Below are positions 1 to 38,386 of a stretch of 38,386 nt of DNA, in pieces; the first letter of the stretch is position 1, and the number at the start of each line of letters is the position of its first letter. Origin of the DNA: a virus. The stretch spans positions 1 to 38,386 of IMG/VR virus record IMGVR_UViG_3300027897_000004. One strand, 5' to 3'. The position numbers were made by a program, and so were the translations under genes. The notes under the pieces were generated by a model, which was given only the letters and a program-made list of their open reading frames with translations, had not been told where the DNA came from and did no database searches.

Positions 1-2
1 AG

Positions 3-359
3 GCGCTGCTGGATGCGGACAACTGGCGTTGTCCCCACAGCTGTGGCGCCAGGTGTCAGCCCCTGGCCAAAGGGGAATGGCGTTGGGATGGTCGGACAGG
101 TGGCTGGCAGCACTACCATGGGAAGAAACACTGGTGGATCACCGCAAGGAGGATCGACATGAGCCGCACGGAGCCGGTTGAGGTGATGGGAGTGTTGAAG
201 GCTGCCACGGGTAAGGCAATGCTGCTGGACACCGGTGATGGGGAGCATTGGATCCCCCGGTCCCAGGCCACCATCGTCAGCGGAGACGACAACAAGGTGG
301 GTGACGAGCTGGTAATCGAAATCCCGGAGTGGCTGGCCATTGAGAAGGGCCTGGACTGA
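3..359 (+). CDS. Partial zinc-ribbon-like protein running in frame into the next small gene
   Basis: The frame starting at base 3 is open from the window edge and runs without a stop through the ATG at 159 to the TGA at 357-359. The part before 159 encodes a Cys-rich stretch (CPHSCGARC) followed by a Trp/His-rich segment (GEWRWDG, WQHYHGKKHWW), which suggests a small metal-binding ribbon. It cannot be told whether this is an upstream gene that lost its stop, a true two-domain protein, or one frame giving a long and a short product. The 5' end lies outside the window. No function is recognised. Confidence 0.4.
   Translation, partial: ALLDADNWRCPHSCGARCQPLAKGEWRWDGRTGGWQHYHGKKHWWITARRIDMSRTEPVEVMGVLKAATGKAMLLDTGDGEHWIPRSQATIVSGDDNKVGDELVIEIPEWLAIEKGLD
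159..359 (+). CDS. Small conserved phage protein preceding DNA polymerase
   Basis: A 66-residue product. The ATG at 159 is chosen because AAGGAGG lies 6 bases upstream, one of the strongest ribosome binding sites in the window, although the frame is also open further upstream. The sequence reads like a small beta-barrel: an alternating hydrophobic core (GVLKAATGKAMLLDTGDGEHWIPRSQ) and an acidic C-terminal motif (EIPEWLAIEKGL). From memory, proteins with this WIPRSQ...EIPEWLA pattern are frequent beside replication genes in phages, with no assigned function. Its stop overlaps the polymerase start (TGATG), so the two are probably translationally coupled. A nucleic-acid-binding role is only a guess. 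Confidence 0.65.
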   Translation: MSRTEPVEVMGVLKAATGKAMLLDTGDGEHWIPRSQATIVSGDDNKVGDELVIEIPEWLAIEKGLD

Positions 360-2287
360 TGCAGTTGCCGCTGTTTCCATTGGAAAGCAGTTGGGTGCCG
401 GTCCAACCTGGGGATCTCCCCAGTTGGAGTGGGGTCCAGCGTATTGGTCTCGATATTGAAACCCGTGACCCCCAGCTGCTGAAACTGGGTCCAGGAGTCC
501 GCCGGGGAGGGTACATAGTCGGGGTCTCCTTCGCAATTGAGGACGGCCCCGCGTACTACCTACCCATCCGCCATGGCGGAGGGGACAACCTAGATGCCAG
601 TCAGGTCATGAAATATCTTCATGACCAGGCTGGCGAGTACACCGGCACTATCGTTGGCACCAACCTCAACTATGACCTGGACTATCTGGCTGAGGTGGGG
701 GTAACCTTCCCCCGTATTGCTGGTCAACGTGATGTCCAGCTAGCTGACCCCCTGATCAACGAGCTTCACGATCATTACAATCTGGATGCCATCAGCAAGC
801 GGTGGGGGTTTGAGGGTAAGAATCTGGACCTGCTGAACAAGGCAGTTTCTGATTACGGCCTGAACAAGAAAAAGCCCCGATCAGAGCTTTGGAAACTACC
901 GGCCCGGTATGTAGCTGAGTACGGCATAGACGATGCTGTGCTCCCGCTGAAGGTGCTGCGTCGGCAGGAGCGGGTGATTGACGACGAGGATCTTTGGCAG
1001 GTGTACAATCTGGAAAGTCAGGTCCAGCCGGTACTGCTGAAACTGACTCGCCGGGGCCTGCGCATTGACCAGGACGCCCTGGACCGCATTGAGGCCTGGG
1101 CACTTGCGGAAGAACAGGCCCAGCTCACGGAGATTGAGCGGCTGACCGGACGTAAACTAGGCATTGGGGATATCAACAAAAAGGAAGTCCTGGTCCCATT
1201 GCTCAAGCAGATTGGTATGACCCTCTCATACACACCCACCGGGCAACCGCAAATCGACAAAGAGGCCTTGACCTTTGACCACCCAGTTGCGGACTTTGTT
1301 AACCGGGCACGTAAGGTCAACAAGCTACGCACTACGTTTGTGGCCAGCATACGCAACCACATGACCAACGGTCGCATCCACTGCACCTACAACCAGGTGC
1401 GCCACAACCGTGAGGGGGGAGAGGCGGTGGGTGCCCGGTATGGTCGCCTCAGCTGCGAAAACCCCAACATGCAACAACAGCCCGCCCGGGATGATTTTGC
1501 TGATATGTGGCGAGCCATCTACGTGCCGGATGAGGGTAAGTTGTGGATGTCTGCTGACTACAGCCAGCAGGAACCGCGCATTCTCACCCACTTTGCTGAA
1601 AAGTTGGAATTGCCCGGGGCATACAACATGGCTGAGCAGTACCGCCGCAACCCCAAAACCGACAACCATACCTGGCTGACCCGGCTCATACATCCTGAAA
1701 CGGCCACCTGGGATGAGAAAAGCCCTGAATTCAAAGCCAAGCGGTTTCCTTGCAAGCAAACCTTCCTGGGCATTTGCTACGGTATGGGTGGGGCCAAACT
1801 GGCCCGCGACTTGGGCTTGCCCACGGAGTGGAAGGTCATGCCCAGCGGCAAGCGAGTAGAGATTGCAGGTAGGGAAGCCCAGCAACTAGCGAACCTGTTT
1901 GATCAACATGCTCCATACGTGAGGCTCCTAGCCGCACGTATGGAGGAGAGTGCCCGCCAGTGGGGGTACATTCTCACCCTATCCGGCAGACGTTGTCGCT
2001 TTCCCACCAAACCCGGCACCAGCGAATATGACTGGTGTCATAAAGCCCTCAACCGTCTGATCCAAGGCTCCGCCGGGGACCAGACCAAGATGGCTATGGT
2101 GGCGGCAGATCAGGTTGGGTTCAACATCCAGCTTCAGGTCCATGACGAGCTTGACGGCAGCGTGGAGTCAAAGGAACAAGCGATGGAGTTGGCCCGGGTG
2201 ATGCAGGAATGCTGTCCCCTAAGCATCCCCAGCCGCGTGGATGTGGACCTTGGGCCCAGCTGGGGCGAAGCGAAGGAAGTGGCGTGA
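359..2287 (+). CDS. DNA polymerase, family A, with 3'-5' exonuclease domain
   Basis: A 642-residue replicative polymerase. The N-terminal DnaQ-like proofreading domain shows Exo I (LDIET, D32/E34), Exo II (NLNYDLDYL, D106) and Exo III (YGIDD, Y188/D192). The polymerase domain shows RYGRLSCENPNMQQQPA, motif A (ADYSQQEPR, D400), motif B (R462-x3-K466-x7-YG, Y474) and motif C (VHDELDG, H595-D596-E597). All metal-binding acids are present, so both activities should work. Tyr at 474 is the usual residue affecting nucleotide discrimination in family A enzymes. There is no 5' nuclease domain, as in T7- and T5-type phage polymerases. The start ATG overlaps the TGA of the preceding small gene. It presumably acts with the primase-helicase at 4462-6750. 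Confidence 0.97.
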   Translation: MQLPLFPLESSWVPVQPGDLPSWSGVQRIGLDIETRDPQLLKLGPGVRRGGYIVGVSFAIEDGPAYYLPIRHGGGDNLDASQVMKYLHDQAGEYTGTIVGTNLNYDLDYLAEVGVTFPRIAGQRDVQLADPLINELHDHYNLDAISKRWGFEGKNLDLLNKAVSDYGLNKKKPRSELWKLPARYVAEYGIDDAVLPLKVLRRQERVIDDEDLWQVYNLESQVQPVLLKLTRRGLRIDQDALDRIEAWALAEEQAQLTEIERLTGRKLGIGDINKKEVLVPLLKQIGMTLSYTPTGQPQIDKEALTFDHPVADFVNRARKVNKLRTTFVASIRNHMTNGRIHCTYNQVRHNREGGEAVGARYGRLSCENPNMQQQPARDDFADMWRAIYVPDEGKLWMSADYSQQEPRILTHFAEKLELPGAYNMAEQYRRNPKTDNHTWLTRLIHPETATWDEKSPEFKAKRFPCKQTFLGICYGMGGAKLARDLGLPTEWKVMPSGKRVEIAGREAQQLANLFDQHAPYVRLLAARMEESARQWGYILTLSGRRCRFPTKPGTSEYDWCHKALNRLIQGSAGDQTKMAMVAADQVGFNIQLQVHDELDGSVESKEQAMELARVMQECCPLSIPSRVDVDLGPSWGEAKEVA

Positions 2288-2321
2288 CGCGGCGCTGGCT
2301 GAAGCGAAGGGGGGATTAGTC

Positions 2322-2579
2322 ATGATCTGCTGGAGGCATCTGAGCGCGGGGACTCCCGAACAGCGTGCGGCTGGCTATGCGTGCACGAAGTGCGTTGTGG
2401 ACGACTTGAGGTTCACCAGCTTGGCAGACCGCGCCGACTTCTTCAAGTCGCTGGTGGCGGCGTACATCCAGAACGACGTGAGCAGCGATCCGCCGTCGTC
2501 GGCACGCGACATGATGTCCGAGATCGAGCGCCGCGTTGAGGCGGGGACGCTGTTCGGGAAGGGGGAGTCCGATGGCTGA
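2322..2579 (+). CDS. Small protein with Cys/His cluster, unknown function
   Basis: An 85-residue product. The frame is open further upstream, but ATG 2322 is preferred because AAGGGGGG lies about 8 bases before it and the upstream part overlaps the polymerase end. Near the N-terminus a C-x2-H (CWRH) and a C-x2-C (CTKC) could form a zinc ribbon. The remainder is helical (ADFFKSLVAAYIQ, MMSEIERRVEAGTLF). It sits in the replication operon, 34 bases after the polymerase stop, and overlaps the next tiny reading frame by 8 bases. I do not recognise the family. Confidence 0.7.
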   Translation: MICWRHLSAGTPEQRAAGYACTKCVVDDLRFTSLADRADFFKSLVAAYIQNDVSSDPPSSARDMMSEIERRVEAGTLFGKGESDG

Positions 2580-2664
2580 CGAGATGCAAAACATGGAACC
2601 GCCGGACATGGATGGCCCGGTGAGCGATGACGCGAGTGCTTACCGGTTGGTGACAAGTGCGTGA
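2572..2664 (+). CDS. Tiny acidic reading frame (30 residues)
   Basis: An ATG at 2572 follows GGGGGAG by 5 bases and opens a 30-codon frame ending in TGA at 2662-2664. The peptide is Met/Asp-rich and acidic (MADEMQNMEPPDMDG...). It fills the otherwise empty gap between its neighbours and overlaps the 3' end of the gene before it. The evidence for real expression is only the ribosome binding site and the gene packing. No family is recognised. Confidence 0.4.
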   Translation: MADEMQNMEPPDMDGPVSDDASAYRLVTSA

Positions 2665-2686
2665 GGGTGTACCGAAAGCGAACACC

Positions 2687-2941
2687 ATGAAATTCTATGA
2701 GTCCAACGACTTGCCCGAAGACGCCGTTCCTCTTCGAGTCCATGGTCTTGGGTTCGATCCTGACCTGGATTACCTGTTGAACTACGCGGCCGAATGCGCC
2801 GCACAGCAGTGGCTGGACGATGGGGACGGAGACTGCTACAAAGGCTGGCCCCGCACCTTTATCATACTAAATGATGATGGAACGGAACTGGGGAGGCGCA
2901 AAGTGGACGTGGACTATGATCCGACGTTCTACGTGGTATGA
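2687..2941 (+). CDS. Small conserved phage protein, unknown function
   Basis: An 84-residue product from ATG 2687. A GTG at 2657 in the same frame would add ten residues and cannot be excluded. The pattern AAECAAQQWLDDGDG...GWPRTFIILNDDGTELG...YDPTFYVV resembles a family of small phage and bacterial proteins I know by its spacing (A-x2-C/A-A-x3-W...WP-x2-F-x-I...G-x-L/R...F/Y-x-P-x-F), which has no established function. It is strongly acidic. Its end overlaps the next ATG (ATGA), suggesting coupled translation. Confidence 0.75.
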   Translation: MKFYESNDLPEDAVPLRVHGLGFDPDLDYLLNYAAECAAQQWLDDGDGDCYKGWPRTFIILNDDGTELGRRKVDVDYDPTFYVV

Positions 2942-3141
2942 CCCCCGAGCAGCAGGCCTGGATTGACGGTGCAACCTACAAACAGTTGCTCCAGCATTGG
3001 AGATTCGCCCCCGTGGGCGACCCAATGTTTTCTAATTTGGACGCGGGCGAATACTTTGCCAATAGGATGAGGGAACTGCGCTCACTGCCGGGTGGTGAGG
3101 GAGCCCACATCCGAGCCAGCAAGGAGATTGGATGGGACTGA
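2938..3141 (+). CDS. Small conserved phage protein (DxxxYxxLLxxWRFAPxGDPMF type)
   Basis: A 67-residue product starting at an ATG that overlaps the previous stop by four bases, with no separate ribosome binding site visible. Its motif ATYKQLLQHWRFAPVGDPMF, followed by a C-terminal ASKEIGW, matches my recollection of a widespread but uncharacterised small phage protein. The WRFAPVGDPMF core and the terminal KxIGW are the recognisable parts. It is followed directly (no gap) by the zinc-ribbon/deaminase gene. Confidence 0.75.
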   Translation: MTPEQQAWIDGATYKQLLQHWRFAPVGDPMFSNLDAGEYFANRMRELRSLPGGEGAHIRASKEIGWD

Positions 3142-3784
3142 ATGAATATCTGCCCTAAATGCCTGGTTACTATGCACCCCTTGTTTGGGCATCCGGGTAT
3201 CGTGGTATGCTCAAATCCCCATTGCTACGTCAAACCCCTGGCTTGCGAAAAGTGTGGTATCCTGTTCTCAACCGGTCCCCCGTCGGAGGCTCAGTGCAAC
3301 TGCTTGGATAAGCCCACCTGGCCCACGCGGTTCATCGGCCTTGCCGACCACATTGCGCAGTGGTCCAAGGACGAATCGACCAAGGTGGGGGTGCGTGCTG
3401 GTGGAGCCCAGTACCAATACGGTGATTGGGCTGGGGTTCAATGGCTTCCCCCGTGGGGTCCAGGAAACAGATGACCTGCGCTGGACCAGACCTACCAAAT
3501 ACCTGTTCAGTGAGCACGCAGAACGCAATGCTATCTACAACGCAGCCCGGCAGGGGCACCCCACCCAGGGCGCACATGCTTACCTCAACTTCAACCCGAT
3601 GACCAGCATCTGTAGTGATTGCGCCAGAGCTTTCATCCAGGCGGGTATCACAGCAGTATTCGGGCCCAGCAACACAGCCCAGGGACGCACCGATATCCAG
3701 GGCGAGGGGGGCTGGCGTGAGCATTGCCATACCGGACGGATCATGTTAACCGAAGCCGGAGTGGAAGTTAAGGTGATCGAATGA
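3142..3784 (+). CDS. dCMP deaminase with N-terminal zinc ribbon, reading frame broken (+1)
   Basis: Two overlapping frames together encode one deaminase. Frame one (3142-3474) gives a Cys-rich ribbon (CPKC...C...CEKC...CNC) and then the deaminase start, WPTRFIGLADHIAQWSKDESTKVG. Frame two then gives VLVEPSTNTVIGLGFNGFPRG, the zinc ligand/proton shuttle HAE at 3515-3523 and the C-x2-C pair at 3611-3622, ending at 3784. The junction is a run of five G at 3387-3391; four G would restore a single frame. Deoxycytidylate deaminases turn dCMP into dUMP to feed dTTP synthesis. The usual Pro before the Cys pair is replaced (TSICSDC). The break could be real inactivation, a +1 recoding site or a homopolymer error. 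The fused ribbon is unusual for the family. Confidence 0.85.
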
Positions 3785-4281
3785 GCGAGCAAACCATGCG
3801 GGGCGTAGTGGTCCGTGCCCTACGCAAACTCAACGCTATCGCGGTGGAAAATCCAGCCTTGCCCGGCACACCCGATGTCAACTATGTAGAGGGCTGGATT
3901 GAGCTGAAGAAGCTAACTGCCTGGCCAGTGCAACCGGAAACTGTGGTTCGTATCGACATCTTCACGCCACAGCAACGGGTTTGGCACATTCGCCGCCGCC
4001 TTGCTGGGGGAGCGTCATGGTTCCTACTCCAGTGCGCAAACGAATGGCTACTGCTGGACGGAGCAGTGGCAGCCCTGAACGTGGGCCTGTGTACCCGGGA
4101 ACAATTGGCCGCCCTAGCCACCTGCCATATCCTGGGCACACCAAAGGAGCTAGAGAGATGGATCTCACAGCCGCAGAACGATTTTACCTTTGGCGACGCA
4201 GAACGGGCAAAACTCAAACTGATGCAGCGGAGCACTTCCGTGTCCCGCTTAGTCGATACCTTAGATGGGAGCACGGAGTAA
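3781..4281 (+). CDS. PD-(D/E)XK-type nuclease (VRR-NUC/resolvase-like)
   Basis: A 166-residue product starting at an ATG overlapping the deaminase stop (ATGA). The core LPGTPDVNYVEGWIELKKL has the spacing of a PD-(D/E)XK active site: the Asp of GTPD, then E-x-K in IELKK. A following QQRVWHIRRRLAGGASWFLLQ matches the helix and strand after the site in small phage nucleases of the VRR-NUC/Holliday-junction resolvase-like group. It probably cuts or resolves branched DNA during replication or before packaging; this is inferred from family and position. The last 124 bases overlap the next gene in another frame, so the C-terminal tail (after about residue 125) is probably poorly conserved. Confidence 0.75.
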   Translation: MSEQTMRGVVVRALRKLNAIAVENPALPGTPDVNYVEGWIELKKLTAWPVQPETVVRIDIFTPQQRVWHIRRRLAGGASWFLLQCANEWLLLDGAVAALNVGLCTREQLAALATCHILGTPKELERWISQPQNDFTFGDAERAKLKLMQRSTSVSRLVDTLDGSTE

Positions 4282-4469
4282 CCCGGCCCCGCTTTGTGCC
4301 CAAAGTCTCGGTAGTCAAACCTCATGAGCAATGTGTGCTGATGCGGCGTAAAGTTATGCTCACCCAATTGGATGTAGCCCAGGCCCTGGGCCGCTCCAAA
4401 GAGTGGATACGAATGATGGAGCAGGGGAAAGCCCCTTGCCGTGAACTTCAGGAGTATTGGGGTGAATAG
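4158..4469 (+). CDS. Small protein with two XRE-like helix-turn-helix segments
   Basis: A 103-residue product from ATG 4158. AAAGGAG lies about 9 bases upstream, while the frame upstream of this ATG only shadows the nuclease. Residues 1-38 (LTAAERFYLWRRRTGKTQTDAAEHF...SRYLRWEHG) look like one Cro/XRE-type HTH. Residues about 58-95 (VLMRRKVMLTQLDVAQALGRSKEWIRMMEQGKAP) look like a second. Both keep the R-x3-G/M-x-TQ-x2-A/V-A turn. A DNA-binding regulator or origin/loader factor for the adjacent primase-helicase is plausible. It overlaps the nuclease by 124 bases and the helicase gene start by 8. Confidence 0.7.
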   Translation: MDLTAAERFYLWRRRTGKTQTDAAEHFRVPLSRYLRWEHGVTRPRFVPKVSVVKPHEQCVLMRRKVMLTQLDVAQALGRSKEWIRMMEQGKAPCRELQEYWGE

Positions 4470-6750
4470 TTTACAATTTCTACAGCAGTTTCACCCTACA
4501 GGATTTTGGGTGCTGACTGCTATCAAGGTGGACCGCAAAGGCATTGAAACCATAACCTTCACCCCAGAGGAAACAGATCAAGCAGAGGCTTGGATCAACA
4601 AGCGCAATGGCAAACAGAACCTCTATTTCAGCGTCAACCAACCCAACCGCAAATTAGACAAAAAAGCCAGCAGCCAAGAAATCACGCAAGTGGGCTGGCT
4701 CCATGTTGACATTGATGCCCGGGCGGGGGAGCCTTTGGATGCTGAGCTTCTCAGAATCCAAGACCTACTTGAAAATAAGTGCCCGGTACAGCCCCCCACC
4801 GTTGTGGTTTACAGCGGAGGGGGATATCAGGCCTTTTGGAAGCTGTCCCAACCGGCCACGGAAAATCTGGGCCAGTTGGTCCAGTACAACAAGCAGCTTG
4901 AACTACTGTTGGGTGGAGATAACTGCCACAACATTGACCGCATTATGCGGTTGCCGGGCACCCTGAATATCCCCGATGCCAAAAAGATTGCCAAGGGCCG
5001 CATCCCCACAGAAGCAAAGGTGTTGTGGTTTGAGTCAGAACGTCAATATGAACTGACCATATTTACGCCCGCCCCAGAAGTCCAAACCCCCGGGGTCCGG
5101 TCTGATACACCTCAGCCCACCGCTAACGTGGCTCGCTTGGTCACGGTGGACGATCTTGACAAGTGGGGTGTACCTGACCGGGTGAAGGTCATTATCGTCC
5201 AGGGACACCACCCCGATGAGCCCAAGGAGGGCGACAACAGCCGCTCAGCCTGGGTGTTTGACGTAGCCTGCCAGTTGGTGCGCTGTGAGGTTCCCGACGA
5301 TGTGATTTTTAGTGTGATGACTGACCCTGACTTCGGAATCAGCCGCCATACCCTTGAACAAAAGGGTGATATTGGTCAGTACACCATGAGGCAGATTCAG
5401 CGGGCAAAAGAGGAAGTTGAAGAACCGTGGCTCCGGGTACTTAATGAGAAGTTCATGGTGATAGGAAACATGGGGGGCCGTTGTCGCGTTTGCGAGGAGG
5501 CATTCGATACAGCGCAAAACCGTAACTTCCTCACCCGTCAGACCTTTCAGGACTTCCGCAACCGGTTTTGCAATCAAAATGTCACGCAAGGCAAAAAACA
5601 AGTGCCTCTGGGCTTATGGTGGATCAACCATCCTCGCCGCAGAACCTTTGAGTATCTCACATTCAGCCCCGGTGAGTCCACCCCAGGGGTGTACAACCTT
5701 TGGCAAGGTTATGGCTGTAAGGCCGTAGTTGGAGAAAAGCATAACAGTTTTTTGCGTCACATGTATGAAAATATTTGCGGTGGAGACCACGGCCATTTTG
5801 AATATTTGGTGCGCTGGATGGCTCGTTGCGTCCAGCAACCGGCCAAGTCCGGGGAAACCGCCATTGTACTGCGGGGAGCCTCTGGAGTAGGGAAGAGCTT
5901 TTTTGCAAAGTGCTTTGGAGCTTTGTGGGGACGGCATTTCCTCCAAGTTAGCGATGCCAAGCATTTAGTGGGATCGTTCAATGCCCATTTGCGGGACTGC
6001 GTGGTATTATTTGGGGATGAGGCGTTCTTTGCTGGGGATCGTAGACATGAGTCCGTGCTGAAGACTCTGATCACTGAAGAGCGTATGATGATAGAACACA
6101 AAGGAGTAGATGCTGAGGTCACACCCAACTTCATTCATCTAATTTTAGCCTCCAACTCACAATGGGTAGTGCCCACCGGGCCGACGGAAAGACGCTTTTT
6201 TGTACTTGACGTCAGCGACCACCACCAGCAGGATGGCCGGTATTTTCAGGTCATACGAAATGACCTGGAGTCCGGGGGCTATGAAAATATGTTGGATTAC
6301 CTTTTGCGCCTAGACTTGACGGGATTTGATGTGCGTGACGTTCCCCAAACCAAGGCTTTGCGTGAGCAAAAGATCCACAGCATGGATCCTATGAGTGAGT
6401 GGTGGTTGGAACGTCTGAGTAACGGTACTTTACTGGCTACCCAGGACAGTTGGGAATGCGAAGTCATCTGCACGGACCTAGTGAATGACTACATTGACAG
6501 TTGCATACGCTTTAATGTTCAGCGCCGGGGCAGTAGTGTGAAACTGGGCCTGTTCCTGGACAGTGTGTGCCCTGGGGACTACCCCATTCGGCATAGAGCG
6601 ATGCGCAAAAAGTCCCGCCACTATATGTACACCTTCCCTAGTCTGGAGCAGTGTCGCCGTAAATGGGATAGAATTTGCGGAGGCACTTCCACCTGGTCCG
6701 TAGAACCCATCCAAGAAGAATTGCCGTTATGCGAAGATACTCAGTCCTAG
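4462..6750 (+). CDS. Primase-polymerase / SF3 helicase replication protein
   Basis: A 762-residue product. GTG 4462 is preferred over GTG 4441 because AGGAG lies 8 bases before it. The N-terminal part is an archaeo-eukaryotic primase-type domain: VDIDAR (D83, D85), the SGGGYQAFWKL loop and NIDRIMRLPGTLN. The C-terminal part is a D5/DUF5906-like superfamily 3 helicase: Walker A GASGVGKS (K478), Walker B VVLFGDEAF (D519/E520), sensor ILASN, and an arginine-bearing TERRFFVLDVS segment. Such fusions make primers and unwind the fork. Together with the family A polymerase this gives a compact phage replisome; no separate DnaB-type helicase or DnaG-type primase is seen. Confidence 0.92.
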   Translation: MNSLQFLQQFHPTGFWVLTAIKVDRKGIETITFTPEETDQAEAWINKRNGKQNLYFSVNQPNRKLDKKASSQEITQVGWLHVDIDARAGEPLDAELLRIQDLLENKCPVQPPTVVVYSGGGYQAFWKLSQPATENLGQLVQYNKQLELLLGGDNCHNIDRIMRLPGTLNIPDAKKIAKGRIPTEAKVLWFESERQYELTIFTPAPEVQTPGVRSDTPQPTANVARLVTVDDLDKWGVPDRVKVIIVQGHHPDEPKEGDNSRSAWVFDVACQLVRCEVPDDVIFSVMTDPDFGISRHTLEQKGDIGQYTMRQIQRAKEEVEEPWLRVLNEKFMVIGNMGGRCRVCEEAFDTAQNRNFLTRQTFQDFRNRFCNQNVTQGKKQVPLGLWWINHPRRRTFEYLTFSPGESTPGVYNLWQGYGCKAVVGEKHNSFLRHMYENICGGDHGHFEYLVRWMARCVQQPAKSGETAIVLRGASGVGKSFFAKCFGALWGRHFLQVSDAKHLVGSFNAHLRDCVVLFGDEAFFAGDRRHESVLKTLITEERMMIEHKGVDAEVTPNFIHLILASNSQWVVPTGPTERRFFVLDVSDHHQQDGRYFQVIRNDLESGGYENMLDYLLRLDLTGFDVRDVPQTKALREQKIHSMDPMSEWWLERLSNGTLLATQDSWECEVICTDLVNDYIDSCIRFNVQRRGSSVKLGLFLDSVCPGDYPIRHRAMRKKSRHYMYTFPSLEQCRRKWDRICGGTSTWSVEPIQEELPLCEDTQS

Positions 6751-7013
6751 AGGCCAACTTAATAGCCGCCCTGAAAGAAGTGGTGGCCACTGCCGGGGAA
6801 CATTTGACCCCGGATGTGGCCTGGAAAGTGCATCAGGCACTTATGATGGCGGAGTCCCCCACCATTGTGCTACGGGGCCACTTGGACTACAGACTGTTTT
6901 CGTCCAAGCACCGTACCGTCATGGGGCCACGCTGTTACCCAGTCAAACTGGAACATGAGAGTTTCCCCATGTCTATATGTGTTGAAGCAACCCTGAGGCA
7001 AATTCATGAGTGA
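6729..7013 (+). CDS. Small hypothetical protein after the helicase
   Basis: A 94-residue product from ATG 6729, which overlaps the helicase end by 22 bases. AAGAAG 10-15 bases upstream could serve as the ribosome binding site. It is predicted mostly helical at the N-terminus (LEANLIAALKEVVATAGEHLTPDVAWKVHQALMM), then beta-like. No catalytic motif is visible and no family is recognised. The frame is open upstream of this ATG, but that part only shadows the helicase. Its stop overlaps the next ATG region by 8 bases. Confidence 0.65.
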   Translation: MRRYSVLEANLIAALKEVVATAGEHLTPDVAWKVHQALMMAESPTIVLRGHLDYRLFSSKHRTVMGPRCYPVKLEHESFPMSICVEATLRQIHE

Positions 7014-7230
7014 CTTCACTGTGTCCAAGGGCACTCCTATACTGGTGTTCAGTAAACTTGACCCCACCCGTATGGAGCGCCGGGAACTGAAGCGAGAGGC
7101 CGAACTGGACCGGGCCGACATCCTTTGGCACGCATTCGCCGTAGGCCGTGAGGGGGACATGGTGATGCTAGTGCCTGCGTCTATGCTCCAATTGAAGAAG
7201 GTTGCCTTTCCACCGCCGACCGGGGGATAA
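7006..7230 (+). CDS. Small hypothetical protein, last of the replication run
   Basis: A 74-residue product whose ATG lies inside the end of the previous gene. It has a short beta-like N-terminus (TPILVFSKLDPT), a charged helix (RMERRELKREAELDRADILWHAFAV) and a C-terminal beta stretch ending in a PPPTGG tail. No family is recognised. It ends in TAA and is followed by a small GGGC-CAAG-GCCC hairpin at 7234-7245 and the structured segment before the next cassette, so it is probably the last gene of the first + strand transcription block. Confidence 0.65.
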   Translation: MSDFTVSKGTPILVFSKLDPTRMERRELKREAELDRADILWHAFAVGREGDMVMLVPASMLQLKKVAFPPPTGG

Positions 7231-7240
7231 TAAGGGCCAA

Positions 7241-7325
7241 GGCCCATCCTGCGTTGTTTGGTGGTACGGACCTCCACCATCAAACTGAATCGGTCCGCAC
7301 CCCCTGGCCGAAAGTAGGATGGGTC
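7241..7325 (+). ncRNA. Foldable non-coding segment (nested long-range stems)
   Basis: This gene-free stretch can close on itself. 7241-7250 (GGCCCATCCT) pairs with 7316-7325 (AGGATGGGTC), a ten-pair outer stem with one G-U. Inside it, 7263-7272 (GGTACGGACC) pairs with 7292-7301 (GGTCCGCACC), nine of ten positions. A competing hairpin, 7260-7264 (GGTGG) with 7274-7278 (CCACC), uses part of the inner stem. It ends about 20 bases before the ATG of a secreted protein. The stems are seen in the sequence; a role as leader RNA, processing site or terminator is inference. It lacks tRNA-type T-loop and anticodon features. Confidence 0.5.
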
Positions 7326-7345
7326 TCCCCCCAAAAGGAGAAACC

Positions 7346-7684
7346 ATGAGAAAAGTTTACCTGCTAACCTCGCTGATCCTACTGCTGTTCGTCGGCAGTG
7401 TAGACGCTCAAACCGTCACCGTTCGCTACAAGTGCAACCGCCCCACCGTGGGCACTATTGCCACCCGCTTTCTGTGGTCTGTGTGCCTGGACGATAGCAA
7501 CGTATGCTCATTCAGCATATCCACACCGGACACCTTTGCCGCAATCACCTATTCTTCACGCCACCGGGCCTTTGTGCGCGTAGCGGGGCAAGATGCCGGA
7601 GGAGCCATCGGCCCCGTGTCCTGGGCTAGCTTGCCAGACGGCCCGACCGCGCCGGGAGGCTGTGGCAGACCTGTGAAGTATTGA
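7346..7684 (+). CDS. Secreted small fibronectin-III-like protein
   Basis: A 112-residue product. ATG 7346 is chosen for the AAAAGGAG 6 bases upstream and because a classic signal peptide follows immediately: Arg-Lys, a Leu-rich core (VYLLTSLILLLFVGS), then VDA before QT as the likely cleavage site. The mature part of about 90 residues has four cysteines, fitting disulphide bonds in the periplasm. A C-terminal AFVRVAGQDAGGAIGPVSWAS matches the last strands of a fibronectin type III/Ig-like fold. It is probably exported by the host Sec system. Function is unknown; superinfection exclusion, lysis accessory or envelope modification are guesses. Its stop overlaps the next tiny gene (TGATG). Confidence 0.75.
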   Translation: MRKVYLLTSLILLLFVGSVDAQTVTVRYKCNRPTVGTIATRFLWSVCLDDSNVCSFSISTPDTFAAITYSSRHRAFVRVAGQDAGGAIGPVSWASLPDGPTAPGGCGRPVKY

Positions 7685-7779
7685 TGTTTCCTGACTGGGT
7701 ACTGGCGGCCTGTTTAATAGCCCTTGCTGCTGTTGCAGGCGTGGCAGCAGTAGGGCAAGAAAGGGGGTGGTGGAAATGA
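7684..7779 (+). CDS. Tiny single-span membrane peptide (31 residues)
   Basis: ATG 7684 overlaps the previous TGA, and the frame ends at TGA 7777-7779. The peptide has an uninterrupted hydrophobic segment (WVLAACLIALAAVAGVAAV) followed by a polar GQERGWWK tail, so it would span the membrane once. The tight overlap with genes on both sides supports it. No family is recognised. It could belong to the same envelope-directed cassette as the secreted protein before it. Confidence 0.5.
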   Translation: MFPDWVLAACLIALAAVAGVAAVGQERGWWK

Positions 7780-7841
7780 AGATGGAGAGTCTGGCGCTTG
7801 TGCTGGCCGTGATCGACCTGTTCTGGTGGCTCAGGAAGTAA
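7776..7841 (+). CDS. Tiny hydrophobic peptide (21 residues)
   Basis: ATG 7776 overlaps the preceding stop (ATGA) and follows a GGGGG stretch 8 bases upstream. The frame ends at TAA 7839-7841. The peptide is short with a hydrophobic core (LALVLAVIDLFWWL) flanked by Lys/Glu and Arg-Lys. It is directly followed by the hairpin at 7855-7873. Support is limited to packing and the hydrophobic character, so it may be untranslated. Confidence 0.35.
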   Translation: MKMESLALVLAVIDLFWWLRK

Positions 7842-7854
7842 CCGGAACGGCAAC

Positions 7855-7873
7855 GGGGGGCCAACGGCCCCCC
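7855..7873 (+). terminator. GC-only hairpin between tiny membrane genes and phosphoesterase
   Basis: GGGGGGCC-AAC-GGCCCCCC is a perfect eight-pair stem with a three-base loop, followed only by ATTTCATT rather than a T run. It lies 13 bases after a stop codon and directly before the AGGAGG of the next gene. It may terminate or attenuate transcription, or protect an mRNA end. It matches two other hairpins in the window in design. Confidence 0.6.
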
Positions 7874-7892
7874 ATTTCATTAGGAGGTTCTC

Positions 7893-8663
7893 ATGCTCGC
7901 AGTCCTACTGGCCACCATTTTTCTGACCGGTGATGCTCACCTCAGCACCACCAATTCAGCCTCTGACACGGTGCTGACCCACATTGCCAACCACATCGGC
8001 ACGGAAGCGGTGATGGACTGCGGTGACGTGTCCGAACACGCCACTGAGGCCGAGTACATGCGGTTCTGGACCCTGTTCCCTGCCGGCAACTTCATTCCAG
8101 GTGAGCACGACTGGTTGGACGGATGTAGTCATTGCGCAGATCCCATCAACATAGAAATTGACAACATACACATGGTGGGCTTCGACACCAGGTTCTACAA
8201 TGACCCGGGTAAACTGGTGGACCTGGATGCAGCACTAGCCTCCGGCCAGCCTGCCCTTCCTGTACTGTTTACCCACGTCCCTTTGCTCAGTGGCAACACC
8301 AGAACGGGAGGGGACTCGCCCGCCGTTTGGGCAGCGTTGGAGCCGTTGGTCGAAGCTAACAACGTGAAGCTGGTGGTGTCGGGTCATGGTCATGCCTATG
8401 AACGTCACTATCGCAACGGGCGTAATTATGTGGTCATTGGTACTGCTGGAGCAGAACTGGACCAAGTAGGAGCTGCCCCCTACTTGGTCAAATTCATCAC
8501 TCAGCACGGATGGTTGGAGATTGAATCTGACTATCCGGAACTGATCGTCACGTTCAAGGGTGTGGATGGAGGGGTGTTGGATCAGTTCCGCACCAGCAGT
8601 ATAACAGGTATCTCTGAGGCCCCCCAGTCAACCTGGGGCCAAGTCAAAAGCCTGTACCGATGA
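7893..8663 (+). CDS. Metallophosphoesterase (purple-acid-phosphatase-like)
   Basis: A 256-residue product. ATG 7893 has AGGAGG 7 bases upstream. Calcineurin-type metal-site motifs occur in order: GDAH (D14, H16), DCGDVSEH (D45), GEHDW (E71-H72-D73), LFTHVPLL (H128) and SGHGHAYER (H165, H167), followed by YVVIGTAGA. The GHxHAYER...YVVxGTxG tail is that of purple-acid-phosphatase-like enzymes. The usual GNH(D/E) is GEHD here, so the metal/phosphate-contacting Asn is Glu, which might change or abolish activity. The first 12 residues are hydrophobic but run straight into motif 1, so they are a core strand, not a signal peptide. The substrate is unknown. Confidence 0.88.
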   Translation: MLAVLLATIFLTGDAHLSTTNSASDTVLTHIANHIGTEAVMDCGDVSEHATEAEYMRFWTLFPAGNFIPGEHDWLDGCSHCADPINIEIDNIHMVGFDTRFYNDPGKLVDLDAALASGQPALPVLFTHVPLLSGNTRTGGDSPAVWAALEPLVEANNVKLVVSGHGHAYERHYRNGRNYVVIGTAGAELDQVGAAPYLVKFITQHGWLEIESDYPELIVTFKGVDGGVLDQFRTSSITGISEAPQSTWGQVKSLYR

Positions 8664-8672
8664 AACGAACGA

Positions 8673-8689
8673 GGGGCCAAACTGGCCCC
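8673..8689 (+). terminator. Shared hairpin between converging operons
   Basis: GGGGCC-AAACT-GGCCCC forms a six-pair stem in the 47-base gap between the + strand phosphoesterase stop (8663) and the stop of the last - strand gene (8711). Being symmetrical, it can serve transcripts arriving from both sides. A U-rich tail is missing on both strands, so it may be a pause or 3'-end stabilising structure as much as a classic intrinsic terminator. Confidence 0.6.
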
Positions 8690-8710
8690 CCGCCTCCAAC
8701 GCAGCACGAA

Positions 8711-8947
8711 CTACGTCGGGTTGATCGGATTGATCCGCTTGTTGCCGAACAGATCCGTAGCCCCGCTGATGATGTGGAGCACGGAAGCGTCGGTGTCCGT
8801 AGCCAGCTCCGCCTGGGCACTCTGGAGCGCCGTGACCAGGCCCAGGAAGGCGGGCAAGTCGGCCATGGTGACACCCTCGTCGGTGACGGCTTCGACCAGG
8901 TTGACCAGGGCCACGCCCACCGCCTTGCACTTGTTCGAATCGTACAT
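8711..8947 (-). CDS. Small hypothetical protein, last gene of the late operon
   Basis: A 78-residue product. The ATG has GAAAGGGG about 7 bases upstream. It is predicted as two or three amphipathic helices (AVGVALVNLVEAVTDEGV; LPAFLGLVTALQSAQAELA) with a polar C-terminus ending in NPINPT. It follows the endolysin and precedes the shared hairpin at 8673-8689. No membrane span or known domain is recognised. Its position at the end of the lysis cluster does not define its role. Confidence 0.7.
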   Translation of the reverse strand: MYDSNKCKAVGVALVNLVEAVTDEGVTMADLPAFLGLVTALQSAQAELATDTDASVLHIISGATDLFGNKRINPINPT

Positions 8948-8960
8948 GATGTTACCCCTT

Positions 8961-9356
8961 TCAAGACATCAGTTCAAAATGAGGCAGATCATTGAGGCCC
9001 TTCTCATCCCGCACCTCAGTGTCACTGTCCCAATCACCGCCCCATCTTACCTTGAGACCCAGGCCCAAGGCAACCCCTTTCACCAGGCCCGCAAAGTAGT
9101 GGAACCGCTCCCGGTCCTCCCACACCACCGGATAGGGTACCACATCCACCGCCGTTGAGGGCGAATGATTGTGCTCGCTCCGGGGCCAAGGCAACTTGCT
9201 TTTGCCATCATGGTAGGCCTGGTCCTGTTCCTGTTGACCCCGGTGGCCACACAACACGCGGCAGTCGAAGTGCTTGATGACCTCGTTGAATAGCTGCTGA
9301 AGCCGGGGGTCAGCCGTCGCCAGCCTCACCTTGCTGTACTCGCTGAATACGGGCAT
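8961..9356 (-). CDS. Endolysin, M15-type L,D-/D,D-peptidase
   Basis: A 131-residue product. AAGGG about 9 bases before the ATG supports the start. It shows the phage M15/VanY-like pattern: RSEHNHSPSTAVDVVPYP (metal ligands H62 or H64, and D71), a WGGDWD segment, and a C-terminal LPHFEL (H126). Such enzymes cut the peptide part of peptidoglycan at lysis, often the L-Ala-D-Glu bond. There is no signal peptide or cell-wall-binding domain, as expected for an endolysin of a phage of Gram-negative hosts that relies on a holin. It overlaps the preceding membrane-protein gene by 47 bases. Confidence 0.9.
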   Translation of the reverse strand: MPVFSEYSKVRLATADPRLQQLFNEVIKHFDCRVLCGHRGQQEQDQAYHDGKSKLPWPRSEHNHSPSTAVDVVPYPVVWEDRERFHYFAGLVKGVALGLGLKVRWGGDWDSDTEVRDEKGLNDLPHFELMS

Positions 9357-9708
9357 GAACTAGATCCCTTCGCAGCCCCTTGATTTCGTCAACCATGGTC
9401 TGCATAAGTGAAAGCGATTGCTTGGAAAGCTCCATGAAGTCGCGGACCTCATCACGTCCCTTCCAAACGCAATTGAACTGTCCAGCGTCTATACTTTCCT
9501 TCATTTCCAGCAGCATACCATGAGCCTCCAACACATGAGCGAAATGCTGGGGATCAATTTGACAGGCCAGGGGACTCATCAAGGGTATGCCATCGTAGGA
9601 GGTGAGTTTCTTGGCTGTCAACTGAATACGGATGATGTCCAGACCCTTCCACAAGAGGATCAGAGCAATCCCTACCACGCCAAGGTCGAGAATTTCTTTG
9701 CCCGGCAC
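9310..9708 (-). CDS. Membrane-anchored coiled-coil protein, holin or spanin candidate
   Basis: A 132-residue product. One N-terminal membrane span (LGVVGIALILLWKGLDII) after a short acidic start is followed by a long, mostly helical, charged region (HFAHVLEAHGMLLEMKESI; VRDFMELSKQSLSLMQTMVDEIKGLRRDLV), typical of coiled coils. A single-span protein next to the endolysin, overlapping it by 47 bases, is expected to take part in lysis as a holin or inner-membrane spanin. No lipobox partner for a two-component spanin was found nearby, so the assignment stays open. Confidence 0.6.
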   Translation of the reverse strand: MPGKEILDLGVVGIALILLWKGLDIIRIQLTAKKLTSYDGIPLMSPLACQIDPQHFAHVLEAHGMLLEMKESIDAGQFNCVWKGRDEVRDFMELSKQSLSLMQTMVDEIKGLRRDLVHARIQRVQQGEAGDG

Positions 9709-9717
9709 GTTGTCTCC

Positions 9718-10062
9718 TTACAGGGAATGACCTTTGATCTGAATTGTGTTCTGGGTCGGCTGCTTAATGGACTGGTGCAGCGCCGTGCTCATACCTGCCA
9801 TCAGCGCACCAGTCTGGAGCGCAGGAAGGATCGCGCCAGACCAATCGCCAGTGGTGCGGACGTTCTGGGCATAGCTGAGGGCGCTGCTGATCCCCAGGTT
9901 GAGGTACGGAATGGCCTTATTGCTGATCGGTGTCCCGTGTTTGATGATGAGCCCGGCAATGACATATGCAACTGTACCGGGTTTGGCCACCACAATGACG
10001 ACCGGGGCCAGCACCTTGACCGCTGAGTACAGGCCCTTGCCCAATTTCTTGAAGAAGCTCAT
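9718..10062 (-). CDS. Small membrane-associated protein, possible holin
   Basis: A 114-residue product with a basic N-terminus (MSFFKKLGKG). Two hydrophobic stretches follow (AVKVLAPVVIVVA; GTVAYVIAGLIIK), and a third moderately hydrophobic stretch lies near residues 77-92 (AILPALQTGALMAGM). It sits between the tail tip gene and the lysis genes, which fits a holin but also a small virion protein. No diagnostic motif is visible, so this gene and its downstream neighbour are competing holin candidates. Confidence 0.55.
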   Translation of the reverse strand: MSFFKKLGKGLYSAVKVLAPVVIVVAKPGTVAYVIAGLIIKHGTPISNKAIPYLNLGISSALSYAQNVRTTGDWSGAILPALQTGALMAGMSTALHQSIKQPTQNTIQIKGHSL

Positions 10063-10071
10063 GACCCTCCC

Positions 10072-12942
10072 TTAATGAAGCAGTACCCCATAGCCAACCT
10101 CTGTAGGCCCGGCAATATCAAAGAACTGATCTGCCGCCGGAACGACGCTGAATCGGAGCTGGACCACATCGTTGGCCGTCAGCGACAGGTTGCCGGTAGT
10201 GGCAGCTGCCCCAATCAACGTAGTCCAGCCACCGGAGTTGACGTTGCTCTCCACAATGCCAGACGAGGGCAACGCATAGTGGATGTCAAAGGCATATGTG
10301 CCTGTTTCCCCGAAAGTCACCCCAGTGCTGCCCGCAGCTGCAAACGCACCAAAGATCAAATCGGCCCCTTGCAGGGCTGAGGTCAACGTAAAGTCATGCA
10401 GCATCTTCACGGGATTGGTGTACTCCACCGCGTCCACGGTATGCCTGGCGGTGACCTGGAGTTGGGCCGTGGCCGGGATCTGAACACCTGCGCCCAACGC
10501 CTTGATCACGCTGTTGCGCGTGAGGTAGGCTTCAGGATGGGCAATGGCCGCAGGGAAACCTGCCAACACCATCACATGGGTGACCACGTCTGTAGTTTCT
10601 CCATCCACCAGCAATACAAAATCAAATTCAGGACCATCATCTAGGTACTCACTGCTTAGGTACATGTCCACGTGAACATTATCGATGTGCCAATCGCGCG
10701 GGGTGGCCTGGGCGTAGATTCCCCTGTTGTTGTCCCCCGAGCCGTGGCCTGCGTGGCTGGTGTCCAGTGACGCAGTGGTCGGGGCGTATGTGGTTTCCTC
10801 AAATACCGGATCACGCGGAGCCAAGGGCACCTTGGCAATGTTCTGGATTGTGGTCTCAGTTGTGGGTGGGAGCGACACCAAGTAGACACCCAATCGGTTT
10901 TTACTGTAAAGTTTGGTATCTACCTCGTCATCCCCTACCGGCAATGTGAATCCGGACAGATTACCCCCTGATTGGCCCAAAAGCCAAATCCGCGTGCCGG
11001 CGGCATGGGCCTTGGGAGCTGTATGGAACAGTCCACGATACACATTGACAAGAGAAACGTGCGCGGTGGACCACCTAAGCTCCTCATACCCTATGAACTC
11101 ACCGTCAATGTACGCAATGGTGCCAAATTCCTCAACTTCAGTGGGACCGCCGCGCAGATCCAAACCACTTAAATCATCGGGATCGTTGTGAGTGACAAAA
11201 ATGGAGGTGGTTGCTGGCCGGACAGCTGTGGCGTAATACGCGGGTAAGTCGTCCTCAAGTGATCCCGCTAAGACAAAAGCGGTAATCTGCTGCTCGTCTT
11301 CGGTAAAGTCTCCGGTCAGGGGGCGACTGGAGCCGGTGCGATAGTAGGGGGCCAACAATGTAGTACCGCCCCCGGGGTTACGCGCACCCTGCCAAATTCT
11401 GACCGGCAAGGTGTTTCGCCAGGTGTCCTGAGCCACAAGTTGACGCGGAGCTTCAAATATCAAGATATTTTCAGCAGTCAGCACACCAGGGGTGCCCGTG
11501 GGATCTGTCCAACCGGAAGTCGGAGGATCCCCAAAAGAACCGGCAGTTACTGAGAATACATCCTCCACACAGCTAATACGGATTTGCCCCTGTCCCAATT
11601 GCCCGTAGTCTACCCGGGTCACCCGCATGATCATGTTCTCAACGCCCAGGCGCTCATGAGTAAACTTGAAGGCACTACCGGGAATAAGTTGATACATTGT
11701 CCGATTGACCACTATCTCTGCTTTGGCCAATGGGTAGCTGAGTGTGCGCAGGTCTCTCCACGCTAGGCGATTGGCTAGAGGGGCATCCTTAACCCCGGGG
11801 TAAACCACCTCAGCACTGACGGCTCCACCCTGAATGGTATAGTTGGCCATGTCCTGAGCCATGGCGTAGGCTTCACGAAAGTTGTCTGACCGCATCTGGA
11901 ATTTGAGATTAACCTGGTTGGTGGTTTCTTCCCAAGTGGCCCGGGAGTAGTGGGTCAGCTCAACAATATTGGAACTATCCACCAGCTGCAAATCAGCCTC
12001 ATCGTAGTCAAACCTATCCAGCACCACTTTCCATTGACCTAGAAATTTATCGAAGTAGAATAGACCATCAATTTGCCGCTCAATCTCCTTCAGCAGTTCA
12101 ACCGCTTCCATTTCTCTATCCAGCACCAAGGAAAACCCGTTACCCTCATCGTGCAACGTGACAGCAGCTTCCTGGAAGTTCACCGTGTCCACCAATGAGG
12201 TGGAGATGTGAAGCCCCCAGTCAGAATCAGTCAGAATCTCGTAAGCCACGTTCATGGGATTGGCGTCATACAGGTTTACCCGTTCCGCCCCCGGGTGATA
12301 GGCAGCCAAACCTAGGCCATCAGGAATGCGCTCCACAATGAAGGAGATAGGGGGAATCGAGGTTGAAGTGCCTACATAGCCTCCTTCAAACACGTACTGG
12401 CATGTTCCGCGGAAGGCAGGAATATTCGCTCCCAGCTGAGATTGCAGATACACATTTTGGGCGTCCGTGGCCGCACCACTGTAGAAGTACCCCGCGCCCT
12501 CGATACCGCCTTGCCCCAAGTCTTCTCCACCGAAGGCCTCCGGAGCCACTATATTAAACACCCCAGTACCTACCCGGCCCAGGGTAACCAACCGATCGTT
12601 GAGCTTGATGCCAATCAGCTCATCTACAACTCCCCGGCACAGGGCAAAATGCATACCCACATAATATTTGTAACCGACCACTACCCTCTGGGAGCTGAAA
12701 ATACCTGTCTTTTGACTTTGCCTACGGGCTTGCTGAATAAAACCGCCAAACCACACCACGTTGGGACCCTTGATTTCAACCCGGCCCCAAATCAGCGGCA
12801 CAACCCGACCCTCAGTGGCCGTGGGGAAGTTGAAGTCACCTAGACCCGCCGGTCGGGCATTCTCCAGCTTGGGCTTGGGTCGGATGATCTCAATCATCAC
12901 AAAAATGGCAACCCACAAATACCATGCCAGATGAAGAACCAT
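10072..12942 (-). CDS. Large tail tip / host-contact protein (J-like)
   Basis: A 956-residue product, last of the tail genes. The N-terminus has a hydrophobic segment (LAWYLWVAIFVMIEII) followed by RPKPKLENARPAGLGDFNFPTATEGRVVPLIWGRV, a block I recognise from large tail tip proteins of lambdoid-like siphoviruses lacking a classical J name. The middle contains hub-like regions and the C-terminal third is beta-rich (EFDFVLLVDGETTDVV; STGVTFGETGTYAFDI), fitting host-surface contact. Its start overlaps the DUF2163-like gene stop. In this order (DUF2163-like, then tip protein) it is probably the central tip fibre and receptor-binding candidate. The N-terminal hydrophobic segment is odd for a virion protein but seems typical of this group. 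Confidence 0.8.
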   Translation of the reverse strand: MVLHLAWYLWVAIFVMIEIIRPKPKLENARPAGLGDFNFPTATEGRVVPLIWGRVEIKGPNVVWFGGFIQQARRQSQKTGIFSSQRVVVGYKYYVGMHFALCRGVVDELIGIKLNDRLVTLGRVGTGVFNIVAPEAFGGEDLGQGGIEGAGYFYSGAATDAQNVYLQSQLGANIPAFRGTCQYVFEGGYVGTSTSIPPISFIVERIPDGLGLAAYHPGAERVNLYDANPMNVAYEILTDSDWGLHISTSLVDTVNFQEAAVTLHDEGNGFSLVLDREMEAVELLKEIERQIDGLFYFDKFLGQWKVVLDRFDYDEADLQLVDSSNIVELTHYSRATWEETTNQVNLKFQMRSDNFREAYAMAQDMANYTIQGGAVSAEVVYPGVKDAPLANRLAWRDLRTLSYPLAKAEIVVNRTMYQLIPGSAFKFTHERLGVENMIMRVTRVDYGQLGQGQIRISCVEDVFSVTAGSFGDPPTSGWTDPTGTPGVLTAENILIFEAPRQLVAQDTWRNTLPVRIWQGARNPGGGTTLLAPYYRTGSSRPLTGDFTEDEQQITAFVLAGSLEDDLPAYYATAVRPATTSIFVTHNDPDDLSGLDLRGGPTEVEEFGTIAYIDGEFIGYEELRWSTAHVSLVNVYRGLFHTAPKAHAAGTRIWLLGQSGGNLSGFTLPVGDDEVDTKLYSKNRLGVYLVSLPPTTETTIQNIAKVPLAPRDPVFEETTYAPTTASLDTSHAGHGSGDNNRGIYAQATPRDWHIDNVHVDMYLSSEYLDDGPEFDFVLLVDGETTDVVTHVMVLAGFPAAIAHPEAYLTRNSVIKALGAGVQIPATAQLQVTARHTVDAVEYTNPVKMLHDFTLTSALQGADLIFGAFAAAGSTGVTFGETGTYAFDIHYALPSSGIVESNVNSGGWTTLIGAAATTGNLSLTANDVVQLRFSVVPAADQFFDIAGPTEVGYGVLLH

Positions 12943-13748
12943 CAGTCGATTCCTGACTCAAACGGGTTACGGCCCGGCACATAGGGAAATCCCCCAAACC
13001 GGATCACATTGTTGAATTTGCCGTAGCAAGTAGCAATAAGGTGGTCACAGCCAGCATATACTATTACTGCTTGTCCCAGTACATTGGCGGAAAAGTCCAC
13101 CAATAGTGTGAGCACGTCTCCGCTTTGGGCCACCACCATTCGGTAATCATTGGTTGTGGCGACGTAACCTCCCAAAGCCCAGGACGCGCCGTTGGCGGAC
13201 ACCCCGGGGACAGTGACCTGACGAGGGGCCAGGGCCGTTACTGTACCATCAAACTTGAAGCTGTCCTTGTTCAAGCCGCAATTAGCATCAAACAGGGAAT
13301 GGTTGCACATACCCTGGTATTTGTAACGGGGTATTGAGCGACTGGAGGCCGATTCTGATGTACGGCACTGAAGTGTACATATAGTGGCATTTTCTTTGTA
13401 AGCCGCGCCAGTAACCCGACCGCTCCAATAGGACACGCCCTCCTGGTCAGTGTCATCCCGGTGCACCCGAAGAATCTCCAGGGCCATTTCCTCACCTGGC
13501 ACTATACCAACAAAGCGGGCCGCCACCTCATCGGTAATGGGCAACGTAACCTCTAACTGCTGTTGACGTTCCTCTGCGGACTGGGAAGGAGCACTACGTG
13601 AAATCAGGCAGGGATAAAAAACCTGAGCCCCGTAAGTGTATTCATCTTCCGCCGAGGTGTAGCGGTACACCGTGGTTCCCAATGTGAAGCGGTACAGCTC
13701 CACAGGTCTACCGGTCACAAGAGAAGTTTCATGCTCATCGTAAGTCAT
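12942..13748 (-). CDS. DUF2163/BR0599-like tail assembly protein
   Basis: A 268-residue product. The N-terminal domain (VELYRFTLGTTVYRYTSAEDEYTYGAQVFYP; RQQQLEVTLPITDEVAARFVG) and the middle (YWSGRVTGAAYKENATICTLQCRTSE) match the pattern of the DUF2163/phage BR0599 family found beside tail tip genes. The C-terminal part carries Cys residues (CNHSLFDANCG). Those families attach at the distal tail, possibly linking the tail tube to the tip hub. It overlaps its neighbours by one to four bases on both sides, indicating coupled translation. Confidence 0.82.
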   Translation of the reverse strand: MTYDEHETSLVTGRPVELYRFTLGTTVYRYTSAEDEYTYGAQVFYPCLISRSAPSQSAEERQQQLEVTLPITDEVAARFVGIVPGEEMALEILRVHRDDTDQEGVSYWSGRVTGAAYKENATICTLQCRTSESASSRSIPRYKYQGMCNHSLFDANCGLNKDSFKFDGTVTALAPRQVTVPGVSANGASWALGGYVATTNDYRMVVAQSGDVLTLLVDFSANVLGQAVIVYAGCDHLIATCYGKFNNVIRFGGFPYVPGRNPFESGID

Positions 13749-15448
13749 GTTTGCACCGCAGCCACAGCCATTTCTACTGAAGCCTCTCCAGGATACCGAT
13801 GCAGTAAGGTTACTCTGTCATCAGCAATTCGGCAAAGCCTTAAAAAGCTCACGCACTGGATGCTGGTTGCGGGTATATCCGAGGCCCAGGCGGTATCCAC
13901 GGTCAACCGTTCTGTGGTATCATCGACCACCTCACTGCTTACCACCTCACGAATCAAAACCGTGCCGTTGGTTAGCAGTATCCAAAATGAGGTGTTGGGC
14001 TCCAACTGACGCACTAGACTGGTGTACCCAATGTTCTCAATGTCCATGAGCACAGAGCCAGTGGTTAAGGTTTGCGTGATGATCAAGTCTGGGTAGAAGG
14101 TAGGCAAATAGAAACCCACCTGAGAACCGCGTAGAGCGTGGATCAACTGTCGAACTGTCCATAAGGCCTGAGGGGTGCGGCACTCAAATCGTTTCACAGT
14201 AGTGTAGTGTGCGCCTTCCCAGTCAGAACTCTGCCGAATGGACCCTGTGCTATTATCCAATCTGAGCAGCAGTCTTACCGGATTGTCCTCTAGTGTACCA
14301 TCTATGGTGTTGGGGTCATCTAGCACTACAAGACCATTGTGAAGGTCAAAGGTTGACACCTCAGCGAGATTTGCCTCATTGTCCGTGATCTGAAACTTGA
14401 TGGCAACCTCGTCCAAGTTCATGGGGTGGCGGTTCACCCCTACGGATTCCTGAGTCAGCGCCAAACGCAAAGGCATCACTAGGGCTGTGTCCGCATCGTA
14501 GGAATGAAGCAGAGCTGATGAGAAGGTGAGGGACGAGTCCGTCATGGACTCAATTTCCTGGGCATCAAAGGTGTCCTCATCCGCCCACACCATGGCCAAA
14601 CCATTAACCCGGAAGTCAGCCCACCGGGTATCCAGGTAGATGGTAAAGGCCCCAACTGGGGCATCAGAGGTAAGCTGCTTTGACTCAAACCAAACCGGCA
14701 CGCCAAACGTGCCTGACTGGAAACCGAATACTAGACTGTGGAAGTAACGCCGTTGCGCCCCCTCCAATTTGAGGGTAAAGTCAAACGTCTGACGGGGGTG
14801 TTTGCGCACGCTTATCCGCTGTTCTGAGCCGTCCAGGGATTGAAGTACGTCCGTCAAAAAGTCCAAGGTTTCTCGTATTGGGGCTTCCGGCTCAAACGCA
14901 AACATCACCACACGAGTACCGGTGAGGGTGACTTGGAAAAAGTCCGTGTCCAAGGTGAAATCAAGTGTGCCGTTGATGTTGGGAGGACCATCCGTGAGCA
15001 CTTGGACTTGGACGACAAGGCCAACTTGGGGGGCAATGGCCCAGGGCAGGCTGGGCAGATCTCGGAAGGATACCCCCACGCCAGCATTGTTGGTGGCGTC
15101 TGTGAGACTACGGGCTGAATCTCTGAATGAGTTGTATATCTCAATTTCAGTGATCACCGTGGTAACAATATTGCCCAACACCACAGTTGTGGGAAACACT
15201 ATCACCCGTTCAAACCAGAATTGGGAGGGGCCTTCTGACCGGGCACCCACCCAATCAACAGCGGGAAACGCGGGTACCAAACTCAGGCCAGTGGACTCCC
15301 AAGATCCCCCAGAAACCACGGGTAACACCACAAGGGAAAAAACTTGAGGTGGCAATTCAAGATCGGTGGACACCCCTGGCACTAGGTAACGGTCACCCTC
15401 TACCTGGCTGCCAAATGCTCGCTGAAGAGATCCAACCCAGTCCGCCAT
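13745..15448 (-). CDS. Distal tail structural protein
   Basis: A 567-residue product between the paralogous tail proteins and the DUF2163-like gene. It is beta-rich throughout with no catalytic motif. Its start ATG overlaps the preceding stop by one base and its end overlaps the next start by four. Similar-sized proteins at this position in siphovirus tail clusters form the distal tail or hub region. I recognise the genomic position better than the sequence, so the call rests mainly on context. Confidence 0.7.
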   Translation of the reverse strand: MADWVGSLQRAFGSQVEGDRYLVPGVSTDLELPPQVFSLVVLPVVSGGSWESTGLSLVPAFPAVDWVGARSEGPSQFWFERVIVFPTTVVLGNIVTTVITEIEIYNSFRDSARSLTDATNNAGVGVSFRDLPSLPWAIAPQVGLVVQVQVLTDGPPNINGTLDFTLDTDFFQVTLTGTRVVMFAFEPEAPIRETLDFLTDVLQSLDGSEQRISVRKHPRQTFDFTLKLEGAQRRYFHSLVFGFQSGTFGVPVWFESKQLTSDAPVGAFTIYLDTRWADFRVNGLAMVWADEDTFDAQEIESMTDSSLTFSSALLHSYDADTALVMPLRLALTQESVGVNRHPMNLDEVAIKFQITDNEANLAEVSTFDLHNGLVVLDDPNTIDGTLEDNPVRLLLRLDNSTGSIRQSSDWEGAHYTTVKRFECRTPQALWTVRQLIHALRGSQVGFYLPTFYPDLIITQTLTTGSVLMDIENIGYTSLVRQLEPNTSFWILLTNGTVLIREVVSSEVVDDTTERLTVDTAWASDIPATSIQCVSFLRLCRIADDRVTLLHRYPGEASVEMAVAAVQT

Positions 15449-16440
15449 TACACAATCTTCTTGTAGGCAATGCCTGCGTTTCTGGATTCCTCAGTGGTGG
15501 CCCCCACTGTGTACTGCTTAACTGCCCAGGGGAACACCGCCCATGTGTCAGAGCCGACGGTGATCTCGTCCCCAGCGTTGATATGCTTCATGTTGATGAG
15601 GGCGGTGTCCGGTTGCTCTCCCAGCCACAGCCAAGTGTCCGGAGTGGTTGCGGTATCCCGCCAAATCACCGGAATGGGGATCAACGGCTTGTATGCATTG
15701 AGCGCAGTGGCAGGTATCCATCCCATGGCCCAGCCCCAGAAGCCCGATCTGCTGCCCCCGAATAGGCGGTAACGAGGTTCTCCTGACCGGTCAGTTCCCG
15801 GTGTGCCCGTGGTTATAACACCCCAGCGGCTATCTGCATCCATGCTCATGCCAGCAATGTCGACAATGCGAACTGTTGCACAGTCTGCTATCGTGGTGGC
15901 CAGCCCATCCATCCCCAAGGCATGATAGATGGATGTAGGGTTAGCTGCATAACTGACCGACTGGCTCCAGATCCCACCGTAACAATACTCTCCACCCGTC
16001 CAGGTTCCAAACTTGGTCAGCTTTCCAAATCCAAAATGGCGGTACTTACCAGTGGCTATCTCCAGCACTACGTGGCAATAGTAGGGGGCCACGTCAGATG
16101 CGAAAAAGTAATATGTGTACGAACCAGTGGTCAGACAGCTAACTCTACGCGCAGTGGTTGCATCAGCAGTCCCTGCAAGTCCGTTACCGGAATCTCCCAT
16201 AGCAGCCGTGCCGGGCGTGCCCGAGACATATGACAGTTGATGGAACACCGCTAAGTTGGCAGCAACCCCCGCCCACCGGAAACTCACAAAGCAATCGTCT
16301 TTGTGGAAGGTGGCGTAATAGTTGGGACTGCTATTGAGCAACTGGTCTTGGGTCCACGCAGCAGTACACCCGGTGAGAAACGTCCCCAGTTTGGTTACCA
16401 AGTCACCAAGGTTGGTGGCTGAACCAGTTTCATAAGCCAT
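15448..16440 (-). CDS. Tail structural protein (paralogue of the next one upstream)
   Basis: A 330-residue product starting MAYETGSATNLGDLVTKLGTFLTG, then aromatic-rich segments (YYATFHKDDCFVSFRWAG; WGWAMGWIPATALNAYKP). The opening G-x-A-x-D/N-L-x-DL-x-KL pattern recurs in phage tail proteins and in the 415-residue neighbour encoded just before it (16444-17691), so the two look like duplicated copies. No enzymatic motif is seen. The role is presumably a virion component of the distal tail, inferred from location between the tape measure and the tip proteins. Confidence 0.7.
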   Translation of the reverse strand: MAYETGSATNLGDLVTKLGTFLTGCTAAWTQDQLLNSSPNYYATFHKDDCFVSFRWAGVAANLAVFHQLSYVSGTPGTAAMGDSGNGLAGTADATTARRVSCLTTGSYTYYFFASDVAPYYCHVVLEIATGKYRHFGFGKLTKFGTWTGGEYCYGGIWSQSVSYAANPTSIYHALGMDGLATTIADCATVRIVDIAGMSMDADSRWGVITTGTPGTDRSGEPRYRLFGGSRSGFWGWAMGWIPATALNAYKPLIPIPVIWRDTATTPDTWLWLGEQPDTALINMKHINAGDEITVGSDTWAVFPWAVKQYTVGATTEESRNAGIAYKKIV

Positions 16441-16443
16441 TGA

Positions 16444-17691
16444 TCAGCCTTCTTTGATAGCGAGATATGAGCACGTTTCGATACGCGCACAATTCTGAAA
16501 CACCCGGTACACGTTGGCACCGTCGATGACCCTGTCCTGATTGGCCGGGCCGTCAAACGTGCTCAGCCAAAGCACATCGTCTATCTCCATCACCACTTGG
16601 GGGCTGGGCGAGTAGAAAACCACAATGCAAGGCAGCAACAAGATTGTGGATCCAACCCCCTCATTCCACAGATTGGCCGCCGCAGCAGTTACGCGCGAAA
16701 TGATCTCGACAAATCCTCCCGTGGAGCTCATGAATCGATCTTCAAGCCCGCAGTCATCCCCCCCATTGGTGAGGCCCGTGGGGATAACTACGCGGTCAGT
16801 CAGCGCCACGCGGGTGGAACCTGAGATGGATGAGTTGGCCACCCCATACCAAGTCCCGTCCACCCACAGCACCTGCGTTGGCCCCCTCACTGCGGCCGAT
16901 GTGCTTCGGGACGGATCAGTCAGCGCCGACATGCCTGTGGAAATTATCGCACTGAACAGAGACGTGCAACCAGCAATCATCAGCGGATACGGATATTCAC
17001 CGCTGGTGGCAAACCGATTGCCAAAGCCAAGGTAAAATGGTAGATACGAGGATCCAACCTGGATCACCCCGATGATCCGATAGGGGGTGATGGAAAACCA
17101 GTAGTTCTGGGAGGCGTTGGAGGACACCAAGTACGATCCAGAAGGATCAGCACCGTCATACAGCCCAGGCGACATCCCCGGCTGCTCCGCGTAGGTCAGA
17201 CTCGCGCTGTAGCCCTGGAACCCATGCAATTCCCAATTGTAATAGCCAACGCCAGCACTGAAGAACGTGCGCCAGCCGATGAAAATTTCGTCCGTGCCCC
17301 CACCCGAACCTTGAAGGATAACGTCGCGATCTGACCCCGTGCGCACAGCATCGGCCAACGCCGTCCAGCCGTTGGAAGCGAACGTGCAGTTGAGGGTGCA
17401 CCCACTACCGGTTCCACCGGTAGTGGAGACAGGGTCACTGGGAGGAACGGTGTACACGCCATCGTTGACCCGTCTCACGGCGGTAATATTACCGGACGAA
17501 ACAGCAGTCACCTCAACCTGGGCCGCCACGGTGCTCGTGCCTCCGCTCAAGGTGAGCACGTCACCCACAACGTAACTGGCCCCGTCATCAGCAAAGCTGT
17601 CCACGGTCTGCAGGCTCTGCCCGGTGGCGGCCGCAACCAGTTTGTTGGACAAGTCAATGTAGTCTGCAGCCGTGCCCTTTATCCAGCTCAT
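16444..17691 (-). CDS. Tail structural protein with inserted beta module
   Basis: A 415-residue product. It begins like its neighbour (IKGTAADYIDLSNKLVAAATG) and resumes the shared plan at NGWTALADAVRTGSDRDVILQGSG. Between these lies an extra module of about 75 residues (ASYVVGDVLTLSGGT; VTAVSSGNITAVRRVNDGVYT; TTGGTGSGCTLNCTF). That G-x-Y-x-VGD-x-L-T-x-SGGT...GxYT...TGGxGSG signature is one I know as a mobile beta-stranded module scattered through phage tail and fibre proteins. The insertion probably adds a surface-exposed domain. It overlaps the tape measure stop by four bases. Confidence 0.72.
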   Translation of the reverse strand: MSWIKGTAADYIDLSNKLVAAATGQSLQTVDSFADDGASYVVGDVLTLSGGTSTVAAQVEVTAVSSGNITAVRRVNDGVYTVPPSDPVSTTGGTGSGCTLNCTFASNGWTALADAVRTGSDRDVILQGSGGGTDEIFIGWRTFFSAGVGYYNWELHGFQGYSASLTYAEQPGMSPGLYDGADPSGSYLVSSNASQNYWFSITPYRIIGVIQVGSSYLPFYLGFGNRFATSGEYPYPLMIAGCTSLFSAIISTGMSALTDPSRSTSAAVRGPTQVLWVDGTWYGVANSSISGSTRVALTDRVVIPTGLTNGGDDCGLEDRFMSSTGGFVEIISRVTAAAANLWNEGVGSTILLLPCIVVFYSPSPQVVMEIDDVLWLSTFDGPANQDRVIDGANVYRVFQNCARIETCSYLAIKEG

Positions 17692-20117
17692 GATATTGCC
17701 TGTCTGACGGAGGCCCGATTGCGTTGGATCACGTTCATGATCACCTGTTCACCCTCAGTACTGCCCATGGCGTCTTTGATGTCGTCAGGGTTGACCACAT
17801 TAACGATCTTGATGACCGGAGACGCAGCACTTTGCTGCGGCTGTGGTTGCCCTGCCATTTGCTGCCCGGGCGTTTGTACAGTCACTCGCTCATTGGGAGA
17901 AGCCTTGAAAGCCACCAACTGGCTGTCAGTACCGCCCTGACCCCCAACCATGAAGCTGCCCCCCGTGGCCATATCCGGCAACGGGATGCCGATGGCCTTA
18001 AACGCCTTCATGAGCAACATTTTGGCAATGATCTTTTCCAACTCCAGCAATATCTGGGCCGAGAAATCTCGGAAACTGAAAATACCGGTTTCAATGAAAT
18101 TATCCAAAGACGCAGTGGCGTTGTCCCAAAGTATGGAGTAGGCTTCAGCCTCCATGTTGATCTCGCCAATGGAGTCCAACAAGATGGCCTCATACTGCCG
18201 TTTTTTCATGTTAAACTCATCCTGGGTAACGATCCCCAGTCTCTGGGCTTCAATAAGAGCGTCCATTGAACGTGTAAACTGATTTTGTGCTCCATCCAAC
18301 TCATCAACTAGAGCAGCCTGGTCCTTTATTGCCTGATTGTAACGTAACTCTATTTCGTACTTTTGCAATTCGTCAGGAGTCATTTTGTTACGGGCATCCT
18401 GAAGAGGTTGCTGGATTTCTGCCTCTCGGGGGGACACACGCAGCAATGCTGCCTGATCTTCTAGACTCTTCATCATTTTTACAAACTCAGGCTGTGCATT
18501 AGTCAGGTTTTCCTTGAGACGTAACAGTTCCTGGTTGTACAAAGCCAACGGAATTTGCGGCTTGATTTCCTCCAGTGTCTTCATGCCCTGATCAAACTCG
18601 CGCTGGGGAGCCGTAAGCTGATCGTACAAGGCCACTCGCTCGCCCAGTTGCTTGTTCAACCTCAGTTGGGCCTCAGCCTCCAGGGCATGAGCATCTGTCC
18701 ATTCTTCCTCCAACTGCAAACTGGCCTGGAGCAGAGCCTTGGTGATTTCTCGTTCCTCATTGGACGCCTTCAGTGCCGTGTACTCATCACGCAAACCCTG
18801 AATGTACTTGGGCCATTTAGCCTTGGCGTCCTTGCCCAGAGAGCCGAAGGGTTGATCCGAACCGCCAGCAATGCCAATGTCCAGGTTGACGTCCTTCTTA
18901 CGACTGCCCGCTCGCTTGGCGGCGTTATCCATCACTGTGCCAATGACATTATCTACCAAGGTAGTGAGATTGGTCTGGTTGAACCCCTGCATGAAGGAAT
19001 CAGCTATCAGTTTACCCCCAGACCTCATGGTCTCCGCGGCCCCACCAAAATCGCCCTTGCCAATCTGGGCAAGCACGGTATCTGCGGTCACCACCGCAGC
19101 CATGATGCCCTGGACCAATCCAACAACCAGTCCCAACGACTTATCCACTATTTGAGCAACAGTCCTGAGAAAGGCCAAGAAACCCAGGCCCATGTTTTTC
19201 AGCACCGCACTCAAATCAATACCGGACTCCTTCATAGCCCGGCCCCACTTTTGAAGGATAGCCCCGCCTTCATGGAACACAGAAACAATGGTGTCGCCCA
19301 AAACCATCATGGGCTCCATCAACTTGGGTATGGCCTTGGCAATGGAGATAATGGCCTTGGACATAGCCTGGGAAGTGCCGCTGGCCGTGGCCATCCCACC
19401 AAACAACCCTGTGATACTGTTTTTCAACACGGTCAAGGACTGCCCCACAGTGGGCACGGTCTTGGCAAACTTCTCCGCCAGTTCAACCCGGGCCTTTTCA
19501 AATGCGTCCAGCACAATTTTGGCTGAGATTTTGCCCTCAATGCCCATCTTGCGGAACTCACCACGACTGATACCCAAGGACTTGGCAACTACGTCAGCCA
19601 CCATCGGCAGCTGTTCCATCACAGCACGCAACTCATCACCGCGCAACGCACCCGACGCCAAGCCCTGCGACAGCTGGATCATACCAGCCTGACTTTCCTG
19701 GGCACTGGCACCGCTGAGAATGATGGCTTGGTTGAGCGACTCCGTGAACTGGAGAAGCTCGTTCTGTGTTTTGCCCAATTCGCGCGATGCCAGCGCCATA
19801 CGAGCATACATTTCACCGGTGGCGGTGAAGGAACTGCGGGTGTTTTCACTGATCTTGAAAAGTCGATCAGTCACCGCCCCCAATTCCTCAGAACCCCGGG
19901 TGACCAACTTCAATCGGTTCTGCATGACGGTGTATTTGTCCACCATCTGGACAATGCCCACCGCAACCGCGCCGGTCATGAGCGCACTCATGCTGTTTTT
20001 GAGCAGGGCCATGGCGCCAGAAGCCTTGAGCGCACCGGTGCCAATGCCCTCAATGTTGCGCTTGACCTGAAGTGCGCCCTTTTCGGTAATGGAGAGGACA
20101 AGGCTCTCGGTGCTCAT
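17688..20117 (-). CDS. Tail tape measure protein
   Basis: An 809-residue product. Residues about 60-250 match the conserved tape-measure domain: MQNRLKLVTRGSEELG, LYARMALASRELG-type helices, the GMIQLSQGLASGALRGDELRAVMEQLP signature and SLGISRGEFRKMGIEGKIS. A hydrophobic middle (LGFLAFLRTVAQIVDKSLGLVVGLVQGIMAAVV, about 310-345) and a long coiled-coil region follow. The tape measure sets tail length and helps DNA enter the cell. Using the known rule of about 0.15 nm per residue, an 809-residue protein suggests a tail of very roughly 120 nm. It directly follows the chaperone and tail completion genes, as usual. Confidence 0.95.
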   Translation of the reverse strand: MSTESLVLSITEKGALQVKRNIEGIGTGALKASGAMALLKNSMSALMTGAVAVGIVQMVDKYTVMQNRLKLVTRGSEELGAVTDRLFKISENTRSSFTATGEMYARMALASRELGKTQNELLQFTESLNQAIILSGASAQESQAGMIQLSQGLASGALRGDELRAVMEQLPMVADVVAKSLGISRGEFRKMGIEGKISAKIVLDAFEKARVELAEKFAKTVPTVGQSLTVLKNSITGLFGGMATASGTSQAMSKAIISIAKAIPKLMEPMMVLGDTIVSVFHEGGAILQKWGRAMKESGIDLSAVLKNMGLGFLAFLRTVAQIVDKSLGLVVGLVQGIMAAVVTADTVLAQIGKGDFGGAAETMRSGGKLIADSFMQGFNQTNLTTLVDNVIGTVMDNAAKRAGSRKKDVNLDIGIAGGSDQPFGSLGKDAKAKWPKYIQGLRDEYTALKASNEEREITKALLQASLQLEEEWTDAHALEAEAQLRLNKQLGERVALYDQLTAPQREFDQGMKTLEEIKPQIPLALYNQELLRLKENLTNAQPEFVKMMKSLEDQAALLRVSPREAEIQQPLQDARNKMTPDELQKYEIELRYNQAIKDQAALVDELDGAQNQFTRSMDALIEAQRLGIVTQDEFNMKKRQYEAILLDSIGEINMEAEAYSILWDNATASLDNFIETGIFSFRDFSAQILLELEKIIAKMLLMKAFKAIGIPLPDMATGGSFMVGGQGGTDSQLVAFKASPNERVTVQTPGQQMAGQPQPQQSAASPVIKIVNVVNPDDIKDAMGSTEGEQVIMNVIQRNRASVRQAIS

Positions 20118-20533
20118 TTCAGCAACCCGCCCTTCCTCAATTCACGTTTAGCCGCTGCGAGGGCAAACCGGGTCATGCCTTGGGGAGCCTGCCGGGAATG
20201 GCCCTCATCCAGCACTTTGATGTACGGGACGCTATTGGCAACGTAAATGGCCCCCATACCTGGCTTCCAAGTGGCTATGACCGCCATTCCAGCGAGAACC
20301 GCGTCAGGGCCAGCCGAAGGTCCAAGCGCCCCGGTTTCCCCCATGAGCGGTGATCCAATGGACGTGCGCCAATTTCCCCAGGCCCTGCCGGTATCTACTG
20401 GGGTGGTCATGGCTGCGGTAGTGTCCATAGCCACCGCAGCCTTACGAACTATCTTGGTGGCGCCTGTGCCTACAACCTTGGCGGTCAGGATGATGCGCTG
20501 GTGGAACTGCTTGAAGTTGCGCGAGGTTGCCAC
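20114..20533 (-). CDS. HK97 gp10-like neck / tail completion protein
   Basis: A 139-residue product. The pattern of a basic helical N-terminus (FHQRIILTAKVVGTGATKIVRKAAVAM), then TPVDTGRAWGNWRTSIG, then NSVPYIKVLDEGHSRQAPQGM matches the HK97 gp10-like family, whose PVDTG-R...N-x-xPYxxxLExGxSxQAPxG motif is very typical. Members join head and tail or complete the tail. It lies between the chaperone frames and the tape measure instead of among the connectors, an unusual but known placement. It overlaps the chaperone gene by 49 bases and the tape measure by four. Confidence 0.82.
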   Translation of the reverse strand: MATSRNFKQFHQRIILTAKVVGTGATKIVRKAAVAMDTTAAMTTPVDTGRAWGNWRTSIGSPLMGETGALGPSAGPDAVLAGMAVIATWKPGMGAIYVANSVPYIKVLDEGHSRQAPQGMTRFALAAAKRELRKGGLLK

Positions 20534-20868
20534 TTTTTCTTCCCTGCTGGCTTTGGGGCATGGTGGCTCAAGTACGCCTGGTCCAATACCCTGACCATGT
20601 AGGTTAAGGTCTCGCGCTGCTCTTCATCAAAGCCAAAGGCCTGGGCATAGTCGTTGACGGCCACCCAAGGTATGGGTCCCAGAGACCAGCCCAGGGAGCG
20701 GCAACTCCCAAGCTCCCAGAAAGCGTCATAGTACAACTCCAACCCGAAGTACATTTGCGGCGCATTCGCAATCCTATCTGGTAGGGGTAGCCGCTCCCTC
20801 ATGCACTGTCGAATGATCTGCTGCTCGCCGGGTGCCTGCTCCAGATCGTAAAGCAGGCACTCTACGAG
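20485..20868 (-). CDS. Tail assembly chaperone, frameshift-extended part (T-like)
   Basis: The frame runs open from the slippery site at 20868 to 20485, giving 127 residues beginning LVECLLYDLEQAPGEQQIIRQC and continuing through the internal ATG at 20802 (MRERLPLPDRIANAP). The region WSLGPIPWVAVNDYAQAFGFDEEQRETLTYMVRVLD is typical of the T part of phage tail chaperones, which binds tape measure and tail tube subunits. No stop separates it from the upstream chaperone in the -1 frame. The expected product is a G-T fusion of about 269 residues; translation from ATG 20802 is less likely. Confidence 0.85.
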   Translation of the reverse strand, partial: LVECLLYDLEQAPGEQQIIRQCMRERLPLPDRIANAPQMYFGLELYYDAFWELGSCRSLGWSLGPIPWVAVNDYAQAFGFDEEQRETLTYMVRVLDQAYLSHHAPKPAGKKKWQPRATSSSSTSASS

Positions 20869-21293
20869 TTTTTTGCGGCCTCCTCGCGCAAGGAGGCCCG
20901 GTAGAGCGTGCCCTTGCCCGCCTGCTCCACCAGGTCAGAGAACAGGTCGGGCAAGTTAGTGAAGGTGAGCACCAGGTTCGCGAGGGTCACCGGAAGCAAG
21001 GCACCATCCGGTCCCTCAATCCCGGGCTTCCATTCCTCGCCCACCCGGGTCTCCCAGTTGCGCACGACGGCTTCCGCGTACACTTCCTGGAGCAGGGCGA
21101 CGGAGCGATCGTTACCGAACGCCCCAGCCTGGATCGCCCGCTGGAAAGGCCGGGCCTTGGTCTCCAACAGCTTCAGGTACTGCTTGTTGGCACCCCCCGC
21201 CCGGGCGACGGTGATCCGAAAATCACCATAGTCCAGCACAACACCTTCCTGCTCCGACTTGGTGTCGCTCCTGAAATCAGCGTACAACGGCAT
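20862..21293 (-). CDS. Tail assembly chaperone (G-like)
   Basis: A 143-residue product. GGGGAGG lies 5 bases before the ATG. It is an alpha/beta protein with a conserved-looking first half (EGVVLDYGDFRITVARAGGANKQYLKLLETKARPF) and a helical end (PDLFSDLVEQAGKGTLYRASLREEAAKNS). Between tail tube and tape measure, with an overlapping -1 frame, this is the standard place for the major tail chaperone that keeps the tape measure soluble during tail assembly. The short form should be made in excess over the frameshifted form. Confidence 0.85.
   Translation of the reverse strand: MPLYADFRSDTKSEQEGVVLDYGDFRITVARAGGANKQYLKLLETKARPFQRAIQAGAFGNDRSVALLQEVYAEAVVRNWETRVGEEWKPGIEGPDGALLPVTLANLVLTFTNLPDLFSDLVEQAGKGTLYRASLREEAAKNS
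20868..20874 (-). promoter_or_regulatory. Programmed -1 frameshift slippery heptamer A AAA AAC
   Basis: On the - strand the chaperone reads GCA AAA AAC TCG TAG. The heptamer A-AAA-AAC fits the X-XXY-YYZ rule in the zero frame and sits one sense codon before the stop. Slipping back one base gives CTC GTA GAG TGC, which continues without a stop into the second chaperone part. This is the classic arrangement for lambda G/GT-type tail chaperones. Confidence 0.9.
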
Positions 21294-21313
21294 TTTGTCC
21301 TCCCCTGGCTGTG

Positions 21314-22858
21314 TTACATCGCCGCCGTCGGCAGATAGTCCCAGAACACCATGAGCAGCGTGTGGTCCATGGTGCTGAGAACCTTGGCCCCCGTTCCCGC
21401 CTCCAGCTTCAGCGGCAGCGTGATGGGGGCGTCCTTCTCCACGTTGGGCCGACCATCGCCCAGGGTCAGCAGCGGCAGGTCCACGGCGATACCGGTGTTG
21501 GCCCGGGCCATGATGAAGTCCATGGTGATGTCGGAGCAGTCGCGCACCGCCGCCACGGCCTCTGTACCTGCGAAATACGCAGTCACCTCTCCACTGACCT
21601 CAAAGTTGCCGGCGGAGCAATCGAACGCTCCGAACGTGCCCACGGCCTTGTTGGGCGAGATGTTGTTGTTGATGGTCAGCTTGAGATCGGTCAGGAACGC
21701 AAACAGGGCCGCAGGAGCCTCCGCCGCCGCGTCCACAATCGCCATCTTGATGCGACTGAAGTCGCTGCTGGTATTGAAGGCGTCGGCTTCGACCTGCGCC
21801 ACCCTGGTGCCGGTCTTGACGTCGGTGGCCCCACTGCGCTGCTCGCTATCGCCCGCAACAAAGGTCAGATCACAGGTGATCTTTTCCGCCGTGGGCACAT
21901 TGAGGGTGAACTCATTCGGGACGGCACCGGTCAGGTACTCAGACTGCACCCCGGTCGGGTCTGCCGTGTCGTTCACACCCAGCGTGCGCTCCAGGTTGTA
22001 CGTGCGGCGCACGATACTGGTTCCGGTCTCGTTCTTCAGCACCCGGCCAAAGAACATCCGCACCGTTTCCGTGGTGCTGGACTCAGCGGACATCGCCACA
22101 GCGGACTTGTCCAGCACCAGCGCATTGGCCGCGATGGAACGGACCCGCTTGAAACCGTTGTTGGCCGCCGTGGCGAAGCTCGTGCCCGCCGTGTCCCCTC
22201 CGATGTAGATCCACTCACCCGGGACCAAGCCCAGGGTGGTGAAGTCGAGCGTGGAGGAAGTGATGGTGGTGAAGGCCCCCGTGACCACCACATCCAGGTC
22301 ACCGGCAGCAGCCTGGACACCCACGGTGACCAGCTTGGCCGCTGCCGGAGGGGAAGCCTCAGCCGTTAGGGTCTCGGACACGGTCAACACACCCGTGGCT
22401 GCGGTGGTAACCAGCTTCAGGCCATTGTTGCCGCTGTTGGTGAAGCCGGATCCGAAGATCAGCGCCCCCGCAGCTACCCCGGTGTCGATGGCGGTGCCGG
22501 TGTAGGTGTTGGGACCGGTGGTGGCTGCGGTGATGACCCCGGAGCCGTCCCCATATTCGTCCTTGGTGCGCAAGGACGCAAAGAAGAAGCCCTGGAGCAG
22601 ACGCTGAAGGTTGGTCTGGGTCAGGTCCGTGTTAAACCCACCACTGGCGTCCAGGTCCGTAGCTACACCCTTTTTGCGCTGGCGACTGGCGCTGATCGGA
22701 CTGCGCGCCACGGTGGTCACCTCACCCCCAAAGTCCGCATAGCTGTTGGGCTCTAGGGGATACCACACGGGAGTGCCGGGAAGGGTCTTGAAGCTGGTCT
22801 CCTCCGCGAAACTCAGCCCCGTCACGTTACTGTCGATTTTGTTGACGTTCGTAGCCAT
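21314..22858 (-). CDS. Major tail tube protein
   Basis: A 514-residue product starting ATG 22858. The N-terminal part ([62 protein letters not shown]) has the features of phage tail tube proteins, and the remainder is beta-rich (alternating T/V strands, e.g. [20 protein letters not shown]). At 514 residues it is long for a tube protein, suggesting an extra Ig-like domain or a duplicated tube fold, which would decorate the tail. It precedes the chaperone pair as expected. No sheath gene is present, supporting a non-contractile tail. Confidence 0.82.
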
Positions 22859-22861
22859 GAC

Positions 22862-23290
22862 TCACCTCACCTCGTCGTATTCGAAGTCTGCCTGCACGTT
22901 CGCTTGGTAAAACCCTCCGCTTTGCCCGATGTCCCTGGGCGTCACGTTCAGGAACACAACTCCGTTGGTGGTGGTGATGCCCTCAAAGGCATTTTTGACC
23001 ACGGTCACCAAATCATCAGACAGTACCTGTCCGCCCCCGGGTGGAGTGAACAGCTGAACAACCACTACCCCGGTGCGACGAAATCTGCGCACACCCGCGT
23101 GATTGGCCAAAGAAGCCTGATTGCTCCCCGTATGTAAAACAGTGGCCCGGCCCCAAGCTCCTTCCGTCGGCGGATCCCCCGCCACATCCGGATAAAGCAT
23201 GGGCAAGTTCTGGCTATCAGCAGAGGCTTCCCAAGCTACTTTGAGCACCCCCAGCATGTCGTCCCGCGCTTGGGTTATGGTTGCTGTCAT
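22862..23290 (-). CDS. Tail terminator / DUF4128-like protein
   Basis: A 142-residue product. A helical N-terminus (TQARDDMLGVLKVAWEA) is followed by strands (GVVVVQLFTPPGGGQVLSDDLVTVVKNAFEG) and a C-terminal NVTPRDIGQSGGFYQANVQADFEYDEVR. This arrangement matches the DUF4128/tail-terminator group, which caps the tail tube and joins it to the head. It stands just before the tail tube gene, as in most siphoviruses, and overlaps the preceding gene by four bases. Confidence 0.75.
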   Translation of the reverse strand: MTATITQARDDMLGVLKVAWEASADSQNLPMLYPDVAGDPPTEGAWGRATVLHTGSNQASLANHAGVRRFRRTGVVVVQLFTPPGGGQVLSDDLVTVVKNAFEGITTTNGVVFLNVTPRDIGQSGGFYQANVQADFEYDEVR

Positions 23291-23670
23291 CGCGCTACCT
23301 CAAACAAATACAGCAATCTCACGTTGGCCGGACCAATGATTTCAGCATTCACTATTTTCCACCGCACCCCATTATCTAGTATCTCATCGAAAAACTCAAG
23401 CTGATTTCCTGCATCATCTGATGCTGGGAACAGGGCGTAATTGGCACCGAATTTGATGTTGTCCCGAAGCGTAACCTTCCAGGTAGCCACTGATGATCCG
23501 GGCACAAAGGCCGCTAACCCCGTTACAGACACTGCCGGATAATCAGCTAGCCCGCGCCAAGGCTGTTCTGAGTTTTGGGGTGTGGTGCCGTTCTTAACCA
23601 CAGTCACAGTACGCCCATTGGCATCAATGAGCCGCTTGGCCAGGGTTGCCAATGACGCAAAATCAGCCAC
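23287..23670 (-). CDS. Head-tail connector protein (neck)
   Basis: A 127-residue product. The opening (FASLATLAKRLIDANGRTVTVVKNGTTPQ) and middle (VTGLAAFVPGSSVATWKVTLRDNIKFGANYALFPAS) correspond to a beta-barrel-like connector of the stopper type, judged by size and order. It is encoded between the DnaT-like adaptor and the tail terminator. It overlaps both neighbours by 4-8 bases. No catalytic site is visible. The call rests on gene order plus fold-like features rather than a strong motif. Confidence 0.7.
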   Translation of the reverse strand: MADFASLATLAKRLIDANGRTVTVVKNGTTPQNSEQPWRGLADYPAVSVTGLAAFVPGSSVATWKVTLRDNIKFGANYALFPASDDAGNQLEFFDEILDNGVRWKIVNAEIIGPANVRLLYLFEVAR

Positions 23671-24181
23671 GATGCACTTCTCTATCCGCGGAGGACAACA
23701 CTAGCTCCTTGAGCCACAGATCCGCTTCTGGGTATTCTTTGGTTGAACTTGACTTTCCTAAATCGTACTTGACGTGCGACTCGATTGGCCCCACTACCTC
23801 CTTTGTCTCCAGCACTTCTGGCTCTACGTTCGGCGCCAATTTTGTATCTAGACCCAACACAATGAGCCCGTATTCGTGGGTAGCTTTTTTCAAAGCAGAC
23901 GGCACTCCAGTCAGTGCGTACCCACTGCTGTCAAAGGCAGAAACCCTGGGCCACGCCAAAGCCTGCGAACTCTGTAAACGCACACCCTTAAACTTGATGC
24001 CGTACAGTTTGTCTATATAGTCAGTGGCTTGTACCACAGCAGCTTCCATCGTAGCGTCGTCATAAGTTCCGTCTGTGACTGAGGCCACGCCACGCGCAGT
24101 ATGATGGGCCTTGAATTCGGCCAAGGTAACGTAGGAGTTGGCCGTGCTCAGCCCAGCCCCAGTTTCGGGCGTTAGCGCCAT
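23663..24181 (-). CDS. Head-tail adaptor, DnaT-like family
   Basis: A 172-residue product. The opening PETGAGLSTANSYVTLAEFKAHHTARGV, followed by EAAVVQATDYIDKLYGIKFKGVRLQSSQALAWPR, is a strong signature of the phage protein family annotated DnaT-like ssDNA-binding. In virion gene clusters this family occupies the head completion/adaptor position, and the name does not imply a replication role. The helical C-terminal part (ALKKATHEYGLIVLGLD) fits an adaptor attached below the portal. Confidence 0.8.
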   Translation of the reverse strand: MALTPETGAGLSTANSYVTLAEFKAHHTARGVASVTDGTYDDATMEAAVVQATDYIDKLYGIKFKGVRLQSSQALAWPRVSAFDSSGYALTGVPSALKKATHEYGLIVLGLDTKLAPNVEPEVLETKEVVGPIESHVKYDLGKSSSTKEYPEADLWLKELVLSSADREVHRG

Positions 24182-24184
24182 GTC

Positions 24185-24550
24185 CTAGTCCTTTGTTCGG
24201 TCCTGGTTAAGCCTGAACTTTCCACGTACGAGCGTTTCTATTCTGTCGTCGGTATCTGTGCCCTGGATGTCGTAAAAGTAAACCCCCGGCGCAACATCCG
24301 TAACATCAGAATCCGTTGGGGCAAGATACATGACTCCGGTTGTCGGGTCCGCTGACAAGGTGCCGTCCATAGTGAGCACGATAGTTGTCTCGTCCTCGGG
24401 AGAAGCCACACTGTGGACTGCCATCTTTATGGCAGTCCAATCAGTCAAATCCCGTGGTGCTCCGCCAGACGTGAACGCGAAACCCAGTGCTCGGCTGTCG
24501 CCCCTGGTGTAGTCTATGTCTAGCTCTGGCACGCTAAAATACCAAGTCAT
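24185..24550 (-). CDS. BppU-N-like small virion protein
   Basis: A 121-residue product. The pattern YTRGDSRALGFAFTSGGAPRDLTDWTAIKMAVHS...TMDGTLSADPTTGVMYLAPTDSDVTDVAPGVYFYDIQ...TLVRGKFRLNQD is that of the small Ig-like fold seen at the N-terminus of baseplate-upper-type proteins and in free-standing phage proteins. It is presumably a virion attachment module. It lies at the left end of the block of accessory virion genes, 3 bases before the DnaT-like adaptor, and its start overlaps the preceding stop by four bases. Confidence 0.7.
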   Translation of the reverse strand: MTWYFSVPELDIDYTRGDSRALGFAFTSGGAPRDLTDWTAIKMAVHSVASPEDETTIVLTMDGTLSADPTTGVMYLAPTDSDVTDVAPGVYFYDIQGTDTDDRIETLVRGKFRLNQDRTKD

Positions 24551-24774
24551 TCCACACCTTCCGCGTGTTGGGCATCAACCACAACAGTGCCTTGCTGTAC
24601 CGTAACTGCCAAGCTCCCAGCCGCAACTGAGACAGTGCTGATCCTGTTTACGGTCACACGCCCAACCTGGGCCGCTGCGTACTCGTGAGCTACATCCACT
24701 GTGTACCCCTCCAGCAAACGTACTTCAGTTCCGCCGCCACCGCTATTCATTAGCCAGTCGGGGTAGATGCTCAT
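24547..24774 (-). CDS. Small beta-rich virion-block protein
   Basis: A 75-residue product overlapping both neighbours by four bases. It begins IYPDWLMNSGGGGTEVRLLEG, then is an almost pure alternation of Val/Thr/Ala (VGRVTVNRISTVSVAAGSLAVTVQQGTVVV), so it is predicted to be all beta. It is probably a small virion or fibre-attachment component by position. The family is not recognised. Confidence 0.6.
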   Translation of the reverse strand: MSIYPDWLMNSGGGGTEVRLLEGYTVDVAHEYAAAQVGRVTVNRISTVSVAAGSLAVTVQQGTVVVDAQHAEGVE

Positions 24775-26036
24775 TGCGGTGTTCGTTCCCGTTGATCGGT
24801 GGACACATCAAACACGTAAAACGGCGTTACCCCATCGTCCTCATACACGGTCACCGTTTGCCCGTCCGCACTGATGACGGCACGATTACCCAACAACTTC
24901 CGCGTTGTGGACACGGTGGTGGAAATGGTTTGATCATGTACAACCGCTGGGCTAACACTGTTGTCCAAAAGGTATGACAGAATCCCCCTCACGATAAACT
25001 CACCATCGACAACGGTGCTGTCAAACTCTAGGCGTCCAGAAAGAAAGTCCAAGCTGGACTTTGAATCGCCGGTACAGTTTGTAATCCTCAGCCCCCCAGA
25101 GTACGATCGCACTGCCAGTTGATTCCCACTTCCACCCATGTTGATAATCGGCAATTCACCAACATCGTCACTTGGGTTTCCTGAGTAAGAGTCTGTGATC
25201 ACCGCCGTGGCCCCACCACCAAGACTGATTGTCCCTAACAACGCGCACTGATGGATGTAACCATTCGTATAATACAAATCCCCCAGCAAACAGAACCTGA
25301 AGGTGTTACCCCCATCTAAAATGCCGGATATCCGCATTTCCCAGAACTCACAGTTTTCTACCAAGGCGCTATCCGCTATACTGACCACTATTGTCGTCGG
25401 GTTGTCCCCACGAAATATGGTTCCATCTGGCCAGGAACCAGATACCGTCATGCTTCGCATAATCCTGATTGTCTTCAACCCACGTTGCAAGCAAATATCA
25501 AATGCATCGGCTTCATTGTTGACAGGGTACTGCCTCGTTCCAACAGGAAATATGGATCCCGCGTAGATGCTGTCCACGTCCATGGAGACTTCGCCCAGGA
25601 AAGAAGCTGCTTGCAGGGAGTTCAAATCCTGGAGGCCCGCAGAATTGGAGGTAGACACGGAAACCTGATTGACATTAACTACCTCACCTAGGTTGGTGTT
25701 TGCTCCGACAACTAGTACGCGGTACTGCCCATCCTCAAACGTCACCGTGTACCCATTAATGATTACAACCACCATGGCCAACGCAGCCCCGCTCACCAGA
25801 ACCTGGCTGTTGTGGTAGTGGGTGTCCAGATAGGACACCCCCTCTTCACTTGCTTCCAGCTCCTTGAGCGTCAAGCGAAACTCATTTACATCCAGCTGTC
25901 TAATCTCGGAAGGGCTGCTTTGAATGAGCAACAGATCAGCTCTTGGCACCGAGATCACTTTGTTTTCCCAGTCAACCGTGATTGCCACTGGTCGGTCCTG
26001 TTCCCATTCGTAAAATCTGCACGCGAACGTAATCAT
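24771..26036 (-). CDS. Virion accessory protein, beta-helix-like
   Basis: A 421-residue product from ATG 26036. ATG 26057 and TTG 26072 in the same frame would lengthen it, and none has a clear ribosome binding site. The N-terminal region (FRLTLKELEASEEGVSYLDTHYHNSQV; VVIINGYTVTFEDGQYRVLVVGANTNLGEVVNVNQVSV) is a module I recognise from many phage virion proteins, the DTHxHN...INGYTVTFEDGQY...GANxN signature. After it, short repeating strands with Cys/Asn (ALVENCEFWEMRISGILDG; LRITNCTGDSKSSLDFLSG) suggest a right-handed beta-helix ending in a small C-terminal domain. It is probably a fibre-like head or neck appendage. It overlaps the preceding small gene. Confidence 0.72.
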   Translation of the reverse strand: MITFACRFYEWEQDRPVAITVDWENKVISVPRADLLLIQSSPSEIRQLDVNEFRLTLKELEASEEGVSYLDTHYHNSQVLVSGAALAMVVVIINGYTVTFEDGQYRVLVVGANTNLGEVVNVNQVSVSTSNSAGLQDLNSLQAASFLGEVSMDVDSIYAGSIFPVGTRQYPVNNEADAFDICLQRGLKTIRIMRSMTVSGSWPDGTIFRGDNPTTIVVSIADSALVENCEFWEMRISGILDGGNTFRFCLLGDLYYTNGYIHQCALLGTISLGGGATAVITDSYSGNPSDDVGELPIINMGGSGNQLAVRSYSGGLRITNCTGDSKSSLDFLSGRLEFDSTVVDGEFIVRGILSYLLDNSVSPAVVHDQTISTTVSTTRKLLGNRAVISADGQTVTVYEDDGVTPFYVFDVSTDQRERTPQ

Positions 26037-26178
26037 CACGTAACCGAACAAGCTCATTACGCAACGTGCCAAGCGACTTTTCAGTACAATCTAAACGAGA
26101 CGCTAAGTCGTTCACAGCTGCTCGAAGCTGATCATTTGACTCGATTAAGGCCAGCATGTTCTGAGCGTTGATGTCCAT
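25972..26178 (-). CDS. Small coiled-coil protein
   Basis: A 68-residue product whose ATG 26178 overlaps the preceding TGA (TGATG). It is almost entirely a heptad-like helix (MLALIESNDQLRAAVNDLASRLDCTEKSLGTLRNELVRLRDDYVRVQ) with a short Gly-rich tail (GTGPTSGNHG). A single amphipathic coil between two beta-helix virion proteins suggests a trimerisation or linker piece. It overlaps the start of the next gene by about 65 bases in another frame. The family is not recognised. Confidence 0.65.
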   Translation of the reverse strand: MDINAQNMLALIESNDQLRAAVNDLASRLDCTEKSLGTLRNELVRLRDDYVRVQILRMGTGPTSGNHG

Positions 26179-27815
26179 CACTCATCCAGTACCATAAACG
26201 CAGTGGTATTGTATCCCTCGTCCGTTATCACTCCGCCCAGACCTACTGTTCGATACAGCGGAGACGTGCTACCCTTTCTGGCCCAACCGGTGACGGGTTG
26301 GTCATCTGTGAAATTGAAAGCTTCCGTCGATAGTTCTCCGTCTTCATCTGTGAGGCCAGTCAAGATAACGGTGCCCTCTGTAAGGTCACCACCAGCTGCG
26401 GCGATCAGGTACACCCGAGCATTTTCAATTGGTGAGGAATCCGCTGAGTCCCTAATTGTAACCAGGACTGTTTTGTAATTGTTTACCGTGGTACTGGCAC
26501 CAGATCCGTTCCTGACTGTGGGAACATCCCCACCCAAAACATTTATGGTAACCGCCCCGCCAGAATTATTATACAACACAGCGTCAGTAGTGCCGCTGCT
26601 ACCGTATCCCTCGTATGTAAAGTCCTCCAGATCAAATGTACCTGTGGACGTGACGTACAAAGCATGCCCCGAGCCTCCGGACACAAAGCTCAGTTCACTA
26701 AGACCCGCTGTGCCAGACGATCCGATCAACAACGCACCCGTAGCATACGCGGACGATGAAATGATAGTGTTGTCGTGAAAGTCCGTTTTGCCAGGGCTTA
26801 TTTGCCCGCAGGAATCAAATGTGCAGCCAAATATCTCGTGATCCGGGCCAACTGTGGCGTCGTTCGAAAACAGCACTCCATTGATGTACCCAGAAAACAG
26901 CACTGAGTCCAGGGTTACGGTGTCCACATCAGCGTCGCTGGAGTCCCACTTTGCACCTACCCCTTCAGGGCAGATAAGATTACAGTTCACCAACCAGACC
27001 ACGGTCGTTCCTGTGGAATTGCCCTCAACCACTATCTGATAGCGGGTGGTGCTAAAGCCACGGTCCTCAAACACTACAGTAGATCCAGTGTCTTTGAAGT
27101 AAACCGACCCGGTGCCTGGGCTATCGCCCAAAGTTATCATGCTCTGCAAACCGTAAACACCCGCGCCAAGTTTCCTGCAAATCCCGTAGGCTTTGGTATC
27201 TGCGTTAGACGCATCCTCTGCTGCTATCTGTTCAAATGTTCCAACGTCTGAACTAGATCCACCTGTGATTCTAAGCCCTAGCGCACCATACCGAATCACA
27301 TCGATAAAGCAATTTTCCACCCCACCCAGGGCTTTAGCTAGTGTCTTAAAGCCAGCACCGATGCGACTAATGGCTGACCAGGTTAAGCTACTTTCAAGTC
27401 CGCCGTATGTTGTAAACGTAGCCGGAAGACTGGTTGAATCCAGGACTAGGCACTGCCAAAAAGGCTGCCCTTCACTATGCCTGAATACTGCGATATCCGA
27501 CCCGGCCACCTCATACCCAATGCTATCGGTACCATCACCCACATAAAGGGTGATACCTCCATTGGCCAACGTATCCATAATTCCGTTTGCAAGCACCCAC
27601 ACGAAAATCAAGGTGTCCGATAAATTAACTGCTGTCGTGGGGTACCATACATAGTTTGTGCCAAGACTAACAATACATCCCATGCACCCAGTTAACTCTA
27701 CCGGTGTGGGGCTTGAAGTGTATAGTAGGGGGCTTCCAGATATGGATTGCTGCCAACCGGTTGCACTGTCAGCACTGTTCCAAACTGTACGGCGATCGCT
27801 AATCACCACTGCCAT
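26178..27815 (-). CDS. Virion accessory protein, beta-helix with C-terminal Ig-like domain
   Basis: A 545-residue product. ATG 27815 is preferred to the one at 27833 because GGTGGA lies 6 bases before it. The N-terminal part (TGWQQSISGSPLLYTSS; TLIFVWVLANGIMDTLANGGITLYVGDG) is lectin-like. The middle has pectate-lyase-like short rungs (VWLVNCNLICPEG; ITGGSSSDVGTFEQI; HDNTIISSSAY). The last 90 residues (VLVTIRDSADSSPIENARVYLIAAAGG...GLTDEDGELSTEAFNF...GYNTTAFMVL) form a carboxypeptidase-regulatory/Ig-like domain. This layout is familiar from phage virion proteins bound to heads or necks. Confidence 0.75.
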   Translation of the reverse strand: MAVVISDRRTVWNSADSATGWQQSISGSPLLYTSSPTPVELTGCMGCIVSLGTNYVWYPTTAVNLSDTLIFVWVLANGIMDTLANGGITLYVGDGTDSIGYEVAGSDIAVFRHSEGQPFWQCLVLDSTSLPATFTTYGGLESSLTWSAISRIGAGFKTLAKALGGVENCFIDVIRYGALGLRITGGSSSDVGTFEQIAAEDASNADTKAYGICRKLGAGVYGLQSMITLGDSPGTGSVYFKDTGSTVVFEDRGFSTTRYQIVVEGNSTGTTVVWLVNCNLICPEGVGAKWDSSDADVDTVTLDSVLFSGYINGVLFSNDATVGPDHEIFGCTFDSCGQISPGKTDFHDNTIISSSAYATGALLIGSSGTAGLSELSFVSGGSGHALYVTSTGTFDLEDFTYEGYGSSGTTDAVLYNNSGGAVTINVLGGDVPTVRNGSGASTTVNNYKTVLVTIRDSADSSPIENARVYLIAAAGGDLTEGTVILTGLTDEDGELSTEAFNFTDDQPVTGWARKGSTSPLYRTVGLGGVITDEGYNTTAFMVLDE

Positions 27816-28221
27816 GTTTGATCCACCTATCATGTAGCACGATGCCCGCTACCTGGTGAGGCCAAAGGCCACCCAAGAGCTTGGGTGTTTCAACCCTTAC
27901 CGTAATTGGATCATCAAACAATGGCATCACTGATGTACCTGCTTTACCAAACAAGTACAAAGCATTGACTGGGTGCTGGTACGAGGATAAGATGTGCTCT
28001 CCATGCTCGTCCAGCACCACAGGAGTGTAATCAGGATTCCTCTCCACAGCCTGAACCAGGCTGGGGTACTCAGTCACGTCCCGCAGTATACCGGTTACCG
28101 GGGACATGATCAGCTCCATGACCTCAAATTCTTGCACCAGGTAGCCCCACAAATCGTACTCATTGAATGGTGCACTCCACCCAAACTCCCACAACCCGGC
28201 AAGTTTCACCTTGCCGTACAT
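27799..28221 (-). CDS. SPOUT/TrmH-like protein of unknown role
   Basis: A 140-residue product from ATG 28221, one base after the previous stop; an in-frame GTG at 28233 is the alternative. The second half carries what looks like a SPOUT alpha/beta-knot pattern: HPVNALYLFGKAG where TrmH proteins have A-LVFG-x-EG, then ITVRVETPKLLGGLWPHQVAGIVLHDRW where they have V-x-IP-x7-LN-x5-A-x-VLYE. The canonical Glu and the SLN loop are altered, so methyl transfer is uncertain. It lies between two beta-rich virion genes. It could be a virion protein that reused a SPOUT fold or an enzyme carried in the late operon. My confidence in the fold is moderate. Confidence 0.5.
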   Translation of the reverse strand: MYGKVKLAGLWEFGWSAPFNEYDLWGYLVQEFEVMELIMSPVTGILRDVTEYPSLVQAVERNPDYTPVVLDEHGEHILSSYQHPVNALYLFGKAGTSVMPLFDDPITVRVETPKLLGGLWPHQVAGIVLHDRWIKHGSGD

Positions 28222-28222
28222 G

Positions 28223-29860
28223 CTACAGATCACTCGTCCTGATCACAGTGGTTGACCCACCTGCTGAGCCAAGCACGCTGGTGGTCTCAAACGTTTTGAT
28301 TGGAGTAGCCCCACCGTCCCTAACTCGAATGAACAGAGACCGGTTGGACAGGTACACGCTGGTGAACGACTCCGACGTTGCGCTTGCCACATCGTCAATG
28401 TACGAAATCCAAACATCCGAAGCGTCAGGGTGAACGTACCCAACAGATCCGCTCAGCGTGAACACACTACCCGTCCACGACGTGTACTCATACCTCCGAT
28501 AAACGCCATCCTCATCCTCAACCCTTATCGTACCAAACGACGGGGTATCAGAAGGAATGGCAGCAGTCACAGTGATTGTGGTCCCCGAGGAATGCGCCCC
28601 GCTCAAAGTCAACTGATCCTGAGCCAGAACTCCACCGCTCTCCGGTCCCACCAGCACACGATCTTCCCCGCTGACCAGCCCACTCACTACAAAGGTGACG
28701 TTGTTCGGCGGCACTCTAAGCGTGTTGGACAGGTCAAACAACTTGTCGCTCGCCGACAAGTCGGCGGAAGTCACGCCCACACCATACGCGCCAATCAATG
28801 AAGACCCGGTGGAAATGCCGACAAACGCGGGGGAAACACTACGGGCCGTGACCGTACCGTTGATCGCAGCAGTGGCCGACGATAATCCTCCAGTAATAGT
28901 GGCGTCGTCCCCTGGCACTGCTCCGCTGGTCAGCTGGACATACATGTACCCATTAGCCCCAAGATCGTCCAACGCCAGCAAAATTGCACGAGCACCGTTT
29001 CCAAATTCTAGGGTCTCATTTTGGGTGAACGGCCCCCCAGACTCAGTGTCGTAGGCAAAACTATGGGTCACCCCACGAAACAACTGACCATTAACCCCAT
29101 AGATAGTGCTCGCTGATCCTCGCCTCTGTAGGTACTTGGTGAACTCGTACAGGTCATTGATTTCGGTCCGAGTCCCCAAATCCCATTCCGAATAGTATTG
29201 CTCGTCAGTTCCGTCGTTGTTGACATCAATGAGAGCCAGACCCTCAGTGTTGGTGATGTCCCAAGTGGCAATAGTGCTACCAGCAGTTTGATTGTTAAGA
29301 TCCTCTGAAGTAAACACGGCCGCCACGGAGTTGCCCAAGCCCATGGTAACAGAGAACTCTGAGTATGTGTCGCTCAGTTCCCTAGCCATGACAAGGAGCC
29401 TTCTCCCATCAATGTCGTCTCCTGCGTCCCTGATCTTAACCAGCATTCTCAGCAGAATGTTGTTAGCAGCATCGGCGTTGATTCCGGTGCCCCAGTAATT
29501 TGTCAACAGAGCTTCATTTTGGAGCAACATCAACTGGGTGCCCGAAACCACTGAGCCCACGACAACGAGGCCCGCATACAGAACGTCCCCGTTATCCTGG
29601 CTGATTGAACCGTCGTATAGATGTTCAGCAAGATCGTCATCAATGTTGTACGGAGAGTTCAGCGTGATGACGTTATCTGTCGACCGTTCCGAAGGTGTAG
29701 TGTCAGTAATGTCCAGTAGATCGTCACCGGTAGACGACGCATTGTCCGCAAGATCCTGGAGATACCTGTGCAGCTCCAGCACCGTGTAGTTAGCTGTAGT
29801 GCCGGTGTACCGGATGTCACCAGTTACAGCTACGGAGATATCTGCCGCGTTCACTGCCAC
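28223..29860 (-). CDS. Large virion structural protein
   Basis: A 545-residue product starting at GTG 29860, with AGGGGG 7 bases upstream. The N-terminal third is helical/mixed (ELHRYLQDLADNASSTGDDLLDITDTTPSERSTDN; NEALLTNYWGTGINADAANNILLRMLVKIRDAGDDIDG; EFTKYLQRRGSASTIYGVNGQLFRGVTHSFAYD) and the rest is beta-rich. I recognise the N-terminal pattern (YTGxxANYTVLELHRxLQDLAD) from phage structural proteins lying near the capsid gene. It is presumably a major appendage or head-surface protein. No enzymatic motif is seen. Confidence 0.72.
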   Translation of the reverse strand: MAVNAADISVAVTGDIRYTGTTANYTVLELHRYLQDLADNASSTGDDLLDITDTTPSERSTDNVITLNSPYNIDDDLAEHLYDGSISQDNGDVLYAGLVVVGSVVSGTQLMLLQNEALLTNYWGTGINADAANNILLRMLVKIRDAGDDIDGRRLLVMARELSDTYSEFSVTMGLGNSVAAVFTSEDLNNQTAGSTIATWDITNTEGLALIDVNNDGTDEQYYSEWDLGTRTEINDLYEFTKYLQRRGSASTIYGVNGQLFRGVTHSFAYDTESGGPFTQNETLEFGNGARAILLALDDLGANGYMYVQLTSGAVPGDDATITGGLSSATAAINGTVTARSVSPAFVGISTGSSLIGAYGVGVTSADLSASDKLFDLSNTLRVPPNNVTFVVSGLVSGEDRVLVGPESGGVLAQDQLTLSGAHSSGTTITVTAAIPSDTPSFGTIRVEDEDGVYRRYEYTSWTGSVFTLSGSVGYVHPDASDVWISYIDDVASATSESFTSVYLSNRSLFIRVRDGGATPIKTFETTSVLGSAGGSTTVIRTSDL

Positions 29861-29871
29861 GACAATACCCC

Positions 29872-30138
29872 CTACGTGATGTTGTTGTCCAACTCGCGGG
29901 GCAGGATGATGATGTTGTCGCTGTCCGCGTCCATGGTGGAGATGGCCAGCCTGGACCCGAAGTACGGAGTCTGGACCGCGTGACCGGCCGCCACCAGAAT
30001 GGCATCCGCTGTGGCGCAGGTCTGCGCCGCCGTCTGCCCGTCATCGTCGTTGATGAGCATGCAGTGGATGCCATCAACCAGGTTGGTGCACGGGTCCGCA
30101 GCACCCGCGATGTAGACCAGATAGTTCGCAGCAGCCAT
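29872..30138 (-). CDS. Small hypothetical head-region protein
   Basis: An 88-residue product. AAAGGAG lies about 8 bases before the ATG. It begins AAANYLVYIAGAADPCTNLVDGIHCMLINDDDG and ends IIILPRELDNN, with two Cys near residues 17 and 26. The composition is mixed and acidic. It sits between a 171-residue head-region protein and the large virion protein; a decoration or minor capsid role is possible. The family is not recognised. Confidence 0.62.
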   Translation of the reverse strand: MAAANYLVYIAGAADPCTNLVDGIHCMLINDDDGQTAAQTCATADAILVAAGHAVQTPYFGSRLAISTMDADSDNIIILPRELDNNIT

Positions 30139-30142
30139 GACG

Positions 30143-30658
30143 TTACTCCTTTACACGAACAAGATCCGGGGCGACCTTCTCCAAGTCCCTACGGGTGACA
30201 GTGCTATCATCCAGCACCTCCGCCACGTAGTCCACACGGGGCAAGCCGTCCGTTGTCCAATGGCGATCGTTACTGTGGTCCAAAGCCATCACGACTTCTT
30301 TGATCCGATCCAACCGGGTGTGCTCGTATCGAGTCGGGGGGATGGGTACACGTTCGGCTTCCCGGGGCGCGGGGTCAACTGATCCAACGCCGAGGTTTGC
30401 AAGTGCTTGGGCAAACCCTGACTGCTCGGACTGACCACTGCCTTGAAGTGATCCGTCTGAGGAACAAAGCGCACCGTTCCCATTGCCTTCCTCCGGAAAT
30501 GCCGCAAACACCAGACCCAGGTACTTGGCCTGACCACGTACTGTTCGTTCCTCGCCCCAGAGGGTGATGACGCCGTTGACAGCTTGAAACTTGCCACACG
30601 TGCAGGTCTTCCCTGCGCGTGCACCAGTCAGCACCAACCGTACCTTGCATCCCCGCAT
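30143..30658 (-). CDS. Hypothetical protein with C-terminal head-region motif
   Basis: A 171-residue product. A basic, Cys-containing N-terminus (CKVRLVLTGARAGKTCTCGKFQAVNGVITLWG) is followed by a linker rich in Gly/Ser/Gln, then a C-terminal domain (VVMALDHSNDRHWTTDGLPRVDYVAEVLDDSTVTRRDLEKVAPDLVR). I know the NDxHWTxxGxPxVxxV...VTRxDLExxAPxLVR pattern from phage proteins near head genes, where it is uncharacterised. It lies one base from the preceding gene and 4 bases from the next. Confidence 0.65.
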   Translation of the reverse strand: MRGCKVRLVLTGARAGKTCTCGKFQAVNGVITLWGEERTVRGQAKYLGLVFAAFPEEGNGNGALCSSDGSLQGSGQSEQSGFAQALANLGVGSVDPAPREAERVPIPPTRYEHTRLDRIKEVVMALDHSNDRHWTTDGLPRVDYVAEVLDDSTVTRRDLEKVAPDLVRVKE

Positions 30659-30659
30659 T

Positions 30660-31235
30660 CTAGCTCCTGTAGTCCACGCTGGCGATCACCGTGGGCACCA
30701 CGTAGGTGTCGGCCTTGAAGGCCACGGTCAAAGCCGCCCCCGCGATGCCCTCATCCACGATGGTCCCGATCATACCCGGAACAGGAATGGCCTCCGGGTA
30801 GGTGGCCACCGGCGGCGTGGCTGTGACGGTGACGGCCTTGTCACCAATGCCATCCGCGATGGCCGCGATGGTCAGCACGTTGGCCGCGTATGAGGCGTTG
30901 TCAATGGTGGTGGCATTGAGCAGCACGACCAACGCCGCACCGATCTCGTCGATGGTGTCGGTAGTGGCATCACCCGTCACCGAAACCGAAATCGGCACAG
31001 TGGTGGCGACTTTGACAGTGAACACCCAACCCACCAGCCCATTGGCAGTGGCCTGGGTCACGTCAGCGATGGCGGTGAAAGTAGCATCAGCCCAGGAACT
31101 GTCGCCGCCAAACTTGGCCTGGACGATGGCCAGAGCATCCGTGGTGTCCGCCGCAGACACGATCATGGCGTTGGCACCCAGCTTGCGGGTTTTGGCCGCT
31201 GAACCGGTGTCAGAGGTGACCAAATAAAGTGCCAT
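30660..31235 (-). CDS. Hypothetical beta-rich head protein (possible decoration protein)
   Basis: A 191-residue product. AGGAGG lies 6 bases before the ATG, a very strong site implying high expression. It is Ala/Thr/Val-rich, with few charged residues except near the N-terminus (SDTGSAAKTRKLGANAMIVSAADTTDALAIVQAKFGGD). It is encoded directly after the major capsid gene, across an 83-base gap holding a hairpin. Position and expression signals fit a capsid decoration protein, but I see no diagnostic motif. Confidence 0.6.
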   Translation of the reverse strand: MALYLVTSDTGSAAKTRKLGANAMIVSAADTTDALAIVQAKFGGDSSWADATFTAIADVTQATANGLVGWVFTVKVATTVPISVSVTGDATTDTIDEIGAALVVLLNATTIDNASYAANVLTIAAIADGIGDKAVTVTATPPVATYPEAIPVPGMIGTIVDEGIAGAALTVAFKADTYVVPTVIASVDYRS

Positions 31236-31282
31236 CAGGCACCTCCTATCGGGTTGTGGACATAGCGTCTCGGTTTAGCTCT

Positions 31283-31302
31283 GGGGGGCCGGATGGCCCC
31301 CC
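31283..31302 (-). terminator. GC-only hairpin just after the major capsid gene
   Basis: A perfect eight-pair stem (GGGGGGCC with GGCCCCCC, four-base loop) lies 16 bases after the capsid stop on the - strand. No T-run follows. It could partially terminate transcription, lowering expression of downstream genes relative to the capsid, or stabilise the capsid mRNA 3' end. It shares its stem sequence with the hairpin at 7855-7873. Confidence 0.6.
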
Positions 31303-31318
31303 GTGAACCCATCATCGG

Positions 31319-32275
31319 TTACGGGATGATGCCCGAAGCCATGGCCAGACCCTTCTCGCTGAACAGCGCCAGGCCCGCGTACCACTTGACGCGCCACAGA
31401 TGCTCGTCCGCAGCTTCCTTCTCACCCACGTCCACCACGTTGATGCCCGAGAAGTTGGCCGCCGTCAGACCCGCCAGGCCGTTGCTGCGGCTGCCGTCGT
31501 CGAACGTACCGGCGAACACGTAACTGGCCGTGGAGACGTTGCCCTGCGTGGCGGTGATGGGGATGTAGTCGTTGCGGAAAATCGGGATGGCACTGTAGCT
31601 CATCACCGATTCGCCACTGGGAAGTTCGACCACTTCGGTCACACTGGCCCCGCCCAGGGCGCGAAGCAACGTGCGGTACGCCCGACGCTCACGGGCGTGC
31701 ATGGCGAAATAGTCAACATATCCGTCCTTGGCCGTGACCAGATCGATCAGGTTGTCCAGTGTGGCCAGCGCCAGCGCGGTGCCGTTGGTGGCGGCGGAAA
31801 TAGTCTGGCCGGACGCACACAGGTTGATCAGGCCATCGAACTGATCCCCAGCGCCAGTGCCGTTGATCAGCATGTACTGGAAGATGCGCCCGCAGTGCTT
31901 GGCCTTGCTGGCGATCTGAACGCCGGTCTGATCGTTGTTGCCACTGCGCGTGGCCTGGATCAGCCCGTTCACCTCAGCATCACCGATGATGCTGGTCAGA
32001 CCGCTGGTGGTCTGGGTGAACGTGGCCGGGGCCTTGGCCCCCGCCGACTCACCGGAAATGGGGTTGGTGTCGGCATCGGCGATGGTGTCACCAACACCGA
32101 AAATGCCTGCCCCACCCAGTGCGTTCTCACGGTTATAGGCCAGGGCGTTACCATCGATCTCGTCGAACGGCAGCACCGCGAACATCTGGTTGACGGTGAT
32201 GATGTTCTCGATAATGCCCTGCACCAGCTCGTCCTGAGCCAGCTTGGCACTTTCAGCCAGGGTCACGGAACTCAT
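31319..32275 (-). CDS. Major capsid protein (HK97-fold family)
   Basis: A 318-residue product. GGAGG lies 7 bases before the ATG. Helical opening (LAESAKLAQDELVQGIIENIITVNQMFAVLPFDEIDGNALAYNRE), then TFTQTTSGLTSIIGDAEVNGLIQATRSGNNDQTGVQIASKAKHCGRIFQYMLINGTG (the long spine-helix region with an INGTG end typical of HK97-like capsids), and a C-terminal half with the KWYAGLALFSEKGLAMASGI ending. Position after the scaffold gene and the flanking regulatory structures agree. It assembles the icosahedral head. No N-terminal protease-cleaved delta domain is evident, matching the separate scaffold gene. Confidence 0.9.
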   Translation of the reverse strand: MSSVTLAESAKLAQDELVQGIIENIITVNQMFAVLPFDEIDGNALAYNRENALGGAGIFGVGDTIADADTNPISGESAGAKAPATFTQTTSGLTSIIGDAEVNGLIQATRSGNNDQTGVQIASKAKHCGRIFQYMLINGTGAGDQFDGLINLCASGQTISAATNGTALALATLDNLIDLVTAKDGYVDYFAMHARERRAYRTLLRALGGASVTEVVELPSGESVMSYSAIPIFRNDYIPITATQGNVSTASYVFAGTFDDGSRSNGLAGLTAANFSGINVVDVGEKEAADEHLWRVKWYAGLALFSEKGLAMASGIIP

Positions 32276-32365
32276 GAGTCACCTCCAGGGTTGGTTATTT
32301 GATTCAGGCACTGATTCACTCAGTTAGCCCTGGATCACCCTGGGGCCTTTCCTGATACGCTAGCT

Positions 32366-32387
32366 GCCTGCCTCACAGAAGGCAAGC
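32366..32387 (-). terminator. Hairpin between scaffold and capsid genes
   Basis: Directly after the scaffold stop (TAA at 32389-32391), GCTTGCCT pairs with AGGCAGGC (eight pairs, one G-U) around the loop TCTGTG. The 112-base gap continues with smaller repeats such as CCAGGG twice, but no U-run. It may be an attenuator or a processing site; the function is inference. Within a run where other genes overlap, the presence of this gap is itself informative. Confidence 0.4.
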
Positions 32388-32388
32388 G

Positions 32389-33165
32389 TTATCTTACCTG
32401 ACGCCTTGACGCCAATCCCGCGTTGATCTTGTCCGCGGAGCTTTTCTCCGCCCCACCCGCTGCCGGTGCGGTGCGGCGAGTGGGCCCAGCACCGCCGCCT
32501 GACGGCGCTGCGCTTTTGAACAAGGGGGCATACTTGGTGTTGCCCTTCATCTCAGCCACCAGTTCCTTGATGGTCAAGTGCTTTCCAGTAACGCCACTGT
32601 ATCGGGGAGCACCGGCAACATCCACCACCACCGCACTCACCTCACCGTTTTCCTCAGAGGCGCGAACCTGAGCCACCACATGGGGCATGATCAAGTCCAC
32701 ATCCACGGCCTGAGCATCAGCCAAGGCCGACGTGGCCGCCGATCCGATCAGGTGCTTGTACAGCTGGCCCTGAAGCGTGGTGTTGCGGTCATTCGCAGTT
32801 TTCAACTGACGAGCATGCTCCTGAGCCAGGGCCTCCTTGGCCTTGGCCACAGCCGTCTTGACATCCTCGCCCTTGTTGGCCGCTGCCAACTTGGCCTGGA
32901 TACCCTCCAGAATGGTAGCCGGATCGGTGCCGTATTCCGACAACGGGGCAAGGTCCACCGCCTTCTTCTGCGCTTCTCGGGCCTCCCCGCGAGAAGCCAC
33001 CAGTGCTCGATTCAACCCAACAATGGCAGCCACCGCTGACTTCACACCAGCGTGCTCACTGTCGAGTTTGAACTTACCATCAGCTTCCTTGTACAGACCA
33101 CGAAAATCCGCCGGCACCGTTTCCAGGTTGTCCACCACGGTGCTTTTTGCAAAGTCGAAATCCAT
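32389..33165 (-). CDS. Capsid scaffold protein
   Basis: A 258-residue product. The acidic N-terminus (FAKSTVVDNLETVPADFRGLYKEADGKFKLDSEH) is followed by a long coiled-coil/helical Ala/Lys/Glu region (REAQKKAVDLAPL; VKTAVAKAKEALAQEHARQLKTANDRNTTLQGQLYKHLIG), then a hinge and a basic, Pro/Gly-rich tail (PSGGGAGPTRRTAPAAGG...LASRRQVR). This is the typical plan of GP20-like phage scaffolds. The basic tail likely contacts capsid subunits during prohead assembly. It stands directly before the major capsid gene. AGGAG about 11 bases upstream of the start is a reasonable binding site. Confidence 0.85.
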   Translation of the reverse strand: MDFDFAKSTVVDNLETVPADFRGLYKEADGKFKLDSEHAGVKSAVAAIVGLNRALVASRGEAREAQKKAVDLAPLSEYGTDPATILEGIQAKLAAANKGEDVKTAVAKAKEALAQEHARQLKTANDRNTTLQGQLYKHLIGSAATSALADAQAVDVDLIMPHVVAQVRASEENGEVSAVVVDVAGAPRYSGVTGKHLTIKELVAEMKGNTKYAPLFKSAAPSGGGAGPTRRTAPAAGGAEKSSADKINAGLASRRQVR

Positions 33166-33203
33166 GACGCGTCACGCTCCTGTTGCGAGGGGATCACCCC
33201 CGT

Positions 33204-33263
33204 CTACTTCTTGCCGCCCTTTTTGCCGCCCTTCTTACCACCTTTGCCGCCTTTGCAAGCCAT
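33204..33263 (-). CDS. Tiny Lys/Gly-repeat peptide (19 residues)
   Basis: The ATG at 33263 overlaps the MuF-like gene stop (ATGA) and has GGGAGG 6 bases upstream, a very strong site for so small a frame. The peptide is MACKGG followed by repeats of K-G-G/K-K-G-G, ending in KK and a TAG. With about nine Lys in 19 residues it should bind nucleic acid or acidic partners. From memory, similar MACKGGK-type peptides occur in phage head clusters with unknown function. It lies 38 bases before the scaffold gene. Confidence 0.6.
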   Translation of the reverse strand: MACKGGKGGKKGGKKGGKK

Positions 33264-34396
33264 CACACACCTCCCAATTGTTTGAGGGTAAGCTCCTTTC
33301 CATCATAGGTCACAAACTGGTCCAGCTTCATTCCACCACGGAACAACGCAGCCCGTTTGGTTCCCAACAACTCATCCTGAAAGGCCCGAGACTGCGTGCG
33401 CAACCACTCATCATAATTGGTCACCCCAGGCACACGACCAATGTTCAGTTCTGACCACTCACGCTTCAGTTCCTGGATGGGACGGCCCGTGGCCCGGGCC
33501 TGTTTACGAAAGTCCAGCTCACGACGCTTGGCAGTGCGGGTGTCACGAACAAAAGCGCGGTCAGGTAGTTCAGCAGCTATACCCAGCACACTGAGGATGG
33601 CTATCATGCGGCTGCGGCACTTTACGTGAGCGGGAGGGCGTGCTTGGGGTGGCACCAGGCGCGGGGGCGGTACAGTTTGTCCGGGAATGACGGGGGCCAA
33701 TTTGCCGTCCCGGGCACGGCAAATTGGCGTCGTCCGCCCATCCAACATCGCCATCCAACGCAAGGCCTCTATTATGTCCGCGTTGGCCTGGAAAAAGGCA
33801 TCGTGGGCTAGGCTGGCAGCGAAGTTCGCCGCTGTCCGTACAACAGCCTCCGCGTTTCTACGGGTCAACGGAAGCACCAGCTGGACCCGGGCGGCCATTT
33901 CCGGAATGCCCTCACCCAGTATCAAGCCGGACTGGATTGCCTCCTGGACACGCTGCGCGTCCACGGCCTCAAGCCTAGCCCACCAGGCCTGAAGGGTGCG
34001 CGCAGCATTGGCCCCACCAAACGGTGTTGTAGTCAGCAGCGACTGCAAGGTTTCTGCACTCACCACAGCAAAACTGATTTCGACTGGTATGGCCAGGGTG
34101 AAGGCACTATTAGCCCAGGAGTGCTCCAGTTGGGTCAACTGGGTCATCTCCGTCAGGTTGGTGCCCCGGGCCACTTTCCAAAGTTCGGCGCGCAAAGCGC
34201 GAATGTCCTTCAGCAGGGCCTTGTACCGCTGTGAGGTGAAGTCTCCGGGGGTAAGCCTGGCCAGTAGGAGCGCCATCAGTTCTTTGTCGGCTTGGTCCAG
34301 GAGCGCCACCACACGCCGGGCTTCGCCCGACGTGTAGCGGGCCACACTTATGGCTCGCCGGACCTGTGCATCAAAGAATTGCTGGTTGGCGGTCAT
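33263..34396 (-). CDS. MuF-like minor head protein
   Basis: A 377-residue product. The helical N-terminal half is followed by the hallmark of Mu gpF/SPP1 gp7-like proteins: RWMAMLDGRTTPICRARDGK, then PPAHVKCRSRMIAI (Cys/His pairs of the probable metal site). A C-terminal extension (RELDFRKQARATGRPIQELKREWSELNIGRVPGVTNYDEWL) is common in siphovirus versions. MuF proteins sit on the portal side of the head and may be ejected with the DNA. It directly follows the portal with an ATGA overlap. Confidence 0.85.
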   Translation of the reverse strand: MTANQQFFDAQVRRAISVARYTSGEARRVVALLDQADKELMALLLARLTPGDFTSQRYKALLKDIRALRAELWKVARGTNLTEMTQLTQLEHSWANSAFTLAIPVEISFAVVSAETLQSLLTTTPFGGANAARTLQAWWARLEAVDAQRVQEAIQSGLILGEGIPEMAARVQLVLPLTRRNAEAVVRTAANFAASLAHDAFFQANADIIEALRWMAMLDGRTTPICRARDGKLAPVIPGQTVPPPRLVPPQARPPAHVKCRSRMIAILSVLGIAAELPDRAFVRDTRTAKRRELDFRKQARATGRPIQELKREWSELNIGRVPGVTNYDEWLRTQSRAFQDELLGTKRAALFRGGMKLDQFVTYDGKELTLKQLGGV

Positions 34397-35835
34397 TCTT
34401 CCTCAGGCTCCGGTTCTGGCTTCACCTCAGGGGGTGTTGGCGTCAGGGTGCCAATCATCTCCAGGGACTCTTCCTCAAGCAGTTTAGCATCGGCTTCCTG
34501 ATTGAAGTCATCCGGCAGCAGTCCGCGCCGCTGGATCTCCTTGAGGTAGGTGACGCGGCTGATGTCCCGGTCCTTGCGGGTGGCCTGAAGCGTGGTCAGT
34601 TCTGCCGGGCTGGAGTCCTCCGGCCCAAAGTCCGTGCGCAACTGCGCTGTACCGCCCGACGGCAACGCCATCCACTGCGCCGTGAGGGCCAAGGCCTGGT
34701 TCATGGCCGTGGCAAACCGCATCGCCATGTCCTGAAGCGGGGACGTGGCCTCAGAAGAATCCAGCGTGCGCGCCGTGGCCGTGGTAGCACTGGGCCGCTT
34801 TTTCAAAAACTCGGCCCCATACTCAGACATGCGGGCTTCCTTATCCAGCAAGTCCTTACGCCCGGCCTCAATAGCGTTGCCACTGTGCTCCACATAGTAG
34901 AACTTGGCCGCCGGGTCCGGGCTATACAGCCACCGGTTGGGTCCGATTTTCAGCGCACCCTCGGTATCACTGCCACCGCTCAGGGCAAGAATCGGGAATC
35001 GGGCCACCGTGAGACAGGCCTGCTGGTCACTGTACCCCTGCCAATGGGACAGATTCAGGTCGGCCAAGTCCTCCAACGGCGGAGTGCCCTGCATGAACGC
35101 TTCACGGTCGCTATAGAACGTGACCAAGGGGATGGTGGGCAAACTGAAGGTGTAACTGTCCACCAACACCCAGGCTTCCTTCTTACTGTTACGGATACGC
35201 TGCAACTGGTACAGCTCCACCCGTTGTCCATCCAGGGTTACCCGCCTAATCTGCTGTACGCACTTCTCCGCAAACCCTTCCCGCACTACCAGGTTCTCCA
35301 TGACTCTGACCTCAGTCAGCACTTCCTGGCCCCGGTCCATCTCGCTACTGGCAAAAAACAGCTGCTCCGGACGCCAATGGACCCAATAGGGCCGAATACG
35401 CTCTTCCCGGTCAGTAGCCAGTGTACGCTCCGGAGTGAGGTCTGTACGAGGGAAATCCACATATACGTGGCTGAAAGCCTTGGCCACCCCATCACCAAAC
35501 CAATTTCGGGCAAACATTTGGAGGTCAGAGCCCAGCATGTCCACATCCGTCAGCAGTTCCTGGATCTGCGGGGGGACATCCACCAGCTTGATGGGGATGC
35601 TGAAGGGTCGACCCACCCAGCTCTGGAGAGTGAGCTTGGTCATGTTGATCAGCACTGATTTTGCTAGCCGTTCCCCATACGCCTCATTGGATTCGTACTT
35701 GTGCTGGGGGAGGTAGAGAGATCCGGCCTTGCGTAGCGCATCCGTGCCATCCAACACCGTCTGGATCTTGGCCCAGCTGGGCAACATGTGGTCGTAGGCC
35801 ATGCTGGTGGTGGCGGGGCTGTTTTCCTTCACCAT
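34393..35835 (-). CDS. Portal protein (DUF4055-type)
   Basis: A 480-residue product. The opening (SWAKIQTVLDGTDALRKAGSLYLPQHKYESNEAYGERLAKSVLINMTKLTLQSWVGRPF) is diagnostic of the DUF4055 portal-like family, followed by a VSHVYVDFP-like segment, a helical stem and a Pro/Glu-rich C-terminus (TPTPPEVKPEPEPEEE). Portals form the 12-subunit ring for DNA entry. Start ATG 35835 overlaps the large-terminase stop and has GAGG about 8 bases upstream. Length and position agree with the family. Confidence 0.88.
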   Translation of the reverse strand: MVKENSPATTSMAYDHMLPSWAKIQTVLDGTDALRKAGSLYLPQHKYESNEAYGERLAKSVLINMTKLTLQSWVGRPFSIPIKLVDVPPQIQELLTDVDMLGSDLQMFARNWFGDGVAKAFSHVYVDFPRTDLTPERTLATDREERIRPYWVHWRPEQLFFASSEMDRGQEVLTEVRVMENLVVREGFAEKCVQQIRRVTLDGQRVELYQLQRIRNSKKEAWVLVDSYTFSLPTIPLVTFYSDREAFMQGTPPLEDLADLNLSHWQGYSDQQACLTVARFPILALSGGSDTEGALKIGPNRWLYSPDPAAKFYYVEHSGNAIEAGRKDLLDKEARMSEYGAEFLKKRPSATTATARTLDSSEATSPLQDMAMRFATAMNQALALTAQWMALPSGGTAQLRTDFGPEDSSPAELTTLQATRKDRDISRVTYLKEIQRRGLLPDDFNQEADAKLLEEESLEMIGTLTPTPPEVKPEPEPEEE

Positions 35836-37334
35836 GTGCCCGACCTCACAATCCTGCGCTTGCGGCGCAACCGGTATCGTACCTCATCGCCAATGTGATC
35901 CTCAGCTTCTGAATCTACGTCATCCAGGTCTCGATCGCTGCGGGGCAGCACTGGAACGGTGCGTTGAAACTGCACGCAACTCTCCAGCACGAACAGTCCT
36001 GGGTACTCCCTTGCTGGGTTCTTGGCCTGCTCCAGATACGCCCTCAGCTGCTCCCAACCCTGCTTGCGTGAGCCTGAAGACTTATCTGCGCGGTCCCAGC
36101 GGATACCTTCCTTCTTCATATCCCCGGCAGTGCTGCTGCCGGGCTCATAGTCATCAAAAATGCTTGTGTCCGCTGGGCCTACATTTACCTTAATACCCCA
36201 ATTCTGTTCCCGTTCCCGGATGCCCCGGGCAATTTTATCCCCCCGCCACTTCAACCCTACGTTGGGCTGATGACCATCCCAGCCGTACCATTCCGCAATG
36301 CGAATGGTGTCTCCGCGCACTGGGCCGTAGACCCGGGGCTGATTGTTATGGAGGATCGTGAGAGGCTCACCATTGGACTCCGCCCACCATCCAACACTGA
36401 ACGGTTTGGACTGACCGTGGTCATACGACCGATCTACATACCACCCCTTGGGGATACGAGTCAAGGGAAAGTTTGGAAGCACGTGAATCTTGGGGTCCCA
36501 CACATCATCCAGCATGCCACCGGCAACAATGTTCCAGTCCCCATGCAGCCAGGCCTTCAGTTCCTGCGGGTTACGAGCGGCAGCCCGCAAATTGGCAATG
36601 TAATTGGGCTGGGCATGGAGTAGAATCTTGTTTTCGCGTAGTTCTCCGTGAATCACCACCCGTTCCGGCTCCGGGTGACCTTCCTGATCCACAGCGTCCC
36701 GAATCACTGGGCCCATTACGCGCCCCATGGCAATCGGCAGCCGCCACCGGGCCTTGACCCAGTTATGCCCAACACCATACGGGTTGCAAGTCGCGCGAAC
36801 CAGCAGTGGGATGCCCACCGCCGTGGAGCGGCTACAGCTGAACATGGACTTGTAGCAGTCCGGGCTGTGCCAGTTGGTCAGCTCTTCCCATGCAATGAAC
36901 GGATACTCATGGCCATGGTAATTCCAGTAATCTTCCGGGCGGGCAAACTGCCGGAAGAAGAGCATTTCCCCATCCGGCCACTCCCAAAAGTGCTCGGCTC
37001 GGTTGTACTTGGCCTGGGGCCAGATGCGAGGGAACCACTTCTGTGACTTCGCGATGATGTCTTGCAGCTCGGGGTAGGTCCGCCGGAACAGAATGCCACG
37101 CCACGCCTGGCCCCAGCCCTTCCCTACGTGCTGACCAAAGGCCATGAGCAGCGCATCAGACTTGCCCGGCCCGCGCTGGCCCTCATACAGTGCTTCCTGT
37201 ATGGGACACGTCAGAAACGCCACCTGACTGCCCGGTTGGGGGGCCCATGCTACCTCAACCTCCGTGCCCCCTCGGTGCAGTATTGGGACGATACCCTCAG
37301 TGGTAGTTCGCCACTCTAACCGCTCGGTCTGCAT
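35829..37334 (-). CDS. Terminase large subunit
   Basis: A 501-residue product from ATG 37334 (a GTG one codon earlier is possible). Walker A is EGQRGPGKSD, near residues 51-59. Walker B is YPFIAWEELTNW, with the catalytic EE pair. The coupling motif reads LLVRATCNPYGVGHNWVK. The nuclease half has the RNase-H-type acids WYVDRSYDHGQSKP and, near the end, DDVDSEAEDHIGDEVRY. This motor cuts and packages concatemeric DNA. The GPGKS and ATCNPYG spelling is shared with many siphovirus terminases. It overlaps the preceding gene by 38 bases and the portal by 7. Confidence 0.94.
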   Translation of the reverse strand: MQTERLEWRTTTEGIVPILHRGGTEVEVAWAPQPGSQVAFLTCPIQEALYEGQRGPGKSDALLMAFGQHVGKGWGQAWRGILFRRTYPELQDIIAKSQKWFPRIWPQAKYNRAEHFWEWPDGEMLFFRQFARPEDYWNYHGHEYPFIAWEELTNWHSPDCYKSMFSCSRSTAVGIPLLVRATCNPYGVGHNWVKARWRLPIAMGRVMGPVIRDAVDQEGHPEPERVVIHGELRENKILLHAQPNYIANLRAAARNPQELKAWLHGDWNIVAGGMLDDVWDPKIHVLPNFPLTRIPKGWYVDRSYDHGQSKPFSVGWWAESNGEPLTILHNNQPRVYGPVRGDTIRIAEWYGWDGHQPNVGLKWRGDKIARGIREREQNWGIKVNVGPADTSIFDDYEPGSSTAGDMKKEGIRWDRADKSSGSRKQGWEQLRAYLEQAKNPAREYPGLFVLESCVQFQRTVPVLPRSDRDLDDVDSEAEDHIGDEVRYRLRRKRRIVRSGTW

Positions 37335-37611
37335 CACGGGGTAGCTCGTCTCCGGGTTTGGGCTTGGGCAGGTCAGCGATGATTTCCCTGTAAGCTTCCC
37401 TGGCGATCCGGTCGCACTCGGAGGGGTCTAGGGTGTCGTGGTACCGTTCGCACAACTCCTCGGCCAACGCTCCCGCCAACACACCCACGGTCTGCTCTGT
37501 CGCTTTGTACTGCTCCAGAAAGCCCAGGCGGGCGACGGGCCGGAGGGTACAGCGCACGCGCACTTCCCAGTAGAGGGAGTTGTTAGGGCGCTGGAACAGG
37601 GAGAGCTGCAC
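37297..37611 (-). CDS. Small hypothetical protein between the terminase genes
   Basis: The frame is open from 37680, but the start is unclear. GTG 37611 (giving a 104-residue QLSLFQRPNNSLYWEVRVR... start) keeps the overlap with the small terminase to 29 bases and is my preference; no good ribosome binding site supports any choice. The middle is a helix-rich region (FLEQYKATEQTVGVLAGALAEELCERYHDTLDPSECDRIAREAYREIIADL) and the end is charged. Its end overlaps the large terminase start by 38 bases. The family is not recognised. Genes between terminase subunits may assist packaging. Confidence 0.6.
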   Translation of the reverse strand: MQLSLFQRPNNSLYWEVRVRCTLRPVARLGFLEQYKATEQTVGVLAGALAEELCERYHDTLDPSECDRIAREAYREIIADLPKPKPGDELPRDADRAVRVANYH

Positions 37612-38083
37612 TGTTGGTTTCGATGTCAAAGTCTGTTGCCTCCCACTGTTTGGCGGAGGGGGCCATGCCGGGAACGACAATCACCCCACCCTTCACGTTC
37701 AGATCCACCTGCTGACGGTCCCGGTACTCGGGGATGTGACGCTTGGCGTGAAGCTCAAGCATGCGGTCACTGTAGCGACGGATGGTGCCGCACTGCTCAC
37801 CCTGATAGAAGACCGGCTCCAGTACGCCAGTGATGGCTCGGCGGTGAATCTCCGCCTCCACCTCATCGCAGTAGGTTTGGAGTGCCTGCTTGCAGGCCTC
37901 GTCAAATTCAGGGTCGTCCTTGCGCCAGTTGAGAATTGTAGTGGATGAGGTGCCTACGGCAACTGCTGATTTTTGAACAAGGCCGGTTTCCTGGTAGCAC
38001 GCGAGATACTCCGCCTTGATCTTTGGGCGCATTGCCTCAAGTGCTGCCTTGTTGTGGGGCAGGCGTGGTCGATTGTTGGCCAT
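37583..38083 (-). CDS. Terminase small subunit
   Basis: A 166-residue product from ATG 38083. Helix-turn-helix at about residues 34-56 (GLVQKSAVAVGTSSTTILNWRKDDPEF), then a helical oligomerisation segment (ACKQALQTYCDEVEAEIHRRAITGV) and a motif common in small terminases of this type (EPVFYQGEQCGTIRRYSDRMLELHAKRHIPEYRDRQQVDLNVKGGVIVVPG). It recognises the packaging site and loads the motor. It is the first gene of the late operon. No Shine-Dalgarno is present (the bases before the ATG are CTATCCTCCCCCAC), and a promoter -10 sits immediately upstream, suggesting a leaderless start. An ATG at 38032 is an alternative. Confidence 0.85.
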   Translation of the reverse strand: MANNRPRLPHNKAALEAMRPKIKAEYLACYQETGLVQKSAVAVGTSSTTILNWRKDDPEFDEACKQALQTYCDEVEAEIHRRAITGVLEPVFYQGEQCGTIRRYSDRMLELHAKRHIPEYRDRQQVDLNVKGGVIVVPGMAPSAKQWEATDFDIETNSAALPVPAP

Positions 38084-38090
38084 GTGGGGG

Positions 38091-38119
38091 AGGATAGGGG
38101 GTAAGCATATGAAAGTCAA
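38091..38119 (-). promoter_or_regulatory. Candidate late promoter, sigma-70-like
   Basis: On the - strand TTGACT (38119-38114) and TATCCT (38096-38091) are separated by exactly 17 bases. The predicted start, 7 bases after the -10, would fall on the A of the small-terminase ATG at 38083. -35 matches the consensus at five of six bases, -10 at four. No other gene stands between it and the late operon. Confidence 0.5.
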
Positions 38120-38230
38120 GGGCCAACAGTTTTCTACCTTCTCTGCTCTCTTCCGGAATTCTCTGCAAGTTTTCGACCTCAATCTGCCGTGCGGTCAGAA
38201 AGTCGATCACACCCCCATGAAGTAACGATA

Positions 38231-38386
38231 GGGCGTGATGGTACCCCCCTGGCCCTTATGGGGTGTAACTGGCCCTTTTGAGTAGCAATAGGGTAGCATC
38301 AGTAACCATTGGCCCCTATAGGGTAGCATCAGTAACCATTGGCCCCTATAGGGTAGCATCAGTAACCATTGGCCCCTATAGGGTAG
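38231..38386 (+). repeat. Tandem 30-bp repeat array with degenerate leading copies, cut by window edge
   Basis: Three perfect 30-bp units lie at 38291-38320, 38321-38350 and 38351-38380, with the first 6 bases of a fourth at 38381-38386. Each unit junction creates the palindrome CCCTATAGGG (first at 38314-38323). Degenerate copies sharing GGCCCTT and TAG-GG blocks lie at 38231-38290. There is no spacer between units. The array lies upstream of the late operon promoter and continues beyond the window. An iteron-type origin or multi-site regulator operator fits; the 30-base period also leaves one frame open on each strand. The stretch 38120-38230 shows no gene or clear motif. Confidence 0.85.

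Follow-up and report, generated by a model that had tools for sequence, protein, structure and literature searches.

A helically phased array of degenerate decamers upstream of the small terminase gene as a possible packaging-initiation site in a phage related to YuA and the Mesyanzhinovviridae

The right end of the window, by which we mean the whole stretch of DNA analysed here, a virus record of 38,386 bases with the record class linear, carries a repeat array whose basic unit is 10 bp, one turn of the DNA helix each, the perfect 30-mer found in it consisting of three such units. The array is probably bound by a protein, and we read it, at about even odds (a probability of roughly 0.5), as a TerS-recognised packaging-initiation (pac) array of a headful phage related to YuA and the Mesyanzhinovviridae, which possibly also represses the adjacent late promoter. 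The initial annotation had named a replication origin or a cooperative operator as the best candidate, and a GC-skew minimum near the array speaks for that proposal; it missed both the 10-bp unit and the packaging option, and a packaging signal fits the gene context better, because the packaging module is inverted relative to the replication genes between the window and a distant relative, yet the array keeps its place and orientation by terS. More broadly, the array directs attention to the DNA upstream of terS as a recognition site that evolves fast throughout a common phage group.

Rightward genes run from the left end of the window (DNA polymerase A, a helicase-like gene at 3781-4281 and a primase-helicase) and leftward genes from its right end (terS, terL, portal, Mu-F-like, major capsid and tail genes, down to 10072), the two sets converging near 10 kb; a metallophosphoesterase-like protein is encoded at 7893-8663, near the convergent gene junction. 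As the initial annotation stated, the array lies upstream of the late operon, which starts with terS at 38083 and runs leftward through terL and the head and tail genes. The closest phage records to the window TerL are mostly Mesyanzhinovviridae (YuA, PaMx11, Ab18 and others) at 57-59% identity, and a search of phage records found none near-identical to the window. The features on which the analysis turns are as follows.

38206..38386, minus strand: about 18 degenerate 10-bp units in a single helical phase, read toward terS and cut by the contig end (in-phase Viterbi path; profiles from the related contigs L002 or L124 fit at z 8-9)
38288..38386, minus strand: 3.3 perfect tandem copies (TRF) of a 30-bp higher-order unit made of the three decamers GCTACCCTAT, AGGGGCCAAT and GGTTACTGAT
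38206..38287, minus strand: degenerate decamers TGCTACTCAA, AAGGGCCAGT, TACACCCCAT, AAGGGCCAGG, GGGGTACCAT and CACGCCCTAT, with two more 11-mers (sequence reading; decamer profile)
38091..38119, minus strand: putative terS/late promoter, TTGACT-17-TATCCT (L002 has the counterpart TTGCCT-17-TATCCT at the same place)
37583..38083, minus strand: terS, small terminase, 166 aa (phrog_4044, 5e-44; AlphaFold predicts an N-terminal HTH, then a long helix and a beta hairpin)
35829..37337, minus strand: terL, large terminase (phrog_979)
359..2287, plus strand: DNA polymerase A (polA), replication module, considered as a link to an origin
4441..6750, plus strand: primase-helicase (RepB_primase and DUF5906), considered as an origin binder

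The initial annotation described a perfect 30-bp tandem array with palindromes, preceded by decayed copies and running out of the window. The perfect copies do continue to the contig end, and each contains the 10-bp palindrome CCCTATAGGG (exact positions 38314, 38344 and 38374), looser matches to which occur elsewhere in the window at chance level; the real unit is, however, 10 bp, and the repeats that precede the tandem are not decayed 30-mers but further in-phase decamers, the flank at about 38206-38287 keeping the 10-bp phase of the 30-mer with one 1-nt slip. Specifically, a period-10 profile derived from L002 only, applied to this flank plus one 30-mer copy, scores about 7 sd above dinucleotide shuffles, of which 0/1000 reach the score. 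The 25-nt core of the 30-mer occurs 3 times in the window, against 0 expected, and is otherwise absent. The perfect 30-mers appear to have arisen later, by local expansion of three decamers, and the degenerate decamer array is the older layer; the earlier statement that identical copies imply recent amplification thus holds for the former and not for the latter. The 3.3 copies are counted up to the contig end, where the contig stops inside identical repeats, and the true copy number may differ; only this number is in doubt, because two other contigs carry such decamer arrays without perfect tandems, which leads us to reject an assembly artefact as the source of the array. The array is likewise not a coding repeat, because its period of 10 is no multiple of 3. 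A T7-like promoter was considered for the shared CTATAGGG and set aside: only the TATAGGG core agrees by eye with the T7 promoter, no phage RNA polymerase gene was noticed, and the units are too variable. An Rfam search returned no RNA family, the exact 25-nt core had no match in viral contigs, a search with the three-decamer word pattern matched only L002 itself, a distant blastn search of the L002 array against phage and plasmid records gave no match, and an early-region protein search aimed at the far side of the array returned the same contig only. The early contig of the relative ends in coding DNA; the window ends inside identical repeats. A simple test of WW-step periodicity is marginal, and passive DNA curvature is therefore not established.

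Decamer arrays are known from three phages, two of which (the window and L002) are close relatives. In L002, the closest relative, with a TerL 89% identical to that of the window, about 600 nt of non-coding DNA before terS consist of about 58 decamers with different words. A cyclic EM profile on this DNA gains 178 nats over background at period 10, compared with 17 +- 5 in dinucleotide shuffles, and of the remaining periods between 6 and 15 a marked gain appears only at 13, where it is less than half of the period-10 value, and at 15, where it is about two thirds of it. The 20-, 40- and 50-bp repeats of L002 keep the 10-bp register, because 92% of the spacings between exact 8-mer repeats are multiples of ten. 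The third array, at about 2095-2440 of the locus and about 480 bp before terS, belongs to L124, a 55-kb contig whose TerL is 57% identical, and is the one further array of the decamer type among about 300 loci; its consensus CGTGCCCCAT, derived independently, compares with CACGCCGCAT in L002. Profiles trained on each of the three arrays fit the other two with z 7.8-17.8 on the terS-ward strand and worse on the opposite strand; column-permuted profiles match as well 0-2 times in 100, usually never, and the L002 profile on 40 random window segments, as a control, gives z 0.3 +- 1.1 with a maximum of 3.5. The three arrays cannot be aligned to one another, their words differing with phase and orientation kept, and an oriented degenerate 10-bp consensus, about V-V-B-R-N-C-S-C-A-T, is nonetheless conserved among them, because the cross-trained profiles fit on the terS-ward strand. 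As far as comparison of sequences reaches, these arrays show words that change quickly within a fixed phase and orientation. Further candidates for periodic arrays (L062/L063, L129, L147, L166 and L187) were rejected as low-complexity, coding or weak. Elsewhere in L002, at 9891-10363, a 147-bp unit is repeated 3.2 times, probably within a tail-protein gene.

In all three phages the repeats lie where a pac site is expected, which is at terS or a short way upstream of it, across or next to the terS promoter: in the window and L002 the array directly precedes that promoter, and in L124 it is located within the gap before terS. The packaging genes of the window are opposite in strand to polA and primase, whereas in L124 all are co-directional, and the place and orientation of the array relative to terS are the same in both despite this inversion, so that the array follows terS rather than the replication genes, which fits better with packaging. 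Moreover, of 129 distinct loci, 38 have a tandem repeat at -1600 to -500 from terL, and two control stretches inside coding DNA give 12 and 4. Repeats upstream of terS are thus common in the YuA/Mesyanzhinovviridae-related group, although the enrichment alone proves no function, because repeats are better tolerated outside coding DNA than within it. Unit length varies with lineage, being 9 bp in Yuavirus, 7 and 11 bp in Polynucleobacter genomes, 13 bp in L192 and 28 bp in L144. In the Polynucleobacter genomes with related terminases (L206-L219), 7-bp arrays of the CACCAGA/CACCAAA type and an 11-bp repeat of the ATGCGAACGCA type stand about 1.0-1.2 kb before terL, and L144/L022 carry, about 1.3 kb before terL and upstream of terS, a long run of CGGTATA-type 7-bp units in which 28-bp higher-order repeats occur.

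The nearest HTH protein to the array is TerS, and no counterpart of the tandem-HTH protein that the initial annotation had named as a possible binder was identified. The predicted structure of TerS has a pLDDT above 90 over most of the N-terminal HTH (AlphaFold), and the period-10 array together with this predicted HTH provides repeated elements suited to an oligomeric HTH TerS. A fold search gives weak matches to SPP1-like, Sf6 and PaP3 TerS (E 0.1-1), and a PDB sequence search with TerS gave no match. The terS ATG lies 7-8 nt after the putative -10 box in the window, similarly in L002, for which reason the terS mRNA may be leaderless. Between the window and L002, identity is 44% in the TerS HTH, about 80% in the TerS C-terminal domain, 89% in TerL, 89% in the portal and 92% in MCP, and the DNA upstream of terS cannot be aligned. 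The Mu-F-like head protein of the same two genomes (window 33263-34396, L002 4485-5615) is 99% identical, and this suggests a recent exchange of the gene, because its neighbours are 80-92% identical. Among relatives with unalignable upstream DNA the HTH lags behind the C-terminal domain in conservation (by -0.10 to -0.40), whereas with alignable upstream DNA it is mostly about equally or more conserved (-0.06 to +0.17), the pairs in both sets not being independent; in M6, AN14 and CN1, whose upstream DNA is alignable, the identity of the HTH approaches or exceeds that of the C-terminal domain, and the exception among alignable pairs is Epa5 vs PaMx11/Ab18 (HTH minus C-terminal = -0.28). The DNA-binding domain of TerS thus appears to diverge where the upstream DNA diverges, a co-divergence that linkage alone could produce. 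With L086, which is a contig from the same sample, the window shares 96% identity in polA. Across phages, identity to the window is 48-57% for polA and 47-56% for primase, about equal with and without decamers: M6 and CN1, which have none, stand at 54-57% and 49%, and L124, which has them, at 52% and 52%. These comparisons favour TerS over the replication proteins as the probable reader of the array, because the HTH appears to track the upstream DNA while polA and primase identity does not follow array type, with the caveat that the L124 TerS recognition helix is no closer to that of the window than are those of phages without decamers.

In the proposed mechanism, rings of TerS with HTH domains around the rim would bind many adjacent decamers, each of which would present the same helix face to the ring; the nucleoprotein complex would recruit TerL, which would cut nearby and start packaging of the concatemer. 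Because the array adjoins the late promoter, the complex may also damp terS/terL expression, as reported for SPP1, and the 30-bp tandem would represent a recent local expansion of three decamers. The pac of SPP1/SF6 carries direct repeats across the terS promoter and gene start, which differ between SPP1 and SF6, and a ring of HTH domains is modelled to select bent DNA and wrap it (PMC4737164); repression by SPP1 TerS of its own synthesis is reported in work cited in PMC6316719. A phased array by the terS promoter would be the expected target of a TerS of the SPP1 type, because it offers one degenerate site per DNA turn. The window array resembles the SPP1/SF6 pac in its repeats upstream of terS, differing between close relatives, and in an HTH-type TerS; the SPP1 pac, unlike it, is made of three small sets of boxes, while the type described here has tens of units in strict 10-bp phase. 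Yuavirus (M6, YuA, AN14) and Bordetella CN1 share with the window related TerL/TerS, polA, primase-helicase and repeats in the same gap, but theirs are few copies of 9-bp words (TAAGTTAAG) and TATC runs with no 10-bp phase.

Counting for a pac function are the position by terS, the conserved oriented decamer, the array following terS, the co-divergence of HTH and upstream DNA, an array type independent of the replication proteins, the frequency of repeats upstream of terS across the group, the precedent of the SPP1/SF6 pac and the headful packaging described for the Mesyanzhinovviridae. Counting against it are linkage, the GC-skew minima near the array, the weak fold matches to known TerS, the marginal WW periodicity and the L124 recognition helix, since a shared sequence-specific TerS target would predict likeness to that of the window. 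Moreover, tight binding to pac DNA in vitro is a property of few TerS proteins, and in HK97 the DNA is threaded through the TerS channel, not wrapped (PMC9611059, PMC11331095), which also speaks against it; the wrapping model is disputed, wrapping versus threading being called a major debate (PMC11331095). The Mesyanzhinovviridae, a related family, are described as headful packagers with circularly permuted genomes (PMC11946847). A more specific version of the packaging reading, which we put forward tentatively and with considerable doubt, is a helical-phase packaging code, in which tens of degenerate oriented decamers, one per turn, would be wrapped by TerS rings in a nucleosome-like manner, the words drifting while phase and orientation hold. 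If true, it would provide natural sequence evidence for the disputed wrapping model in this phage family, and an array of this length, found in nature and offering one degenerate site per turn, allows wrapping and threading to be tested directly against each other.

A replication origin, the main rival reading, in which the decamers would be iterons for the primase-helicase or another initiator and the helix would melt beside the array, is rather unlikely, though several observations speak for it. The cumulative GC skew, a check that the initial annotation had proposed, has its minimum at the array end of the window, the early region of L086 continues the positive skew of this lineage, and in L124 the minimum at 17-20 kb lies beside the array at 19.2-19.5 kb; the skew is, however, confounded with transcription, following gene direction in the window and being weak, about 2 sd, in L124. 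Tandem direct repeats are present, as in iteron origins, phage origins such as SPP1 oriL/oriR typically contain arrays of short direct repeats (PMC6316719), and the primase-helicase has a plasmid-type RepB_primase domain. On the other hand, among relatives polA and primase identity bears no relation to the type of array, the array adjoins terS and not the replication genes, no initiator gene was recognised among the proteins scanned, and inspection by eye of the 120 nt that flank the array toward terS, its readable side, shows no evident AT-rich unwinding element, the array itself being GC-rich. Iteron origins of phages and plasmids share with the array short tandem direct repeats in non-coding DNA; the window unit differs from them in being degenerate and 10 bp long, in its rapidly changing words and in having no tie to a replication gene. 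If the array were an origin instead, it would constitute an unusual 10-bp iteron system.

That the array is a cooperative operator or enhancer of the late (terS) promoter, along whose helically phased sites a phage regulator would polymerise, is unlikely. Phased sites suit cooperative binding and the conserved -35/-10 pair lies about 90 bp from the array end, but about 480 bp separate array and terS in L124, the early region examined yielded no regulator gene, and the L002 array, at about 600 bp and 58 units, far exceeds any phage operator known to us. Even less probable is a non-functional satellite that slippage would have produced in a permissive intergenic gap and that would serve no selected function: the perfect 30-mers and the higher-order repeats of 20, 40 and 50 bp are evidence of active slippage or duplication and non-coding gaps tolerate repeats, yet a decamer profile in one orientation is common to phages 57% identical in TerL whose arrays cannot be aligned, and the repeat spacings of L002 keep to multiples of 10. 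That the array is a parC-like partition locus, or another structural locus to which a small ribbon-helix-helix protein binds, is very improbable, since, although ParR-type centromeres are likewise arrays of short, roughly 10-bp direct repeats, this array adjoins packaging genes, neither adjacent partition genes of the ParMRC/TubZRC kind nor members of the ParM, ParR and ParA families were found among the proteins scanned, the early region being incomplete, and nothing pointed to lysogeny or a plasmid state.

Two observations concern the records of relatives. The annotated repeat regions of Achromobacter phage Axy06 (MK962627.1, 1-2978 and 42853-45830) agree at 778/2978 positions ungapped and are not reverse complements; this is likely an annotation or record error, and these terminal repeats, not being identical, were dropped as evidence. 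In L086 (1805-9143) and L094 (201-1010), upstream of polA in the near relative, the early operon resembles a thymine hypermodification set, with an amino acid:DNA transferase (ADDT), a 5-hmdU DNA kinase, a thymidylate-synthase homologue, a PLP enzyme and a radical-SAM-like protein; the matching early part of the window's own genome lies outside the record. Two small proteins of the same contigs are assigned as "terminase small subunit" by PHROGs and weakly as AAA_33 by Pfam.
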